From Streptomyces liliiviolaceus (GTDB lineage Bacteria; Actinomycetota; Actinomycetes; Streptomycetales; Streptomycetaceae): a stretch of DNA of 64,000 nucleotides. Each line of letters starts with the position of its first letter. The stretch's first letter is position 1. Of this stretch, positions 1-64,000 are shown piece after piece. Below the pieces are notes generated by a model that did no database searches, was not told where the DNA came from, and saw only the letters and a program-made list of their open reading frames with translations. The translations under genes were made by a program, and so were the position numbers. The stretch is taken from positions 6,820,001 to 6,884,000 of the forward strand of contig NZ_JAGPYQ010000001.1 of assembly GCF_018070025.1 (NCBI RefSeq), read 5' to 3'.

Positions 1-579
1 GCAGGGCGGGATCAGCAGCGGCACCTGGGCGTCGACCCGGATGCCGTTGCGGACCAACGCCTCCCGCTTGCGCGGGTTGTTGGACATCAGCCGCACCGAG
101 CGGACACCGAGGTCGTGCAGGATGTCCGCGCCCACGCCGTAGTCACGGGCGTCCACGGGCAGGCCGAGCGCGAGGTTCGCCTCCACCGTGTCGAGGCCCT
201 CCGACTGGAGCTTCATCGCCTGGAGCTTGGCCAGCAGTCCGATACCGCGGCCCTCGTGCCCCCGGAGGTAGATCAGGACACCGCGGCCCTCCGCGGCGAT
301 CTCCCTCAGCGCGGTGGTGAGTTGCGGGCCGCACTCGCAGTGCCGGGACCCGAACGCGTCCCCGGTCAGGCACTCGGAGTGCAGCCGGGTGAGTATTCCC
401 TCGCCCCGGGCGCCCCGTATGTCGCCGTACACCAGGGCCACTTGTTCGTCTCCGCGGGTACGGTCCAGGTAGCCGACGGCCTCGAAATCGCCGTACACAG
501 TGGGCAGCGGAGAACTCACGACCCGCTCGACGCCTGCGGACTGGGATTTCCCGGCGAGTACGCCATCTATTTCTGTCAT
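1..579 (-). CDS. ribA: GTP cyclohydrolase II, FAPy-forming type (3' end cut by window)
   Basis: GTP cyclohydrolase II opens the imidazole ring of GTP. The first 193 codons are present and the frame runs off the window start. Zinc cysteines are visible as C70, C81 and C83 (SECLTGD, HCECG), followed by LRGHEGRGIGLL. In E. coli RibA the catalytic Tyr105 lies in KIRAYALQ; the aligned stretch here is KLQAMKLQ, giving Met122. From the literature as I recall it, the S. coelicolor paralogue SCO6655 has the same Tyr-to-Met change and releases the formylated pyrimidine (FAPy) instead of the deformylated product. I therefore infer a pathway-specific rather than riboflavin role. The ATG at 579 is preceded by TTAGGA. 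The start lies only 39 bp from the divergent creatininase-family gene. Confidence 0.9.
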   Translation of the reverse strand, partial: MTEIDGVLAGKSQSAGVERVVSSPLPTVYGDFEAVGYLDRTRGDEQVALVYGDIRGARGEGILTRLHSECLTGDAFGSRHCECGPQLTTALREIAAEGRGVLIYLRGHEGRGIGLLAKLQAMKLQSEGLDTVEANLALGLPVDARDYGVGADILHDLGVRSVRLMSNNPRKREALVRNGIRVDAQVPLLIPPC

Positions 580-618
580 GATTCTGGTTCCTAAGCAGAG
601 ACGAAAGGTCGCGAGAAC

Positions 619-1437
619 ATGGTCGATTCGGACGGTTCGGAAACACGGTTCACGGCGTCAGGGCCCTTGCCGGCGGACACCACGGAGGATGTGCGCACGC
701 GAGGCGCCGGCGTTGCCCGGCAGGTCGCCGTGCTCCCCGTCGGCAGCTTCGAGCAGCACGGCCGGTATCTTCCGCTGTCGACCGACACGCTCGTGGCGTG
801 TGCCATCGCCCGGGAGGTCGCTGCCGCATTCCCCGTTCATCTCCTTCCTCCGGTGACGATCTCCTGCTCCCACGAACACGCGGCCTGGCCGGGAACGGTG
901 AGCATTTCCTCCGTGACACTCCATGCGATGGTGCGGGACATAGCCGATTCACTGCGGCGGTCGGGCGTGGACACGCTCGTACTGATCAATGGTCATGGCG
1001 GCAATTACGTGTTGGGCAATGTCGTTCAGGAATCCACCGCCACCGGTGCTCGAATGGCTCTGTTCCCGGCGGTCGAGGACTGGGAAACGGCGCGGGAGGC
1101 GGCCGGGGTGGAGACCTCGTTGCTCACCGATATGCATGCGGGGGAAATCGAGACCTCCATTCTGCTGCACACCGATCCCGAATACCTCAGGCCCGGTTAC
1201 GAGACCTCCGACTTCGTCGCCGACGACCGCAGGCATCTGCTCTCCCTCGGTATGTCGGCCTATACCAGGTCCGGTGTCATCGGCCGCCCTTCGAGGGCGT
1301 CCGCCGAGAAGGGGAAGGAACTTCTCGCCTCGCTCGCCGACTCCTTCGGAGCGTACTTCTCCCTACTGACATCCGACTCCGACGTACCGCCGGTTCCGCT
1401 CGCACCGCACGTACCGCCGGCCGTCGATCCGTCCTGA
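619..1437 (+). CDS. creatininase-family amidohydrolase (candidate FAPy deformylase)
   Basis: This 272-residue metal-dependent amidohydrolase belongs to the creatininase family, which includes archaeal ArfB, the deformylase of FAPy nucleotide. The family metal-ligand pattern is intact: E45 and H47 in SFEQHG, D56 in STDT, H126 in NGHGGN and E176 in DMHAGEIE. Its position divergent from a GTP cyclohydrolase II predicted to release FAPy makes deformylation of that product the leading hypothesis. This is an inference; creatininase or mycofactocin-type roles are not excluded by sequence alone. AAAGG lies 5' of the ATG. The last 178 bp overlap the convergent flippase-like gene on the other strand, and the C-terminal 20 residues are a Pro/Ser-rich tail. 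Confidence 0.85.
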   Translation: MVDSDGSETRFTASGPLPADTTEDVRTRGAGVARQVAVLPVGSFEQHGRYLPLSTDTLVACAIAREVAAAFPVHLLPPVTISCSHEHAAWPGTVSISSVTLHAMVRDIADSLRRSGVDTLVLINGHGGNYVLGNVVQESTATGARMALFPAVEDWETAREAAGVETSLLTDMHAGEIETSILLHTDPEYLRPGYETSDFVADDRRHLLSLGMSAYTRSGVIGRPSRASAEKGKELLASLADSFGAYFSLLTSDSDVPPVPLAPHVPPAVDPS

Positions 1438-2645
1438 GCGCCCCCGTTCCCGTCGGCGCGGGCCGGCAGCGGCTCTCCGGACGAACGCGGCCGCGCGTCC
1501 TGGTCCGCGGCGCCGGCCGCCGCCCCGCGGCTCTCGCGCGGGCCGCGCAGTCCCACGTACCAGCGCCCCACGAGGACGGCGACGCCGGGCAGGCTCGCGG
1601 CGAAGCTGAGGACGCCGTAGACGACGGCGACGGTCAGGCCCTGGGTCGCGCCCAGGCCCGCGGCGCCGAACGCCCAGGCGGTGACGCCCTCCCGTGGCCC
1701 CCAGCCGCCGACGTTCAGCGGCAGTCCCATGGCGATCAGGGCCAGCAGCGCCAGGGGCACCAACTCGGCGGCGGGCGCGGCCGATCCGACCGCGCGGGCC
1801 GCGAGCAGGAACATCAGGACGTGCCCCGCGAGGACCACGACGGACGAGATCGCCACGCCGGGCCAGCTCCCCCGCGACAGCAGCGCCCCGCGGGCCTCGG
1901 TGAGCGCGCCCCGCACGGCCCGGAAGCGGCGGGAGGCGCGCGGCGCCCTGCCCCTGCCGCGGACGGCGCCGACGGTGACGACCCCGCACACCGAGACGAC
2001 CGCCAGCAGCGCGACCAGGTGCCGGGTCTCGGACAGCACGGGCGAGGGCTGGGTGAGCAGGACGGCCACGCCGACCGCGGCCAGGACGGCCTGTCCCGCG
2101 ACGCGTTCGAGGACGACCGCGCGCACTCCGCGTCCGACGTCCCCGGCGCTCTGCCCGTGCCGTACCGCCCGGTGCACGTCCCCGAGGACGCCGCCGGGCA
2201 GGGCCGCGTTGAGGAACAGCGCGCGGTAGTAGTCGGCGACGGCCGCGCCCAGCGGCAGTTCGAGGCGCATGCCCCGGGCCACCACGCACCAGCGCCAGGC
2301 GCTGAACACCGTGGTGAGCACGCCGATGCCGAGCGCCGCGAGGAGGGTGACCCCGTCGATGCGGCGCAGGCCGTCCAGGAAGACTCCGGTACCCAGCCGC
2401 CAGGTCAGCACCGTGAGGATGACGACGCCGGCGATCGTGCCGAAGTGGGTGCGCAGGAACCGGACGCCGGAGCGGGCGCCGCCCGTCCGGCCGCCGCGCG
2501 GACGCCCGGCGGCTTCGCCGGGTTCCGCGTCGGTGTGGGTCCGCTCCGTCGCCTCGTCCGGGTCGCCGTCGCGGACCGCCGCCGACAGCTCTTCGTCCGG
2601 GGTGGCCGGGGACCGTTCCTGGCGCGTCACGGTTCCCGCGCCCAT
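1260..2645 (-). CDS. lysylphosphatidylglycerol-synthase-type flippase-like membrane protein (UPF0104)
   Basis: This is an integral membrane protein of about 461 residues with the fold of the transmembrane half of MprF. A hydrophilic N-terminus of about 75 residues precedes roughly eight hydrophobic segments. The family signature Y-Y-R-A-L-F-L-N-A-A-L-P-G-G-V-L-G-D-V is present. The ATG at 2645 is chosen because GGAGG lies 6 nt upstream; a GTG at 2648 is the alternative. The start overlaps the stop of the methyltransferase gene, so both belong to one operon. The cytoplasmic C-terminal tail of about 130 residues is low-complexity, and its last 59 codons are antisense to the creatininase-family gene, so the true end could be shorter. 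Likely role: moving a lipid or lipid-linked product across the membrane (inference). Confidence 0.8.
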   Translation of the reverse strand: MGAGTVTRQERSPATPDEELSAAVRDGDPDEATERTHTDAEPGEAAGRPRGGRTGGARSGVRFLRTHFGTIAGVVILTVLTWRLGTGVFLDGLRRIDGVTLLAALGIGVLTTVFSAWRWCVVARGMRLELPLGAAVADYYRALFLNAALPGGVLGDVHRAVRHGQSAGDVGRGVRAVVLERVAGQAVLAAVGVAVLLTQPSPVLSETRHLVALLAVVSVCGVVTVGAVRGRGRAPRASRRFRAVRGALTEARGALLSRGSWPGVAISSVVVLAGHVLMFLLAARAVGSAAPAAELVPLALLALIAMGLPLNVGGWGPREGVTAWAFGAAGLGATQGLTVAVVYGVLSFAASLPGVAVLVGRWYVGLRGPRESRGAAAGAADQDARPRSSGEPLPARADGNGGAQDGSTAGGTCGASGTGGTSESDVSREKYAPKESASEARSSFPFSADALEGRPMTPDLV

Positions 2646-3619
2646 CACACGCCTCCGGCCGGCCGGGCCAGCGCGAGCAGATCGCTGTGGTGGACCACCA
2701 CGGTCAGCTCCCCCGCCTCGCAGGCCGCGAGACGTTCACGCAGATACGTCTCTGCGCGGGCGGCCAGTTCGGGCCGCTGCTCGACGGCCGCGCCGACCCA
2801 GCCGCGCAGCCACTCCGCGGTCAGCGCGGACTCGTCCCGGCCGAGGCGCCAGGCGCTGGGGTGCACCCGTACCGTCGCGCCGTGCCCCGAGAAGGCGTCG
2901 CAGGCCGCGCTGATCGCGTCCGGGCCGAGCAGGCCCCCGCGCCGCTGGTGCTCGTTGAACGCGTCGGCGATCTCGGCGTCCAGCGGGTCGGCCGGGGTGA
3001 GTTCGACCCGGCCCGCCACCGAGAGGGTGAGGAGGGCGGGGCAGCCGGCTCCGGCGCAGGCCGCGGCCAGTGCCTCGATCTCGCCGGCGTTGAGGACGTC
3101 GAGGAGGGCGGAGGCCGTCACCAGCGAGGCCCCGGCCAGGGCGTCGGCGGTCAGCCGGCCGACGTCGCCGCGCTGGGTCTCCACCGTCACCCGGCTGCCG
3201 TCGGCGGCCGAACGGGGCGAGCCGACGGCCGCGAAGTGCAGCAGGTACGGGTCCCGGTCGTGCAGCACCCAGTGCTGGGGGCCGTCGAGCCGGGGCGCGA
3301 GCCAGCGTCCCATGGAGCCGGTGCCGCAGCCGAGGTCGTGGATGACGAACCCGCCCGCCCGTCCCGGCAGGTTCGCGAGCCGGATCCGCAGCGGATCGAG
3401 CAGCTCGGACGACCGGGCCGCGGCGTCGACGCCCTCCCGCAGCTGCAGCCACTCGGGCGCGTAGCGGGTGGTGTCGTCGGTGGCCTCACCGCGGGTACGG
3501 TCGCCCAGCCGAATCGTTCCTGTGTCCCGTACGCGCTCCCCCGCCCCCGGGCCCTCCGCCGGCGCCGTGCTCGTACTGACGCCCGTACTCGTACTCGTAC
3601 TTGTGCTGGTGCCGCTCAT
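2645..3619 (-). CDS. class I SAM-dependent methyltransferase
   Basis: This is a 324-residue protein with motif I DLGCGTGSMGRWL near residue 95 and the acidic post-II residue region VLHDRDPYLL, typical of Rossmann-fold methyltransferases. The substrate cannot be deduced. The first 20 residues are a Ser/Thr repeat encoded by a tcgtac hexamer repeat (about 3587-3600), so the biological start may be slightly downstream. The start overlaps the end of the glycosyltransferase gene by 4 bp (ATGA) and the stop overlaps the flippase-like gene, so translation is probably coupled. Its context suggests tailoring of the product of this GTP-derived pathway. Confidence 0.82.
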   Translation of the reverse strand: MSGTSTSTSTSTGVSTSTAPAEGPGAGERVRDTGTIRLGDRTRGEATDDTTRYAPEWLQLREGVDAAARSSELLDPLRIRLANLPGRAGGFVIHDLGCGTGSMGRWLAPRLDGPQHWVLHDRDPYLLHFAAVGSPRSAADGSRVTVETQRGDVGRLTADALAGASLVTASALLDVLNAGEIEALAAACAGAGCPALLTLSVAGRVELTPADPLDAEIADAFNEHQRRGGLLGPDAISAACDAFSGHGATVRVHPSAWRLGRDESALTAEWLRGWVGAAVEQRPELAARAETYLRERLAACEAGELTVVVHHSDLLALARPAGGV

Positions 3620-4743
3620 GCCGCCCCCCTCCTTGCCTCGCTCTTCAGTCGCCCCATGACACCCGACAGACTCCGGGCCGTCGCGGCCCAGCCGCCGAGG
3701 GACGCCCGGCGGGCCCGCGCGGCGGCCTTGAGGCGTCGGCGTACGTCGGCCTCGCCGAACCAGCCGCGCAGTTCCGCGGCGAGCGCCGCGGGGTTCTCCG
3801 GCGGGACAAGCAGACCGGGCACCCCGCCGTCGGGCGCGCGCCCGACCGCCTCGGGAAGACCGCCGACGTCCGTGGCCAGTACGGGGATTCCGCGGGCCAG
3901 CGCCTCGGTGACGGCCATGCCGTACGTCTCGGCGTACGAGGTGAGGACCATCAGGTCGGCGGAGGCGTAGCTGGCGTCGAGCGCGGCACCGGACCTGGGT
4001 CCGGCGAGGTGCAGCCGATCGCCGAGGCCGTGCTGCTCGATCAGGGCGCGCAGCCCGGCCACGTACTCGGGGTCGTGGTCGAGGCCGCCCACGAGGTCAC
4101 AGGTCCAGGGCAGATCGGTGACGGTGGCGAGGGCCTCGATGAGCCGGTGCTGTCCCTTGCGCGGGGTGACCGAGGCGACGCACAGCAGCCGCGAGACGCC
4201 GTCGGTGCCGGGGGCCAGGGGCGCGATGTCGGCGCCGGGGGTGGCGACATGGACGCGGTCGGGCGCGAGGCCGTGGTGGGCGACGAGTCTGCGGGCCGCC
4301 CACTCGCTGGTGGCCACGACGGCCGGCACCGCACGCAGGGTGTGGCGCTCGCGGGCGTCCAGGTCGGCGGCCACCTCGGGCGTGAGCCCGGTCTCGTCGC
4401 CGAGCGGCAGGTGGACGAGGACGACCAGCCGCAGCCGTTCGGCCTCCGGGATGATGATCTCGGGGACCGCGCAGGCGACGATCCCGTCGAGCAGGACGAC
4501 CGTGCCGTCGGCCAGCTCCGCGAGGGTGCGGGCCAGTTCGTCGCGGGCCGCCGCCTGGGGCCGGGGCCAGCTGCCGTCGATCGCGTGCTTGTGCACCTGC
4601 CAGCCGAAGCCGGGCAGATCGAGGCTGACGCGGGCGTCGTAGACGTTGCCGCCGCTCGGCATGGTCGAGTCGTTGACTCCGCCCGGCATCACGAAGTGCA
4701 TGGCGCGCAGGGACATGGGGATGATGTCGGCGTATGAGCTCAC
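3616..4743 (-). CDS. GT4-family glycosyltransferase
   Basis: This 375-residue GT-B glycosyltransferase has an N-terminal acceptor domain beginning with the glycine-rich [15 protein letters not shown]. The C-terminal donor domain contains [10 protein letters not shown] and the E-x7-E motif ([11 protein letters not shown]) that binds the nucleotide-sugar. Retaining mechanism and donor type are family-level knowledge; donor and acceptor here are unknown. It starts with GTG overlapping the stop of the PTPS-like gene (GTGA), with an internal in-frame ATG ten codons later as alternative. It is the second gene of a tightly coupled minus-strand operon, consistent with glycosylation of a pterin- or pyrimidine-like product or of a lipid. 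Confidence 0.88.
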
Positions 4744-5138
4744 AGGGCACGCTCGTAACTCGCCCAGGCGATGTGCGACTCGTGCAGGGTGACCGTGATG
4801 CCGGCCAGTCCGCGGGCTCCTTCGCCCAGTGCTCCCTTTTCCACCCGCTCGGCGAGGCGGTCGGCGACGACCTTCGCCAGGAACTCCGTGGAGGTGTTCG
4901 TGTCGGCGAACACCGGCTCGTTGTCGAGGTTCCGGTAGTTCATCTCGGCCACCACCTCCCCGAGTTCCCTGGTGGCCAGTCCGATGTCGACGACGATGTT
5001 GTCGTCGTCCAGCTCGGCGCGGCGGAACGTGGCGTCCACGAGGAACGTCGCTCCGTGCAGTCGCTGCGCGGGTCCGAAGACCTCTCCGCGGAAGCTGTGG
5101 GCGATCATCAGGTGATCGCGGACGGTGATGCTGAACAA
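4740..5138 (-). CDS. 6-pyruvoyl-tetrahydropterin synthase-like protein with altered active site
   Basis: The 132-residue length and order of motifs match the PTPS/QueD fold. However, key residues differ from E. coli QueD. The first zinc histidine is kept (H14 in IAHSF). The HGH pair is H28-G-A30, so one zinc ligand is lost. The catalytic Cys position reads Ala in GPAQRLHG. The LDH-type Asp/His pair reads N67-Y68 in MNYRNLD. The Glu of TSTE (E85) and the substrate-binding E120 near the C-terminus remain. The fold is therefore clear but canonical chemistry is unlikely. The TTG start at 5138 is supported by GGAGGG seven bases upstream. It is the first gene of the operon with the glycosyltransferase, methyltransferase and flippase-like genes. 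Confidence 0.82.
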
Positions 5139-5428
5139 CGGACGACCCTCCAGGTGCGGTGCGTCTGACCCCTCTGCCGGGGCGTGCCGTGTAGTACGGC
5201 CGGTCCGTTCTCCGTGTTCAGAGGGTTCGGGTCGGAGTTTCGGACGCGTTCACCGGGACAGGGGTGTCAGTTGGGCGCGTGGTGCGAACTTGATTACCGG
5301 CGTGGGGTTTTGGCTACTCGGTGTGCGGATGTGACCGCTTGCGAGCGGAGTTCGGACGTCGGTCCCGGTTCAGGACGAGGTCGCACTCGGATCTACGTCG
5401 TCGTCCTCGGGGCTCCGTAGATCCGCGT
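5139..5428. other. non-coding spacer between PTPS-like and dehydrogenase genes
   Basis: These 290 bases hold no convincing reading frame. The left part must contain the promoter of the minus-strand PTPS-like operon, but I cannot point to a convincing -10/-35 pair. The right part carries the hairpin described at 5389-5424. Confidence 0.5.
5389..5424 (-). terminator. hairpin terminator of the MDR dehydrogenase gene
   Basis: A perfect 9-bp inverted repeat, GGATCTACG (5389-5397) and CGTAGATCC (5416-5424), is separated by 18 bases. It lies just downstream of the TAG stop (5429-5431) of the minus-strand dehydrogenase, where a transcript end is expected. There is no U-tract, as is common for high-GC actinobacterial terminators. 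Confidence 0.6.
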
Positions 5429-6421
5429 CTAGGTCGTCCCCGGGGCCGCGTCGTACCGCACGAGGTGGCACATCGCGGTCGTCTCGCCCGTGCTGAGCCC
5501 GGCCATGGCCTCGGGCAGGTCCTCGAAGGCGCACTCGCCCGTGATCAGGGTGTCGAAGGCGGGATCGGCGAGGAGTTCCAGGGAGAGGGCGAGCCGGTCG
5601 GCGTAGGTGCGGCGGGCGCTCCTGGCGGGCGAGACGGAGCCGACCTGGCTGCTGCGGATGGTGAGACGGCGGGAGTGGAACGCCTCACCGAGCGGCAGGG
5701 TGACCTTGCGGTCGCCGTACCAGCTCAGTTCGAGGACCGTGCCCTCCGGGGCGAGGAGTTCGAGCGCGCGGGAGAGCCCGGCCTCGGTGGCGCTCGCGTG
5801 GACGACGAGGTCGCGGTCGCCCGCGGCGTCCTGCGGGAGCGCGAACTCGATCCCCAGTGCCTGGGCGATCTCCGCGCGTGCCGGGTTCGCGTCGACCAAC
5901 TGGACGCGGGCGGCGGGGTACCGGGCCAGCAGCGCTGCGACGCTCGCGCCGACCATGCCCGCGCCGACGACGGAGATCCGGTCGCCGATCAGGGGGGCCG
6001 CGTCCCAGAGGGCGTTGACGGCGGTCTCCACGGTGCCGGCCAGTACGGCGCGTGAGGCGGGCACGTTCTCCGGCACGGGGGTGACCGCGCTCGCGGGGAC
6101 GACGTACCGGCTCTGGTGCGGATAGAGACAGAAGACGGTCCGTCCGAGGAGTTCGGCGGGCCCCTCCTCCACAGTGCCGACGTTCAGGTAGCCGTACTTG
6201 ACGGGCCCGGGGAAGTCGCCCTCCTGGAAGGGCGCGCGCATGGCTGCGTACTGGCTCTGAGGGACCCCTCCGCGGAAGACGAGCGTCTCCGTGCCGCGGC
6301 TCACCCCGGAGAAGAGGGTGCGCACCACGACCTCGCCCTCGGCGGGTTCCGGCAGGTGGGTGTCCCGGAGTTCGCCACGGCCGGGAGTGCTGAGCCAGAA
6401 GGCGCGGGCGGAGCGGTCCAT
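5429..6421 (-). CDS. medium-chain dehydrogenase/reductase (zinc-alcohol-dehydrogenase superfamily)
   Basis: This 330-residue MDR protein has an N-terminal GroES-like domain (VVVRTLFSGVSRGTET) and a Rossmann domain with ISVVGAGMVGASVAALL. The usual catalytic-zinc Cys/His set of classical alcohol dehydrogenases is not evident: the position after TLFSG is Val-Ser-Arg, as in BchC-like and other zinc-free MDR members. It probably oxidises or reduces a hydroxyl/carbonyl group with NAD(P). ATG at 6421 is chosen over upstream in-frame codons because AGGAGG sits seven bases before it. It is divergent from the CDP-alcohol phosphotransferase gene and upstream of the PTPS-like operon on the same strand, separated by a terminator. 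Membership of the same pathway is an inference from location. Confidence 0.82.
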   Translation of the reverse strand: MDRSARAFWLSTPGRGELRDTHLPEPAEGEVVVRTLFSGVSRGTETLVFRGGVPQSQYAAMRAPFQEGDFPGPVKYGYLNVGTVEEGPAELLGRTVFCLYPHQSRYVVPASAVTPVPENVPASRAVLAGTVETAVNALWDAAPLIGDRISVVGAGMVGASVAALLARYPAARVQLVDANPARAEIAQALGIEFALPQDAAGDRDLVVHASATEAGLSRALELLAPEGTVLELSWYGDRKVTLPLGEAFHSRRLTIRSSQVGSVSPARSARRTYADRLALSLELLADPAFDTLITGECAFEDLPEAMAGLSTGETTAMCHLVRYDAAPGTT

Positions 6422-6565
6422 TCGGCATCCTCCTGAGTGATTCATGTGAATCGGCTGAGCGGACGGGCTGAACGATCGGGCGACGAGCCACGTACCGACC
6501 TTTGCGAAGCCGCGCACAAGGTACGCGGCAATGATCGACTCTGTCACCTGGCCGGAGGATGTGCG

Positions 6566-7351
6566 GTGGCCCTGAACAACACGTACGACGCGAGGCTCTT
6601 GCAGCAGGAGACGGCCGTGGGAGCGGGCGTGCAACTGCTGTTGCTGAGCGTGCTCGGCACGGCGATCGGCCTGGGCCCCGCGGGCTGGCTCACCGGGCTG
6701 GCGTTCGGACTCGCGACCTGGGCGGTGCTCTCACGCGCCCTGCACCGCACACGGCCCCGCTCCTTCGGAGCCGCCAACCGTGTGACGCTCGGCCGGGCGA
6801 CCCTGGTCGGCGGGGTGACCGCCCTGGTCGCCGACTCCTTCCAGAGCCCGCCGCCGGTCACGGTCCTGGTGGCGCTCACCGCGATGGCCCTGATCCTCGA
6901 CGCGGTCGACGGCAAGGTCGCCCGGCGCACCGGCTCCTCCACGGCGCTGGGGGCGCGCTTCGACATGGAGGTCGACGCGTTCCTCATCCTGGTGCTCAGC
7001 GTGTACGTCTCCACGACGGTCGGGGCGTGGGCCCTGCTGATCGGCGGCATGCGGTACGCGTTCGTGGCGGCCGCGAGGTTCCTGCCCTGGCTGAACAACG
7101 CGCTTCCGCCGAGCACCGCGCGCAAGACGGTGGCCGCGCTGCAGGGTGTGCTGCTGCTCCTCGCGGGCGCGGGCATCCTCCCGTACGCCCTGACGTTCGG
7201 CGTCGTCGCCCTCGCCCTGGCCCTGCTGACCTGGTCGTTCGGCCGTGACATCGGCTGGCTGTGGCGCACGCGGGGCCCTGCCGGGCGCGAGGTCACCCCG
7301 CCCGCCGAGCCGAACCGCGTCCGCGAGACGGCGACGGTGGGGGCGCCGTAG
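6566..7351 (+). CDS. CDP-alcohol phosphatidyltransferase family membrane protein
   Basis: This 261-residue multi-pass protein has the complete family signature D(x)2DG(x)2AR(x)8G(x)3D(x)3D, beginning LDAVDGKVARR and ending in FDMEVDA. Such enzymes move a phospho-alcohol from a CDP-activated donor to an acceptor alcohol, using the aspartates to bind two metal ions. About six hydrophobic segments flank the motif. GTG at 6566 is preceded by GGAGG with seven bases spacing; a longer frame from 6437 has no matching ribosome site. Substrates cannot be told from sequence. With the neighbouring flippase-like and glycosyltransferase genes it hints at a phospholipid- or glycolipid-linked product. Confidence 0.85.
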   Translation: MALNNTYDARLLQQETAVGAGVQLLLLSVLGTAIGLGPAGWLTGLAFGLATWAVLSRALHRTRPRSFGAANRVTLGRATLVGGVTALVADSFQSPPPVTVLVALTAMALILDAVDGKVARRTGSSTALGARFDMEVDAFLILVLSVYVSTTVGAWALLIGGMRYAFVAAARFLPWLNNALPPSTARKTVAALQGVLLLLAGAGILPYALTFGVVALALALLTWSFGRDIGWLWRTRGPAGREVTPPAEPNRVRETATVGAP

Positions 7352-7356
7352 CCACG

Positions 7357-7718
7357 TGAGGGGCGCGGGGAACTGCGCGCTCGGCCGGATGCGGCCCGCG
7401 GTCGGCGTACGTCGTCGACCGCGGGTCGCACGTGGCTGGTCGCGCAGTTCCCCGCGCCCCTCAGGTGGGAATCCCCAAGCCGCCCTGCCCCGTTCGACGA
7501 GCCCCGTAAGGGGCGCGAGGAACTGCGCGGCCAACCCCCACGAACCCGCAGCCGACACACGACGCCGACCGCGGGTCGCACGTGGCCGAGCAGCCGATTC
7601 GGCAAGCCCCGTCAGGGGCGCGAGGAACTGCGCGGCCAAGCCCCACCGGCCCGCAGACAACGCACTACGTCGGCTGCGGGTCGCACGTGGCTGAGCGCGC
7701 AGTTCCTCGCGCCCCTCA
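7357..7718. repeat. cluster of GC-rich intergenic palindromic repeats
   Basis: The region between two genes holds an array of related palindromes. A 23-bp arm at 7357-7379 (TGAGGGGCGCGGGGAACTGC, then GCG) is matched perfectly by its reverse complement at 7441-7463. Variant arms lie at about 7509-7530 and 7612-7634, and a closing reverse arm at 7696-7718 matches the third arm with one mismatch. A second element, CGCGGGTCGCACGTGGC or a close variant, recurs between the arms near 7424, 7574 and 7675. Such elements are widespread between Streptomyces genes; long RNA hairpins or REP-like mobile elements are possible. The rest of the 7352-7764 gap shows no gene. Confidence 0.8.
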
Positions 7719-7764
7719 GGCAGTCACCCGGCACCGATCAGCGTGCCGCGCAGGTGGGAATCCC

Positions 7765-8637
7765 TCAAGCGATCTTGTTCAGTTCGGTGATCTCCTTGTC
7801 CGGGAGGACCAGGTCCGCCGCCGCGATGTTCTCGCGGAGGTGCGTGCGTGACGACGTGCCCGGGATCAGAACGATCGACGGGGAGCGCTGGAGCAGCCAG
7901 GCCAGGGCGACCTGTTGCGGTGACGCGTCCAGACGCGTGGCGACGTCCGTCAGGATCGACGACTGGAGCGGAGTGAAGCCGCCCAGCGGGAAGAACGGCG
8001 CGAACGCGATCCCCTCCGCCGCGCACCGCTCGACGAGCGCGTCGTCCTGGCGGTTGGCCAGGTTGTAGAGGTTCTGCACGGTGACGACCGGCGCGATGGC
8101 CTGCGCCTCGGTCAGCTGGGCGCCGGACACCGAGCTGACGCCCAGATGCCGGATCAGCCCCTGCTCCCGCAGCTCCGCCAGCGCCCCGAACTGCTCGCTC
8201 AGCGGCTCCTCGTCCGTGCCCTCGGCGGAGCCGACCCGCAGGTTCACCACGTCGAGCGCCTCCACGCCGAGCCGCTGGATGTTCTCGCGGACCTGGGCCT
8301 TGAGGTCCTCGGGCTCCCGCGCGAAGATCCACGCGCCGTCGTCGCCGCGTCGGGCGCCGACCTTGGTGACGATGTGCAGCTCGTCGGCGTAGGGGTGCAG
8401 GGCCTCCTTGATGATCTCGTTGACCACGTACGGCCCGTAGAAGTCGCTGGTGTCGATGTGGGTGATGCCCCGCTCGACGGCCTCCCGCAGCACCGCGACG
8501 GCCTCGTCCCGGTCCTTGGGCGGCCCGAACGCGTTGGGGCCCGCCAGCTGCATGGCCCCGTACCCCATGCGGGTGAGGGTCAGGCCGTCGGCCGGGGTGA
8601 GGGTGCCGCCGGAGAGTGTGCCGGTCGCGTCCGTCAT
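7765..8637 (-). CDS. aldo/keto reductase family oxidoreductase
   Basis: This 290-residue (beta/alpha)8 NADPH-dependent reductase matches the aldo/keto reductase family. The catalytic Asp and Tyr appear in HIDTSDFYGP and the Lys in VTKVG. The usual His of the tetrad falls in DVVNLRVG and is not His, as in several small-substrate AKR subgroups. The C-terminal IPGTSSRTHLREN is the 2'-phosphate-binding loop. Substrate unknown. The start ATG at 8637 is divergent from an XRE/MmyB regulator; this arrangement is typical of a reductase controlled by its neighbour. Confidence 0.9.
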   Translation of the reverse strand: MTDATGTLSGGTLTPADGLTLTRMGYGAMQLAGPNAFGPPKDRDEAVAVLREAVERGITHIDTSDFYGPYVVNEIIKEALHPYADELHIVTKVGARRGDDGAWIFAREPEDLKAQVRENIQRLGVEALDVVNLRVGSAEGTDEEPLSEQFGALAELREQGLIRHLGVSSVSGAQLTEAQAIAPVVTVQNLYNLANRQDDALVERCAAEGIAFAPFFPLGGFTPLQSSILTDVATRLDASPQQVALAWLLQRSPSIVLIPGTSSRTHLRENIAAADLVLPDKEITELNKIA

Positions 8638-8668
8638 GGTGTGCCTCTCGCTGTGTCGCCTTCTTCGT

Positions 8669-8696
8669 CGCTTGCTCCTCGACGCTTGCTCCTCGA
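8669..8696. repeat. 14-bp tandem duplication in the divergent promoter region
   Basis: CGCTTGCTCCTCGA occurs twice back to back (8669-8682 and 8683-8696), just upstream of the aldo/keto reductase start. It may be a regulator-binding repeat or replication slippage. Confidence 0.6.
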
Positions 8697-8744
8697 CTCT
8701 GCGCGGGGCCGGAGACGGACGGCAGTACCCCGCTGTTCCTGGGA

Positions 8745-8784
8745 GTGACAGGGACAGTCACCCGCGCCGGGGCGGAACTACGGT
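8745..8784 (+). promoter_or_regulatory. operator-like palindrome and possible leaderless -10 for the XRE regulator
   Basis: GTGAC at 8745-8749 and GTCAC at 8757-8761 form an inverted repeat with a 7-bp spacer, a usual size for XRE operators. A -10-like TACGGT at 8779-8784 ends six bases before the ATG at 8791, which would give a leaderless transcript. The GGAGGT next to the ATG is too close to serve as a normal ribosome site. Confidence 0.4.
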
Positions 8785-8790
8785 GGAGGT

Positions 8791-9702
8791 ATGAACGGCA
8801 CGAACGCCCTCGGAGAGTTCCTGCGCGCCCGCCGGGCCCTGGTCCGGCCACAGGACGCGGGTATCCGCGGCGGCGGCCTGCGGCGCGTCCCGGGCCTGCG
8901 CCGCGAGGAGGTCGCGATGCTCTCCGGCATCAGCGCCGACTACTACCTGCGCCTGGAGCAGGGCCGCGACCGCAATCCGTCGCTCCAGGTCCTCGAAGCC
9001 CTGGCCGACGTCCTGCATCTGGACGCCGACGCCACGGCACATCTGATCGGTCTGGCCCAGGTCAGGCCGTCGCAGGCGCACAGGGCGGGTTCCGCCGACG
9101 TCCGCGGACGCGGGGCCGCGCGCAGGCCCGAGACCGTGCCGCGCGACATCCTGCAGCTCATGGACGCCTGGCCGAACAACCCCGCCTACGTCGAGAACAA
9201 GTTCACCGACGTGCTGGCCTCCAACGCGCTGGCCAGGGCCCTGTCCCCGAACCACGCCCCCGGCAGCAACATCATGCGGGCCGTCCTACTCGACGAGAGC
9301 GAACGGGAGCTGCGGCGGGACTGGGACCAGCTGACCGAGGCGGGGATCGCCGCGCTGCGGGCCAATGTGGGGCCCGACGTCGACGACCCCCGTCTGGTGG
9401 AACTCGTGGGCGAGCTGTCCGTACGCAGCGAGCGCTTCCGGCAGCTGTGGGGCCGCCACGACGTGCACCCCAAGCAGTCACGTGTCCTGCGGCTGCGGCA
9501 CCCGAAGGTCGGCGACTTCGAGCTGTACGCCAGCAAGCTGGGCATCGTCGGGGCGGACGGCCTGGTTCTGAAGGTCTTCCAGGCCGCGCCGGGCAGCCGG
9601 GACGCCGAGCTTCTCGCCATATTGGGGAGCTTGGCGGCGTCCGGCGAGGCGGACCGGGACCCGGCCGGCTCCGAGAGCCGCCGGGCCGTCGAGGACCAGT
9701 GA
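8791..9702 (+). CDS. XRE-family regulator with MmyB-like ligand domain
   Basis: This 303-residue transcription factor has an N-terminal helix-turn-helix (LRREEVAMLSGISADYYLRL, residues about 35-55) followed by a C-terminal MmyB-like domain of about 180 residues that resembles PAS ligand-binding folds. Family members usually control a divergent oxidoreductase gene, as here. The phrase ISADYYLRLEQGRD is the family hallmark. The effector is unknown. It ends 25 bp before the convergent MFS gene. Confidence 0.92.
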   Translation: MNGTNALGEFLRARRALVRPQDAGIRGGGLRRVPGLRREEVAMLSGISADYYLRLEQGRDRNPSLQVLEALADVLHLDADATAHLIGLAQVRPSQAHRAGSADVRGRGAARRPETVPRDILQLMDAWPNNPAYVENKFTDVLASNALARALSPNHAPGSNIMRAVLLDESERELRRDWDQLTEAGIAALRANVGPDVDDPRLVELVGELSVRSERFRQLWGRHDVHPKQSRVLRLRHPKVGDFELYASKLGIVGADGLVLKVFQAAPGSRDAELLAILGSLAASGEADRDPAGSESRRAVEDQ

Positions 9703-9727
9703 CATCAGCCGCGTACGACCGGTGACG

Positions 9728-11215
9728 TCAGTTGCGTACAGCGGGGGCGATCGTCTCCTGGTTCGTCCGCGCCAGGTCGAGCTCCACGCCCTGGTCCGTG
9801 TCCGGGCCCTGGTCGCCGGTGGCCCGGGGCGCGCCCGCGATCCGGCGTACGTGCTGGACCGGGACGAGCAGCGCCGCGAGTGCCGCGGCCAGGAGCAGCA
9901 GTGCCAGCAGGGTGAACCCGTGGGTGTAGCCGGAGGCCTCCGGCAGACCCGAGGGCTGCAGATGGCCGGTGACCAGGACGCTGGTGACCGCGGCGCCGAT
10001 GGACCCGCCGATGGTGCGGATGTTGGCGTTCATCCCGGTCGCGGCGCCGGTCTGCTCGGCCGGGACGCTGCCGACGATGAGGTTGGCCATCGAGGCGAAC
10101 GCGAGGCCGATGCCGAGGCCGAACACGCCTGACACGACGGCCACCTGCCACTGCTCGTCGTGCCACAGGGCGAGGAATCCGCAGGCCACGGCACCGAGCG
10201 CGGCACCGGTCGTGAGCAGCTTCTTGGCTCCCACGACGGGTTCCAGCCGGCCGCTCAGGATGCCCGAGAAGAACATGGCGACCAGCATCGGCAGCAGGAG
10301 CAGTCCGGACGCGGTGACGCTCGCGCCGAACCCGTACCCGGCGGAGCTGGGCGTCTGGACGAACGCGGGCAGGAAGGACCAGATCGAGTACATGCCCGCG
10401 CCGAACAGCAGCGCGGCGGTGTTCGTGGTCCACACGGCGGGCAGCCGCATGACCTTCAGGTCGATCAGCGGCGAGCGGGAGCGCGCCTCGGCGAGCAGCC
10501 ACAGGACGAAGAGGACGACCGCGGCGGCGAAGAGTCCGATCACCCTGCCCGAGCCCCAGCCCCACTGCGTCGCCTGGCTGAGCGGCAGGAGCAGTGCCAC
10601 CAGCCACGCCGACAGCAGGATCGCGCCGAGCCAGTTCACGCGGCCCTCGGCACGCCTGGGCGACTCGGGGACGTACCGGACGGCGATGAGGACGGTCACC
10701 GCGACGACGCCGACGGGCAGCCAGAACAGCCACCGGTAGTCGAGTGCGCTCACGATGGGACCGGCCGCGACGATGCCGACACCACCGCCCGCGGCGATCA
10801 CGGCGGACAGGTTGCTGATGCTGGGGCTCACCCGGGCCGGGGCGAACTCGTCGCGGATGATGCCGAAGGACAGCGGGAAGAGCGCGCCGCCTATGCCCTG
10901 GACGACCCGGGCGACGATCAGTACCCCGATGTTCGGGGCGAGCGCGGCGATCAGGCAGCCGATCATCACCGTCACCAGGACGGCGACCAGGGTGCGCTTC
11001 TTGCCGATGAGGTCGCCGATCCGGCCGAGGATCGGTGTGAAGACCGAGGCGGACAGCAGGTACGCCGTCATCACCCAGGTCGCGGTGGACTGCGAGGTGT
11101 GCAGTTCGTGCTGGACGGTCGGCAGGGCCGGCGCGATCAGCGACTGCAGCATGGAGAAGACGCCCGCACCGGTCGCGAGGACCGCGAAGGTGAGGCGGGT
11201 GGACTTGCGGGGCAT
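9728..11215 (-). CDS. MFS drug-resistance transporter, 14-TM DHA2 type
   Basis: This 495-residue proton-coupled exporter has about 14 hydrophobic segments. The motif-A loop LGRIGDLIGKKRTLV follows the second segment and a motif-C-like glycine-rich GGGVGIVAAGPIVSAL follows later, both typical of drug/H+ antiporters of the EmrB/QacA group. ATG at 11215 has GGAGAGG upstream; the in-frame extension to 11494 is antisense-like in composition and was discarded. It is divergent from a TetR gene whose promoter holds two palindromes, so induction by the exported compound through that regulator is likely. Confidence 0.93.
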   Translation of the reverse strand: MPRKSTRLTFAVLATGAGVFSMLQSLIAPALPTVQHELHTSQSTATWVMTAYLLSASVFTPILGRIGDLIGKKRTLVAVLVTVMIGCLIAALAPNIGVLIVARVVQGIGGALFPLSFGIIRDEFAPARVSPSISNLSAVIAAGGGVGIVAAGPIVSALDYRWLFWLPVGVVAVTVLIAVRYVPESPRRAEGRVNWLGAILLSAWLVALLLPLSQATQWGWGSGRVIGLFAAAVVLFVLWLLAEARSRSPLIDLKVMRLPAVWTTNTAALLFGAGMYSIWSFLPAFVQTPSSAGYGFGASVTASGLLLLPMLVAMFFSGILSGRLEPVVGAKKLLTTGAALGAVACGFLALWHDEQWQVAVVSGVFGLGIGLAFASMANLIVGSVPAEQTGAATGMNANIRTIGGSIGAAVTSVLVTGHLQPSGLPEASGYTHGFTLLALLLLAAALAALLVPVQHVRRIAGAPRATGDQGPDTDQGVELDLARTNQETIAPAVRN

Positions 11216-11500
11216 GGAAAGCCTCTCCGAACTGGTGGCGGCCCGGGTCCTGTCGTCACGTTCGCGTCGTCCGCGCATGCCGGAGCGGCGCGGGACGCGG
11301 CGGTGGTCGTGGGACGGGCCCCCTGTTCGAGCGCGGCCGGTAGCGGCAGCCGGGAGCAGGGGAAGGTCGCGGAAGGTGTCAGGGAGTGTCTGGGGGCGGG
11401 CGGTGCGCTCGGCACGGGGCCCGGACGAGGACGGGGGTACGTCGTGCCGGTGGCGCGTGCGGCCGCACGTGTCCCCGGTGGACGCACCCCGCACTGCTAA

Positions 11501-11542
11501 AGTGGAGGTACCCCTCCACTGTAGCGGAGGCCTACCTCCGCT
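11501..11542. promoter_or_regulatory. two tandem palindromic operators for the TetR regulator
   Basis: AGTGGAGG-TACC-CCTCCACT (11501-11520) and AGCGGAGG-CCTA-CCTCCGCT (11523-11542) are perfect 8+4+8 palindromes with centres 22 bp apart, about two helical turns. They lie 30 bp before the TetR start in the MFS/TetR divergent region, the place expected for autoregulatory operators. The rest of the 356-bp gap (11216-11571) shows no gene. Confidence 0.75.
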
Positions 11543-11571
11543 TCAACCTCGTCCCGCCCGGGAGGCAGCCA

Positions 11572-12150
11572 GTGACCGCCCAGTCGTTCCCCGTCAGCGA
11601 GATCGTCGCGACCCGGCGGCCCCACCGGAAGGACGCGGCGCGCAACTACGACGCGCTGCTCACCGCCGCCCGTGAGGCCTTCGCCGAACAGGGCGCCGAA
11701 GCCTCCCTGGAGGACATCGCCCGTCGCGCGGGCGTCGGCATCGGCACGCTGTACCGCAACTTCCCCACCCGCAGACACCTCTTCGAGAGCCTGTACGCGG
11801 ACGAGGTCAACTCGCTGTGCGAGGTCGCCGACGAGGTCGCGGACCTGGAGCCGTGGGAGGCGCTGAGGGCCTGGCTGGACCGGTTCGCCGGCTACATGGT
11901 GACCAAGCGGGCCGTGCGCGAGGCCCTGAACGACGAGTCGGCGATCTTCGCCGCCTGCCGCGAGTCCATGTACGCGGCCGGCACCCCGCTGTTCGAGCGG
12001 GCCCAGCGGGCCGGGGAGGCCCGCACCGACATGACCTTCGTCGATCTGCTGCGCATGGTCGCGGGCATCACCGCGACGACCTTCGACGACGACACCCAGC
12101 GCGACCGGGTGATGTCCATCGCCCTGGACGGCGTACGCGTCACCCACTGA
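11572..12150 (+). CDS. TetR-family repressor
   Basis: This 192-residue regulator has an N-terminal helix-turn-helix (SLEDIARRAGVGIGTLYRNF, residues about 45-64), followed by a ligand-binding domain. GTG at 11572 is preceded by GGAGG with six bases spacing. The divergent MFS exporter and the two palindromes in the promoter gap suggest it represses the exporter and itself, released by an unknown ligand. Confidence 0.93.
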   Translation: MTAQSFPVSEIVATRRPHRKDAARNYDALLTAAREAFAEQGAEASLEDIARRAGVGIGTLYRNFPTRRHLFESLYADEVNSLCEVADEVADLEPWEALRAWLDRFAGYMVTKRAVREALNDESAIFAACRESMYAAGTPLFERAQRAGEARTDMTFVDLLRMVAGITATTFDDDTQRDRVMSIALDGVRVTH

Positions 12151-12277
12151 CATGCCCGCCCAGGGGCCCCGGCGGGCCCTCCTCCCTGCGGAGGATGCCT
12201 TCACGGAGGAGGCGGCCGGAAACCGTTCCTCCCCTGGCCAGAGGGGCGGCCGCGGCGATCCGTCTACCGTGGGTGGC

Positions 12278-13642
12278 ATGACCCTGATGGACTCGTTCGC
12301 CGGACGGCGCGTACCCCCGGCCGTCACGGACGCGGGTCTGGCCCTGCTCTTCACCGCGGGCGCGCTCGTCCCGCTCGTGCCGATGCCGGCGGACGTGCCC
12401 GCACTGCGCACCCCGGACGCCCTGTTCTTCGTACTCGCCCTGCTGTCCGGTCTGCCGCTGGCCGTGCACCGGCGGTTCCCCCTGCCGGTGCTGCTGGTCA
12501 TGACGGCGGCGGTGGCCGCGCTCCAGGCACGGCACTACATCCCGCACCTGTCGGGTCCGCAGGGCACCTCCATCGGACCCTCCTACATGGGAGTGGCCAC
12601 GGCCGTCCTCCTGACCGCCCGGCGGGGCGCGCCCAGGACGGCCACCCTGGTGGTGGCCGCGGTCATCCCGGCCGCGGCCGTCACGGAGGCGGTCCTCGCC
12701 CCGGACGGGCACCGCATCGCCACCCTGCTGGCGGACGCCGTGCTGCTGGTCGGGGCCTGGGCGCTCGGCCGGCTGACCAGGGCGCGCGCCGCCATCCGCG
12801 ACCAGGCGCTGCAACGGGCCGCCGCGCTGGAGCGCGCGCAGGAGGCCAACGCGCGCGCCGCCGTCATGGAGGAGCGGACCCGGATCGCCCGCGAACTGCA
12901 CGACATCGTCGCGCACAACGTCAGCCTGATGGTCGTCCAGACGATCGCCGCCGACCGGATCCAGGACCGCGACGGCGACAAGGCCCACGAGCTGCACGGC
13001 ACGATCGAGGAGACCGGCCGGGCGACCGTCACCGAACTGCGCCGACTCCTCGACGTACTGCGCACGGAGGACGAGGCGGACGCCGATCCGAGCAGGGAGC
13101 CGCCGCAGCCCACCGTGGAGGCGCTGCCCGCGCTGGTGGACGCGGTGCGCGCGGCGGGCCTCACCGTGGACTTCACCACGACCGGGACGCCCGCCGAACT
13201 GCCGGCGGGCTCGCAGCTGACCGTCTACCGCGTCGTGCAGGAGGGACTCACCAACACGCTCAAGCACGCGGGCCGCACACACGCCGAACTGACCGTCGCC
13301 TGGGAGGGCAGGCACCGGCGGCTGACCGTCCGGCTCTGCGACGACGGGCCCCGGCCGGGCGAGGGGACGCCACCGCGCCCCGCCGGCCTGCCCGACGGGC
13401 CCGGTCACGGACTGCTCGGCATGCGGGAACGCATCGGTGCCGTGGGCGGTTCGCTGCACACCGGCCCGCGTCCGGGCGGCGGCTACTGCGTGCACGCGGT
13501 CGTACCGCTGCCGCCACCGTCACCGACGCCGTCACCGGCACAGGCCGAAGCACCGGCACCGGACGATCTCTCATTCGACATCGCAGGGCACTACGAAGGG
13601 CATCCCCCGCATGCAAGCCATCCGCGTCCTGCTGGTCGATGA
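12278..13642 (+). CDS. two-component sensor histidine kinase (HisKA_3 type)
   Basis: This 454-residue NarL-partner kinase has four to five hydrophobic segments in the first 160 residues and then the phosphoacceptor helix RIARELHDIVAHNVS with His208. The ATPase domain follows, with an N-box in GLTNTLKHA and the G-box GLLGMRERIG. No extracytoplasmic sensing domain is evident. The C-terminus is a Pro/Ser-rich tail. ATG at 12278 has only a weak GGGTGG upstream. The 3' end overlaps the response regulator gene by 32 bp, so both are co-translated. Confidence 0.92.
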   Translation: MTLMDSFAGRRVPPAVTDAGLALLFTAGALVPLVPMPADVPALRTPDALFFVLALLSGLPLAVHRRFPLPVLLVMTAAVAALQARHYIPHLSGPQGTSIGPSYMGVATAVLLTARRGAPRTATLVVAAVIPAAAVTEAVLAPDGHRIATLLADAVLLVGAWALGRLTRARAAIRDQALQRAAALERAQEANARAAVMEERTRIARELHDIVAHNVSLMVVQTIAADRIQDRDGDKAHELHGTIEETGRATVTELRRLLDVLRTEDEADADPSREPPQPTVEALPALVDAVRAAGLTVDFTTTGTPAELPAGSQLTVYRVVQEGLTNTLKHAGRTHAELTVAWEGRHRRLTVRLCDDGPRPGEGTPPRPAGLPDGPGHGLLGMRERIGAVGGSLHTGPRPGGGYCVHAVVPLPPPSPTPSPAQAEAPAPDDLSFDIAGHYEGHPPHASHPRPAGR

Positions 13643-14282
13643 CCAGCCCATGATCCGGACGGGATTCCGGCTCATCCTCGAAGCGGAACCGGACATCACG
13701 GTCGTCGGCGAGGCCGCCGACGGCGTCGCCGCCGTCGAGAGCGCCCTGTCGCTGTCCCCGGACATCGTCCTGATGGACATCCGGATGCCGGTCATGGACG
13801 GCGTCGAGGCCACCCGCCGTATCGCGGAGACGGGGTCACCGAGCCGGGTGGTCATCCTGACCACGTTCGACCTGGACGCACACGTGGTGGACGCGCTGCG
13901 CGCCGGGGCCAGCGCCTTCCTCGTCAAGGACGGGCCGGCCGACTCGCTCGTCGGCGCCATCCGTACCGTGGCCGCCGGTGACGCCGTGCTCTCGCCCCGG
14001 GTCACCCACCGGCTGCTCGACCGCTTCGCCCATCTCGGCGCGCCCGCCACCCCGGACGTACCGTCGCGACTCGGCGCGCTCACCAGCCGTGAGCTCGATG
14101 TCCTGCGGGCCCTGACCCGTGGACTGTCCAACGCGGAGATCGCGCTGGAACTGGGCGTGGGAGAGACGACGGTCAAGACGCACGTCGCGCACATCCTGGA
14201 GAAGTACGGGCTCCGCGACCGGGTGCAGGCCGTCATCCTGGCGTACGACTGCGGACTGGTGGTGCCGCGCAGCCCCCGGTGA
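13611..14282 (+). CDS. NarL/LuxR-type response regulator
   Basis: This 223-residue regulator has a receiver domain with D10-D11, phosphoacceptor D56 in VLMDIRMP and the conserved Lys in FLVKD. The C-terminal LuxR helix-turn-helix begins LTSRELDVLRAL and contains SNAEIALELGVGETTVKTHV. It is the cognate partner of the overlapping kinase. Target genes are unknown; no transporter genes lie directly downstream, and a strong terminator follows the stop. Confidence 0.94.
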   Translation: MQAIRVLLVDDQPMIRTGFRLILEAEPDITVVGEAADGVAAVESALSLSPDIVLMDIRMPVMDGVEATRRIAETGSPSRVVILTTFDLDAHVVDALRAGASAFLVKDGPADSLVGAIRTVAAGDAVLSPRVTHRLLDRFAHLGAPATPDVPSRLGALTSRELDVLRALTRGLSNAEIALELGVGETTVKTHVAHILEKYGLRDRVQAVILAYDCGLVVPRSPR

Positions 14283-14301
14283 GGGGTGCGGGCAGAAGGA
14301 A

Positions 14302-14340
14302 GCCCCGGGGCGGACTCCCGTACGGGGTCCGCCCCGGGGC
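14302..14340. terminator. bidirectional terminator between response regulator and cold-shock gene
   Basis: A perfect 14-bp stem GCCCCGGGGCGGAC (14302-14315) with GTCCGCCCCGGGGC (14327-14340) has an 11-base loop. It lies between two convergent genes and can end both transcripts. Confidence 0.8.
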
Positions 14341-14363
14341 GGGGCCTGTTCAGGCTCGGTTCC

Positions 14364-14567
14364 TCAGAGGGCGCGGACCTGGTCCGCCTGCATCCCCTTG
14401 GGACCCTGGCTGGCCGTGAACTCCACCTTCTGGTTCTCCTCAAGGGAGCGGAAGCCGTGGGAGTCGATGGCCGAGTGGTGCACGAAGATGTCGTCGCCGC
14501 CCTCGTCGGGGGCGATGAAGCCGAAGCCCTTCTCCGCGTTGAACCACTTCACTGTTCCAAGCGCCAT
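14364..14567 (-). CDS. CspA-family cold-shock protein
   Basis: This 67-residue single-domain OB-fold RNA chaperone contains RNP1 (KGFGFI) and RNP2 (DIFVHHSA), with the usual start [13 protein letters not shown] at 14567 has AAGGAG seven bases upstream. The 129 bases between this start and the LCP gene stop must hold its promoter and leader; cold-shock genes often carry long structured leaders, but no specific element can be shown here. Confidence 0.97.
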
Positions 14568-14696
14568 GTGATGTCTCCTTCGAGTCGGATGCTGGTGGCC
14601 AGCTGTCGAAGAAAACCGTCGAAAACGTTTCGCAGACTTCAACCACAACCACTCCGCACAACGTCCGGTGTGCCGGTTATGTTCCCGACGGGCGGG

Positions 14697-15872
14697 TCAC
14701 TTCTCCTGCGGGAGCGTCACCGGGCGGTCGTTCCTCAGCTCGGTGAACAGGGTGCGGGCGCGGCGGTCGTCCCACTGCACGGCGCTGCCCTTGGAGGTGG
14801 CGAGGGCCGGGTCGGAGACGGGCACGTTGAGCTGCCGGCCGCCGCCCGCCGTGACGCCCCGCATCGCGCGGAACAGTGTCATGAGGTCCCGCAGGCCCGT
14901 GTCCCTGTCGACCACCAGCGTGTCCAGGCCGGCGTCGAGGGTCGGGAAGGACCTGGCGGGGTTGAGGAGGGTGCCGGGGGTGACCGCCTTCTCGGCGAGG
15001 GCGGTCAGGAACTTCTGCTGGTTGCGGGTACGGCCCAGGTCGCCCTGGGCCTCCTGCTTGCGCTGCCGGACGAACGCCAGCGCCTCGGAGCCGTCCAGGG
15101 TCTGGCAGCCCTTGCGCAGATCGGCGCCCGAGTTGGGGTCCTTGACGTCCCGGTCCAGGCACATGTCCACTCCGCCGACCGCGTCCACCACGCCGACGAA
15201 GCCCGCGAAGCCGATCTCCGCGTAGTGGTCGACGTGCAGCCCGGTGTTGCTCTCCACGGCCCGTACGAGCAGGTCGGGGCCGCCGAGGGAGAACGCGGCG
15301 TTGAGCTTGTTCGGCTCGGCGCGGTAGCTGCGGCCGGTCTCCGGGCGGACGTACGCCGGGACGGTCACCCACGAGTCGCGCGGCAGGCTCAGCATGGTGG
15401 TGCCGTTGGCGCCGGTGTGCAGCAGGATCATCGAGTCCGTGCGGCGGCCCTCGGCCGAGCCGGTGCGCAGGTCCTTCCTGGCCTGCTCGGACAGGCCCGC
15501 CCGGCTGTCGGAGCCCACGATCAGGTAGTTGGTGCCCTTGCCGGCCGGCGCGCGGTCCGGGAGGGCGCCGAGGTCGACCTCCTGGTCCAGTTCGGTGTCG
15601 GCCCACACATAGGTGCCGGCGGAGGACGCGACCAGCGCGGCGAGCAGCAGGACCGTCAGCCGCACGACCCTGCGGCGCCGGGTGGGGCGGGGTCTCGGGG
15701 ACCGGCCGGTCGCGCTCCGCCGGGGCCGGCTCCCGTCGTCCGCATGCCCCTCGTGCGTACGGCCCGGGGTGGCCGGTGAGGGCATGCCGGGCAGTGGTGC
15801 CGTACGGGTCGAGGCCGGGGCGCCGTTGCCGCGCCCCGACCACGCCGCCCCGTGGCCGGTCCCGTCGTTCAT
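14697..15872 (-). CDS. LytR-CpsA-Psr (LCP) family protein
   Basis: LCP enzymes transfer undecaprenyl-linked glycopolymers to peptidoglycan outside the cell. This 391-residue protein has a cytoplasmic Arg/Pro-rich N-terminus, one membrane segment (VVRLTVLLLAALVASSAGTY, about residues 70-90) and an extracellular LCP domain. The domain has the pyrophosphate-binding residues in GSDSRAG, RRTDSMILLH and LPRDSWV, and the FVRQRKQ stretch. ATG at 15872 is preferred; a GTG at 15905 would add 11 residues. It lies 45 bp downstream of the polysaccharide synthase gene on the same strand, which suggests it anchors that polymer to the wall (inference). Confidence 0.92.
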   Translation of the reverse strand: MNDGTGHGAAWSGRGNGAPASTRTAPLPGMPSPATPGRTHEGHADDGSRPRRSATGRSPRPRPTRRRRVVRLTVLLLAALVASSAGTYVWADTELDQEVDLGALPDRAPAGKGTNYLIVGSDSRAGLSEQARKDLRTGSAEGRRTDSMILLHTGANGTTMLSLPRDSWVTVPAYVRPETGRSYRAEPNKLNAAFSLGGPDLLVRAVESNTGLHVDHYAEIGFAGFVGVVDAVGGVDMCLDRDVKDPNSGADLRKGCQTLDGSEALAFVRQRKQEAQGDLGRTRNQQKFLTALAEKAVTPGTLLNPARSFPTLDAGLDTLVVDRDTGLRDLMTLFRAMRGVTAGGGRQLNVPVSDPALATSKGSAVQWDDRRARTLFTELRNDRPVTLPQEK

Positions 15873-15917
15873 CCGCCTGTCCAGTCCTTCGACTCCTGGG
15901 GTCACCCCGTCGCGGGG

Positions 15918-17996
15918 TCATCGCATGGGCACGCTCTTATACGGCGCGGGGTCGCCGATCTGTTCAGCGGCGGTGCCGGAACGCTTCATGATCTGCCATC
16001 GCAGCCGGCTGCCGAGGAGCACCGCGACCACGGACTGGATGACGACGAGGTACATCAGCTGCCGGTAGACGACGAGTTGGAAAGGCATCCACCACAGGGT
16101 CCGTACACGCTCCCCGTCGAGCCGCAACGCGTAACCGGCGCACAGCAGTTGGACGCCCATGAAGGCGAACCACACCGTGGCCGAGGCGAGCGGGTCGAGG
16201 AACAGCACGCCGTACAGGGCGAACACGTCGATGACCGGTGCGAGGAGCGGGAGCGCGACCTGGAAGATCGCGAGGTAGGTGAGTCCGCGCCGGCCGAAGC
16301 GCCCGGCCACGCCCGTCTCCAGGACGGCGCCGCGGTGCTTCCACATGGCCTGGATCGTGCCGAAGCACCAGCGGTAGCGCTGGCGCCACAACTGCCGCAG
16401 TGAGGTGGGCACTTCGGTCCAGGCGACGGCGGACTCCTCGTAGAGGACGCGCCAGCCGGCCCGCCACAGGGCCATCGTGAGGTCGGTGTCCTCGGCGAGG
16501 GTGTCGTCGCTGACCCCGCCGACTCCCGTCAGCGCGTCCCGGCGGAAGGCCCCGATGGCGCCGGGCACGGTGGTCATGCACTCCAGCACCTCGAACATCC
16601 GGCGGTCGAGGTTGAAGCCGAAGCAGTACTCCAGGTGCTGCCACTTGGCGAGCAGCCCCCGCCGGTTGCCGACCTTGGTGTTGCCGCTGACCGCGCCGAC
16701 GGCCGGGTGCGCGAGCGGCTGGACGAGGTGGTGGACGGCGTCCGGTTCGAAGACGGTGTCGGCGTCGACCATGACGAGGATGTCGTGACTGGCGTACTCC
16801 AGGCCGGTGTTGAGGGCGGCGGCCTTGCCCCCGTTGGCCTTGCGGATCACCAGGACCCGCGCGTCCCCGACACCTTCGGCGAGTTCGGCCGTACGGTCCG
16901 TCGAGCCGTCGTCGATCACGACGATCTGCAGCCGGGGGTAGTCGGAGGCGAGCAGGGAGCGGAGGGTGGCCTCGATGCCGGCCTCCTCGTTGTAGGCGGG
17001 GACGAGCACGGTGACCGGTTCCGTCACCTCCCGCAGCCAGGGCGCGCCGGGCCGGGAGCGTTCGAGCCGGCGGACATGGGCGCGGGCGAAGTGGACGAGC
17101 AGGATCAGCCGCAGCACGCCGAGCGCCCCGGCCGCACCGAGTGTCCAGGTCATCGCCTGCGAGAACGCGCGTCCCAGCCAGGCGGTCCGGATCAGGGCCG
17201 TACCGCTCCAGCGCTCGACGGCCGACACCTGTGCGTACGGCGTGAGTCGGGCCCCGGCCGAGACGGTGGTGAAGCGGTCGACCCCGGGGTCGCGGAGCAG
17301 CTTCTCGGTCTCCCGGTACGCGGTCGCCGTCTGGCTGAACTGGCGGACCATGCCCTGGGCGGGCCTGCGGGACGCCCTGTCGGCGGCGACCAGCACATAG
17401 CCCTGGGCGGTGGCGCGCCGGGCCGCCGCCCATTCACGGCCGCACAGGGTGTCGGGCGAGGTGGTCCGCGGCATCCGCAGCAGGTTGGTGCGCAGGGCTG
17501 CCGTGCCCGCCAACACGCTCTGCGTCAGGTCGAGTTCGGCGGAGAAGCGAAGGGATGATGTCTCCCCGAGGACGGCTCCGGTGTAGGTGTTGGAGCCGAT
17601 CTCGTGGCCCTCGGCGCGGATCCGCCGTACGAGGTCCGGGTGGCGGGCCGCCTGAGACCCCAGGAGGAAGAAGGTGGCGCGGGCCCTGTGCTTCTTCAGC
17701 AGGTCGAGCAGGCGCGGGGTCCAGACGGGGTCGGGGCCGCCGTCGAAGGTGAGCGCGACGGTGCGGGCGGGCATCGAGGCACTCTGGACGCCGTTCTGGT
17801 TGATGCCGATGACCGGGCCGCCGCGGGCGACGGCGTCGGGTACGGGCGAGGTGCAGGCGGACCGGGTGTCGGCGGCGTCGACCTCGTGGTCGGTCCAGCC
17901 CTCGAAGAGGAGGGCGGCGAACATCGCGGGCAGGACGAGTATCAGCAACAGCCAGTGCCCTCGCGGATCGCGGGACTGTTTGTGCCGAGCCCTCAC
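15918..17996 (-). CDS. fused deacetylase-like/GT2 polysaccharide synthase (MatB/PgaC-like), NodB domain degenerate
   Basis: A membrane anchor at residues about 15-32 is followed by a NodB-fold domain (about 75-240), a membrane segment, a family 2 glycosyltransferase domain and four or five C-terminal membrane segments. The GT2 part is intact: DDGSTDRT, VDADT, AEDTD and QRYRW. In the NodB part the metal-binding motifs are altered: TFDDGP reads TFDGGPD, and the HTxxH motif reads NTYTG. It can therefore polymerise an N-acetylhexosamine-type glycan but probably cannot deacetylate it. The architecture recalls S. lividans MatB. GTG at 17996 has AGGGG nine bases upstream; an in-frame GTG at 18077 would add 27 Arg/Gly-rich residues. 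Confidence 0.85.
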   Translation of the reverse strand: MRARHKQSRDPRGHWLLLILVLPAMFAALLFEGWTDHEVDAADTRSACTSPVPDAVARGGPVIGINQNGVQSASMPARTVALTFDGGPDPVWTPRLLDLLKKHRARATFFLLGSQAARHPDLVRRIRAEGHEIGSNTYTGAVLGETSSLRFSAELDLTQSVLAGTAALRTNLLRMPRTTSPDTLCGREWAAARRATAQGYVLVAADRASRRPAQGMVRQFSQTATAYRETEKLLRDPGVDRFTTVSAGARLTPYAQVSAVERWSGTALIRTAWLGRAFSQAMTWTLGAAGALGVLRLILLVHFARAHVRRLERSRPGAPWLREVTEPVTVLVPAYNEEAGIEATLRSLLASDYPRLQIVVIDDGSTDRTAELAEGVGDARVLVIRKANGGKAAALNTGLEYASHDILVMVDADTVFEPDAVHHLVQPLAHPAVGAVSGNTKVGNRRGLLAKWQHLEYCFGFNLDRRMFEVLECMTTVPGAIGAFRRDALTGVGGVSDDTLAEDTDLTMALWRAGWRVLYEESAVAWTEVPTSLRQLWRQRYRWCFGTIQAMWKHRGAVLETGVAGRFGRRGLTYLAIFQVALPLLAPVIDVFALYGVLFLDPLASATVWFAFMGVQLLCAGYALRLDGERVRTLWWMPFQLVVYRQLMYLVVIQSVVAVLLGSRLRWQIMKRSGTAAEQIGDPAPYKSVPMR

Positions 17997-18238
17997 CGAG
18001 CGCCGCCCCTCCCTCCGGCCGCTCTTCTGCCCTCCCCCGCGTCGGTGGCCGATGCGCCGGAAGGGGTCTGCCGCCACTGACTGGCGGGGCCGGAGTCACG
18101 CACGGGGCTACGCATGGGGCGGGAGTCTAGCCACAGCCCGGCGACGGCACGGGGCCATTGCCGAGCCTCACAGGAAGAGGGGAATCCGGTTGGCCACTGA
18201 GATGTGAGACCAAGGATCCCGTATCGTGAGACGCATGT

Positions 18239-18268
18239 TTGACATTAGGTGACCTTATGAACGATAAA
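18239..18268 (+). promoter_or_regulatory. candidate promoter of the DUF1684 gene
   Basis: TTGACA (18239-18244) and GATAAA (18263-18268) are 18 bp apart in an unusually AT-rich patch (about 18190-18300) upstream of the gene at 18360. The rest of the 17997-18359 gap, apart from a possible N-terminal extension of the synthase, shows no gene. Confidence 0.4.
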
Positions 18269-18359
18269 GGACATGCTTTGACCATGTATTAACGGTCCGT
18301 GTTCGCCGTCCAGCGGCGTTCCCGGATCGCCGCTGCCCTCCTAGCCGAATGAGCCCGCC

Positions 18360-19088
18360 GTGTCCCAGTCCACCGCCTCCCCGGCCTCCGTCGACCCCGG
18401 GGAGGAGTGGCAGGCCTGGCGTGCCGAGCGCCACCGCTCGCTCACCTCGCCGACCGGGAACCTCGCCCTCGTCGAGACCCGCTGGCTGCCCGCGGGCGAG
18501 GAGCCCGACGCCGACGCGGTCCGCGCCGGGCAGCCCGACAGCGTGACGGTCACCACGCTCCGGCGCACCGACCTCGTCACCGGCGAACCCGAGCACGGCC
18601 TGCGCCTGTGGGACGCGCGGTCGCCCGCCATCCGGCACTTCGACGGCGTCAGCGCCTTCCCGTACGACCCGGCGTGGGTCCTGGAAGCGACGTACACCCC
18701 CGTGCCCGGCGCCCGGCGCGTCGCGTTCGAGCATCTGCGGGACAACGGCGGCACCCGTGAGCTGGTCGTCCCGGGCGACATCACGCTCACCGTCGACGGC
18801 CGCGAGTACACCCTCAGCGCCTTCGACGACGACGGCACGCTGCTCCTCGTCTTCGGCGACCCGACCAACGGGGACACCACCTACGGCGCCGGCCGTTTCC
18901 TGTTCGTACGGCGTACCGAGGACGACAACCGGGTGATCCTCGACTTCAACCGGGCCTTCGTGCCGCCCTGCGGGTTCTCCGATCAGTACAACTGTCCGAT
19001 GCCGCCGCGACAGAACCGCTTCCACCCGGCCGTCGAGGCCGGCGAGAAGCTTCCCCTCTTCCGCGACGGCTTCCCGGCTCAGCACTGA
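18360..19088 (+). CDS. DUF1684 family protein
   Basis: This 242-residue soluble protein belongs to the DUF1684 family. Family landmarks are an N-terminal WRAERHRSLTSPTGNLAL and a C-terminal half with GAGRFLFV, DFNRAFVPPC and CPMPPRQN. No biochemical function is established to my knowledge. It starts with GTG at 18360 behind a weak ribosome site, 83 bp upstream of a peptide-type ABC importer on the same strand, so it may share its transcript. Confidence 0.85.
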   Translation: MSQSTASPASVDPGEEWQAWRAERHRSLTSPTGNLALVETRWLPAGEEPDADAVRAGQPDSVTVTTLRRTDLVTGEPEHGLRLWDARSPAIRHFDGVSAFPYDPAWVLEATYTPVPGARRVAFEHLRDNGGTRELVVPGDITLTVDGREYTLSAFDDDGTLLLVFGDPTNGDTTYGAGRFLFVRRTEDDNRVILDFNRAFVPPCGFSDQYNCPMPPRQNRFHPAVEAGEKLPLFRDGFPAQH

Positions 19089-19171
19089 TCGCCCCTCCAC
19101 ACTGAAACCCGCAGCACCGCGCGGCCCCCGGCAGCACCCCGCGGCACCTCGTAGCGAAGGCACCTGAACCC

Positions 19172-20701
19172 ATGAGCAAGAACCGCACGACCAGAGCGTC
19201 CCTCTACGGCACCGCCACCGTGGCCACCCTCGCCCTCGGCCTCACCGCCTGCGGCGGCGGCTCGGGCGGCGGCAGCGCCTCGTCCGGCACCTGGGACAAG
19301 AGCGCCACCGTGAACATCGGCTCGCTCTACGAGCCGCAGAACCTCGACAACACCGCGGGCGGCGGCCAGGGCGTCACCGAGGCCCTGAACGGCAACGTCT
19401 ACGAGGGTCTGTTCAAGCTCACGGACGACGGCAAGGTCGAGAAGCTCCTCGCGCAGAACCACGAGGTCAGCAAGGACGGCCTGACCTACACCTTCACCCT
19501 GCGCGACGGTGTGAAGTTCCACAGCGGCAAGGAACTGACCAGCGCGGACGTCAAGTACAGCCTGGAGAAGGTGATCGCGGACGACTCGCAGTCCGCCCGC
19601 AAGAGCAACCTCGAAATCGTCAAGGACATCGCCACCCCCGACGCGAAGACCGTCAAGGTCACCCTGTCGAAGAAGTCGATCTCCTTCGTCTACAACCTCT
19701 CCTACGTCTGGATCATCAACTCCGAGGCCAAGGACCTCAAGACGACCGAGGACGGCACCGGCCCGTACAAGCTCGCCAAGTGGACCCGCGGCTCCGCGCT
19801 GAGCCTCGACCGCTTCGCCGGCTACTGGGGCGACGCCGCCGCCAACAAGAAGGTCGTCTTCCACTACTACAAGGACGCCTCCGCGCTGAACAACGCGCTG
19901 CTGACCAACGCCGTCGACGTGGTCACCAGCGAGCAGTCGCCCGACGCCCTGGAGCAGTTCAAGAGCAACAAGAACTACAAGGTCAACGACGGCGACTCCA
20001 CCACCAAGCTGCTCCTCGCCTTCAACGACAAGGCCAAGCCGTTCACGGACGTCAAGGTCCGCCAGGCCGTCTCCGCCGCCATCGACGACAAGAAGCTCCT
20101 CGAATCCGTGTGGGGCGGCTACGGCAAGCTCATCGGCTCGATGGTGCCGCCGACCGACCCCTGGTACGAGGACCTCACCGACGTCAACGCCTACGACGTC
20201 ACCAAGGCGAAGAAGCTGCTCTCGGAGGCCGGCTACGCCAAGGGCTTCTCCTTCACCCTCGACACGCCGAACTACGACCCGCACCCCACGGCCGCGACCT
20301 TCATCAAGTCGCAGCTCGCCAAGGTCGGCATCACCGTCAAGATCAACACGATCACGCCGGACGAGTGGTACACGAAGGTCTACAAGAACCGCGACTTCAC
20401 CGCCACGCTCCAGGAACACGTCAACGACCGCGACCTGGTCTGGTACGGCAACCCCGACTTCTACTGGGGCTACGACGACAAGCAGGTCACCCAGTGGGTC
20501 GAGCAGGCCGAGGAGGCCTCCACGACCGAGGAGCAGACCGAGCTGCTGAAGAAGGTCAACCGGAAGACGGCCGAGGACGCGGCCAGCGACTGGCTCTACC
20601 TCTACCCGCAGATCGTCGTCGCCAGCAGCAAGCTCTCCGGCTACCCGGTCAACGGCCTGAACTCGCAGTTCTACGCCTACGACATCAAGAAGAAGGGCTG
20701 A
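19172..20701 (+). CDS. ABC-transporter substrate-binding lipoprotein, family 5 (Dpp/Opp type)
   Basis: This 509-residue extracellular binding protein has a lipoprotein signal peptide with lipobox LTAC at about residues 24-27, followed by a Gly/Ser linker. The fold is SBP_bac_5, shown by VYEGLFKL, LTYTFTLRDGVKFHSGKELTSADVKYS and the C-terminal tail. Ligands of this family include di/oligopeptides, nickel and sugars; the ligand here cannot be told. It is the first gene of a five-gene importer operon; its stop overlaps the first permease (TGATG). Confidence 0.93.
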   Translation: MSKNRTTRASLYGTATVATLALGLTACGGGSGGGSASSGTWDKSATVNIGSLYEPQNLDNTAGGGQGVTEALNGNVYEGLFKLTDDGKVEKLLAQNHEVSKDGLTYTFTLRDGVKFHSGKELTSADVKYSLEKVIADDSQSARKSNLEIVKDIATPDAKTVKVTLSKKSISFVYNLSYVWIINSEAKDLKTTEDGTGPYKLAKWTRGSALSLDRFAGYWGDAAANKKVVFHYYKDASALNNALLTNAVDVVTSEQSPDALEQFKSNKNYKVNDGDSTTKLLLAFNDKAKPFTDVKVRQAVSAAIDDKKLLESVWGGYGKLIGSMVPPTDPWYEDLTDVNAYDVTKAKKLLSEAGYAKGFSFTLDTPNYDPHPTAATFIKSQLAKVGITVKINTITPDEWYTKVYKNRDFTATLQEHVNDRDLVWYGNPDFYWGYDDKQVTQWVEQAEEASTTEEQTELLKKVNRKTAEDAASDWLYLYPQIVVASSKLSGYPVNGLNSQFYAYDIKKKG

Positions 20702-21666
20702 TGGGGCGCTATCTCCTGCGCCGCCTCGCGTTCCTCCTGGTGTCGCTGGCCCTGGCGAGCGTGGTGCTCTTCGTACTGCTGCGCCTGCTCCCCGGCGACC
20801 CGGCCAACGCGCTCACCTCGGTGGGCGCGAGCCCGGAACAGATCGCCGCGGCCCGCCACTCCATCGGCTCCGACCGTCCGCTGCCCGAACAGTTCACCCA
20901 CTGGCTCGGGCAGCTGACGAGCGGCGACCTCGGCACGTCCTTCGTCAGCTCGCTGCCGGTCGGCCCCGAGGTCAGCGCCCGGCTGAACGTCACCGTCCCG
21001 CTGACCCTGGCCGCGTTCGTGCTGGCCGTCGTCATCGCCGTACCGGTCGGCTTCGTGGCCGCGTACAAGCGCCACACCTGGTACGGGGCGGTGCTCAGCG
21101 GGATCTCCCAGCTGGGCATCGCCGTGCCGGTGTTCTGGCTCGGCATGATCCTCATCGCCGTGTTCGCGCTGAACGCGGGCTGGCTCCCGTCGGGCGGCTT
21201 CCCGCAGGACGGCTGGGACGCGCCCGCCGAAGCCGTCCGCTCCCTGGTCCTGCCGGTGGTCACCATCGCGCTCGTGATGGGCGCCTCCCTGATCCGGTAC
21301 GTCCGCTCCGCCACCCTCGACGTCCTCGGCAGCGACTATCTGCGGACCGCCCGGGCCCTCGGCGCGTCCTTCCCGCGGGCCATGTGGCGGCACGGGCTGC
21401 GCAACGCCTCCGTCCCCGTGATCTCCATCCTCGGCATCGAACTCGCCTCGACGCTGCTCGGCGCGGTCGTCGTGGAGTCGGTGTATGCGCTGCCGGGCCT
21501 CGGTTCGCTGCTCGCCACCGGGATCGCCCAGCACGACTACCCGGTCGTCCAGGGTGTCCTGTTCGTCTCGACCCTCGCCGTGCTCCTGATCGGCTTCGCC
21601 GCCGACCTGGTCCAGCGGATCATCGATCCGCGGCTGCGCGGACGGCTCTCCGGAGGTGCCCGATGA
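20701..21666 (+). CDS. ABC-transporter permease 1 (DppB type)
   Basis: This 321-residue inner-membrane permease starts MGRYLLRRLAFLLVSL and contains LLPGDPA after the first segment, typical of DppB/OppB. The EAA-like coupling loop is YLRTARALGASFPRAMWRHGLRNA. About six membrane segments are visible. It partners permease 2 and shares start/stop overlaps with both neighbours, indicating coupled translation. Confidence 0.94.
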   Translation: MGRYLLRRLAFLLVSLALASVVLFVLLRLLPGDPANALTSVGASPEQIAAARHSIGSDRPLPEQFTHWLGQLTSGDLGTSFVSSLPVGPEVSARLNVTVPLTLAAFVLAVVIAVPVGFVAAYKRHTWYGAVLSGISQLGIAVPVFWLGMILIAVFALNAGWLPSGGFPQDGWDAPAEAVRSLVLPVVTIALVMGASLIRYVRSATLDVLGSDYLRTARALGASFPRAMWRHGLRNASVPVISILGIELASTLLGAVVVESVYALPGLGSLLATGIAQHDYPVVQGVLFVSTLAVLLIGFAADLVQRIIDPRLRGRLSGGAR

Positions 21667-22544
21667 CCCTGCCGGCCGCCCCGCTCAAGGAGACGGAGCC
21701 CGCGGAGTCGGCGACGCCGGTCTCCCGCCGCCGCCGTTCCGCCACGCTGTTCGCGGGCTGCTCGCTGACGGCCCTGATCGTGCTGCTCGCCCTCGTCTCG
21801 CTCGTCTGGCTGCCCTACGACACCGACGACACCTCCGGCGGCCGGCTCGCGGGCCCCGGCGACGGGCACCTGCTCGGCACGGACAAGCTGGGCCGGGACC
21901 TGCTCACCCAGCTGATGACCGGCGCCCGTATCGCCGTGCAGGCGGGTCTCGGCTCGGTCGCCATCGCCGCGCTCGTCGGGGTCACCCTCGGGGTGCTCGC
22001 CGCGTTCGCGCAGGGGTGGCTCGACGACACCCTCGCCGCGTTCCTCGACATCCTCATCGCCTTCCCGACGCTGCTGCTCGCGATGCTCGTCGTGGCCGCC
22101 CGCTCGGCCACCCTCGGCTCCGCGATCCTCGCCATCGGTCTGGCGCAGAGCGCGGTGGTCGCCCGGCTCGTGCGGATCCTCGTCAAGCGGGTCCTGGCGC
22201 GGGACTACATCACCGCCGCCCGGACCTCGGGCACCTCCTGGCCGCGTACGGTCGCCGCGCACATCCTGCCGAACATCTGGCCCACCCTCGTGGTCAACCT
22301 GGCCCTGCAGTTCGGCCTCGCCGTGCTCGCCGAGGCCGGACTGTCCTACCTCGGCCTCGGCGCCCCGCCGCCCAACGCCTCCTGGGGCCGCATGCTCCAG
22401 GAGGCACAGGCCACCTTCACCACGGCACCCGCGGGCGCGCTGGCCCCCGGCATCCTGCTGGTCGTGCTCGTCGTCGGCGTCAACCTCGTCGCCGACGGAC
22501 TGCGCGACACCCTCGACCCGGCCACGAGAAGGAGGCGGACATGA
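21663..22544 (+). CDS. ABC-transporter permease 2 (DppC type)
   Basis: This 293-residue permease has an N-terminal membrane segment, the DppC hallmark HLLGTDKLGRDLLTQLMTGA and the coupling loop YITAARTSGTSWPRTVAAHI. The ATG at 21663 has GGAGG upstream and overlaps the previous stop by 4 bp; its end overlaps the first ATPase gene. Confidence 0.94.
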   Translation: MTLPAAPLKETEPAESATPVSRRRRSATLFAGCSLTALIVLLALVSLVWLPYDTDDTSGGRLAGPGDGHLLGTDKLGRDLLTQLMTGARIAVQAGLGSVAIAALVGVTLGVLAAFAQGWLDDTLAAFLDILIAFPTLLLAMLVVAARSATLGSAILAIGLAQSAVVARLVRILVKRVLARDYITAARTSGTSWPRTVAAHILPNIWPTLVVNLALQFGLAVLAEAGLSYLGLGAPPPNASWGRMLQEAQATFTTAPAGALAPGILLVVLVVGVNLVADGLRDTLDPATRRRRT

Positions 22545-23353
22545 CCTCCCCCGGCACCCTCCTGGACGTACGCGGCCTGACCGTGCGCACCGACGACGGG
22601 CGCACCCTCGTCGACGACCTCTCCTTCACCGTCGGCAGCGGCGAACGGCTCGGTCTGATCGGCGAGTCCGGTTCCGGCAAGTCCCTGACCACGCTCGCCC
22701 TGCTCGGTCTGCTGCCCGACGGCATGACCGCCACCGGCAGCGTCGAACTGGCAGGCACCCAGATCGTCGGCGCCCCCGAGAAGCGTCTGACCGCCGTCCG
22801 CGGCCGGGACGCGGCCGTGGTCTTCCAGGAGCCCCTGACCGCTCTCGACCCGCTGATGCGGATGGGCCGCCAGATCGCCGAGCCGCTGGCCCGCAGGACC
22901 GGCCTCAAGGGCCGGGAGCTGCGCACCGCCGTCACCGAGGCGCTCGTACGGGTAAGGCTGCCCGAACCCGACCGGATCGCCCGCGCCTTCCCGCACGAGA
23001 TCTCCGGCGGCCAGCGCCAGCGCGTCGCCCTCGCCATGGCACTGGCCTGCGAACCGGCTCTGCTGATCGCCGACGAACCCACCACCGCGCTCGACGTGTC
23101 CGTGCAGGCGGAGATGCTGGAACTGCTCGACACCCTCGTCCGCGAACGCGAGATGGCCGTGCTGTTCGTCAGCCACGACCTCGCGGTGGTCGCGAAGGTG
23201 ACCGACCGGGTGCTGGTGCTGAAGGACGGACGGGCCGTCGAGGAGGGCCCCGTCCTGGACGTCGTCACCGCGCCGAAGGCCGAGTACACCCGGGCGCTGG
23301 TCGCAGGCGCCCGGAAACTGGAGTCCGCCCTGGACCTGAGGAGCCCGCGATGA
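22541..23353 (+). CDS. ABC-transporter ATP-binding protein 1 (DppD type)
   Basis: This 270-residue ATPase has Walker A GESGSGKSLTT, Q-loop FQEPLTALDP, signature ISGGQRQRVALAMAL, Walker B LLIADEPTTALD and switch His in VSHDLAV. It energises the importer together with the second ATPase. The short C-terminal region lacks the extended oligopeptide-type cysteine cluster. GAAGGAGG precedes the ATG. Confidence 0.94.
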   Translation: MTSPGTLLDVRGLTVRTDDGRTLVDDLSFTVGSGERLGLIGESGSGKSLTTLALLGLLPDGMTATGSVELAGTQIVGAPEKRLTAVRGRDAAVVFQEPLTALDPLMRMGRQIAEPLARRTGLKGRELRTAVTEALVRVRLPEPDRIARAFPHEISGGQRQRVALAMALACEPALLIADEPTTALDVSVQAEMLELLDTLVREREMAVLFVSHDLAVVAKVTDRVLVLKDGRAVEEGPVLDVVTAPKAEYTRALVAGARKLESALDLRSPR

Positions 23354-24150
23354 CCCCCGAGCCGAAGCCGACGGACGGGGCGCGGACGGCACCCGTACTG
23401 GAGCTCACGGACGTGGCCGTACGCTATCGGGGCGCCGCCGCCGACGTCGTACAGGGCGTGTCCCTGGCCGTCGAGCCGGGGCAGTCGCTGGCCCTCGTGG
23501 GTGAGTCCGGCGCCGGGAAGACGACCCTGCTGCGGCTCCTGCTGGGACTGGCCCGTCCCACCGCCGGGACCGTCCGCTTCGACGGTGAGCCGCTCGCCCC
23601 GCGCGACCGGCGGCAGATGCGCCGCTTCCGGCGGGGCGTCCAGTGCGTGTTCCAGGACCCGTACTCCTCGCTCGACCCCAGCCGCCGCGTCGCCGCGATC
23701 GTCGCGGAGCCGCTGCGCTCCCTGGGGCTCGACTCCCGGGCGACCGCCGCGCCGAAGGTGGCCGCCGCGCTGGAGCGGGTCGGTCTTCCGGCGGACGCGG
23801 CCTCCCGCTATCCGCACGAGTTCTCCGGCGGCCAGCGTCAGCGCATCGCCATCGCCCGCGCCATCGTGTGCGACCCGCGCGTGCTGCTCGCCGACGAACC
23901 CGTCAGCGCCCTCGACGTCACCACCCGGGTCAAGGTCGTCGACCTGCTGGCCGAGCTGAAGGAGGAACGACGGCTGACCCTCGTCATGGTCTCCCACGAC
24001 CTGTCGGTCGTCGCCTCCCTGTGCGAGCGCACGGCGGTACTGGAGAGCGGCCGGCTCGTCGAACAGGGCGCCACCGACCAGGTGTTGGGCGACCCGGCCC
24101 ACCCGTACACCCGACGCCTGATCGACAGCGTGCCGCGGCTGCCGGTCTGA
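23350..24150 (+). CDS. ABC-transporter ATP-binding protein 2 (DppF type)
   Basis: This 266-residue ATPase has Walker A GESGAGKTTLL, Q-loop FQDPYSSLDP, signature FSGGQRQRIAIARAI, Walker B VLLADEPVSALD and switch His in VSHDLSV. The ATG overlaps the previous stop by 4 bp. It is the last gene of the importer operon; 37 bp later the convergent conservon P450 gene ends. Confidence 0.94.
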   Translation: MTPEPKPTDGARTAPVLELTDVAVRYRGAAADVVQGVSLAVEPGQSLALVGESGAGKTTLLRLLLGLARPTAGTVRFDGEPLAPRDRRQMRRFRRGVQCVFQDPYSSLDPSRRVAAIVAEPLRSLGLDSRATAAPKVAAALERVGLPADAASRYPHEFSGGQRQRIAIARAIVCDPRVLLADEPVSALDVTTRVKVVDLLAELKEERRLTLVMVSHDLSVVASLCERTAVLESGRLVEQGATDQVLGDPAHPYTRRLIDSVPRLPV

Positions 24151-24187
24151 GCGGGCCGCACGAGCGGCCGCCGCACGACGGTCCCGG

Positions 24188-25405
24188 TCAGGCGCCCGTG
24201 CCGCCCAGGGCGGGTGTCGGGGCGAACCGCACGGGCAGTGCGGTGAGGCCGCGCAGCCACGGTGACTGACGGCGCTTCAGGGACTCCGCCGGCACGGCGA
24301 GGTCGATGTCGGGCAGCCGGTCGAGGACAACCTCGATCCCCGTCCGCGCGATGACCTCCGCCACCTCCTGTGCGGGGAAGGGACAGCGGTGTTCACCGTG
24401 ACTGAAGGAGAAGTGCGCGTTGTTGCCGCCCGTCAGAGCGGTGTGGTCGGCGCGGATGTGCGGGTCCGAGTTGGCGGCCTGGAGTCCGAGGAGCAGCAGG
24501 TCGCCGGTGTTGATGCGGACGCCGCCGAGGTGGGTGTCGCGGGTGGCGTAGCGGCCGGGCATGTTCTGGGTCGGGGTGTCCTCCCACAGGACCTCGTTCA
24601 TGGCCTCGGTGACACTGCTCCGGCCCCCGAAGAGGGAAGCCGCGAAACGGGCGTCGGTGAGCATGAGGTGGAGGGAGTTGCCGATCCAGTCGGCGGTGGG
24701 CTGATGGCCCGCCGACAGCAGGATCATGATGTCCTGGACGATCTCCTCGTCGCTGAACCCGCTCCGGTCGGCCAGGATCCGGGAGGCGACGTCGTCGCCG
24801 GGCTCGACGCGCTTCTCGGCCACCAACTGCTGGGCGGCGGTGTACAGATGCTGCTCGCCCGCCAGCGCCCGGTCCCCCGCGTCGATCATGTCGGTGAGGG
24901 AGGCGACCAGTGCCGTGGCCTTGGTGTCGTTCCAGCCGTAGATACGGGCCAGGACGCGGGCCGGGAGCAGCTTGGCGTACTGGCCGATCAGATCGCCGCT
25001 GCCGGCGGCGCAGAAGGAGTCGATCAGCTCGTCGGCGAACTGCTCGGCGTGCGCCCGCAGTTCGGAGGGGTCGACGCCGTCCAGGGCGTTGCTCAGCATC
25101 GCCGAGCGGGTGCGGTGCCGTTCGCCGACGGTGTAGAGGATGGACGGCTGCTTGCGCCCGATGACCGGTGCAAGGGGCCAGTCCTCGGGAATGTTGTCCC
25201 ACTGGTTCCACAGCTCGGAGTCCCGGCTGAAGAGGCCCGGGTCGCTGGTGACCTGGTGCAGTTCACGGTAGCCGAGCACCAGCCAGGCGGGGATGTCTCC
25301 GTCGAGGAGGACCGGTGCCACCGGGCCGTGCTTGCGCCGCATCTGCCGGTACAGCTCGGCCGGTTCCTCGTGCGAGAGCGGACCGCGCAGGGGGATGGGA
25401 CTCAC
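24188..25405 (-). CDS. cvnE: cytochrome P450, CYP157-like, conservon component
   Basis: This 405-residue P450 has the heme-ligand Cys341 in HGEHRCPFPAQ and an I-helix motif AGHQPT. The K-helix motif, normally ExxR, reads E271-V-L-W274. Loss of ExxR is a published feature of the CYP157 family of Streptomyces conservons, so this supports the family call and does not by itself indicate a pseudogene. GTG at 25405 overlaps the cvnD stop by 4 bp. The physiological substrate is unknown. Confidence 0.9.
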   Translation of the reverse strand: MSPIPLRGPLSHEEPAELYRQMRRKHGPVAPVLLDGDIPAWLVLGYRELHQVTSDPGLFSRDSELWNQWDNIPEDWPLAPVIGRKQPSILYTVGERHRTRSAMLSNALDGVDPSELRAHAEQFADELIDSFCAAGSGDLIGQYAKLLPARVLARIYGWNDTKATALVASLTDMIDAGDRALAGEQHLYTAAQQLVAEKRVEPGDDVASRILADRSGFSDEEIVQDIMILLSAGHQPTADWIGNSLHLMLTDARFAASLFGGRSSVTEAMNEVLWEDTPTQNMPGRYATRDTHLGGVRINTGDLLLLGLQAANSDPHIRADHTALTGGNNAHFSFSHGEHRCPFPAQEVAEVIARTGIEVVLDRLPDIDLAVPAESLKRRQSPWLRGLTALPVRFAPTPALGGTGA

Positions 25406-26019
25406 ACCAGCTCCTGAGGCGAGTTGCGGACATGGTCGGAGTGCAGTCGGTGGACGTACTCGACCAGGGTGATCAGGACCTGCTTGCTGGACTCGCGCGA
25501 ACGGGCGTCGCAGCCGATCAGGGGGACGTGCTCGTCCAGGTCGAGTGCCTGGCGGATCCGCTCGGGAGAGTGCGCGGGCCCGCCGAAGTCGTTGCAGGCG
25601 ACGACGAACGGGGTGCCGTGCTTCTCCAGGCGGTCGATCGCGTACCAGGAGTCGTCGATGCGCCGGGTGTCGACGAGGACGACCGCTCCCAGGGTCCCGG
25701 AGAAGAGGCGGTCCCACAGGAACCAGAAGCGCTGCTGGCCGGGCGCCCCGAACAGGTAGAGCACATTGCGGGCGTCGAGGGTGATGCGGCCGAAGTCGAA
25801 GGCGACGGTGGTCGCGGTCTTGGCGCCGACGCCGGTGAGATCGTCGACGTCCGCTCCCGCCTGCGTCATCGTCTCCTCGGTGTTCAGCGGGCGGATCTCG
25901 CTGACCGAGCGCACCAGGGTGGTCTTGCCCACTCCGAAGCCGCCCACGACCACGATCTTCAGTGCGTTGTCGGCGGATGCGCTCAGGGGAGCGCTCGCTC
26001 TAGAGATTTCGGAGTCCAA
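25402..26019 (-). CDS. cvnD: conservon GTP/ATP-binding protein CvnD
   Basis: This Ras-like small GTPase-type protein of about 205 residues has P-loop GGFGVGKTT, switch residues around TVAFDFGRI, a G3-like LFGAPGQQRF and a G4-like ACNDFGG where NKxD is expected. CvnD proteins form membrane-associated complexes with CvnA-C, reminiscent of G-protein signalling. The TTG at 26019 is the best start: AGG lies seven bases before it, and it overlaps the end of cvnC by 20 bp. An in-frame codon further upstream (26091) would extend it across cvnC. Confidence 0.9.
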   Translation of the reverse strand: MDSEISRASAPLSASADNALKIVVVGGFGVGKTTLVRSVSEIRPLNTEETMTQAGADVDDLTGVGAKTATTVAFDFGRITLDARNVLYLFGAPGQQRFWFLWDRLFSGTLGAVVLVDTRRIDDSWYAIDRLEKHGTPFVVACNDFGGPAHSPERIRQALDLDEHVPLIGCDARSRESSKQVLITLVEYVHRLHSDHVRNSPQELV

Positions 26020-26365
26020 CGAGCACCTGCTCCAGGATGTCGAGGTCGGGTAGTAGGGCCTGCTGCCGACGGGGGTGACGGGCGCTGACACGGCCCGCGG
26101 CCAGGAGGTCGGACAGCAGGATCTTGGTGATGCCGACCGGCAGCCGCAGTTCGGCGGCGATCTCCACGACCGCGGTGGGGCGTTCGGTCATCCGCAGGAT
26201 CGCCGCGTGCTCGGACTGCATGCCGGGCACGGGGTCGCACTCGGCGATGACGAGGGTCACCAGGTCCAGAGGGCTGTCCGCGCCGACCCGGCTGCGCCCC
26301 GAGGTCAGGGTGTAGAACCGGTCGGGGGAGTCGTCCCTGCCCGGCCTGCCGGCGTACGCGGTCAT
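26000..26365 (-). CDS. cvnC: conservon DUF742 protein CvnC
   Basis: This 121-residue protein of the DUF742 family has a winged-helix-like region (AAILRMTERPTAVVEIAAEL, then LPVGITKILLSDLLAAGRV). The N-terminus contains DRFYTLTSGRS, typical of the family. It probably bridges CvnB and CvnD. ATG at 26365 overlaps the cvnB stop by 4 bp. Confidence 0.92.
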   Translation of the reverse strand: MTAYAGRPGRDDSPDRFYTLTSGRSRVGADSPLDLVTLVIAECDPVPGMQSEHAAILRMTERPTAVVEIAAELRLPVGITKILLSDLLAAGRVSARHPRRQQALLPDLDILEQVLVGLRNL

Positions 26366-26769
26366 GAGGCCCGGGGCGGGGCCGTCAGGTGTTCGCCGAG
26401 CTGCTCGATCAGCTCGCTCATGTTGTGTCCGATGAGGCCCGCGTCGGCGTCCTCGTCCGTGACGACGGCCAGATGCGCGCCCTGACCCGCCTCGACGATG
26501 AACAGCACTCCGCCGTAGAACTCGGCCATGGCCGTACGGACGCCGCCGGTGCCGTCGCCGAACTCCACCGACGCGCCGTGCGACAGGGACTGGATGCCGG
26601 CGGCTATCGCGGCGAGCTGGTCGGCCTGGTCCGCGGAGAGCTCCGGGGTGCGGCACAGTTTCAGGCCGTCACGGGAGAGCACGAGCGCGTGCCGTGCGCC
26701 CGGGGTGCGCTTGAGCAGGCCCTCGATGAGCCACGTGAGTTTGTCGTCGGCGGTCGTCGTGCCGGTCAT
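26362..26769 (-). CDS. cvnB: roadblock/LC7-domain protein CvnB
   Basis: This 135-residue roadblock/LC7 protein begins with LTWLIEGLLKRTPGARHALV and contains LSADQADQLAAIAAGI, typical of MglB-like regulators of small GTPases. It sits between the sensor cvnA and cvnC/cvnD as in all conservons. A 92-bp spacer separates it from cvnA. Confidence 0.94.
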   Translation of the reverse strand: MTGTTTADDKLTWLIEGLLKRTPGARHALVLSRDGLKLCRTPELSADQADQLAAIAAGIQSLSHGASVEFGDGTGGVRTAMAEFYGGVLFIVEAGQGAHLAVVTDEDADAGLIGHNMSELIEQLGEHLTAPPRAS

Positions 26770-26861
26770 GAGGTGGTGTCGCCTTCCGGGTGAGACTGCG
26801 GGGGGATGATCTCGGATCTCGGGCGGGGAGGGTGCGTCCAGGCGGAGGGGCCGGGGGTGCC

Positions 26862-28715
26862 TCAGCCGCTCTGGGGGGCGGGTGGGGACTGGCCGGTGGC
26901 GGGTGCGGTGCCGGTGCCGGACTGTTGGTCCGCTGTGCCTGCCCCGGTCGTCCCGGGCTGCTCGGAAGCGGCGGGAACCCCGCGCACGGCTTGGCGGAAG
27001 CTGCCGAAGCGGGCGGCGCGTACCTGTACGTCCACGGCGGACGGCGCGGTGTGCGGTGTGGTGGAGCGCGCCGCCACACGCGCCCGCTCGGCCTCGGCCT
27101 CGGCGAGGGTCCGTCCGCGGCGGCGCCGGGGCAGATCCTCCACGGGCTCCTCCACGGATTCCTCCGCACCGGCGGCCGGGGCAGGGGTGCCGGAGGCGGC
27201 AGGCGCGGCAGGGGTGCCGGAGGGGGCAGGCGCGGCAGGGGTGCCGGAGGGGGCAGGCGTGGCTGAGGTGGCGTATGCGTGCGCGGGGGCGGAATCGAGG
27301 TCCCGGCCGGGCCCGGGAGCCCGTGCCGCGTCGGCGCCCTTGTCCGGGGCGGGCGCCACGGACCCACCGTGGCGCCGCGGCAGTTCCGGGGCAGCGGGCG
27401 CGGTCGTGGTGCCCGCGGTGGCAGACGGCTTCCGGGCGGCCGGCACCTCCGGGGTGCGGTCGGCCGGCGGGGTCGAGGTGCCCTGGACGACGAGGATGTC
27501 CTGCGGGACGAGCAGCAGAACGCCGGTGCCGCCGCGGGCCGAGGGCCGGAAGGAGATCTTGAGGCCGTACCGGTGGGCGAGCCTGCCGACGACGGCGAGG
27601 CCCAGCCGGGTGCCGGTGAGACCGCCGAGTTCGCTGCCCCGGCCGGTGACCGCCTCCTCGGCACGGCGCAGTTGCAGGTCGCTCATGACCAGGCCGCTGT
27701 CCTCGACGGAGACGATGACACCGGCCGGCACCTCCTCCACGTAGACGTGCACCTCGGCGGTCGGCGGGGAGAAGTTCGCGGCGTTGTCGAGCAGTTCGGC
27801 CAGCGCGTGCATCACGGCCTCGGCGGCGTGCCCGGCGACGGCGGCCTGGCTGGCGGAGTGGACCCGGACCCGCTGGTAGCTGCCGATGCGGCCCATGGCG
27901 CCACGCAGGATGGACTCCATGCCGATCGGCCGCGCCCAGCGTCGGCCCGAGCGGGCCCCGGTCAGCACCGCGAGGGAGTCCGCGAGCCGGCCGGCCTGCG
28001 CGGTGCGATGGTCGAGGTGGAGGAGGTCGGCGAGGACGTCCTCGTCGGAGTGCCGCTCCTCCATGGCCCGCAGGTCCGCGAGCATCGCGGTGGCCACGGC
28101 CTGCATGCGCCCCGCCGCGTTGGCGGTGGCGGAGACGGCGGCGGTGCGCGAGGCGTTCGCCTCCCGCAGCCGCACCGTGAGCTGCGTGTTCTCCTCGGCG
28201 AGCCGGGCACGCTCCGTGCTGTGCTCCCGGGCGACCCGGTCGCGCTCGGCAGTCAGCGAGTCGGTCAGCCGGGCGTGCTCCGCGCCCTGCTCCTGGACGA
28301 TGCGGGCGCGTTCGGCGGCGAGCGAGTCGGTCAGCCGGGCATGTTCCTGGGCCAGTTCCGCCGTCAGGCGGGCCCGCTCCCGCTCCAGCTCACCCGTCAG
28401 CCGCACGCGTTCGAGACGCGTGTCCTCGGTCAGCCGGACACGTTCCTGGAGCATCCGGCCGACGTCCTGGGTCAGCGTCTCCAGCCGCCGGCGCATCGTC
28501 CGGCCGGAGAGGACGGCGTACACGGCCACGACGACGGCCGCGCACAACAGGAGGCCCGCCGCGCTGCCGCCCAGCGCGAGCGGCAGGCGCACGCCGGCCG
28601 GCGCGTTGACGACCGCGCCCGCGACCGCGAGCCCGGCCAGTACCGCCGTGAGTACGAAAGCCGTCAGCAGGCCTCGGATGGCGGGCCGTTCGCCCGGGTG
28701 CGTGGGGGAAGTCAT
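26862..28715 (-). CDS. cvnA: conservon sensor-kinase-like protein CvnA
   Basis: This 617-residue membrane protein has two hydrophobic segments (about residues 15-35 and 45-70), a long coiled coil (about 75-210) built from repeats of the type ERARLT/EHARLTDSL, and a histidine-kinase-like ATPase domain with the N-box ELLDNAANFSPP. No clear phosphoacceptor His box is seen, as usual for conservon sensors. The C-terminal 190 residues are a disordered Ala/Pro/Gly tail containing three 9-residue repeats. ATG at 28715 has GAGGA eight bases upstream. It heads the cvnABCDE operon. Confidence 0.92.
   Translation of the reverse strand: MTSPTHPGERPAIRGLLTAFVLTAVLAGLAVAGAVVNAPAGVRLPLALGGSAAGLLLCAAVVVAVYAVLSGRTMRRRLETLTQDVGRMLQERVRLTEDTRLERVRLTGELERERARLTAELAQEHARLTDSLAAERARIVQEQGAEHARLTDSLTAERDRVAREHSTERARLAEENTQLTVRLREANASRTAAVSATANAAGRMQAVATAMLADLRAMEERHSDEDVLADLLHLDHRTAQAGRLADSLAVLTGARSGRRWARPIGMESILRGAMGRIGSYQRVRVHSASQAAVAGHAAEAVMHALAELLDNAANFSPPTAEVHVYVEEVPAGVIVSVEDSGLVMSDLQLRRAEEAVTGRGSELGGLTGTRLGLAVVGRLAHRYGLKISFRPSARGGTGVLLLVPQDILVVQGTSTPPADRTPEVPAARKPSATAGTTTAPAAPELPRRHGGSVAPAPDKGADAARAPGPGRDLDSAPAHAYATSATPAPSGTPAAPAPSGTPAAPAASGTPAPAAGAEESVEEPVEDLPRRRRGRTLAEAEAERARVAARSTTPHTAPSAVDVQVRAARFGSFRQAVRGVPAASEQPGTTGAGTADQQSGTGTAPATGQSPPAPQSG
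27181..27261. repeat. 27-bp in-frame tandem repeat in cvnA
   Basis: Three 27-bp units (27181-27207, 27208-27234, 27235-27261) differ by one or two bases. They encode repeats of a 9-residue Ala/Pro/Gly/Ser/Thr unit in the disordered tail of CvnA. Slippage can change copy number without breaking the frame. Confidence 0.85.
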
Positions 28716-29353
28716 CGCTCGTTTCCTCGGTCGGTTCCGAGGGCGTTCACCGTGATCTCGGATGGCCTTCGGGTCGGTTCCTTGGGACAAGTCCCTGCAG
28801 CGGGTTGCCAGTAGTTTTTCGGCTCACTACGGACAGGTGTGAGCCTTCACCTCTGCGCATCTGGCGGTCACTATATGGGACTTTACGATCATCATGAAAA
28901 GGTCTTGGCCTTACTTCTCACATCTACACACACGTGTAACCAACGCGAAAAGGTCCGACGTGAGTGGAGAGGCCCGAGGTCCGAGGTGGCCGAAAGAGGT
29001 TCGTCCCGTCAGGAACACCGCCGGGAACACCGCCCTGAACACCGAGAGCATCCCGGCCGGGCGACAAGCCGGCGCCGGTGAACCCAGGCGCTCAAGAGGG
29101 CGCGCACTGGTTGCCTCTTGAACGCTTTCTTCGTCCTGCCGGTGTCCGGCCCTAGCGTGTGCACGTGACCCAACTCCCCTTTCACGTAACGGACTTGAGC
29201 CCATCGACCGGACACGCGCACTCGGCCGGAGCCCCTCTCGTCCTGCGGAGCGCAGCCCCAGACGGTGAGGCAGACGCAGACGCAGAGACAAAGACAGAAA
29301 CAGCGGCAGCGGCAGCGGCAGCGGCGGACGATGGAAAGGGCGAAGGCGGCACG
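28716..29353. other. long divergent spacer with possible cvnA promoter and hexamer repeats
   Basis: This 638-bp gap separates cvnA from the DUF6493 gene. A -10-like TATAGT for the minus strand lies at 28870-28875 in an AT-rich patch (28805-28955), about 155 nt before the cvnA start; no good -35 is seen. At 29277-29325 short GCAGAC/AGCGGC-type repeats encode an Ala-rich stretch if the downstream gene starts at an upstream in-frame GTG (29159). No independent gene is convincing here. Confidence 0.4.
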
Positions 29354-32041
29354 ATGAGACTGGTCGAACTCGTGGAGGCCGGCGACCTCGCCGGAGTGGT
29401 CCGGGAGCTGGGTGCCCTGTCGCCGGAGGAGCGCGGTGCGTGCGCGGCGGGGCTCAAGGCCCACCGCGGGACGGCCTCCCGACGTGAGAACACCCCGGAG
29501 GCCAAGGCAGCCCTGTTCGCCGCCGAACTGGGCTGCCAGGTCACCCCCGCGGCCGCGGCGGCCTGGCTCCTGACCTACCGGTACTTCAAGGTGGGCACCT
29601 GGACGGTGGACGTCCTGGACCTGTACCCCGTGGGCTGGCGCGCCGAGCTGGCCGCACGGCTCGGCGAGAGCGCGACGGCCTCGGACACGGTGTACACGAT
29701 CACCGAACACCTCGTCCACGACACCGGCTGCCCGCTGCCGGCCTCCCGGAAGTTCGTCCTGGCCTGGCTCTCCAACCGCGCGAACGACCGGGAACGGCCC
29801 GCGCGGGTACTGGGCGGGGTACCGGGTGGCGACCTCCTGGAGCGGCTGCGCGCGGACGCCTTCACCCCGAAGCTCGTCCCACTGGCCGTGGAGAGACCGG
29901 GGCGTGTCGTCTTCGGCCGTCCGGGGTGGCTGCTGGAAGCTCTCGTCACCCTCACCGCCGAGGGTTTCGCCGACCGTGACGAGCTGGTCGACAACCTCTT
30001 CGCCGACATGGTCGGCGATCCGCCGGGAGGAGCCCGGGCGGCGGCCCTGCTGGAGGCGCTCGCGCTCACCCCGGCCGAACACGCCCGGGTGGCCCCCGCA
30101 CGCACCGCGCTGGCCGGGCGGCTGCTGGGACGCCTGCCGGCCGACGGCACCCGCGGGGAGACCGCTCCCCACCTGGACTTCCTGCGGGCCCTGAACTGCA
30201 CACCGGCCGAGAACGCTCTCCTCGTACGGGACCATCTGGCGCTGCTCGATGGGTCGTTGGCGGTGGCCGCCTACGCCCAGGAGATCCTGACCGGCCTGGA
30301 CGAGGCGGGGCTGCTGGAGCCCGACGCACTCACCGAGGCGTGCGAACGGGTCCTGCTCCGCCCCGAGAAGACGCTGGTCCGTACCCAACTGACCTGGCTC
30401 GACCGCGCGATCCGACGGGACCCGGCGCTCGCGGAAAGGCTGCTCGTCGACATGGCCGTCGCCTTCGGGCACCGGGAGCTGGCGTTGCAGGAGCGCGCGC
30501 TGGATCTGACGGCTCGCCATGTCGAGGCTGCCGGGGAGTCGGTGCTGCCCCGGTTGCGGGCGGCCGCGGAACTGCTCAGCCCAGGGCTCGCGGCACGAGC
30601 CGGCGAACTGTTCGGCGCGCAGGAGGACTTGGGTGGCGCGCCAGAGGTCGCCGTCACCGGGGCGTACGCGGACACGCTGCCTCCCGTGCCGGTCCCGAGC
30701 CCGGTGCCGGGGCCCGTCCCGACAGCCACCGAGGTCGCGCAGGAGGTGGCGGCGGTCGTCGCGGGCGACCAGGACGTGGCGGCCTTCGAACGCGCCCTCG
30801 ACGGACTGGTCCGCCACGCCCATGTGGACCGGACCGCACTGTCCGAGGCGCTGGAGCCGGTCATGCGCATCCTGCCGAAGGACGCCCACGACTGGGTGCA
30901 GGCGGACCTCTACGACGTGGCGGCCGCGGTGCGGGGCGACAAACCGAGGTCACGCGTCGGCCTGCTGCACCGGGTCGTCCACCTCGGCCGGACCCGCCCG
31001 AGCAGCAGTTTCTCCCTGGCCGGTTCGCTGCTCGCCGCGCGGCTGGCCGAGGCGATGGAGATCATCGAGTCCGGCACACAGCCGTTCCTGCTGGCCGTGC
31101 CGACCCTCTCCACCGGCGCGCTGGACGCCGCCGTCCTGCTGGCACGTATCTCCGCGCTCGACGCGCTCGGTATCGACCCCGCGCCGGTCGACCTGGCCCA
31201 GGCCCTGCTGCGGGTCACCCCGACGGCGGACGGCGAGGTGCTCCGCGCGGCCGGGTCGCTCGACTCCCCCGCCGGCCGGCGGCTGGCGCACTGGCTGCGC
31301 GAGGGCGGGCTCCCGCACCAGGACTCGGAACCGAAGGGCTGGCCCCACTGCGAGCCGCCGAAGCCCGCCTCGCAGGGCTGGTGGACACCCGCGCGCCCCG
31401 GGGCGGCCATCGACCCCGAGTTCCCGTTGGCCGCGGCGGCGCTGGTCGGACCGTACGTCGGCAACAACGGCCTCGCCGACCCGATCCGGCCCTTCTGGGT
31501 GGCCCAGTTGCCGCACCACCGCGAGGAGTTGATGGCACGCGACTACTTCGAGCCGCGCTCGTCCCAGACAGGGTGGCCGCGCGTCCTGCCGCTCGTCGCG
31601 GAGTCAGGCGGTCCGGCGGGTTGGTCGGTGCACCTGGCCGTGGCCTTCGGGCTGATCTGGCGCCTGGACACCATCGCGGTGGTGGACGCCCTGCTGGTCC
31701 TGGCCGCGCGGGAGCAACTGGACGGCGGGCTGCTCGGCCGGCAGCTGGAGGCGTTACTGAACGACGGGTGGCCCGGCGCGAACCGGGCGGCCGAGTCGCT
31801 GCGGACCGCCGCCGACACGAGTGCGTACGCGACCGTGTGGTCCGTCCTGGCGGCCGCCCTGCCCGGTCTGCTGCGGGGCACCCCGGTCCGGGGCGTGGGC
31901 GACCTGCTGGCACTCGCGGTGGAATGCGTGTCGCGCTGCGGCGCGAGGGGCTCGATCGCCGAGGTCACGGCGATCGCCGACCGCAAGGGGTCGAGCCAGC
32001 TGGTGAGGAACGCGCGGTTGCTACGGGATGCACTGCGCTGA
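29354..32041 (+). CDS. DUF6493-family protein of unknown function
   Basis: This is a large soluble protein (895 residues) rich in Leu/Ala helices throughout, with a helical-repeat appearance. The start MRLVELVEAGDLAGVV and the phrase YFKVGTWTVDVLDLYPVGWR match the DUF6493 family, often found beside SWIM zinc-finger genes in Streptomyces; no SWIM partner is in this window. A Pro-rich linker near residues 438-455 splits it into two halves. ATG at 29354 is chosen (GAAGG upstream and family-like start); an in-frame GTG at 29159 would add 65 residues with a poly-Ala run. No function is known. Confidence 0.8.
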   Translation: MRLVELVEAGDLAGVVRELGALSPEERGACAAGLKAHRGTASRRENTPEAKAALFAAELGCQVTPAAAAAWLLTYRYFKVGTWTVDVLDLYPVGWRAELAARLGESATASDTVYTITEHLVHDTGCPLPASRKFVLAWLSNRANDRERPARVLGGVPGGDLLERLRADAFTPKLVPLAVERPGRVVFGRPGWLLEALVTLTAEGFADRDELVDNLFADMVGDPPGGARAAALLEALALTPAEHARVAPARTALAGRLLGRLPADGTRGETAPHLDFLRALNCTPAENALLVRDHLALLDGSLAVAAYAQEILTGLDEAGLLEPDALTEACERVLLRPEKTLVRTQLTWLDRAIRRDPALAERLLVDMAVAFGHRELALQERALDLTARHVEAAGESVLPRLRAAAELLSPGLAARAGELFGAQEDLGGAPEVAVTGAYADTLPPVPVPSPVPGPVPTATEVAQEVAAVVAGDQDVAAFERALDGLVRHAHVDRTALSEALEPVMRILPKDAHDWVQADLYDVAAAVRGDKPRSRVGLLHRVVHLGRTRPSSSFSLAGSLLAARLAEAMEIIESGTQPFLLAVPTLSTGALDAAVLLARISALDALGIDPAPVDLAQALLRVTPTADGEVLRAAGSLDSPAGRRLAHWLREGGLPHQDSEPKGWPHCEPPKPASQGWWTPARPGAAIDPEFPLAAAALVGPYVGNNGLADPIRPFWVAQLPHHREELMARDYFEPRSSQTGWPRVLPLVAESGGPAGWSVHLAVAFGLIWRLDTIAVVDALLVLAAREQLDGGLLGRQLEALLNDGWPGANRAAESLRTAADTSAYATVWSVLAAALPGLLRGTPVRGVGDLLALAVECVSRCGARGSIAEVTAIADRKGSSQLVRNARLLRDALR

Positions 32042-32086
32042 CCCGGGCCGGTGAACGGCGGGCCCGCCCGGGCGAGGGCGATGGGA

Positions 32087-32104
32087 CGGGGTCTGTCGAC
32101 CCCG
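32087..32104. terminator. hairpin between convergent DUF6493 and EF-G-like genes
   Basis: A 7-bp stem CGGGGTC (32087-32093) and GACCCCG (32098-32104) with a TGTC loop is embedded in a GC-rich 149-bp convergent spacer. It is a plausible terminator. Confidence 0.45.
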
Positions 32105-32190
32105 CCCCAACGCCCCGAACGGCGGCTCCGGAGGCCCGGAACCCCGGCACTTGAGCGCGGCCCCGGGCCCCGCTCCGGGACCCGTCCGGA

Positions 32191-34335
32191 CTACCGGGGC
32201 GCCGGTCCCCGCGGCACCGACGTCGGCGCCGGGGCGTACCCCGTGGGTCGGGTGGTGAAAACCCCCCGGCCCTGCGTGCGGCTTCGCAACCGCGTCGCGT
32301 AGCCGAACAGTTCGGCCAGCGGCACGGTGGCGGTGACGACCGCCGCACCCGCCCGCGCGGCCGAGCCGGTGACCCGGCCGCGCCGCGCCGCCAGGTCGCC
32401 CAGGACTCCGCCCACGGCCTCGTCGGGAGCGGTGACCGTGACCTCGACCACCGGTTCCAGCACCGCCATCGCGCACGCCCGCAACGCCTCACGCAGGGCG
32501 AACCGTCCGGCCGTCCGGAACGCCATCTCCGACGAGTCCTTCGTATGGGTCGCCCCGTCCCGTAGGACGACCCGCAACCCGGTCACGGGATGCCCGCCGA
32601 GCGGACCTTCGCCCAGCGCGTCCCGGCAACCGGCCTCGACGGCCCGTACGTACTCCTGCGGCACCCGACCGCCGACGACGGTCGACCGGAACTCGAACCC
32701 GGTCGCGCTGCCTCCGTCCTCCCGGTCGGCGTCGCCTTCCAACGGCTCCACGTCCAGTACGACATGGGCGAACTGGCCCGCCCCGCCGTCCTGTTTGACA
32801 TGCCGAAAGACGAGGCCTGCGACCCCGCGAACGACGGTCTCCCGGTAGGCCACCCTCGGCCGGCCGACCCGGACGTCCAGCCCCTGGGCGCGGCGGATCT
32901 TCTCCACCGCCACCTCCAGATGCAGTTCGCCCATGCCGGACAGCACGGTCTGCCCGGTCTCGTCGTCGGTCCGCACCACCAGCGACGGATCCTCCTCCAC
33001 GAGCCGTGCCAGCGCCGCCACCAGTCGGTCCGTGTCCGTGCTCGTCCGGGCCTCGACCGCCACCGACACGACGGGCTCGGCGGTGACCGGCGCTTCGAGG
33101 AGCAGCGGGGCCCCGGGCGCGCACAGGGTCGATCCCGCGCGGGCGGACTTCAGTCCGACCACGGCGACGATGTCCCCGGCCACGGCCCGGTCCAGCTGGG
33201 CGTGCCGGTCGGCCTGGACGCGCAGGATCCGGCCGATCCGTTCGGTGCGCGTCGCGTTCGCGTCCCGCACGGCCACCACTTCTCCCTTCCGGATCGTCCC
33301 CGAGTACAGCCGCAGATAGGTCAGCCGCCCGGTGGCGGTGGAGTGCACCTTGAACGCCAGGGCCGCGAACGGCGCGTCCGGATCGGCGGCCCGCACCTGC
33401 TCGCCACCGTCCAGCGTGCCCCGTACGGCGGGCACGTCCGACGGCGAGGGCAGATACGCGACCACGGCGTCCAGCAGCGGCTCGATGCCCCGGTTGCGGT
33501 AGGCCGAGCCGCAGAGCACGACCACACCGTCACCCGTACGGGTCAGGTCGCGCAGCGCGCCCGCGAGGGTCCGCGCGGAGAGGCCGGCCGGCGTACAGAA
33601 CTCCTCCAGTGCGCCCGGATGCAGCTCCGCGACGGCCTCCTCCAGCAGCCGTCGCCGCCGCCCCGCCTCCTCCGACAGACCTTCGGGTACGGGCCCTTCC
33701 TCGACCCCGCCGGTCCCTGCGGCGCCCTCGGCCTCCTCGGCCCAGACCAACGCCCGCATCCGCACCAGGTCGACGACTCCGCGGAACCCGTCCTCCGAGC
33801 CGATGGGCAACTGCACGACCAGCGGCGCCGGATGCAGCCGTTCCCGGATGGACGCGACCGCCGAGTCGAGGTCGGCCCCGGCCCGGTCCAGCTTGTTGAC
33901 GAACGCGATCCGCGGCACACCGAACCGGTCGGCCTGCCGCCACACCGACTCGCTCTGCGGCTCGACCCCCGCGACGGCGTCGAACACCGCGACCGCCCCG
34001 TCCAGTACGCGCAGCGAACGTACGACCTCGTCGGAGAAGTCGACGTGCCCCGGAGTGTCGATCAGGTTGACGCGATGCCCATCCCAGTCACAGCTGACGG
34101 CGGCGGCGAAGATGGTGATCCCGCGGTCGCGCTCCTGGGGGTCGAAGTCGGTGACGGTCGTCCCGTCATGCACCTCACCACGCTTGTGCGTGGTCCCGGT
34201 GACATACAGGATCCGCTCGGTGACGGTGGTCTTGCCCGCGTCGACATGGGCGAGGATGCCGAGATTGCGGACGGCGTCCAGCGGGGCGGCGGGATGAGAG
34301 AAGCGACGGTCATGAAGATGGAGTTCGGTACGCAC
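32191..34335 (-). CDS. elongation factor G paralogue (EF-G2/FusB-like translational GTPase)
   Basis: This 714-residue GTPase has G1 AHVDAGKTT, switch [10 protein letters not shown]3 DTPGHVDF and G4 NKLD, followed by EF-G domains II-V. The domain IV phrase [10 protein letters not shown] fits EF-G better than TetM-type ribosomal protection proteins. It is clearly not the str-operon fusA: it stands alone, and the N-terminus is extended by about 22 residues before [10 protein letters not shown]. Ribosome rescue, recycling or antibiotic protection are possible roles. GTG at 34335 has GGAAGG upstream. A leader ORF and hairpin 100-220 nt upstream suggest translation-dependent control. Confidence 0.88.
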
Positions 34336-34434
34336 GGCCCAAGGCCTTCCAGGACTACTGATCCGGATGGGGTCGGCGCGATTCCCGTACGAGGCGTCAG
34401 GTGACCTGTGAGCCTGCGACAGAGCGTGCTCAGG

Positions 34435-34557
34435 TCAGGGGCAGACGTTCGGAACGGGCATCCGGTGCGGGCCGCGCAGCCCGCACCGGCTCCGCGAAGA
34501 CACGAGGATCACCTCGTACCGCGACAGAGGAACGACGACAGCGGTGCGGTACCGCAT
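34435..34557 (-). CDS. putative 40-residue leader peptide ahead of the EF-G paralogue
   Basis: A small frame begins ATG at 34557 with AGGAG nine bases upstream and ends TGA at 34435, 100 nt before the EF-G-like GTG. The peptide begins MRYRTAVVVPLSRYEVILV and continues with SSRSRCGLRGPHRMPVPNVC and a final Pro. The second half of its codons lies inside a perfect 11-bp hairpin, and its start lies in a palindrome (TGCGGTACCGCA). This arrangement resembles leader peptides that sense translating-ribosome state upstream of ribosome-acting resistance or elongation factors. Function is inferred; no homology is claimed. Confidence 0.5.
   Translation of the reverse strand: MRYRTAVVVPLSRYEVILVSSRSRCGLRGPHRMPVPNVCP
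34462..34489 (-). promoter_or_regulatory. attenuator-like hairpin within the leader ORF
   Basis: CCGGTGCGGGC (34462-34472) pairs perfectly with GCCCGCACCGG (34479-34489) around a 6-base loop. It overlaps the 3' half of the leader ORF and precedes the EF-G-like gene, so ribosome position on the leader could open or close it. Confidence 0.55.
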
Positions 34558-34655
34558 GGCCGGGCTCCTCTCAAGGGTCACGGGGCGCGGCGCGGTGGTG
34601 CGCGGCGCGTGTTGTGGGGCGAGTGTAGGAAACCGAACCGCCGTGGCGCACCGGG

Positions 34656-35513
34656 TTATTCGCGCCCGCCCTCCATGGCGGCCCCGGGCTCCCCGTCCCG
34701 CCGCTGCTCCGCGCGGGCCGGAGCGATGATCGTGGGGGCGTACCCCTGCGGGGCGGGGCTGTCCGCGCCGAGCACCTGGCAGCGGGTGAGCCCGTGCCGC
34801 GACCACAGGGCGGCCGTCCACGCGCAGAGCAGCGCGTCGACGAGGTCCTCCCGGTGCTTGTAGTCGGCCGCCCGCTGAGGTGAGGGCTCCTCGGTCAGCC
34901 GGCGGGAGACCGGATGCGAGGCGAGCAGAAGGGGCGGGTCGGCGGTGGCGAGGCCCGCCACCCGGCCGATCAACTCGTCGCACGCCTGCGCCCGCACCTC
35001 CCGCCAGTCGGCCGACGGTACGCGCGCCGGGCGGCGTTTGTACGTGGGGCGCTCCAGGTCGTAACCCAGCTCGGCCGCTCCGACGAGGGTGGTGTACGGG
35101 TAGCACTCGGACAGGACGAGGCCGCTGGTCGGCGGGCCCTGTCTGCCGTCGTCGTAGGACCAGCCCGCCTTCCGGAGCCGTTCCAGCAGGAGCACACCGG
35201 CCTGGCGAGGAGAGCCCAGGTTGGTGCTGTTCGCGCTCACCTTCCAGCGGCCGTACCGTTGGCCCACCTCCCGCTCGCACACCCGCTGGCCCGCCGGATT
35301 GTCGACGACGAGCGGCGCGTCGACGAAGACCAGGGTCGATCCGTCGACGGCCGCCCCGGCCAGCCACTCCGTCGTCTCGTCGAGGCCGCGGGTCCAGCCG
35401 CAGTCGAGGACCGCGCCGGAGCGGTCGACGGCGGCCACACCGGTCTCGTTGGGCCTGCGGGTCCCGCCGTTCGCCCAGGCCAGGTCGATGCCGATGAACC
35501 GCTCGATCGCCAC
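34656..35513 (-). CDS. DUF429 family protein (predicted RNase H-like fold)
   Basis: This 285-residue soluble protein of family DUF429 has the acidic motif FIGIDLAWANGG at the N-terminus, VDAPLVV in the middle, ECYPYTTL and the late acidic KHREDLVDALLCAWTA. These features match a predicted RNase H-like nuclease fold; activity is unproven. It begins with GTG at 35513, two bases after the stop of the N-formylglutamate amidohydrolase gene, so the two are co-transcribed. Confidence 0.85.
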   Translation of the reverse strand: MAIERFIGIDLAWANGGTRRPNETGVAAVDRSGAVLDCGWTRGLDETTEWLAGAAVDGSTLVFVDAPLVVDNPAGQRVCEREVGQRYGRWKVSANSTNLGSPRQAGVLLLERLRKAGWSYDDGRQGPPTSGLVLSECYPYTTLVGAAELGYDLERPTYKRRPARVPSADWREVRAQACDELIGRVAGLATADPPLLLASHPVSRRLTEEPSPQRAADYKHREDLVDALLCAWTAALWSRHGLTRCQVLGADSPAPQGYAPTIIAPARAEQRRDGEPGAAMEGGRE

Positions 35514-35514
35514 C

Positions 35515-36396
35515 TCAGGCCTCGGGCATCGCGGTGACCGTCTCGACCAGTTCCGCCAGTGCGGCCGCCACCCGGGCGAGGCCGGGCCCCGCCGGACCGC
35601 CCGGCTCGGTCATGTAGACGTCCCGGCGGATCTCGATCATCAGGGCGGTGACCCGCCGGTCGGTGCCGTAGTACTTCAGCGGTACGTACGTGCCGGCGAA
35701 GGGGCTGTTGATGCCCGTACCGCCGAAGCCGGTGAACGCCTTCTCCGCGCTGGTGAGGAGGTCGGGCGGTGTGTGGAAGGCGTCGGTTCCGAGGCAGACG
35801 GGTGGGCGGGGGCCGTCGCCGTGGAGTTCGTACGGCAGCCGGTCCGTGGGATAGGAGTGCACGTCGACGATCACGGCTCGCCCGGCCGCTGCCAGCCGCT
35901 GTGTCACGGCGTCGGTCATGGCGGCGGCGTACGGGTGGAAGTAGCTTTCCAGGAGCGGCTGTTCGGCCGACGCGCCCGGGTGACCGAGGCGGTCCGGGTC
36001 GTCGTCCGCTCGGTCCGGGGTGTCGTCCGGTCGGTCCAGGGTGTCGTCCGGTCGGAGCGGTTCGCCGTGCGTGGTGCGGGTGTAGACGGCTCCCATGCCC
36101 ACCGCCCGCATCTCCTCCCGTTCGTCCGGGAAGCGTTCGGGGTCCACGACCAGCCGGGACAACCCGTTGACGAACCGCCAGGGCGCGACCGCGCACCGGG
36201 CGGCGGCCTCCGCGGCGATCCGCGCGGTATGGGAGTCGGTGATGTGGTCCAACTCCCGTTGCAGCGCTTCGTCGTTGAGGACGATGCCGCTTCGCGCGTC
36301 CGCGGGGACGGTCCGTGAGGAGTGCGGTACGTGCAGGATCACCGGTGAGGCGGGGGCGCCGGGTACAAGGCTGTACGGAGCCGAAGTACCGGTCAT
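35515..36396 (-). CDS. N-formylglutamate amidohydrolase family protein
   Basis: This 293-residue metal hydrolase of the FGase family contains VILHVPHSSRTVP, DHITDSHT, VDPERFPDE, VIVDVHSYP and EIRRDVYM. It would release formate or an amine from N-formyl amino acids; no histidine-degradation genes are nearby, so the substrate is open. A hydrophilic insertion (RPDDTLDRPDDTPDRADDD) is encoded by a 21-bp tandem repeat. It is first in a pair with the DUF429 gene and shares a border with the kinase gene, whose stop begins at 36397 on the same strand. Confidence 0.88.
   Translation of the reverse strand: MTGTSAPYSLVPGAPASPVILHVPHSSRTVPADARSGIVLNDEALQRELDHITDSHTARIAAEAAARCAVAPWRFVNGLSRLVVDPERFPDEREEMRAVGMGAVYTRTTHGEPLRPDDTLDRPDDTPDRADDDPDRLGHPGASAEQPLLESYFHPYAAAMTDAVTQRLAAAGRAVIVDVHSYPTDRLPYELHGDGPRPPVCLGTDAFHTPPDLLTSAEKAFTGFGGTGINSPFAGTYVPLKYYGTDRRVTALMIEIRRDVYMTEPGGPAGPGLARVAAALAELVETVTAMPEA
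35990..36052. repeat. 21-bp in-frame tandem repeat in the FGase gene
   Basis: Three 21-bp units (35990-36010, 36011-36031, 36032-36052) differ by a few bases. They encode a 7-residue Asp/Arg/Pro-rich unit inserted in a surface loop. Confidence 0.8.
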
Positions 36397-38049
36397 CTAG
36401 GCGCCCTTGGCCACGGTCACCGTCACCGAGAGGTCGCCGGAGTTGTCCGAGACGCAGCCGTTGCCGCCGTCGTTTTCGCCGTCGTTGATGCGCAGTTCGA
36501 GCGTGCCCCCGGCCGCCGCCTCGAAGGTCCACTGCTTACCCACGATATGGCTCTCCTCGCCCTCCCCGGCCTCGGTGAAACGCCCGAGGAGCGCGCCGAA
36601 GGGAGCCGAGTCGTTGACCTTGCAGTCCGCCGCGGCGAAGTCGAGCGACCTGTCGGTCTCGGCGTCGTAGCCGTCCGGTCCTGTCAGTGGCATCTCGGGG
36701 TCGTCCACGGTCCACTGGCCCGATGTGAAGCGGACGGTGACCGTGTCGCCGGACTGGATGGGTGTGTCGGTGACCCGCTGCCAGCCCTCGGCGGCATGGA
36801 CCACCGACTCGTTGACGACGGGGGTCGCCGGCAGGGGCGTACCGGCCGGCAGGGAGATACCGGCCTCGCTGCCCGGCTCCTTGCCCTCCGACGCGTCGGC
36901 CTGGGCAGACCGTTCGAACGGCGGCACCCCGGCGAGGAAGAGGCCGAGGCCGGTCCCCGCGAAGACGAGGGCGACCGAGGCGACGACCAGGCCCATGACC
37001 CGTCTGTCACGCCGGCTCTCGTCCCTGCGCATCAACGCGGACGCGGTCGCGGCGTCGTACCGCGAAGTGGGTGCCGCGTGGTCCGTCCACGGGACGTGCT
37101 GACGGGTCCGGGTCTCCGCCTCCGCGAGGGAGACCCCGGCCGGGATCGCGATCCGGACGGTGGCCGACGGCAGCGACCTCGGGTCCGCAGCGAGCCCTTC
37201 GGCGGCGTGCCTCAGGGCGGTCGTCGCGTCGGGGATGGAGGGCCGCTCCTCGGGCGCCTTGCGCAGCAGCGCCTCGACGGCCGGGAGCAGCGGGCCCAAC
37301 CGCGCGGGCAGATTGGGCTGTTCGTACGCGACGGCGTGCAGGGTGGCCGCGTGCGCGGGGCGCCGGAAGGGGGACGCTCCGGTGGCGGCGGTGACGAGTG
37401 TCGCGGCCAGCGACCACAGGTCCGAAGCGGGCCCGACCTGACCGCCGTTGACGCGTTCGGGCGCCATGTACTCGACGGAGCCCGCGAATTCGCCCGAGTT
37501 GGTGAGCGCCTCGCCGTCGTCGACGACGGCGATGCCGAAGTCCGTCAGGACCGCGCTGCCGTCACGGCGCAGCAGGACGTTGGCCGGTTTGACGTCCCGG
37601 TGCAGGGCTCCGGCGGCGTGCACGGCGTCGAGCGCGCCGAGCAGTTGAGCACCCAGTTCGGCGACTTTCGTGGGCTCCAACGGGCCGTTCCGTGCGATGA
37701 GTTGAGCGAGCGAGGGGCCGTCGATGAGTTCCATGACGATCCACAGCCGGTCCTCGTACTCGACGAGGTCGTGGACTCCGACCACATGCGGGTGCGGCAC
37801 CCTGGCCACCACCCGCGCCTCCCGTACCGCACGGCGCAGCCACACGCGGCGGTCCTCGTCGCCCTGGGTGAAGACGTGCAATTCCTTGGCCGCGACATCC
37901 CGCGCGAGCAGTTGGTCGTGGGCCCGCCAGACGGTGCCCATGCCGCCCCGGCCGAGTTGGTCGGTCAGCCGGTACCGACCCGCGATCAGACGCCCGGCAC
38001 CCCGTGCCGCATGCGCCGCACCCTGCTGATCATCACTGCCGGACAACAC
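36397..38049 (-). CDS. membrane Ser/Thr protein kinase (PknB-like) with extracytoplasmic domain
   Basis: This protein of about 550 residues has a kinase domain at residues 26-285: GRGGMGTVW, Lys55 in AAKE, H150-R-D in the catalytic loop, D170-F-G and APERV. A juxtamembrane region follows. One membrane segment (VMGLVVASVALVFAGTGLGL, about residues 360-380) is followed by an extracytoplasmic domain of about 165 residues that ends in a beta-rich region with an Asn/Gly/Asp-rich stretch (NDGENDGGNGC). It may sense wall or solute signals. GTG at 38049 is chosen; a TTG one codon later is equally possible. It is divergent from the small peptide/HExxH enzyme genes. Confidence 0.9.
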   Translation of the reverse strand: MLSGSDDQQGAAHAARGAGRLIAGRYRLTDQLGRGGMGTVWRAHDQLLARDVAAKELHVFTQGDEDRRVWLRRAVREARVVARVPHPHVVGVHDLVEYEDRLWIVMELIDGPSLAQLIARNGPLEPTKVAELGAQLLGALDAVHAAGALHRDVKPANVLLRRDGSAVLTDFGIAVVDDGEALTNSGEFAGSVEYMAPERVNGGQVGPASDLWSLAATLVTAATGASPFRRPAHAATLHAVAYEQPNLPARLGPLLPAVEALLRKAPEERPSIPDATTALRHAAEGLAADPRSLPSATVRIAIPAGVSLAEAETRTRQHVPWTDHAAPTSRYDAATASALMRRDESRRDRRVMGLVVASVALVFAGTGLGLFLAGVPPFERSAQADASEGKEPGSEAGISLPAGTPLPATPVVNESVVHAAEGWQRVTDTPIQSGDTVTVRFTSGQWTVDDPEMPLTGPDGYDAETDRSLDFAAADCKVNDSAPFGALLGRFTEAGEGEESHIVGKQWTFEAAAGGTLELRINDGENDGGNGCVSDNSGDLSVTVTVAKGA

Positions 38050-38372
38050 GCCCGCCTCACGCCCCTCCCGACGGCTTCCTCGCCACCGGCCCCATGTATC
38101 ACTCGAACACCGGCGAGCATAGCGGTGGGAACCGACGTCGGAACGACGGCTCGGAGAAGTGGGCCGCGGGGCGGCCGGACCGGACCCGGACCGCGTCGCG
38201 GGGGCGGAACCACAAGGCCACCGGGCGTGTCGCACCCACCACACTGCGGTGCTGGGAACAGGGCGCGACATGGGTCCCATCAGCCTTCTTTTACCGCTAT
38301 CCACGACACGTCTACGGGACAGGTTCCGGGACAACGCTCCTCTCGGTGTGGGACGTGCGGTAGCGGAAGATG

Positions 38373-38407
38373 ATGTTCCTGGTGGGGTGATCCCTCGCCG
38401 GGAACAT
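38373..38407 (+). promoter_or_regulatory. inverted repeat upstream of the small peptide gene
   Basis: ATGTTCCTGG (38373-38382) and CCGGGAACAT (38398-38407) match at nine of ten positions with 15 bases between. They end 11 bp before the longest start of the peptide ORF. This could be an operator or a leader hairpin. The remaining part of the 38050-38418 gap holds no convincing gene. Confidence 0.5.
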
Positions 38408-38418
38408 TCCGTCCGCAC

Positions 38419-38574
38419 ATGACCGAAGGGACTGAAGACATGCTGGTGGACCTCATCGAGACCCCCGAGCTGGCTCCGCAGACGTACCTCGACGACGAGT
38501 CGCCGCTGGTGGCCGTCGACGCACCGGAGGAGCGCGCCTGGCTCCCGTCGTACCAGGCGGTCCGCGCCGCCTGA
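38419..38574 (+). CDS. small acidic peptide, candidate RiPP precursor
   Basis: This 51-codon ORF starts at ATG 38419. An internal ATG at 38440 is preceded by GAAGGG with nine bases spacing and may be the true start, giving 44 residues. The leader-like part is acidic (EDMLVDLIETPELAPQTYL, then DDE) and the C-terminus WLPSYQAVRAA is neutral to basic, the layout expected of a precursor with an N-terminal recognition region. It ends 30 bp before an HExxH peptide-modification enzyme carrying a PqqD-like domain. The frame has normal high-GC codon use. I recognise no named precursor family, so the assignment rests on size, composition and context. Confidence 0.6.
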   Translation: MTEGTEDMLVDLIETPELAPQTYLDDESPLVAVDAPEERAWLPSYQAVRAA

Positions 38575-38604
38575 CGTTCGACGCGTTCGGTCGGCACCGG
38601 ATCC

Positions 38605-40332
38605 GTGGCGGGTCCGGTGCCGGTCGTCCCAGGTTCCACGTCCGTCATCTCGCCCGCGCCCCCGAAGGACGGTCCGTCGTTGTCCTCCTCGCTCTCCGCC
38701 GCCCAGCCGGCCGCACCCTCCACCGACCGGCCGGGTTCGCCGGCCCCCGCCGGACCGGTCGCCGGTGAACCGAGCGCCTCCGGACCGGTCGCTTCCGGAC
38801 CGGTCGCCGACCGGGTGGCGCAGGCCGACACCCTGCTCTGTGCCGATCGGCAGTTCGGCGACTCCCCGGCCATCGGTGAACGCAACCTCGCCCGGTTCCG
38901 GCTGGGCCTCACGATGCTGGCGCGGCATGACGGCGAGGCCGCGGACGTGCTGCGGGAGACGGCCGCCGCGTCCGACGAACGTCTGCGACCCCTGCTGTAC
39001 GACCCCGTGCTGCGCAACTGCTTCGAGGTCGACCTCGCGCTCCTGGACAGCGACCGCTTCGAACACAGCTCGTTCGGGGCGTACGTACGCGGCCACCTGG
39101 CCACCGGTGCGGCGGCGGACGCCCCTGCCACCACGGACGCGGCGCCCTCCGCAGGTTCCCTCGCAGGTCCGTCCGCGGGTCCCTCCGAAGCCCTCATGCG
39201 TCCGCACCGGCCCGCCTGGCCGGCTCTCGGGGACACCTGGGTGCTGGCCGAACCCGCACCACGGGGTGACGCGCAGAAGCTGCTGGCCGAGCGCCTCATG
39301 GAGCTGTACCGGGACGCGCTCGGCGACGGCCGGGCAGCGGGCCCCGTCGATCCGACGGACACGACGCTCGCCGTCCTGCGGGAGGGCGCGGAACTCCTCG
39401 CCACGCTGCTGCCCGCCGCCGGAGCCGGTGTGCTCGGGCACGTCAGCGTGGTCGGCTTCACCAGCCGGGAGAGCGAGGAAGGTCCCCTGCAGTCCATGTC
39501 GGGCGGCGACCCGCTCCCCTCGACCGTGCTGCTCGCGCCGGAACGCTGCACGTCTCCGTGGCTCGCGGCGGAGAGCCTGTTGCACGAGGGCGCCCACCTG
39601 AAGCTCTTCGACGCGCTCCGTGCGGGTTCCGTGGTCAGGAACGCCACCGAGCAGGTCCCCATCCCGTGGCGGATCGGCTCCTGGACGGTCATCCGGGTGT
39701 TCGTCGCCCTCCACTTCTACGTGCACCTGCTGGTCTTCCGGGCCGCGGCCGACGCGGCGGGCGAAGAGGTCCGTGAGCGGTTCGGTCCGCCCCCGCCCGC
39801 CGAGGACCTCGACGAGCCGAGCCCGGGTACCCCCGCCGCCCTGAACGGCGAGTACCGCACCAGTGCGGAGAGGGCCCGCTATCTCGCCGAATGCGTACTG
39901 TCGCTGCCGGACGAGGCCCTCACCGAGCACGGGCACCGGTTCGCCCGCTGGCTCCTCACCGCGCTGCGTCTGGTGGACGAGGACGCGCCGCAGCCGCGTG
40001 AGCGGGCGGCGACGACTCGGCCCGCCGAACCGGGGCCTTCTCAGCAGGACGGCCCCACGGGCGCCCTGCGGCGCGTCACGCCGGTGGACGCGTGCGCCCT
40101 GCCCGGCCTCGGGCAACTGGTCGTCAGCCCTGCGCGGTCGGCCCGGATGCACTGGCTGAACGCGCGCTCCTGGACCGTCTACTCCTTGTGCGACGGACGT
40201 GACCTCGGCTCGCTGCACACGGCCTACGCGCGGGCGGCGGGTCTCACGCCCGGTTCGGAGGAGGTCGGCCGGCAGGTCGGCGACAGTCTGCGCCTGCTCG
40301 TGACTTCCGGCCTGGTCAGCCAGGACGGGTGA
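38605..40332 (+). CDS. HExxH-motif (aKG-HExxH type) peptide-modification enzyme with C-terminal PqqD-like domain
   Basis: This 575-residue protein has a low-complexity N-terminus (about 60 residues, so the start is uncertain) and then the family core. The metal motif is H327-E-G-A-H331 in LLHEGAHLKL. A conserved-looking His pair, H370-F-Y-V-H374 in VALHFYVHLL, may supply the third ligand. Proteins of this family (TIGR04267-like) include recently described Fe/2-oxoglutarate peptide beta-hydroxylases, often fused to radical-SAM enzymes. The last 80 residues (MHWLNARSWTVYSLCDGR onward to GLVSQDG) resemble a PqqD-like RiPP recognition element. With the small ORF upstream it forms a candidate two-gene RiPP locus. 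It stops three bases from the convergent response regulator. Confidence 0.82.
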   Translation: MAGPVPVVPGSTSVISPAPPKDGPSLSSSLSAAQPAAPSTDRPGSPAPAGPVAGEPSASGPVASGPVADRVAQADTLLCADRQFGDSPAIGERNLARFRLGLTMLARHDGEAADVLRETAAASDERLRPLLYDPVLRNCFEVDLALLDSDRFEHSSFGAYVRGHLATGAAADAPATTDAAPSAGSLAGPSAGPSEALMRPHRPAWPALGDTWVLAEPAPRGDAQKLLAERLMELYRDALGDGRAAGPVDPTDTTLAVLREGAELLATLLPAAGAGVLGHVSVVGFTSRESEEGPLQSMSGGDPLPSTVLLAPERCTSPWLAAESLLHEGAHLKLFDALRAGSVVRNATEQVPIPWRIGSWTVIRVFVALHFYVHLLVFRAAADAAGEEVRERFGPPPPAEDLDEPSPGTPAALNGEYRTSAERARYLAECVLSLPDEALTEHGHRFARWLLTALRLVDEDAPQPRERAATTRPAEPGPSQQDGPTGALRRVTPVDACALPGLGQLVVSPARSARMHWLNARSWTVYSLCDGRDLGSLHTAYARAAGLTPGSEEVGRQVGDSLRLLVTSGLVSQDG

Positions 40333-40335
40333 CAC

Positions 40336-41034
40336 CTACGCACCCGCGGAGCCCGTGTCCGGATAGGCCGTCTCCAGTCCGGTCAGCCGGGCGGACACGA
40401 TGGCCTCCAGCCGGTTCGACACGTTGATCTTCGGCAGGATGGCGGAGACGTAGTTGCGTACGGTCTTCTCCGATATGAACAGCTCCTGGGCTATCCGACG
40501 GTTTCCGTGGCCCAGGGAGACCAGTCGCAGCACTTCCCGTTCCCGGTTCGTGAGGGCCGGGAACGGGAGCGGTTCGTCGGCCTCCGCCAGACGCTTCAGC
40601 AGGGCGAAGAGCTCGCTGCCGGGCCGGGGGCCCAACGTCACGTACCCGCGTCGCACGGCTCGTACGGTACGCAGCAGGTCCGCCGTCTCCGTGTTCTTGA
40701 GCAGGTAGCCCGTGGCCCCTGCCATCAGCGCGGTCAGCAGCAACTTGTCGTCGTCGTGGTCCGGGGAGACCATGGCGACCAGCTGCGGGGGCGGGCTCTG
40801 CCGGCGCAGCTGCTGAAGCAGCCCGATTCCGGCGTGGGCCGGCAGGTCGAGGTCGACGAGGACCACGTCGGGCTTCTCCTCCCGGACCGCCCGGACGCCG
40901 GCGTGCGGATCGTGGGTCCCCGCGACAACGCCGATCCCGCCGTCCTCAAGCGCGGAACGCAAGCCGCTCAGGACCAGGGGAATGCTCTCTATCAACACCA
41001 CTGACGTACCGGCGTCGTGGACCTCTTCGGCCAT
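40336..41034 (-). CDS. orphan NarL/LuxR-type response regulator with atypical receiver
   Basis: This 232-residue regulator has a receiver domain with Asp61 in LVDLDLP and a conserved Lys in YLLKN. The acidic pair that normally binds magnesium (DD or ED) is E16-S17, so phosphorylation may be weak or absent. The C-terminal LuxR helix-turn-helix begins LTNREREVLRLVSLG and contains NRRIAQELFISEKTVRNYV. No sensor kinase lies next to it. ATG at 41034 follows a 9-bp inverted repeat 26 bp upstream. It is convergent with the HExxH enzyme gene with only a 3-bp gap. Confidence 0.9.
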   Translation of the reverse strand: MAEEVHDAGTSVVLIESIPLVLSGLRSALEDGGIGVVAGTHDPHAGVRAVREEKPDVVLVDLDLPAHAGIGLLQQLRRQSPPPQLVAMVSPDHDDDKLLLTALMAGATGYLLKNTETADLLRTVRAVRRGYVTLGPRPGSELFALLKRLAEADEPLPFPALTNREREVLRLVSLGHGNRRIAQELFISEKTVRNYVSAILPKINVSNRLEAIVSARLTGLETAYPDTGSAGA

Positions 41035-41059
41035 TCTCGTTCTTCCTCACACCCGGACT

Positions 41060-41092
41060 GGCGTGAGGCGTTACGGAGCGCTACCTCACGCC
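41060..41092 (-). promoter_or_regulatory. 9-bp inverted repeat upstream of the orphan regulator
   Basis: GGCGTGAGG (41060-41068) and CCTCACGCC (41084-41092) are perfect arms with a 15-bp spacer, starting 26 bp upstream of the regulator's ATG. It is a candidate autoregulatory operator. The rest of the 41035-41220 gap shows no gene. Confidence 0.5.
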
Positions 41093-41220
41093 GTCATGAT
41101 CAGCGTCCGGTTGCAGCGTAGAACTCCGCTAGCACGACGGGCTGTTGCGCCGCGACGGCAGCTGTGAGGACTCCGGGAAATCACTCGGTCCGGCAGGCGG
41201 GCCGTGGAGGCGGCATACGA

Positions 41221-41251
41221 AAAGGGCCACGACCCTCAGGTCGTAGCCCTC
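41221..41251 (-). terminator. intrinsic terminator of tRNA-Leu
   Basis: On the minus strand a stem (AGGGC-ACGACC arms at 41224-41235 and 41240-41251, one unpaired base each side) is followed by TTTT (41221-41224). It lies 24 bp downstream of the tRNA 3' end. Confidence 0.85.
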
Positions 41252-41274
41252 ATCCGCGTACCGCTGTAGTGAGT

Positions 41275-41359
41275 GTCCGAGGGGGGACTTGAACCCCCAC
41301 GCCCGATAAAGGGCACTAGCACCTCAAGCTAGCGCGTCTGCCATTCCGCCACCCGGACC
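41275..41359 (-). tRNA. tRNA-Leu, anticodon GAG
   Basis: This 85-nt class II tRNA has acceptor arms GTCCGGG and CTCGGAC, discriminator A, and D-loop GGCGGAATGGCAGACGC. The anticodon loop TTGAGGT sits between CTAGC and GCTAG, giving anticodon GAG for CUC/CUU codons. A long variable arm and the T-loop GTTCAAG follow. CCA is not encoded. CUC is a very common Leu codon in this high-GC genome, so the gene is probably heavily used. Confidence 0.97.
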
Positions 41360-41551
41360 AGGTGTCTGCCGCCTGGACGGGGGTGTTCCCCGCGGCGACA
41401 TGGACAACAATACCAAGCTTTCGGAGTGGCTTTCACCTGCGTTTCCGCGCCCCGGCGGGGTGCCGCTCGGGGCGCGGACGACGCTCTACGGCCTCACTCT
41501 GAGTGATCGAAAAGCTACGGGCCGGGTGGAGGTGGTCACGACATCAGCGGG

Positions 41552-43123
41552 TCACGGCATCAGGTGGTAGTCCGGGAAGTTCCCCGGCAGCCGCTCCCCC
41601 GCCGGCCCGTGCGTGACCGCGCGCACCAGCAGTTCGCCGCCCACGAACGCGCCGCGCCAGGACGCGCCGAAGCCGCCGAACAGCTCGTCGCGGTCGCCCC
41701 GGGAGCGCGGTTTCCCGTGGCCGACCTTGAAGGCCCGGATCTGCGGGGCCAGCCGCTCGTACGTGACCTCGTCGTCGGTGGACAGGGTCGCGACCAGCGC
41801 GCCGTTCGACGCGTTCATCGCGGCCAGCAGTTCCGCCTCCGTGTCGACCAGGACGATCGTGTCGACCGGACCGAAGGGTTCCGCGTGGTGGAGCGGGGAG
41901 GAGGGGGGCGGATTCAGGATCGTGACCGGCTGGACGTACGCCGAGGTGTCCTGGCCGGGCAGGAAGCGGGCGTCGGTGAGCTTGCCGCGGTGCAGGGGGA
42001 CGGCGCCGCGGTCGATGGCCTCGGCGACCTGGTCGTGCAGTTCCTTCGCCTTGGCCGCGTTGATCACCGGCCCGAAGTCCAGGCGCGGGTACGGGTCGTC
42101 GGGGTGCTCGACGGCCAGCGGGTGACCGACGCGGAGGGTGTCGACCGCCGGGAGGTACGCCGCGAGGAACTCGTCGAACAGCTCACGCTGGACGACGAAG
42201 CGCGGATAGGCCGTGCAGCGCTGCTTGCCGTAGTCGAAGAGCTTCGGAATGACGGCCGTCAGCGCGTCCCAGTCGGTGTGGTTCCAGATGCCCCAGGTGT
42301 TCAGTCCCTCCTGTTCGAGTACGTGTCGCTTGCCCAGGTCGGCGACGGCCGTGGCCACCGCGGCGCCCGTGTCCCGGCCGCCGACGAAGGAGACGCAGCC
42401 GATCTCGGGCGCGCGCACGAGCGCCTGGGACAGTTCGCCTCCGCTGCCGCTGACGAGGGTGACGGGTATCCCCTCGCGGGCGGCGAGCGCGCAGGCCAGG
42501 GTGAGGCATGCGACGCCGCCGTCGGTCGGGGTCTTGGCGATGACCGCGTTGCCCGCCAGTGCCTGTACCAGCATTGCGTGAACGAGCACGCTCATCGGGT
42601 AGTTCCAGCTCGCGATGTTGGACACGGGTCCGTCCAGCGGGGTCCGGTCCGCGAGCATGGGTTCGATTCCGTCGACGTACCAGCGCACGCCGTCGATGGC
42701 GCGGTCGACGTCGGCCTGCGCGAGCCGCCAGGGCTTGCCGATCTCCCAGACGAGGAGGAGGGCGAGCAGCTCCCGGTGCTGGGTGAGGGCGTCGAGGGTG
42801 GCCGCGACGCGCGCCCGGCGTTCTTCGAGGGGTACGTGACGCCAGGCGCGGTGGTGGTCGAGGGCGGCGCGGACGGCCTGGTGGGCCGTGGCTCCGTCCA
42901 GTCGCGGCGGGCCGGCGATGGGGCTGCCGTCGACGGGGCTGGTGGCGGGCAGTGCCCGGCCGTCCGCCTGCCAGGCGGCGCCCCAGAGGTTGCGGACGCG
43001 GTCGTCCTGGAAGGCCTCGGGTGCCACGGCGAGACAGCGCTGCCAGGCGTCGGTCCAGGAGGTGTGGGATTTGAGGGTGAGGGTGGGCGGGGGCGTGGGG
43101 TCGGGTGTGAGGGTGGGTGCCAT
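41552..43123 (-). CDS. aldehyde dehydrogenase family protein
   Basis: This 523-residue NAD(P)-dependent dehydrogenase has the catalytic Cys in GKQRCTAYPR, the general-base Glu in VLEQEGLNTWG (normally LELGG), Asn in ASWNYPMSV and a late LFGGFGASWRG. It appears active but belongs to a divergent subgroup; the substrate is unknown. ATG at 43123 has GGAGC upstream. It is transcribed in the same direction as sucCD but separated from it by a 268-bp spacer. Confidence 0.88.
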   Translation of the reverse strand: MAPTLTPDPTPPPTLTLKSHTSWTDAWQRCLAVAPEAFQDDRVRNLWGAAWQADGRALPATSPVDGSPIAGPPRLDGATAHQAVRAALDHHRAWRHVPLEERRARVAATLDALTQHRELLALLLVWEIGKPWRLAQADVDRAIDGVRWYVDGIEPMLADRTPLDGPVSNIASWNYPMSVLVHAMLVQALAGNAVIAKTPTDGGVACLTLACALAAREGIPVTLVSGSGGELSQALVRAPEIGCVSFVGGRDTGAAVATAVADLGKRHVLEQEGLNTWGIWNHTDWDALTAVIPKLFDYGKQRCTAYPRFVVQRELFDEFLAAYLPAVDTLRVGHPLAVEHPDDPYPRLDFGPVINAAKAKELHDQVAEAIDRGAVPLHRGKLTDARFLPGQDTSAYVQPVTILNPPPSSPLHHAEPFGPVDTIVLVDTEAELLAAMNASNGALVATLSTDDEVTYERLAPQIRAFKVGHGKPRSRGDRDELFGGFGASWRGAFVGGELLVRAVTHGPAGERLPGNFPDYHLMP

Positions 43124-43252
43124 TCGGTTGCTCCGCTCTCGGTGCACAGTCGGGGGCGGTCGTTCATGGCTGGTCCATGGCTGGTCGGCTGGCCCATGGC
43201 TGGTCCCGCGTGCGCGGGCACCGGCGGTGCGTGCTCGGCACGGGGACGGTAG

Positions 43253-43294
43253 GCGTCGTACGTTGATCGTCATGCGTCGTACGTTGATCGTCAT
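43253..43294. repeat. 21-bp tandem duplication upstream of the aldehyde dehydrogenase gene
   Basis: GCGTCGTACGTTGATCGTCA plus T occurs twice without gap (43253-43273, 43274-43294), followed by GCGCATC repeats to about 43318. A third kind of repeat, CATGGCTGGT, recurs at about 43165-43205. The gap 43124-43391 holds no gene. Confidence 0.75.
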
Positions 43295-43391
43295 GCGTCG
43301 CGCATCGCGCATCGCGCGGGAACTTCGTACCGGTGACGCTAGCGACGCGTCACGGCGTCCGTAAGTGACGCCAGGTCAACTATGAGTGACA

Positions 43392-44285
43392 TCACGTTCC
43401 GCTTCGAGATGCTTCGAGGCGGGCCAGTACCAGCCGGGCCGTCTCGGTCGGGGTGTCGCCCACCTGGACGCCGGCCGCTTCCAGGGCCTCCTTCTTCGCC
43501 CGGGCCGTGCCGGAGGAGCCGGACACGATGGCGCCGGCGTGACCCATCGTCTTGCCCTCGGGAGCGGTGAAGCCGGCGATGTAGCCGACGACGGGTTTGG
43601 TGACGTGGTCGCGGACGTACGCGGCCGCGCGTTCCTCGGCGTCGCCGCCGATCTCCCCGATGAGGACGATGAGTTCGGTGTCGGGGTCGTCCTGGAAGGC
43701 GGCGAGGCAGTCGATGTGGGTGGTGCCGACGACGGGGTCGCCGCCGATGCCGACACAGGTGGAGAAGCCGATGTCCCGCAGCTCGTACATGAGTTGGTAG
43801 GTGAGCGTGCCGGACTTGGAGACCAGGCCGATACGGCCGGGCTTGGTGATGTCGGCGGGGATGATGCCCGCGTTGGCCTGGCCGGGGGTGATCAGACCGG
43901 GGCAGTTGGGGCCGACGATCCGGGTCCCCTTCTCCTTCGCATACGTCGTGAAGGCGACCGAGTCGTGGACCGGGATGCCCTCCGTGATGACGACGGCGAG
44001 GCCGATGCCGGCGTCGGCCGCCTCGACGACCGCCGCTTTGGCGAAGGCCGGCGGGACGAAGACGATGCTGACGTCGGCGCCGGTCGCCTCGATGCCTTCG
44101 CGTACGGAGCCGAAGACGGGGACGGCGCGGTCGTCGAAGTCGACGCTGCGGCCGGCCTTGCGCGGGTTGACGCCGCCGACGACGTCGGTTCCCGCGGCGA
44201 GCATGCGCCGGGTGTGCTTCATGCCCTCGCCGCCGGTCATTCCCTGGACGAGGACCTTGCTCTCTTTGGTGAGGTAGATGGCCAT
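43392..44285 (-). CDS. sucD: succinyl-CoA synthetase alpha subunit (paralogue)
   Basis: This 297-residue subunit binds CoA and carries the phosphohistidine. The CoA-binding Rossmann part begins [17 protein letters not shown] and the active-site His lies in [13 protein letters not shown]. It converts succinyl-CoA, ADP and phosphate to succinate, CoA and ATP (or the reverse) together with SucC. ATG at 44285 lies 11 bp after the sucC stop. Its place beside an oxalate-type CoA operon suggests a pathway-dedicated copy rather than the TCA-cycle copy (inference). Confidence 0.94.
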
Positions 44286-44296
44286 GTCCCGCTCCT

Positions 44297-45427
44297 TCAG
44301 GCTGCGTTGGCGAGTTGGGCGGCGCGGCGCGCGGCGCCGTCCATGGTGGTGGCCTGCTGGACCAGGGGGTGCGCGCGGCCGTCGAGGATCGCTCGGCCCC
44401 GTACGGCGTTGTTGCCGTCGAGGCGGACGACCAGTGGTTTGGTCAAGTGGACGGTTTCCAGGGCCTGCACGATGCCGTCGGCTACCGCGTCGCAGGCGGT
44501 GATGCCGCCGAAGACGTTGACGAAGACCGACTTGACGGCCGGGTCGGAGAGGATGACGGAGAGGCCGTCGGCCATGATCTGGGCGGAGGCGCCGCCGCCG
44601 ATGTCGAGGAAGTTGGCGGGGCGGGCGCCGCAGCCCGCGACCACGTCGAGGGTAGACATGACGAGGCCCGCGCCGTTTCCGATGATGCCGACCTCGCCGT
44701 CCAGCTTCACGTAGTTGAGGCCCTTGGCCGCGGCGGCCGCCTCCAGCGGATCGTCGTGCGCTGCTTCCTGGCCGCCCCAACGCGACTGCCGGAAGCGCGC
44801 GTTGTCGTCGAGGGTGACCTTTCCGTCGAGGGCGAGGATCTGCCCCTGCGCGGTACGGACGAGGGGGTTGACCTCGACGAGGACGGCGTCCTCGCGGACG
44901 AGTACGTCCCAGAGCCTGACCAGGACGTCGACGGTCTGCGGCGGCAGACCCGCGGCCTCGGCGATCTCGGCGGCCTTCGCCGAGGTGACGCCCTCGGCCG
45001 GGTCGACGTGGATCCGCGCCACCGCGTCGGGGCGGGTGGCGGCGACCTCCTCGATGTCTATGCCGCCCTCGGCCGAGGCGATCGCGAGGAACCGGCCGGC
45101 CGCGCGGTCGAGTACGTAACTGACGTAGAACTCGGCCTCGATGTCGACCGGTTGGGCCAGCATCACCTTGCCGACCGTGTGGCCCTTGATGTCCATACCA
45201 AGGATCTGGCGTGCCGTCAGTTCGGTGGCGGCCGGGTCGGCGGCAAGTTTCACGCCGCCCGCCTTGCCCCGTCCACCGGTCTTCACCTGCGCCTTCACGA
45301 CGACGCGGCCGCCGAGCCTGCGGGCGATCTCGCGTGCCTCCTTGGGCGAGTCGGTGACCTCCGCCCTCGGCACCAAGATGCCGTGTTCTTCGAAGAGTTC
45401 CCTTGCCTGGTGCTCGAACAGGTCCAT
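44297..45427 (-). CDS. sucC: succinyl-CoA synthetase beta subunit (paralogue)
   Basis: This 376-residue ATP-grasp subunit starts [34 protein letters not shown] and VEVNPLVRT match nucleotide- and metal-binding regions, and [17 protein letters not shown] is the C-terminal flavodoxin-like part. It forms a heterodimer or tetramer with SucD. It is divergent from the ThDP-enzyme gene; the 187-bp gap holds a CATACAG palindrome. Confidence 0.94.
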
Positions 45428-45495
45428 CTCGGCTCCCTCTTAAAAGTGCCGCACGCCCCCTGGACACCACCCACCGGATGCGGGATAACAAGCTT

Positions 45496-45519
45496 CATAC
45501 AGTATTCGTCGACTGTATG
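45496..45519. promoter_or_regulatory. CATACAG-N10-CTGTATG operator between sucCD and the oxalate-type operon
   Basis: A perfect 7-bp inverted repeat (45496-45502 and 45513-45519) lies midway in the divergent promoter region (45428-45614), in an unusually AT-rich patch. Such TGTAT/ATACA palindromes are typical of GntR-family regulators; no regulator gene is adjacent. Confidence 0.6.
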
Positions 45520-45614
45520 CAATGTACCGCGACGGCATCCACGAACAGTGCGCGCACCCCGTATGAGCTGCGTTTCCGCGCGCCCAATCCCCTACGAAGG
45601 GACAGGACTTCGCC

Positions 45615-47300
45615 ATGCCCGACGACAACAGCCAGAACCTCATCTCCGGTGGGCACCTGGTCGCCAAGGCACTCAAAGCGGAGGGTGTGGAGGTCATCTA
45701 CACCCTCTGTGGCGGCCACATCATCGATATCTACGACGGCTGCGTCGACGAAGGCATCGAGGTTGTCGACGTACGCCACGAGCAGGTCGCCGCCCACGCC
45801 GCCGACGGTTACGCACGCATCACCGGCAAGCCCGGCTGCGCCGTCGTCACCGCCGGCCCCGGCACGACCGACGCCGTGACGGGCGTCGCCAACGCCTTCC
45901 GCGCGGAGTCCCCCATGCTGCTGATCGGCGGTCAGGGGGCCCACACCCAGCACAAGATGGGGTCCCTGCAGGACCTGCCGCACGTCGACATGATGACGCC
46001 GATCACCAAGTTCGCCGCGACCGTGCCGGACACCGCGCGGGCCGCCGACATGGTGTCCATGGCGTTCCGCGAGTGCTACCACGGGGCGCCCGGACCCTCC
46101 TTCCTGGAGATCCCGCGCGATGTCCTGGACGCCAAGGTGCCGGTGGAGAAGGCCCGGGTGCCCGCCGCCGGGCAGTACCGGGCCTCGACCCGCTCGGCCG
46201 GTGACCCCGAGGCCGTCGAGAAGCTCGCCGACCTCCTCGTGCACGCCGAGAAGCCGGCGATCCTGCTGGGCAGCCAGGTGTGGACGACCCGGGGCACCGA
46301 GTCCGCCATCGACCTCGTACGCACCCTCAACATCCCCGCCTACATGAACGGCGCCGGACGCGGCACGCTGCCGCCGGGAGACCCGCACCACTTCCAGCTC
46401 TCCCGCAGGTACGCCTTCTCCAACGCCGACGTCATCGTCATCGTCGGTACGCCCTTCGACTTCCGCATGGGCTACGGCAAGCGGCTGTCGCAGGACGCGA
46501 CCGTCGTGCAGATCGACCTCGACTACCGGACCGTCGGCAAGAACCGGGACATCGACCTCGGCATCGTCGGGGACCCGGGGCTCGTCCTGAAGTCGGTCGC
46601 GGAGGCCGCCTCCGGGCGCCTCAACGGAGGCGCGTCGAAGCGCAAGGAATGGCTCGACGAACTGCGCGCCGCCGAGCAGACCGCCATCGAGAAGCGGCTG
46701 CCGAGCCTGAAGTCCGACGCCTCGCCGATCCACCCGTACCGGCTGGTCAGCGAGATCAACGACTTCCTGACCGAGGACTCCATCTACATCGGGGACGGCG
46801 GCGACATCGTCACCTTCTCCGGGCAGGTCGTGCAGCCCAAGTCACCCGGGCACTGGATGGACCCGGGCCCGCTCGGCACGCTCGGCGTCGGCATCCCCTT
46901 CGTGCTGGCCGCCAAGAAGGCGCGGCCCGACAAGGAGGTCGTCGCCCTCTTCGGGGACGGCGCGTTCTCCCTCACCGGCTGGGACTTCGAGACCCTCGTC
47001 CGCTACGACCTCCCCTTCGTCGGCATCGTCGGCAACAACTCCTCCATGAACCAGATCCGCTACGGCCAGGCCGCCAAGTACGGCCTGGAGCGCGAGCGCG
47101 TCGGCAACACCCTCGGCGACGTCCACTACGACAAGTTCGCCCAGATGCTGGGCGGTTACGGCGAGGAGGTCCGCGACCCCGCCGACATCGGCCCCGCCCT
47201 GCGGCGCGCCCGCGAGTCGGGCAAGCCGTCACTCATCAACGTCTGGGTCGACCCGGACGCGTACGCCCCCGGAACCATGAACCAGACGATGTACAAGTGA
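45615..47300 (+). CDS. ThDP-dependent oxalyl-CoA decarboxylase / 2-hydroxyacyl-CoA lyase family enzyme
   Basis: This 561-residue ThDP enzyme has the catalytic Glu in [16 protein letters not shown] and the ThDP motif [10 protein letters not shown] ending in VGNNSS. The overall layout is that of acetolactate synthase, oxalyl-CoA decarboxylase and 2-hydroxyacyl-CoA lyases. The next gene is a clear formyl-CoA transferase, which favours oxalyl-CoA as substrate. However, the Tyr-Glu pair and the GGIY loop of Oxalobacter oxalyl-CoA decarboxylase read differently here ([12 protein letters not shown] and [11 protein letters not shown]), so another acyl-CoA such as a 2-hydroxyacyl-CoA is possible. ATG at 45615 follows GAAGGGACAGG. 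Confidence 0.82.
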
Positions 47301-47310
47301 GGTGGAACCG

Positions 47311-48585
47311 TTGACCACAACGACAGCGACGACGCCCACGGCTACGCCGGCGGCCTCGGCCAAGGCCCTCCAAGGCGTCCGTGTCCTCGACATGACGCAC
47401 GTCCAGTCCGGTCCCTCCGCCACCCAGCTGCTCGCCTGGCTCGGCGCGGACGTCGTCAAACTGGAGGCGCCGACCGGAGACATCACGCGCAAGCAGCTGC
47501 GCGACCTCCCCGACGTCGACTCCCTCTACTTCACGATGCTCAACTGCAACAAGCGGAGCATCACTCTCAACACCAAGACCGAGCGCGGCAAGGAGATCCT
47601 CACCGAGCTGATCCGGCGCTCGGACGTCATGGTCGAGAACTTCGGACCGGGCGCGGTCGACCGCATGGGCTTCACCTGGGACCGTATCCAGGAGATCAAT
47701 CCGCGGATCGTCTATGCCTCCATCAAGGGGTTCGGGGACGGCCCGTACACCAACTTCAAGGCGTACGAGGTCGTCGCCCAGGCCATGGGCGGGTCGATGT
47801 CGACCACCGGTTTCGAGGACGGGCCGCCGCTGGCGACGGGAGCCCAGATCGGTGACTCGGGCACGGGCATCCACGCGGTGGCCGCGATCCTCGCCGCCCT
47901 GTTCCAGCGGGAGAACACGGGGCGCGGGCAGCGGGTGAACGTGGCCATGCAGCACGCGGTACTGAATCTGTGCCGGGTGAAACTGCGGGACCAGCAGCGC
48001 CTCGGGCATGGGCCGCTGGCCGAATATCCCAACGACGACTTCGGCGACGAAGTTCCCAGGTCCGGAAACGCGTCCGGCGGCGGCCAGCCCGGCTGGGCCG
48101 TCAAGTGCGCGCCGGGCGGTCCCAACGACTACGTGTACGTCATCGTGCAGCCCGTCGGCTGGAAGCCGCTCTCCGAGCTGATCGGGCGGCCCGAGCTGGC
48201 GGACGACCCCGAGTGGGCGACCCCGGAGGCCCGCCTGCCGCAGCTCACCAAGATGTTCCAGCTGATCGAGGAGTGGTCGTCCACGCTCCCCAAGTGGCAG
48301 GTGCTGGAGAAGCTCAACGCCCACAACATCCCGTGCGGCCCGATCCTCTCCACCAAGGAGATCATCGAGGACGAGTCGCTGGTCGCCAACGAGATGGTCG
48401 TGACGGTGCCGCACCCCGAGCGGGGCGACTTCGTGACCGTGGGCAGCCCCCTCAAGCTCTCCGACTCCCCCGTGGACGTGACCAGTTCGCCGCTGCTCGG
48501 CGAGCACAACGAAGAGGTGTACGTCGGCGAGCTCGGGCTCGGCGACGAGGAGCTGCGCCTGCTCAAGTCGAACGGAGTGATCTGA
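47311..48585 (+). CDS. frc: formyl-CoA:oxalate CoA-transferase (class III)
   Basis: This 424-residue class III CoA-transferase exchanges CoA between formyl-CoA and oxalate. It matches Oxalobacter FRC closely by eye: [37 protein letters not shown], the catalytic Asp in [10 protein letters not shown], and the glycine loop [14 protein letters not shown] at 47311 is chosen because GAGGTGG lies five bases before it; a GTG at 47302 is the alternative. It lies 10 bp after the ThDP enzyme and 3 bp before the acyl-CoA synthetase, so all three form one operon. Confidence 0.93.
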
Positions 48586-48588
48586 TTG

Positions 48589-50733
48589 ATGGCCGAAGAC
48601 CGGGTGCTGAGGGTACGCAGGCTCCTCGACGCCGTGCGGGCCTCAGGACGGACGGCGCTGACCGCCCCCGAGGGCAAGGTGGTCGCCGACGCGTACGCGA
48701 TCGCCGTTCCGGGTGAGGAGCTGGCGACCGACGTCGACGAGGCGGTCGCGTACGCGGCGCGCTTCGGCGGTCCCGTCGTGATGAAGATCGTGTCTCCGGA
48801 CATCCTCCACAAGACCGACGCGGGCGGCGTGATCGTCGGCGTGGAGGGCGCGGCGGACGTACGCGCCGCCTTCCACAAGATCGTCGAGAGCGCCCGGGCG
48901 TACGACGCGCAGGCCCGCATCGAGGGCGTGCAGGTGCAGGAACTGCTGCCCCAGGGGCAGGAGGTGATCGTCGGCGCGGTGACCGATCCGACGTTCGGGA
49001 AGGTCGTGGCGTTCGGGCTCGGCGGTGTGCTGGTCGAGGTCCTGAAGGACGTCACGTTCCGGCTGGCGCCCGTCGACGCGGACGAGGCGCTGTCGATGCT
49101 GGACTCGATCCGGGCCGCGGAGATTCTGCGCGGGGTGCGGGGCGCACCGGCGGTGGACCGGTGGGCGGTCGCCGAGCAGATCCGCCGGGTCTCCGAACTG
49201 GTCTCGGACTTCCCCGAGATCGCGGAGGTGGACCTGAACCCGGTGATCGCCACCCCGGAGGGCGCGATGGCCGCCGACATCCGGGTCATCCTCGCCGAGT
49301 CGGTGCCCAAGCCCCGCCGCACCTACGGCCGCGACGAGATCCTCACCTCGATGCGCCGGTTGATGCAACCGTCGTCGGTGGCCGTGATCGGCGCCTCCAA
49401 CGAACAGGGCAAGATCGGCAATTCGGTCATGCGCAACCTCATCGACGGCGGTTTCTCCGGGGAGATCCATCCGGTGAACCCCCGGGCCGATGACATTCTC
49501 GGCCGCAAGGCGTACAAGAGTGTCACCGACGTTCCCGGTGAGGTGGATGTGGCGGTCTTCGCCATCCCGGCCAAGTTCGTGGCCTCGGCCCTGGAGGAGG
49601 TGGGACGCAAGGGGATCCCCAACGCCGTACTGATCCCCTCCGGCTTCGCGGAGACCGGTGAGCAGGGACTCCAGGACGACATCGTCGCCATCGGCGAGCG
49701 GTACGGCGTGCGGCTCCTCGGGCCGAACATCTACGGCTACTACTCGACGTGGCAGGACCTGTGCGCCACGTTCTGCACACCGTACGACGTGAAGGGCGGT
49801 GTCGCGCTCACCTCGCAGTCCGGTGGCATAGGGATGGCCATTCTGGGCTTCGCACGCACCACGAAGACGGGTGTTTCCGCGATCGTGGGGCTCGGCAACA
49901 AGTCGGACCTCGACGAGGACGACCTGCTGACCTGGTTCGGCGAAGACCCCAACACCAAGTGCATCGCCATGCACCTGGAGGACCTCAAGGACGGGCGGGC
50001 CTTCGTGGAGGCCGCGCGGGCGACCGTCCACAAGAAGCCGGTGGTCGTCCTGAAGGCGGGCCGTACGGCGGCCGGGGCGAAGGCCGCGGGCTCGCACACG
50101 GGCGCCCTCGCGGGCGACGACGCCGTGTACGAGGACATCCTGAAGCAGGCCGGTGTCATCAGGGCGCCCGGCCTGAACGAAATGCTGGAGTACGCGCGCG
50201 CGTTGCCGGTGCTGCCCACTCCTCGGGGCGACAACATCGTGATCATCACGGGCGCCGGCGGCAGTGGCGTACTGCTGTCCGACGCGGTGACCGACAACGG
50301 CCTCTCCCTCATGGAGATCCCGCCGGACCTGGACGCGTCCTTCAGGAAGTTCATCCCGCCCTTCGGGGCCGCAGGCAACCCGGTGGACATCACGGGCGGC
50401 GAGCCGCCGTCGACGTACGAGGCGACGATCAGGCTCGGTCTGGAGGACCCGCGGATCCATTCGCTGGTCCTCGGCTACTGGCACACCATCGTGACCCCTC
50501 CCATGGTCTTCGCCGAGCTCACCGCGCGCGTGGTGGCCGAATTCAGGGAGCGCGGGATCGAGAAGCCCGTCGTGGCGTCGCTCGCGGGCGACGTCGAGGT
50601 CGAGGAGGCCTGCCAGTACCTCTACGAACACGGGGTCGTGGCCTACCCGTACACGACCGAGAAGCCGGTGGCGGTGCTCGGTGCGAAGTACCGCTGGGCG
50701 CGGGCCGCGGGGCTGTTGGGGGGCGGTTCATGA
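48589..50733 (+). CDS. ADP-forming acyl-CoA synthetase (acetate-CoA ligase family)
   Basis: This is a 714-residue fused NDP-forming acyl-CoA synthetase. An ATP-grasp domain comes first (residues about 1-230), with the conserved His in DILHKTDAGGVIVG and EVDLNPVIATP. The CoA-binding and ligase domains follow: PSSVAVIGASNEQGKIG, SQSGGIGMAI, and the phospho-His region in GSHTGALAGDDA. It could activate a carboxylic acid with CoA, or harvest ATP from an acyl-CoA made by the pathway. ATG at 48589 has GGAG 11 bases upstream; TTG at 48586 is possible. It is the third gene of the oxalate-type operon. Confidence 0.9.
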   Translation: MAEDRVLRVRRLLDAVRASGRTALTAPEGKVVADAYAIAVPGEELATDVDEAVAYAARFGGPVVMKIVSPDILHKTDAGGVIVGVEGAADVRAAFHKIVESARAYDAQARIEGVQVQELLPQGQEVIVGAVTDPTFGKVVAFGLGGVLVEVLKDVTFRLAPVDADEALSMLDSIRAAEILRGVRGAPAVDRWAVAEQIRRVSELVSDFPEIAEVDLNPVIATPEGAMAADIRVILAESVPKPRRTYGRDEILTSMRRLMQPSSVAVIGASNEQGKIGNSVMRNLIDGGFSGEIHPVNPRADDILGRKAYKSVTDVPGEVDVAVFAIPAKFVASALEEVGRKGIPNAVLIPSGFAETGEQGLQDDIVAIGERYGVRLLGPNIYGYYSTWQDLCATFCTPYDVKGGVALTSQSGGIGMAILGFARTTKTGVSAIVGLGNKSDLDEDDLLTWFGEDPNTKCIAMHLEDLKDGRAFVEAARATVHKKPVVVLKAGRTAAGAKAAGSHTGALAGDDAVYEDILKQAGVIRAPGLNEMLEYARALPVLPTPRGDNIVIITGAGGSGVLLSDAVTDNGLSLMEIPPDLDASFRKFIPPFGAAGNPVDITGGEPPSTYEATIRLGLEDPRIHSLVLGYWHTIVTPPMVFAELTARVVAEFRERGIEKPVVASLAGDVEVEEACQYLYEHGVVAYPYTTEKPVAVLGAKYRWARAAGLLGGGS

Positions 50734-50856
50734 CCTGACCCGGTGCAGGGGCGGGCCGACGGTGCGCGTCGGCCCGCCCCGGGACCCGTGCGCACACGAA
50801 AGGCATTGGACAGGGGGCGCTGGCCAGATCTTTCGACGCAAGGGGTGCTACGAGAC

Positions 50857-52245
50857 ATGACAACCACCGACATCACGACACCCGTCCCCTACAGGGAGGT
50901 GACGGACCGCAACGGCCGCCTTTACCGGATCGGCGAGACCGACCGGGACATCATGGGGCGACCACGCTGGACCATGGTGCTCTTCCCCTGGATGGGCATG
51001 CTCGGCATCAGCTCCTCGGAGTACGCGTTCACCTCCGCCGAGGACACCCTGCACGAGGCCCACCTGTGGAACAGTGGGCACATCTTCTGGCTGATGGGCG
51101 TCTGGATCTTCTTCCAGGCGGCCGTGGCCTTCCCGGCCGGCCAGCTGCGCGAGAGCGGACGGCTCCCCGCGCGGTACGCCATGATGCTCGGCGCGTGCGG
51201 CACACTCCTGGGCTATCTCTCCCTGGCGTTCGCACCGCATGTGATCGTGGCCTACATAGGCTTCGGCATGTTCAGCGGCATCGGCGCCGGACTTGTCTAC
51301 GCGACCTGCGTGAACATGGTCGGCAAGTGGTATCCGGAGCGCAAGGGCGGCAAGACCGGCATGGTCAACGGCGGTTTCGCCTACGGTTCCGTGCCCTTCG
51401 TGTTCCTGTTCACCTCGTACATGGACCTGTCCAACTACGAGACGGTGCTGGTCTTCGTGGGCGCGATCTGCTGCACGGTCGTCGCGGTCGCCGGCTGGTT
51501 CTTCAAGGACCCGCCGAAGAACTGGTGGCCCGCGCACGTGGACCCGCTGAAGACCTCGACCGACCCGCGGGTCGTCCGGGCGCTGGCGAAGAACCCGCCG
51601 GCGGTCAAGCAGTACACACCGCGCGAGGCGGCCAGGACGCCCGTGCTGTGGATGATGTGGTTCTGCCTGCTGTGCACGGCCGGCATCAACATCTTCGGTA
51701 TCGCCATGCAGGTCCCCTTCGGGAAGGAGATGGGGTTCGCCGGCGGCATCGTGGCCACCGCCATGTCTCTCAAGGCCATCGTGAACGGCACCGGGCGGGG
51801 TGTCATCGGCTGGATCTCCGACCGCTACGGACGCCGGAACACACTGGTCATCGTGTGTATCGTGCTCGGCTGCTCGCAGTTCGGCGTGTTCTTCTCCGGG
51901 AACATCGGCTCGATGCCGTTCTTCCTGGTCTGCTCGATGATCTCCGGCTTCGGCGGCGGCGCGATCTTCCCGCTGTTCGCGGCGATGACCGCGGACTACT
52001 TCGGTGAGAACAACAACGCCTCCAACTACGGCATGGTCTACAGCTCCAAGCTCATCTCCGGTCTCGTCGGCTCCGGTGTGGGAGCCGTCGTCGTGAGCGC
52101 CTGGGGCTACGGAGGCGCCTTCGCGCTGGCCGGCAGCATCGGCCTCGGCTCCGCGGTCCTGGCGCTCTTCCTCCGGGCTCCCGGCCGGCCCAGCGCCAAG
52201 AGCGTCGTACCCAACCCACACCCTATAGGTGAGGAGATGGCCTGA
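50857..52245 (+). CDS. MFS transporter of the oxalate/formate antiporter (OFA) family
   Basis: This 462-residue protein has about 12 hydrophobic segments and the OFA phrases GFGMFSGIGAGLVYATCVN, MVNGGFAYGSVPFVF and FGGGAIFPLFAAMTADYFG. Members exchange dicarboxylates such as oxalate against formate. It lies 123 bp downstream of the synthetase gene on the same strand, completing an uptake-plus-degradation set with the CoA-transferase and ThDP enzyme. ATG at 50857 follows AAGGGG at 13 bases. A strong hairpin terminator follows 74 bp after the stop. Confidence 0.9.
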   Translation: MTTTDITTPVPYREVTDRNGRLYRIGETDRDIMGRPRWTMVLFPWMGMLGISSSEYAFTSAEDTLHEAHLWNSGHIFWLMGVWIFFQAAVAFPAGQLRESGRLPARYAMMLGACGTLLGYLSLAFAPHVIVAYIGFGMFSGIGAGLVYATCVNMVGKWYPERKGGKTGMVNGGFAYGSVPFVFLFTSYMDLSNYETVLVFVGAICCTVVAVAGWFFKDPPKNWWPAHVDPLKTSTDPRVVRALAKNPPAVKQYTPREAARTPVLWMMWFCLLCTAGINIFGIAMQVPFGKEMGFAGGIVATAMSLKAIVNGTGRGVIGWISDRYGRRNTLVIVCIVLGCSQFGVFFSGNIGSMPFFLVCSMISGFGGGAIFPLFAAMTADYFGENNNASNYGMVYSSKLISGLVGSGVGAVVVSAWGYGGAFALAGSIGLGSAVLALFLRAPGRPSAKSVVPNPHPIGEEMA

Positions 52246-52318
52246 CCGGTGTTCCCCACGCCGCATCCGTCCCCGACGTCCTGGAACCCCAAGATCCGCT
52301 TCGGTCCTTGAGAACGAC

Positions 52319-52356
52319 GGCGGTCCTCCCCACGACAGTGTGTGGGAAGGACCGCC
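52319..52356. terminator. bidirectional hairpin terminator after the OFA transporter
   Basis: A 15-bp stem with one mismatch (52319-52333 and 52342-52356) and an 8-base loop lies between the convergent transporter and secreted TIM-barrel genes. GGGTGCGTGC-like repeats follow to about 52440. Confidence 0.8.
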
Positions 52357-52458
52357 TGTTGTACGTCCGGGGTGCGTGCGGGGTGCGTACGGAGTGCGTG
52401 CGCGACGCTCGCAGGACGCGTGCGGGGGTACGTGCCGGAGGGGGGCGCCCCGCCCGGG

Positions 52459-53634
52459 TCAGCGCTTCTTGGAGCGTAGGGCCGCCAGGTTGTCGTAACT
52501 GATCTTGGCCTCGCGCAGCGACTGCGCGGGGTCGGTGGCACTGGGCGAGTTGTCGTCCTCGACCATCGGGTTGTGGTAGTTCCGCTCGCCGACCCGCGAG
52601 AAGAACGTGGTGTAGTCGATGACTCCTGTTCCGAAGGGCACCATGTCGTAGCCCATGCCGTTGGTGGTGCTCACGACACCGTCCTTGGCGTGGAACAGCG
52701 GGTAGCGCTTGTTGTGACGGGAGACGAGTCCCGCCGGGTCGAAGACCTGCTCACGGGTGGAGCCGTCGTGGGCGGTGTAGGTGTGGAACTTGTACTGGGC
52801 CACGTGCGCCCAGAAGATGTCCATCTCCAGCCAGACCAGCTTCGGGTCGGTGACCTTCAGGAAGTACTCCAGCTTGCGGATGCCGGAGCTGCGGGTGGGC
52901 CGACCCTGTGCGTCCAGCGGGCCCCCGTCGAGGAGGAAGCCGTACGCCGCGTCGTGGTTGTGCGTGTACAGCTTGATGCCCTCGCGGCGGGCGATCTTGC
53001 CCAGCGCGTTCCACTTCTCCCCCGCCACGTCCCAGTCGGCCCGGTACGAGCTGCCGGTGGGGTCGCCACCGGTGCCCATGTGGTCCATGCCGAGGATGTT
53101 GGCGATCTCCAGGTGCTTCTTGAAGGTGTCCAGATCGGCGCTGGTCAGCGGCCAGGAGGGCGGTATGAATCCGTGGTTGCCCTGGGCGCGCAGCCCGTAG
53201 TCGTCGAGCCAGGAACGCAGCAGCCGGGCGCCCGCGACGGACTCCAGGCTGGCGCCGCCCGGCGCGTTGGCGTGCTGGTTGTAGCCGGCGAACTCCACCT
53301 GGCGGTATCCGTGACGGGACAGCTGCTTGAAGACCTCACGGAAGCCGGAGGGCAGGTCCGAGGCGAGCGGGTCGCGGGCCGTGGCGTCCCGGACGGTGTA
53401 GAGGATGATGCCGCGCTTGCCCGGCGGGACGAGAACGTGACCGCGGCCGTGACCGTGGTCGTGGCCGTGGCCTCTGCCCCGGTCCTGAGCAAGGGCGGGT
53501 GAGGCTCCCAGCACCGGGGCGGCGACCGCCCCGGCGGCGACGGCGGTGCAGGTGCTGAGGAAGCGGCGGCGGTTGACGCCGAGCGTGCGACGCAGGGCGT
53601 CGCCGGATCCGGATTCGTCGTTGAACGCGGTCAC
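52459..53634 (-). CDS. Tat-exported sugar phosphate isomerase/epimerase-like TIM-barrel protein
   Basis: This 391-residue protein has a twin-arginine signal (NRRRFLSTCTAVAAGAVAAP) ending near ASPALA, then a His/Gly-rich linker (GRGHGHDHGHGRGH) and a xylose-isomerase-like TIM barrel. Visible barrel landmarks are QVEFAGYNQH, GNHGFIPPSW, LYTHNHDAAYGF, WLEMDIFWAH and FHAKDGV; these His, Glu and Asp residues fit a divalent metal site. It probably acts on a sugar-like compound outside the membrane. GTG at 53634 is the likely start, with a weak GAGAG upstream. It is the last gene of the long minus-strand run, 187 bp downstream of the phosphodiesterase-like gene. Confidence 0.85.
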   Translation of the reverse strand: MTAFNDESGSGDALRRTLGVNRRRFLSTCTAVAAGAVAAPVLGASPALAQDRGRGHGHDHGHGRGHVLVPPGKRGIILYTVRDATARDPLASDLPSGFREVFKQLSRHGYRQVEFAGYNQHANAPGGASLESVAGARLLRSWLDDYGLRAQGNHGFIPPSWPLTSADLDTFKKHLEIANILGMDHMGTGGDPTGSSYRADWDVAGEKWNALGKIARREGIKLYTHNHDAAYGFLLDGGPLDAQGRPTRSSGIRKLEYFLKVTDPKLVWLEMDIFWAHVAQYKFHTYTAHDGSTREQVFDPAGLVSRHNKRYPLFHAKDGVVSTTNGMGYDMVPFGTGVIDYTTFFSRVGERNYHNPMVEDDNSPSATDPAQSLREAKISYDNLAALRSKKR

Positions 53635-53821
53635 GGTGTCTCTCTTTCGGTTGGTGCACGACCGTGTACGGCCGTGTGCGGGATCGGCGTCCGGCTGGGA
53701 CGGTAAGCCTCTGGCCAGGGGAAATGGCGAGGGGCACGAGAGTTGTCCACAGGCCGGGCACGGTGTCGGTGCCGTGTGTTTCACTTTTCGTGTTCGCCCG
53801 TCCGGTCGGTCCCGGGTGCTG

Positions 53822-55270
53822 TCACCCGAGGCCGGCCAGGTCGAGCAGCAGGGATTTCACATCGGTGGCCGCGACGCGGTCGCCGACAGCGCGGGGGGTG
53901 GAGCAGATGATGAGCGGACCTTCGTCGTCGCTCAGGGGGAGGCGGCCGTGGCTGCCTCGAATAGGTGAGGGATCGAGGGGCACGACCGCCATGCGGTAGC
54001 GCATGCCGAGCTTCTTGCGGGCCAGCGCGCCCGCGGCCTTGACCTTGACGTACGGGTCGAGCGGATCCATGAAGAGCTCGACCGGGTCGTAGCCGGGTTT
54101 GCGATGGATCTCGACGAGCTGCGCGAAGTCGGGCGCGCGGGCGTCGTCGAGCCAGTAGTAGTACGTGAACCAGGCGTCCGGCTCCGCGACGGCGACCAGC
54201 TCGCCGGAGCGGGGATGGTCGAGGTGATGGGTCTTCTTGCCCTCGTCGTCGAGGAGTTGCTCGACGCCGGGCAGGTCGGCGAGCGCAGCCTTGACGGCTT
54301 CCATGTCCTCGGGACGGCGCACGTAGACATGGGCGATCTGGTGGTCGGCGACGGCGAAGGCCCGTGAGGTCATCGGGTCGAGGTACTCCATGCCGTCCTG
54401 GGTGTGCACCTCAAGCAGTCCGGCGCGGCGCAGTGCGCGGTTGATGTCGACGGGGCGGTCCGCGCGGGTGATGCCGTACTCGGACAGGGCGACGACGGTA
54501 CGGCCTTCCGCGCGGGCGTCGTCGAGCAGCGGGGCCATGGCCGTGTCCAGGTCGGCGGCCGCTTTCAGGGAGCGCGGGTCGTCTGGGCCGAAGCGCTGCA
54601 GGTCGTAGTCGAGATGAGGGAGGTAGCAGAGGGTCAGGTCCGGCCGGCGGGTGGCGATGACGTGACGGGTGGCGTCGATGATCCACTGGCTGGAGACGAG
54701 GTCGGCGCCGGGGCCCCAGAAGTGGAAGAGCGGGAACGTGCCGAATTTCTCGGTGAGTTCGTCGTGCAGGGCCGGGGGCCGGGTGTAGCAGTCGGGTTCC
54801 TTGCGGCCGTCGGCGTAGTAGACCGGACGGGGGGTGATGGTGATGTCGGTGTCGGCGCCCATGGCGTACCACCAGCAGATGTTGGCGACCGTGTAGTCGG
54901 GGTGGACGCGCCGGGCGGCGTCCCAGATCTTGTCCCCGGACACCAGGCCGTTGTGCTGGCGCCACAGCAGGACGTCGCCGAGGTCGCGGAAGTACCAGCC
55001 GTTGCCGACGATGCCGTGCTCGGAGGGGTGGGTGCCGGTCAGGAACGTGGACTGGGCGGCGCAGGTGACGGCGGGCAGGACGGTCCCGAGGTGGGCCCTG
55101 GAGCCGGCCTGAGCCAGGGACTTGAGGTGGGGCATGTGATCGAGGAGCCGGGGGGTGAGGCCGACGACGTCCAGGACGAGGAGAGGAGTGGGGGAAGAAG
55201 GGCCGGCGGTGGTGGCCGGGTCGACCGGGTGCTGGGCTCGGGGTTCGGCCGGGGTTTCGGGGTTGCTCAC
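53822..55270 (-). CDS. eboF: nucleotide pyrophosphatase/phosphodiesterase family protein (EboF-like)
   Basis: This 482-residue alkaline-phosphatase-fold protein has an N-terminal metal Asp in LLVLDVVGL, a likely nucleophile Thr in PAVTCAAQSTFLTGTHPSEHG, LDYDLQRFGPDD, SEYGI and a late DHQIAH. In canonical NPPs the DxxxH and SDHG motifs supply metal ligands; here they read D-L-Q-R-type and SEYG, so chemistry may differ. The Ebo cluster of algae and bacteria includes such a protein. GTG at 55270 overlaps the eboE stop by 4 bp. No signal peptide is seen. Confidence 0.8.
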   Translation of the reverse strand: MSNPETPAEPRAQHPVDPATTAGPSSPTPLLVLDVVGLTPRLLDHMPHLKSLAQAGSRAHLGTVLPAVTCAAQSTFLTGTHPSEHGIVGNGWYFRDLGDVLLWRQHNGLVSGDKIWDAARRVHPDYTVANICWWYAMGADTDITITPRPVYYADGRKEPDCYTRPPALHDELTEKFGTFPLFHFWGPGADLVSSQWIIDATRHVIATRRPDLTLCYLPHLDYDLQRFGPDDPRSLKAAADLDTAMAPLLDDARAEGRTVVALSEYGITRADRPVDINRALRRAGLLEVHTQDGMEYLDPMTSRAFAVADHQIAHVYVRRPEDMEAVKAALADLPGVEQLLDDEGKKTHHLDHPRSGELVAVAEPDAWFTYYYWLDDARAPDFAQLVEIHRKPGYDPVELFMDPLDPYVKVKAAGALARKKLGMRYRMAVVPLDPSPIRGSHGRLPLSDDEGPLIICSTPRAVGDRVAATDVKSLLLDLAGLG

Positions 55271-56436
55271 GGCAGTTCCTTCAGGCCGAGGTCCGTCACC
55301 AGGTCGCGGGCGAGGGTGAGTTCGGCGGCGATGCCGTCGGCGAGCTGGGCCCGTGCGCGGGGGCGCAGTTCCGGCGGGAGCGCCTGCCAGGTGTAGGTCT
55401 CGACCTCAAGGTGACGGGTGAGCGGCTGCGGGCCGCCGACCAGCCGGGTCAGCGTGTCCTTGAGTACGGGCAGCGTGGAGGTGAGAGGTGCGGCGGGAGC
55501 CGCGTGCAGCGGCACGTGGAAGTGGGCGCGCCATGGGGAGGCGTCGGGCAGCGCGTCCTGCTTGATGGCCTCGCCGAGGTCGTCGGTGCCGCGGAGCCCG
55601 GCGGCGGTGAGGGTGCGGGTCTGGTGCAGGAAGCGGGGTTCGTCGAAGGCGGCGAGGGCCTCGCGGACTTCGGGGAGGTGGGGGTGTTCGGCGTGCAGGG
55701 CGGCCGACAGCTGGGACTTGACGACGGGGACGCCGGCGGCGGCCAGCCGGTCCAGGGCGGTGTGCGGATCTTCGAAGGAGGTGGCGAGGTGGCAGGTGTC
55801 GACGCAGATGCCGATGCGGTCCCGGCCGATGGCCGCGAGCGGGGCGATGGCGTCGGCCGTGGTCTCGACGGTGCAGCCCGGTTCCGGTTCCAGGCCGATG
55901 CGGATGGATCGGCCGGTCAGTTCCTCCAGCGCGTCGAGGCGTTCGGCGAGCGTGCGCAGGGCGGTGTGGGCCAGGGCGGCGCGGTCGTCGTCGTACACGG
56001 TGCGCCAGGCGAGCGGCAGGGTGGAGATGGTGCCCTCGGTGACGTCGTCGGGGAGGAGTCCGGCGAGCAGGCGGGCGAGGGCCGTCGTGTGGTCGAGGCG
56101 TTCGGGGTCGGCCCAGTCCGGCTTGTAGACACGGTACTTGACCTCCTCGGCGCCGAATCCCTCATAGGGGAAGCCGTTGAGGGTGACGACTTCGAGGCCC
56201 CGGCTGTCGAGTTCCGTGCGCAGGCCGCGCAGGGCGGACGGGTCGGTGACGAGGGCGCGGGCGGCGTCCTTGGCGAGCCACAGGCCGATGCCGAGCCGGT
56301 CGCGGCCGAGCCGCTTGCGCACAGGTTCGCAGTGGTCGCGGAGCTGGGCGCGGACCCCGGCGAGGGTTTCGGCGGGGTGGACGTTGGTGCAGTAGGCGAG
56401 GTGGACGGTGGAGCCGTCGGGGTGCCGGAAGCGCAT
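55267..56436 (-). CDS. eboE: metabolite-traffic TIM-barrel protein EboE
   Basis: This 389-residue protein matches EboE. It starts with HLAYCTNVHPAETLAGV, followed by LWLAKDAAR, LNGFPYEGF, KYRVYKPDW, GLEPEPGCTVE, ICVDTCHLATSFE and HFHVPLH, giving a xylose-isomerase-like TIM barrel with a metal-like Glu/Asp/His set. In cyanobacteria the ebo cluster is needed for export of a scytonemin precursor; the molecular role of EboE is not settled. It lies 3 bp downstream of the TatD-like gene and overlaps the next gene by GTGA. Confidence 0.87.
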   Translation of the reverse strand: MRFRHPDGSTVHLAYCTNVHPAETLAGVRAQLRDHCEPVRKRLGRDRLGIGLWLAKDAARALVTDPSALRGLRTELDSRGLEVVTLNGFPYEGFGAEEVKYRVYKPDWADPERLDHTTALARLLAGLLPDDVTEGTISTLPLAWRTVYDDDRAALAHTALRTLAERLDALEELTGRSIRIGLEPEPGCTVETTADAIAPLAAIGRDRIGICVDTCHLATSFEDPHTALDRLAAAGVPVVKSQLSAALHAEHPHLPEVREALAAFDEPRFLHQTRTLTAAGLRGTDDLGEAIKQDALPDASPWRAHFHVPLHAAPAAPLTSTLPVLKDTLTRLVGGPQPLTRHLEVETYTWQALPPELRPRARAQLADGIAAELTLARDLVTDLGLKELP

Positions 56437-56439
56437 CGG

Positions 56440-57369
56440 TCACGCCTCCGTGGTCACGGTCGCGGGCCCGGCCCCGGTCTCGGCCCCGGCCCCGGTCCCG
56501 GTCTCGGTTTCCGGAGTGGTTTTCGGGACTCCTCGGAGGATGGAGTTGCCCTCGTGGGTGGCGTCCGTGTCGGCGAGGTCGAGGTCGAGGCGCCCGCTGA
56601 GGCCGTAGAAGGCGACGGGGTTGCGCCACAGCACCTGGTCGACGTCGTGCTCGGTGAACCCGGCCTTCAGCAGGGCGTCGGCGACCTTGCGGGTCTTCAG
56701 CGGATCGCTCTTGCCCCAGTCGGCCGCGGAGTTGACCAGCACCTTCTCCGGTCCGTACTCCTGGAGGACCGCGACCATCCGTTCCTCGTCCATCTTGGTG
56801 TCCGGATAGACGGAGAAGCCGAGCCAGCAGCCGCCGTCCTTGGCCTCCTTGACCGTCGTCTCGTTGAGGTGGTCGATCAGGACGTGGTCCGCGGGCAGTG
56901 CGGACTCCCGAACCACGTCGAGGGTGCGGCGCAGTCCCGCGAGCTTGTCGCGGTGGGGCGTGTGGACCAGCGCGGGCAGCGCGTACTCGGCGGCGAGCTG
57001 GAGCTGTGCGGCCAGCGCGGTGTCCTCGGCGGGCGTCATCGAGTCGTACCCGATCTCGCCGACGGCCACCACGTGGTCCTTGACGAGATACCGGGGCAGT
57101 TCGTCGAGGACGGGCACGCAGCGCGGGTCGTTGGCCTCCTTGGGGTTCAGGGCGATCGTGCAGTGGTGGGCGATGCCGTACTGGGCCGCCCGGAAGGGCT
57201 CCCAGCCGAGGAGGGCGTCGAAGTAGTCGAAGAAGGAGGCGGGTGAGGTGCGTGGCTGCCCCAGCCAGAAGGCGGGTTCGACGACGGCACGGACGCCGGC
57301 GTCGTGCATGGCCTCGTAGTCGTCGGTGGTCCGTGACGTCATGTGGATGTGGGGGTCGAAGATGCGCAT
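56440..57369 (-). CDS. eboB: TatD-family metal-dependent hydrolase (EboB-like)
   Basis: This 309-residue amidohydrolase-fold protein starts with the metal-binding HxH in RIFDPHIHMTSRT. It continues with VGEIGYDSM (Glu ligand), LVHTPHRDK, LIDHLNETT and a late NSAADWGKSDP (Asp). It matches the TatD hydrolase family and is the homologue of EboB. The C-terminal 40 residues are a Thr/Gly/Ala-rich tail encoded by a repetitive stretch. ATG at 57369 overlaps the eboA stop by one base. Confidence 0.87.
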   Translation of the reverse strand: MRIFDPHIHMTSRTTDDYEAMHDAGVRAVVEPAFWLGQPRTSPASFFDYFDALLGWEPFRAAQYGIAHHCTIALNPKEANDPRCVPVLDELPRYLVKDHVVAVGEIGYDSMTPAEDTALAAQLQLAAEYALPALVHTPHRDKLAGLRRTLDVVRESALPADHVLIDHLNETTVKEAKDGGCWLGFSVYPDTKMDEERMVAVLQEYGPEKVLVNSAADWGKSDPLKTRKVADALLKAGFTEHDVDQVLWRNPVAFYGLSGRLDLDLADTDATHEGNSILRGVPKTTPETETGTGAGAETGAGPATVTTEA

Positions 57370-58106
57370 CAGGACTCCTTGCCTTCGGTGCCGTGCACGC
57401 CGTCGGGGGAGGTCGGATCCCCTGGCGCGTCGGTTCCGGTGGGGGTGGCCGGGTGCCCGGTGAGGGCCAGGACGCGGTGCAGATCGTGGGGGACGGGGCG
57501 GTCGGCGGCGGTGCGTTCGGCGGCGTAGTCGCCGAGCATGCGGGCGAGTTCGGCGTCGCCGCGGGCCCGGTCGGGAAGGTCGGCCACGGCGTCCACGGGC
57601 ACGCCGGTGAACAGGCACTTCAGGACGGCGTGCCGCCAGTTGTGGGCGTCCAGGTGCCGGGCGGCGTAGGGGCCGACGGCCGCGGCCACCAGCCGGGTGT
57701 CATTGGTGCGCAGGGCGTCCTCGACGACCGGCAGGGCCTCGGGTCCGGTCACGAGGTGGGGCAGGGCCTCCAGGACGGCCCGGCGTTCGTCGGCGGTGCC
57801 CTGGCGGTAGACGCGGGCGAGGGTGGGGGCGTCGGCCCGGGCCGCGTACAGGAGCAGCACGCGGGCCGCTTCCGCGTACTCGGGTCCGCAGCGTCGGCCC
57901 GCCTCGGCGATCCTCAGCTCCCACACGGAGACGGGGCCATGGGTGCCCGGATGGGCGGCCGCCTCGTCGAGGGCCCGGTCGAGCCAGGCCCGGGCGGCGC
58001 CGCCGAGGAGGGAGTTCAGGCGGGCGTGCAGCGTGGTGAGGGCGGGCGGGGCCTTCGCCGGGAGGGTGGTGTCGGCGGCGCCGGGGGCGTCGTGGAGGTC
58101 GTTCAC
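57369..58106 (-). CDS. eboA: EboA domain protein
   Basis: This 245-residue helical protein has the family landmarks WELRIAEAGRRCGPEYAEAARVLLLYAARA, ADERRAVLEALPHL and HNWRHAVLKCLFTGVPVDAV, the last being typical of EboA. No catalytic motif is seen; it looks like a helical-repeat scaffold. GTG at 58106 overlaps the previous stop by 4 bp. The C-terminus is a Gly/Asp/Thr-rich tail. Confidence 0.85.
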   Translation of the reverse strand: MNDLHDAPGAADTTLPAKAPPALTTLHARLNSLLGGAARAWLDRALDEAAAHPGTHGPVSVWELRIAEAGRRCGPEYAEAARVLLLYAARADAPTLARVYRQGTADERRAVLEALPHLVTGPEALPVVEDALRTNDTRLVAAAVGPYAARHLDAHNWRHAVLKCLFTGVPVDAVADLPDRARGDAELARMLGDYAAERTAADRPVPHDLHRVLALTGHPATPTGTDAPGDPTSPDGVHGTEGKES

Positions 58107-59083
58107 GAGGTTCTCCCTTCGAGGACGCCCTCGGCGGCCGGCCGGGGGTGGTCGGGGATGCCCCGGGGGACGGAGGACGAGGCCGCGTTTCGGAGGAACG
58201 GGAGGGACTGCTGGGCGAACTGAGGGCCGGCGTGGGAGTGGCGGGGCAGTTCGACGGAGACCAGGCCCTGGTAGCCCACGGCGGCGAGGGCTTCGAGTAC
58301 GGGCGGGAAGTCGATCTCGCCGTCGCCGAACGGGAGGTGTTCGTGGACGCCGCGGCGCATGTCCTCGATCTGGACGTGCTTCAGCCAGGGCCCGGCGGCG
58401 CGTACGCAGTCGGCGGGTGACTGCGGTTCGAGGCACTGGCAGTGGCCGATGTCGAGGGTGAGTCCGAGGGCGTCCGGACTGCCGAGCGTGGTGCGCAGAC
58501 GGTGGAAGTCGTCGAGGGTGGCGAGGAGGTGACCGGGTTCCGGTTCGACGGCCAGCGGGATTCCGGCGTCGGTGGCCACGTCGAGGACGGGGGTGAGTGC
58601 TTCGGCAAGGCGCTTCCAGGCGGTGTCCTCGGCGATCGCGCCGGACTCCTCCTTCGGGAGGACGCCGCTGAAGCAGTGCACCGCGTGGGCGCCGAGGTCG
58701 CCGGCGATCCGGACGGCACGGACGAGGAGGTCGACGCGTCGGGCCCGCTGGTCCGGGTCGGGGTCGAGCAGGGACGGGCCGTGCTTGCGCCTGGGGTCGA
58801 GCACATAGCGGGCGCCGGTCTCCAGGGTGACGCCCAGGCCGAGTTCGTCCAGTCTGCGGGCGATCCCCTGGGTGCGGGCGGCGAGGCCGGGAGCGAACGG
58901 GTCGAGGTGCATGTGGTCGAGAGTCAGGCCCACGCCGTCGTAGCCGAGGTCGGCGAGAAGGGAGAGGGCGTCGTCCAGGCGCAGGTCGGTCAGACCGTTG
59001 GTGCCGTAGGAGAAGCGGAGGGGGTGGGGGGCGGGCCGGGCAGCGGGGTCGGGGCTCGGCGGAGGGGTCGGCGCAGGGGTCAT
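58103..59083 (-). CDS. sugar phosphate isomerase/epimerase-type TIM-barrel protein
   Basis: This 326-residue xylose-isomerase-like protein has a Pro-rich N-terminus and then FSYGTNGLTDLRLDDAL, LTLDHMHLDPF, AVHCFSG, LAVEPEPGHLL, LTLDIGHCQC, KHVQIEDMRRGVHEHLPFGDG and SVELPRHSH. The Glu, Asp, His and Glu residues fit the conserved metal site. It is cytoplasmic and distinct from EboE. ATG at 59083 overlaps the UbiA-family gene stop by 4 bp. The substrate is probably a sugar or cyclitol, given the inositol-phosphate synthase upstream (inference). Confidence 0.87.
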   Translation of the reverse strand: MTPAPTPPPSPDPAARPAPHPLRFSYGTNGLTDLRLDDALSLLADLGYDGVGLTLDHMHLDPFAPGLAARTQGIARRLDELGLGVTLETGARYVLDPRRKHGPSLLDPDPDQRARRVDLLVRAVRIAGDLGAHAVHCFSGVLPKEESGAIAEDTAWKRLAEALTPVLDVATDAGIPLAVEPEPGHLLATLDDFHRLRTTLGSPDALGLTLDIGHCQCLEPQSPADCVRAAGPWLKHVQIEDMRRGVHEHLPFGDGEIDFPPVLEALAAVGYQGLVSVELPRHSHAGPQFAQQSLPFLRNAASSSVPRGIPDHPRPAAEGVLEGRTS

Positions 59084-60468
59084 GTCACGCTCACCTTTCG
59101 GCTGAACCTGCGGGCGGCCGGGGCGAGGGCCGCTGTCAGCAGGGCCATGACGGGGGCTCCGGAGCGGGCGGCGAGGGCCGCCTGGAGCGGGATCATGGCT
59201 CGGATTCCGCCGCCGACGGCTCTCTGTGTCAGTGGGGGTGACGGGTTGAGGGCCGCGTGGAGGAGGGGGCGGGCGGAGGTCACGGCGTAGAGGGTGGTGA
59301 GTGCGCCGCTCAGGGTGGCGATGTCCAGGGTCACTCGCCTGGGGCGGGGAGGGGGGTGCCAGAGGCTGGGAGCGGTCGGCCCGTGCTCCGGTGGTCGGCC
59401 GTTCGCCTGGGTGACGCTCGTCAGGTCGTCGCGCGCCCGGGCGTCGTACGAGTCGTACGCCAGGTGCCCACCCGTCCGGTCAGCGCGTGACAGGTCGCCG
59501 CCCGTCCGGTCGTCGTGTGACAGGTCGCCGCCCGCTCGGTCGGCGCGGGTCAGGGACCAGGTCAGGGCTGTCGTCGTGGCCAGGGCGGTGAGCGGGGCCC
59601 AGGGGGAGCCGCCCTGGGTCTCGTGGCGGGAGACCGTGGTGACGGCCAGGGTGTGTGTGGCCAGGGTCAGGGCGGACGGCACCGCCTTGCGGGTGTCGCC
59701 GCCCGAGGCCACTCCGCCGAGGAGGAGGTCCAGGCCCCGGGCCGCGGCCATCGCCAGGGGGCCGGCGGGTGTGCGCTTGAGGACCAGGTCGTACGACCAG
59801 ACCGTGGCCGCCAGGGCGCTGGCGACCGCGAGCGGGCGGCGTCCCGCGCGGGACGCGAGAGCCAGGCCCGCCAGGGTCAGGCCCCCGGCTGCCGCGAGGG
59901 CGGCGGCCGGCTTCACCCGGCCGGAGGGCAGCGGGCGGTGCGGGCGGTCGACGGCGTCCTCGGCGCGGTCGGCCCAGTCGTTGAGGGCCATACCGGCCTC
60001 GTACAGGCAGAGGGAGGAACCGATGGCGAGCAGGGTTCGGGGGTTCGGGCGGACCCCTGCGGCGGCGGCGCCCGCGAGTGCGTCGCCGGGGACCGTGAAC
60101 AGGGCGGGCAGGCGCAGGAGTTCCACCCAGGCGCGCAGTCCCGCACCCGCCGCGCGCGGCCTCGGCCTCGACCGCTGCCCCGGCCGCTGCCCCGACTTCG
60201 CGTCCCACTCAGCCGGCTCCCGTGCCGGCGCAGCAGCGGCAGGCTGGTGCGGTGCCCCCGCGACGGCGACAGCGACAGCGACGGCTTCGGGCTGCCGTGG
60301 TGTCCTGGTGCCGGAGCGGTTCGGTGTCCCCGGCCCGGCGGCCCATCCGAGCCGCTCCCGCCAGCCGGACACACCCCCTGCCCCGGACGCTCCCCGTACC
60401 CCGGACGCACCACTGGCCCCGGACGCCGCACCCCGTCCGGGTCGTATCAGCCCGCGCAGGCCGGTCAT
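59080..60468 (-). CDS. eboC: UbiA-family prenyltransferase (EboC-like) with loop insertion
   Basis: This 462-residue membrane protein has a low-complexity cytoplasmic N-terminus of about 125 residues. The aspartate-rich motif NDWADRAEDAVDRPHRPLPSGR follows, then WSYDLVLKRTPAGPLAMAAARGLD with a less conserved second motif. A hydrophilic insertion of about 75 residues between membrane segments contains three copies of a 10-residue Arg/Thr/Gly/Asp unit. It would transfer a prenyl chain to an acceptor and is a homologue of EboC. ATG at 60468 overlaps the inositol-phosphate synthase stop by 4 bp. A much longer in-frame region upstream is antisense-like and not part of the gene. Confidence 0.85.
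   Translation of the reverse strand: MTGLRGLIRPGRGAASGASGASGVRGASGAGGVSGWRERLGWAAGPGTPNRSGTRTPRQPEAVAVAVAVAGAPHQPAAAAPAREPAEWDAKSGQRPGQRSRPRPRAAGAGLRAWVELLRLPALFTVPGDALAGAAAAGVRPNPRTLLAIGSSLCLYEAGMALNDWADRAEDAVDRPHRPLPSGRVKPAAALAAAGGLTLAGLALASRAGRRPLAVASALAATVWSYDLVLKRTPAGPLAMAAARGLDLLLGGVASGGDTRKAVPSALTLATHTLAVTTVSRHETQGGSPWAPLTALATTTALTWSLTRADRAGGDLSHDDRTGGDLSRADRTGGHLAYDSYDARARDDLTSVTQANGRPPEHGPTAPSLWHPPPRPRRVTLDIATLSGALTTLYAVTSARPLLHAALNPSPPLTQRAVGGGIRAMIPLQAALAARSGAPVMALLTAALAPAARRFSRKVSVT
59471..59558. repeat. 30-bp in-frame tandem repeat in the UbiA-family gene
   Basis: Units at 59471-59500, 59501-59530 and 59531-59558 (the last incomplete) share CCCGTCCGGT or a variant and CAGGTCGCCG. 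They encode 10-residue units in a cytoplasmic or periplasmic loop. Confidence 0.85.
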
Positions 60469-61688
60469 CGGGGCTCCCCCGATGTCCCTTGCGGGGCCCC
60501 TTGCGGGGCCATGCCGTCCGGGGTCGCATGGTCCGCCACGGCCACCCCCGGCCCCGGCGGTAGCGCGAGGCCGCGCAGGCGTTCGGCGAATCCGATCAGG
60601 TGGGCGTACTGCTCGCCCAGGGCCGCAGGGCCCTCTCCCACCGGGTCCTTGAAGTAGAAGCCGAGTTCGGCGAGCGGGCCCGAGACGCCCAGTTCGTGGG
60701 CGCGGGCGACCAGGCGGGCCAGGTCCAGGATCAGCGGGGCGGCGAGGGAGGAGTCGCAGCCCTGCCAGGTCGTCTGGAGGACCATCCGGGTGCCGAGGAA
60801 GCCGTCGAAGGCGATGTGGTCCCAGGCGGTCTTCCAGTCGCCGAGGGACGGTACGTCGTCGATGTGGGTCTCGCCCTCGGGGACCGAGCCGAGGGTGTCG
60901 GCGAGGGCGCGTTCCTTGCCGGCGTTCTTGGCGGCCGCGGCGGCCGGGTCGGCGAGGGCCGCGCCGTCGCCGCCGCCCAGCAGGTTCGTACCGGACCAGG
61001 CGCGGACGGCCAGGGCGCGCTGCGCGAACATCGGGCCGAGGACGGACCGCAGCAGGGTCTGGCCCGTCTTGCCGTCGCGACCGGCGTACGGCAGTCCCGA
61101 CGAGGCCGCCGCCGGTGCGAGGCGCGGGTGGTGCAGGCCGGCGGACGGGGTGAAGTTGACGTACGGGCAGCCGGCCCGCAGTGCGGCGGCGGCGTACAGG
61201 GAGCTGGCGGGGAGGGTGTCGCCCTCGGGGACGGGTTCCGTGGAGGACACGTTCACGACGACGGTTCTGGCGAGTCCGCCGCGGTGGGCGAAGTCGCGGA
61301 TGTCCTGGGCGAGGGCCTCGATCAGTTCGTCCTCGGTCCGTGTGTCGCCGGGGAGCGGGCCGCCGATCCTGATCTCCCGGTCGGCGGCGGCCAGTTCGGC
61401 GGCGACGGCGGAGGGAAGGTCGTGGGGCAGGACACCCCCCGCGGCGAGGGACTCGGCGCGTTTCGGGAGGGGGCAGTCGACGACGTCGTGGCCGCCGAAG
61501 ACGAGCGAGGGCAGGGAGGGCAGGCCCGCCTCGTGGAAGGCGCCGGTCTCGGTGACCATGCCGGTCGGTGGATGGAGCCCGGCCGTGACGGCCGCGCAGC
61601 CCGCGACAGCGGTCGTGGCGACGGAGCCTCGCGCTCCGATCAGCCACACTCCGACCCGAGAAGGGGAAACAGACGGTTCGGCGGACAT
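60465..61688 (-). CDS. ino1: inositol-3-phosphate synthase
   Basis: This 407-residue enzyme converts glucose 6-phosphate to 1L-myo-inositol 3-phosphate with NAD. It has an N-terminal Rossmann GVWLIGARGSVATT, VNVSSTEPV, NFTPSAG, AGRDGKTGQTLLRSVL (the family DGKTG motif), WSGTNLLGGGDG, and IAFDGFLGTRMVLQTTWQGCDSSLAAPL. ATG at 61688 has GGGAGG six bases upstream; an in-frame extension to 61706 is unlikely. It is followed by the UbiA-family gene with a 4-bp overlap, taking the place where other Ebo clusters have the dehydroquinate-synthase-like EboD. The product probably feeds the cluster, or is a cyclitol precursor of it (inference). Confidence 0.92.
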   Translation of the reverse strand: MSAEPSVSPSRVGVWLIGARGSVATTAVAGCAAVTAGLHPPTGMVTETGAFHEAGLPSLPSLVFGGHDVVDCPLPKRAESLAAGGVLPHDLPSAVAAELAAADREIRIGGPLPGDTRTEDELIEALAQDIRDFAHRGGLARTVVVNVSSTEPVPEGDTLPASSLYAAAALRAGCPYVNFTPSAGLHHPRLAPAAASSGLPYAGRDGKTGQTLLRSVLGPMFAQRALAVRAWSGTNLLGGGDGAALADPAAAAAKNAGKERALADTLGSVPEGETHIDDVPSLGDWKTAWDHIAFDGFLGTRMVLQTTWQGCDSSLAAPLILDLARLVARAHELGVSGPLAELGFYFKDPVGEGPAALGEQYAHLIGFAERLRGLALPPGPGVAVADHATPDGMAPQGAPQGTSGEPR

Positions 61689-61811
61689 GGGCAGCCTCCC
61701 TCTCAAACGCGAACTCAGCGCGAACGCAACGCGGAAAAGCCGGTGCCGGAGGGTGGAGGTGGAGAGGTCGAGACGGCGGGCGGGGGTCCGGCGTCCCCCG
61801 CCCGCCGCCGC

Positions 61812-63206
61812 TCAATCGCCGTGCGCGGCGGTTCGCGCCGATCGCACCGGCAGCTGTTTGATCCGGACGTCGCGGAACGACACCCGGTCCTCGGCACCGT
61901 GGTTCTGGATGCCGACGTGACCGTCCCGCAGGCTCCGCGCCGGATCGGTGTTGGTGTAGTCGTTGATCTTCACGCCGTTGAGCCAGACGCGGAGTCGTTC
62001 GCCCTCCACGCGGATCTCGTACGTGTTCCACTCCCCCGGCGGGTTCAGCGCACGGTCGCGCTTCTTGATGTCGGCGGACTGGAAGCTGTACACGGCCCCG
62101 GTGGTGCGGTCGGGGGCGTCGGTCGCGTCGATCTGGATCTCGTACCCGTTGTCGACGGCCGACCACGGGTCGTCGGAGGCCGGGAAGCCCACGAAGACAC
62201 CGGAGTTGTCGTCGCCGGAGGCACTCGCCATTCTCCAGTCGAGTTTCAGCGAGTACGAGGTGAACTCGGAGGCGCCGTACCAGAGCATGCCCAGGCCGCC
62301 GGACGACGTGAGTGTCCCGTCGTCCGAGAGCGAGAACGAACCCGGTCCCGCCTGCTTCCAGGCGGCCAGTGACTCGGCACTCCCGTCGAAGAGCGGCGTG
62401 TAGCCCTTCTCCGGACGGCAGTCGGCCTGGGTGTCGCCGACGGCCCAGCGGATGCCGCCCAGCAGATGCTGCCGGAAGGCGGGATCGGCGTACGACTCCT
62501 TGGTGTGGCCGCTGCCCGTGTAGAAGGAACGGCCGCCCCGGTACTCCTGGCACCAGGCGATCGGATGGTCGCCGCTCATCGTGCCGCCGGTGTACGACGA
62601 CTCGTCGAGCGAGGCCAGTACATGGGCCCGGTCGCGCGGGTTGGAGCGGTAGTTGTACCACTCGTCCGTGCGGTTCCAGGACTCCCCGAGGTGCGAGGTG
62701 GCCGGGTGAGCCCGGTCCTCGACCTCGACGCGGGCGGGCTGGATCGCCGGGTGCGACTGGAAGTAGGCGCCGGCGAGGCCGCCGTAGAACTCCCAGTCGT
62801 ACTCGGTGTCGGCGGCGGCGTGGATGCCCACGTAACCGCCGCCCTGCCCGATGTACCGCTCGAACGCCTTCTGCTGCCCGTCGGTGAGGACGTCACCGGT
62901 CGTGGAGAGGAACACCACGGCGTCGTACCGGGCGAGGTTCCGCGCGGAGAAGGCGCGCGAGTCCTCGGTGGCGTCGACCGCGAAGCCGTGGTCGGCTCCG
63001 AGTGCCTTCACCGCGGCGATGCCCTCGGGGATGGAGTCGTGCCGGAACCCGGCGGTCTCGGAGAACACCAGGACCCGCTCCCGGTCCGGGTGCCCCTTCG
63101 GCCCGTCCTGGCCGTTCGGCCCCTTCGACGCCGCCGGCCCCGACACACACCCGATGAGCAGGGCGGCGCCGGCCACCGCGGTCACGGTACGGCCAGTTGC
63201 TCGCAT
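61812..63206 (-). CDS. secreted ThuA-domain/DUF1080 lipoprotein (sugar-acting)
   Basis: This 464-residue protein has an N-terminal signal with lipobox-like LIGC (residues about 17-20), so it is probably a lipoprotein. The ThuA-like domain (residues about 45-255) contains LVFSETAGFRHDSI, GGGYVGIHAAADTEYDW and GRSFYTGSGHTKE. The DUF1080 (3-keto-disaccharide hydrolase-like) domain (about 265-455) begins YTPLFDGSAESLAAWK and contains DNSGVFVGFP and IQNHG. Together with the upstream CBM-type protein it acts on a glycan or glycoside outside the cell. ATG at 63206 has GGGAGG six bases upstream. It lies 43 bp downstream of the CBM6-type gene. Confidence 0.9.
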   Translation of the reverse strand: MRATGRTVTAVAGAALLIGCVSGPAASKGPNGQDGPKGHPDRERVLVFSETAGFRHDSIPEGIAAVKALGADHGFAVDATEDSRAFSARNLARYDAVVFLSTTGDVLTDGQQKAFERYIGQGGGYVGIHAAADTEYDWEFYGGLAGAYFQSHPAIQPARVEVEDRAHPATSHLGESWNRTDEWYNYRSNPRDRAHVLASLDESSYTGGTMSGDHPIAWCQEYRGGRSFYTGSGHTKESYADPAFRQHLLGGIRWAVGDTQADCRPEKGYTPLFDGSAESLAAWKQAGPGSFSLSDDGTLTSSGGLGMLWYGASEFTSYSLKLDWRMASASGDDNSGVFVGFPASDDPWSAVDNGYEIQIDATDAPDRTTGAVYSFQSADIKKRDRALNPPGEWNTYEIRVEGERLRVWLNGVKINDYTNTDPARSLRDGHVGIQNHGAEDRVSFRDVRIKQLPVRSARTAAHGD

Positions 63207-63249
63207 GAAAGACCTCCCTCAGCGAATCAGCGAATGAGCGGATCGGCGG

Positions 63250-64000
63250 TCAGCGGGTCGTGAAGGTGAAGTCGTCCACGTCGTACAGGGCCCCGGTGCC
63301 GCGTCCCTTGAAGACGAGGTAGAGCGTGGTCGTGCCGCGTGGTGCCTTGGACAGGGAGGCGGTGACGTCCTGGAAGGTCTCCCAGCCGCCGGTCACCGGG
63401 ACGGTCGCGCTGCCCAGGAGGCGTCCGGTGGGCGAGCCCGCGCGGACTTCGAGCTTGCCGCCCGTGCCCGCGGAGGAGACGCGTGCCGTGAGCTTGGTGG
63501 CGTTGCTCAGGACGTACGGCTCGAAGGAGATCCAGTCCTTGTTGTGGATGTCGCCGACGGTCTTCGCGCCGTGCGCGCCGGCCCGCTCCGTGATCGTCAC
63601 GCCCTCGGACTTGCCGAAGTGCTCGGCCTGGCGGTGCTTGGGCTGGACGACGGACTGGTCGTGCGTGGTGAGCGCCTGCTGACCGCCGCCTCCGCCGTCG
63701 GTGTACTCCGCGTCGAAGACACCGAAGATGTTGGCGTCCTCGTCGTGGCCGCCGTCGGCGCTGGTCTGGATGGTGCCGGAGCAGCCGTTGGCCGAGGTCA
63801 CCGGGTGGCCGTGGCTGTCGTGGCCGAGGACGAAGGTGACCTTCACCTTGGCGCAGTCGATGGTGCCGTCCTCGGGGTCGGTCACCTTCACCTTGAAGGG
63901 CACCGCGTCACCGAAGGCGAACAGCTGGCCGTCCTCGGGGAGTTGGAGGGTCACCTTGGGGGCGGTGTTGCCGACGACGATCTGCACGCTGGAGCTGCCG
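63250..64000 (-). CDS. C-terminal part of a large secreted sugar-acting protein (PKD-like + CBM6-like), cut by window end
   Basis: Only the last 250 codons are present and the frame continues past the window edge. The visible region has an Ig/PKD-like domain (TVTLQLPEDGQ-type strand pattern with VTDPEDGTIDC) and then a carbohydrate-binding module of family 6 type ending LYLVFKGRGTGALYDVDDF. In Streptomyces such C-termini belong to large secreted ThuA/PQQ-sugar-dehydrogenase-like proteins; the N-terminal catalytic part is outside the window, so the activity is not shown. Confidence 0.8.
   Translation of the reverse strand, partial: GSSSVQIVVGNTAPKVTLQLPEDGQLFAFGDAVPFKVKVTDPEDGTIDCAKVKVTFVLGHDSHGHPVTSANGCSGTIQTSADGGHDEDANIFGVFDAEYTDGGGGGQQALTTHDQSVVQPKHRQAEHFGKSEGVTITERAGAHGAKTVGDIHNKDWISFEPYVLSNATKLTARVSSAGTGGKLEVRAGSPTGRLLGSATVPVTGGWETFQDVTASLSKAPRGTTTLYLVFKGRGTGALYDVDDFTFTTR

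Follow-up and report, generated by a model that had tools for sequence, protein, structure and literature searches.

Several described systems resemble the locus analyzed here, each in part. SjiH (PDB 22ob) is known here by its entry title. In ChlB/ChlH (PDB 8s5f), known here through the title of the PDB entry and the papers that cite it, a radical SAM enzyme is fused to an aKG-HExxH enzyme. PflC/PosC, PesO, and BpmH/BipH are stand-alone aKG-HExxH oxygenases that act on RiPP precursors; in the accessible parts of the reports, their clusters include extra modifying enzymes (MNIO, nitroreductase, rSAM, AS-like) as well as transporters or peptidases, their cores differ from the one described below, and no fused RRE is described. 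According to the available portion of one source, hydroxylation by characterized relatives falls on Asp, His, Phe, Gln, and Pro, with PesO acting on a Pro, and the products of this chemistry are not yet predictable (PMC13060819). The chemistry of HExxH enzymes extends beyond hydroxylation, as PflC and PosC also cleave the peptide backbone, and PflC hydrolyses without a leader (PMC12636437, in part). A further parallel is offered by FxSxx-COOH and related systems, in which a small peptide with a conserved C-terminus is paired with a zincin-like enzyme and coupled to NB-ARC (AP-ATPase)/TPR proteins (Kaur et al., 2020; PMC7159879).

The present locus lies in a window of 64,000 nucleotides from the 11.1-Mb genome of Streptomyces liliiviolaceus, where a small peptide ORF and the ORF of an HExxH enzyme are arranged in tandem on the forward strand. 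Taken together, the evidence makes it probable that this is a minimal RiPP-type system, composed of a 44-residue precursor and an RRE-fused aKG-HExxH oxygenase, whose product may act through an adjacent regulator. Unlike in ChlB/ChlH, an RRE rather than a radical SAM enzyme is fused to the oxygenase, and no cyclophane synthase gene is found beside the pair. Compared with the FxSxx-COOH systems, radical SAM is absent, the RRE is built in, the core is different, and a DNA-binding regulator of the AfsR/SARP type takes the part of the NB-ARC-TPR protein. Each part is known in kind, whereas in the open-licence literature searched the combination of an RRE-fused oxygenase, an ERAWxP precursor, and regulators in place of further enzymes was not encountered, nor was any HExxH enzyme with a fused RRE and an ERAWxP peptide as its partner. 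In public databases, proteins of the enzyme type are named 'aKG-HExxH-type peptide beta-hydroxylase' and those of the peptide type 'hypothetical protein'. If the proposal is correct, the pair would be among the smallest peptide-modifying systems, with one precursor and one enzyme carrying its own recognition domain, and would provide a clean model for aKG-HExxH chemistry.

The precursor-like peptide is most likely encoded at 38440..38574 on the forward strand, with an ATG start, a TGA stop, and the 44-residue translation MLVDLIETPELAPQTYLDDESPLVAVDAPEERAWLPSYQAVRAA. An earlier note on this DNA had described an ORF of 44–51 residues ending in WLPSYQAVRAA; the ORF and its ending are present in the sequence, while the longer version, beginning at 38419, is less likely because ATG 38440 and a GA-rich stretch 5' of it are the conserved features. 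The peptide consists of a leader-like part with an invariant P9 and a core with D27, E31, R32, A33, W34, P36, and Y38; the core segment D-A-P-E-E-R-A-W-L-P-S-Y (residues 27–38; 38518..38553, forward strand) is made up of positions that are invariant or nearly so. A search of proteins with the single sequence returned 11 relatives, and a search with a 30-row alignment returned 43 at E ≤ 1, of which 39 scored below 1e-6. The 30 rows show no variation at M1, P9, D27, E31, R32, W34, and P36 and almost none at A33. A broader alignment of 36 rows, which took in 33 of the 43 proteins from the profile search and dropped 10 that were near-identical or longer, left these positions unchanged except that R32 and A33 were at least 90% conserved. 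Position 38 is usually Y or F, with D in P0097 and I in P0100.

By these sequence measures, the conservation of the small ORF exceeds chance. Among 11 close loci, the peptide frame gave a pN/pS of 0.37, compared with 1.17 and 2.31 for the remaining forward frames, and pairwise differences at codon positions 1, 2, and 3 numbered 307, 208, and 642. The reverse frames gave 1.18, 0.43, and 2.77, of which the 0.43, in our view, simply mirrors the third codon position. In 1,231,224 translated residues of the scanned loci (11 short or duplicate loci excluded), the pattern D...ER[AS]W.P matched 24 times, against 0.05 per shuffled set over 20 shuffles, and the looser ER[AS]W.P matched 26 times against 1.9.

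The enzyme ORF was listed from a GTG at 38605, and residue numbers are counted from there, but the start is most likely the TTG at 38680, since relatives carry AAGGACGG followed by TTG, GTG or ATG at this site and homologous proteins begin there. The putative gene, preceded by AAGGACGG, then covers 38680..40332 on the forward strand and encodes a 550-residue aKG-HExxH enzyme with a C-terminal RRE. The earlier reading of a 575-residue enzyme 30 bp behind the peptide gives way to this shorter protein and a gap of 105 bp. As that reading had also proposed, the enzyme contains an HEGAH motif (39583..39597) and, downstream, an HxxxH in the form H-F-Y-V-H (39712..39726). In an alignment of 52 sequences, the H, E, and H of HEGAH are invariant, as are H370, Y372, and H374 and an intervening P-W-R (39664..39672), the last of which aligns with the PWR of ChlH; all three motifs are on the forward strand. 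The second His of HFYVH aligns with a ChlH His, and it is likely, by this correspondence, to be the third metal ligand. The TIGR04267 profile scored 53.4 bits on the window enzyme, above its curated cut-off of 40, and the protein combines a predicted ChlB-like fold with HExxH and a later His. The makeup suspected beforehand is borne out: the TIGR04267-type HExxH enzyme stands alone, contains its own RRE, and adjoins a single precursor-like peptide. A Pfam scan of the enzyme found no domain; radical SAM was absent from it and from the neighboring window proteins scanned, so that the fusion seen in ChlB does not occur here.

The C-terminal RRE, or PqqD-like domain, occupies 40054..40329 on the forward strand. 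Its Pfam match in the window enzyme is weak (E 0.13), while the corresponding end of the homologue P0042 scores above the gathering threshold (27.9 versus 23.4 bits) and the predicted structure of the enzyme C-terminus is clearly PqqD/RRE-like, with the three-stranded sheet and three helices of solved RREs. The resemblance to PqqD that the letters alone had suggested was thus borne out when the predicted fold was compared with RRE domains. The predicted fold of the last ~90 residues is that of TbiB1, a lasso-peptide RRE, and PqqD, from which the domain differs by its fusion to the HExxH oxygenase. In the leader of the window peptide, the motif [IV]-[ED]-x-P-x-[LF] is no more than reminiscent of the lasso YxxP motif.

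A scan of genome contigs produced 28 loci, 23 of the fused type (L002–L024) and five in which the two domains are split (L025–L029). At 21 of the 23 fused-type loci, a precursor-like peptide with a conserved core lies ahead of the modifying enzyme in the same orientation, and the genome searches added two more with peptide and enzyme (L045 and L046, in genomes G070 and G212). The small ORF is conserved beside homologues of the enzyme, and the two conditions that the first reading of the DNA had named as refuting it, a missing small ORF and a C-terminal fold unlike PqqD, were both checked and neither applied. The exceptions are L003, where only 90 bases upstream of the match are available, and L022 from Kitasatospora sp. 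Root107, where a remnant (L022:7792-8091) has a peptide-like start and no in-frame core, the frame of the enzyme gene being open. The module is rare and patchy, as few genomes contain it in samples of limited size. Among 101 Streptomyces genomes, the peptide was found in three, the same three with full-length enzyme matches above 700 bits, and four others gave only weaker enzyme matches of 44–144 bits; one genome of this sample, G048, is practically identical to L006. Among 41 relatives, the enzyme was found only in the source genome itself, and the peptide was found in two of 137 genomes sampled from the order.

The split-type loci (L025:9133-11262, L026:2357-4556, L027:9136-11346, L028:2033-4178, L029:9130-11291) encode, besides an HExxH enzyme, a free-standing PqqD-like protein of 94–108 residues and an FAD-dependent monooxygenase, and look like another undescribed RiPP family. 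In all five, a 38-residue ORF lies between the PqqD-like and monooxygenase genes and ends in RDQRLWPPWYMQKH or similar (RLWPPW[YH]); the same peptide is found in L036, from genome G089. The window and split-type peptides are only 18–24% identical overall, and R-x-W-x-P is common to both. With only ~30% identity between the enzymes of one type and the other, the split-type peptide can be read as a partly independent pointer to R-x-W-x-P, a short motif, as the likely place of action. The looser pattern R.W.P.[YFW] matched 41 times in 894,706 residues, with ~15 of the matches, by subtraction, lying elsewhere.

Between the peptide and enzyme genes lies a hairpin of 13 pairs (38592..38622, forward strand; arms 38592-38604 and 38610-38622), a feature absent from the earlier note. 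In 10 aligned close loci (L011 was excluded, as the same stem was not seen there), 96.2% of cells are paired and four of the 13 pairs have changed on both sides; the covariation score was reached by none of 500 shuffles, and slid versions of the stem were 23.8–48.5% paired. One of five measures, that of further pair types, fell within the shuffle range (370 of 500). The hairpin may set the ratio of peptide to enzyme. The nearly perfect inverted repeat noticed upstream of the peptide does exist (38373-38387 and 38393-38407, 80% complementary); among the 11 aligned loci, a full counterpart occurs only in L002 and a partial one in L004, and it was rejected as a general operator. By eye, a triple GGGAC-containing stretch 5' of the peptide is common to most of the 11 close loci. 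Neither a sigma-70-type promoter nor a terminator-like site was found at the locus, and an Rfam scan of 37900-41300 returned no match.

Regulators are the recurring neighbors of the pair, as shown by a clustering of our own gene calls. Directly behind the window enzyme, on the reverse strand, is an orphan NarL-type response regulator (40336..41034; PF00072 and PF00196), in whose receiver E-S replaces the usual acidic pair, the mark of a pseudo-receiver. Such a regulator lies convergent behind the enzyme in nine of the 12 loci that form the close clade of the tree (the window and L002–L012), which turns an orphan regulator suspected from a single sequence into a recurring neighbor; L008, L009, and L012 have none in the available flank. 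In all nine, the acidic pair is replaced by E-S or E-G and the Asp and Lys are retained, and domains with such changes count as pseudo-receivers by the definition given in the accessible part of PMC12632262. A match to the regulator at E ≤ 1e-45 was found in two of the 101 genomes (G000 and G048), both of which have the module. Upstream of the regulator gene, a perfect 9-bp inverted repeat, GGCGTGAGG / CCTCACGCC (41060..41092, no strand assigned), is a possible operator of that gene itself; by eye, similar repeats occur in several relatives. Comparison of the peptide and regulator promoters showed no obvious common site.

In the other fused-type loci, a different regulator adjoins the pair. 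An AfsR-like protein is adjacent in 10 of the 12 loci L013–L024 (not L014 or L022), behind the enzyme in most and before the peptide in L016, L020, and L024; four proteins scanned had BTAD, NB-ARC, and TPR domains, and the proteins fall into groups with 34–42% identity between groups. Eight of these genomes encode 16–57 BTAD proteins each (267 in total, or about one per 290 kb), so by our arithmetic chance adjacency would amount to a few per cent per independent lineage, and the lineages are few. Both types of regulator are present at L013 and L046, and neither at L014, L022, and L045. The flanks otherwise differ among loci, except between the window and L002. A Ser/Thr kinase that had been taken to flank the unit was rejected as a member, since L002 (96%) and L004 (77%) alone have clear orthologues close to the pair; the identity of the L011 kinase (51% over 269 residues) and that of the L015 kinase (36%) mark both as distant. 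A defence system was likewise rejected; PADLOC gave no match for the enzyme, and its matches for the regulators and kinase were generic (TPR, HTH, kinase).

An oligopeptide importer, as in imported-peptide pheromone systems (Opp/BldK plus a TPR receptor), was also considered as a partner and is kept only as a weak hint. Oligopeptide-binding proteins are found beside L013, L014, L022, and L046, and none within the scanned window; the module adjoins typA at L013, L045, and L046, and at L013 and L046 genes of an oligopeptide transporter are also close. However, typA and such a transporter are neighbors in G012 and G013 as well, two genomes in which searches for the module gave no match, which weakens the case, and this neighborhood may be just the insertion site of the module. 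At L022, the binding protein precedes the peptide remnant at another place, the sole case that typA does not explain. BldK, an importer of this type, takes up a developmental peptide signal in S. coelicolor (PMC11303876, in part).

In the proposed mechanism, the N-terminal half of the 44-residue peptide would serve as the leader and its C-terminal third, with E-R-A-W-x-P-x-Y, as the core. The C-terminal RRE would bind the leader and bring the core to the metal site of the enzyme, a member of the aKG-HExxH family that we take to be an iron(II)/2-oxoglutarate oxygenase. It would most likely oxygenate one residue of the R-A-W-x-P segment, with invariant Pro36 or Trp34 as first guesses, and the oxidized peptide would most likely act on or through the adjacent regulator, as an intracellular or short-range signal. 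No partners other than regulators recur, which makes it fair to propose a regulatory product, and the pair points to a small modified-peptide system of soil bacteria with a possible role in signaling; taken alone, this role is held tentatively, at somewhat less than even confidence. With a regulator recurring beside the pair, one can ask directly whether pseudo-receiver or AfsR-like NB-ARC/TPR regulators can be driven by a modified peptide, the activation of pseudo-receiver response regulators being called a mystery (PMC12632262, in the part available). A bolder and rather unlikely extension is that the oxidized RAWxP peptide reports metabolic state, as the enzyme would need oxygen, iron(II), and 2-oxoglutarate, and that the adjacent regulator reads the signal, the reader being the pseudo-receiver response regulator in one branch and the NB-ARC/TPR AfsR-type protein in the other. 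If true, oxygen sensing by hydroxylation would have a bacterial counterpart built on a small peptide, and there would be natural ligands for two regulator classes with mostly unknown activating signals.

The same pair can be read in other ways. Pairs of a small peptide and an HExxH protein have in the past been taken as metallopeptidases with their substrates, and a zincin that cleaves the peptide to release a C-terminal fragment, with the RRE-like domain only positioning it, is an unlikely account of this locus. It is highly improbable that the small ORF is an upstream regulatory ORF and the hairpin an attenuator of an enzyme gene whose product acts elsewhere. The conserved hairpin directly behind the ORF in 10 loci would suit such an arrangement, but the amino-acid core is kept over genera while codon position 3 changes freely, the ORF has no run of codons for a single amino acid, the locus yielded no terminator-like site, and the split-type R-x-W-x-P peptide sits behind its enzyme gene rather than before it.

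A possibility of more weight, though still a doubtful one, is that the pair makes an exported, antibiotic-like RiPP, with proteolysis and export encoded elsewhere and the neighbor acting as a pathway-specific regulator. RiPP enzymes usually serve natural products, and AfsR/SARP-type proteins are commonly pathway regulators. At two loci (L014:6264-14645 and L045:1932-9867), the peptide and HExxH-RRE enzyme stand beside LanB-type dehydratases, joined by a LanC-like protein in L014 and a sulfotransferase in L045; the peptides there have no cysteine. However, the core hardly varies from genus to genus, as would be unusual for diversifying antibiotics, LanB is confined to these two loci, and neither an exporter nor a protease recurs beside the pair in the gene clusters of the scanned loci. 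In the window, too, no maturation protease or exporter was found among seven neighboring proteins scanned, in agreement with the earlier note.

Two observations concern the wider window. Upstream of the pair, a second EF-G-like protein with elongation factor G domains is encoded at 32191-34335, and presumably resembles ribosomal-protection factors. Downstream, at 45615-52245, a reading of the ORFs gives an oxalate-degradation-like set, with a thiamine-dependent decarboxylase, a CoA-transferase, an acyl-CoA synthetase, and an MFS transporter.
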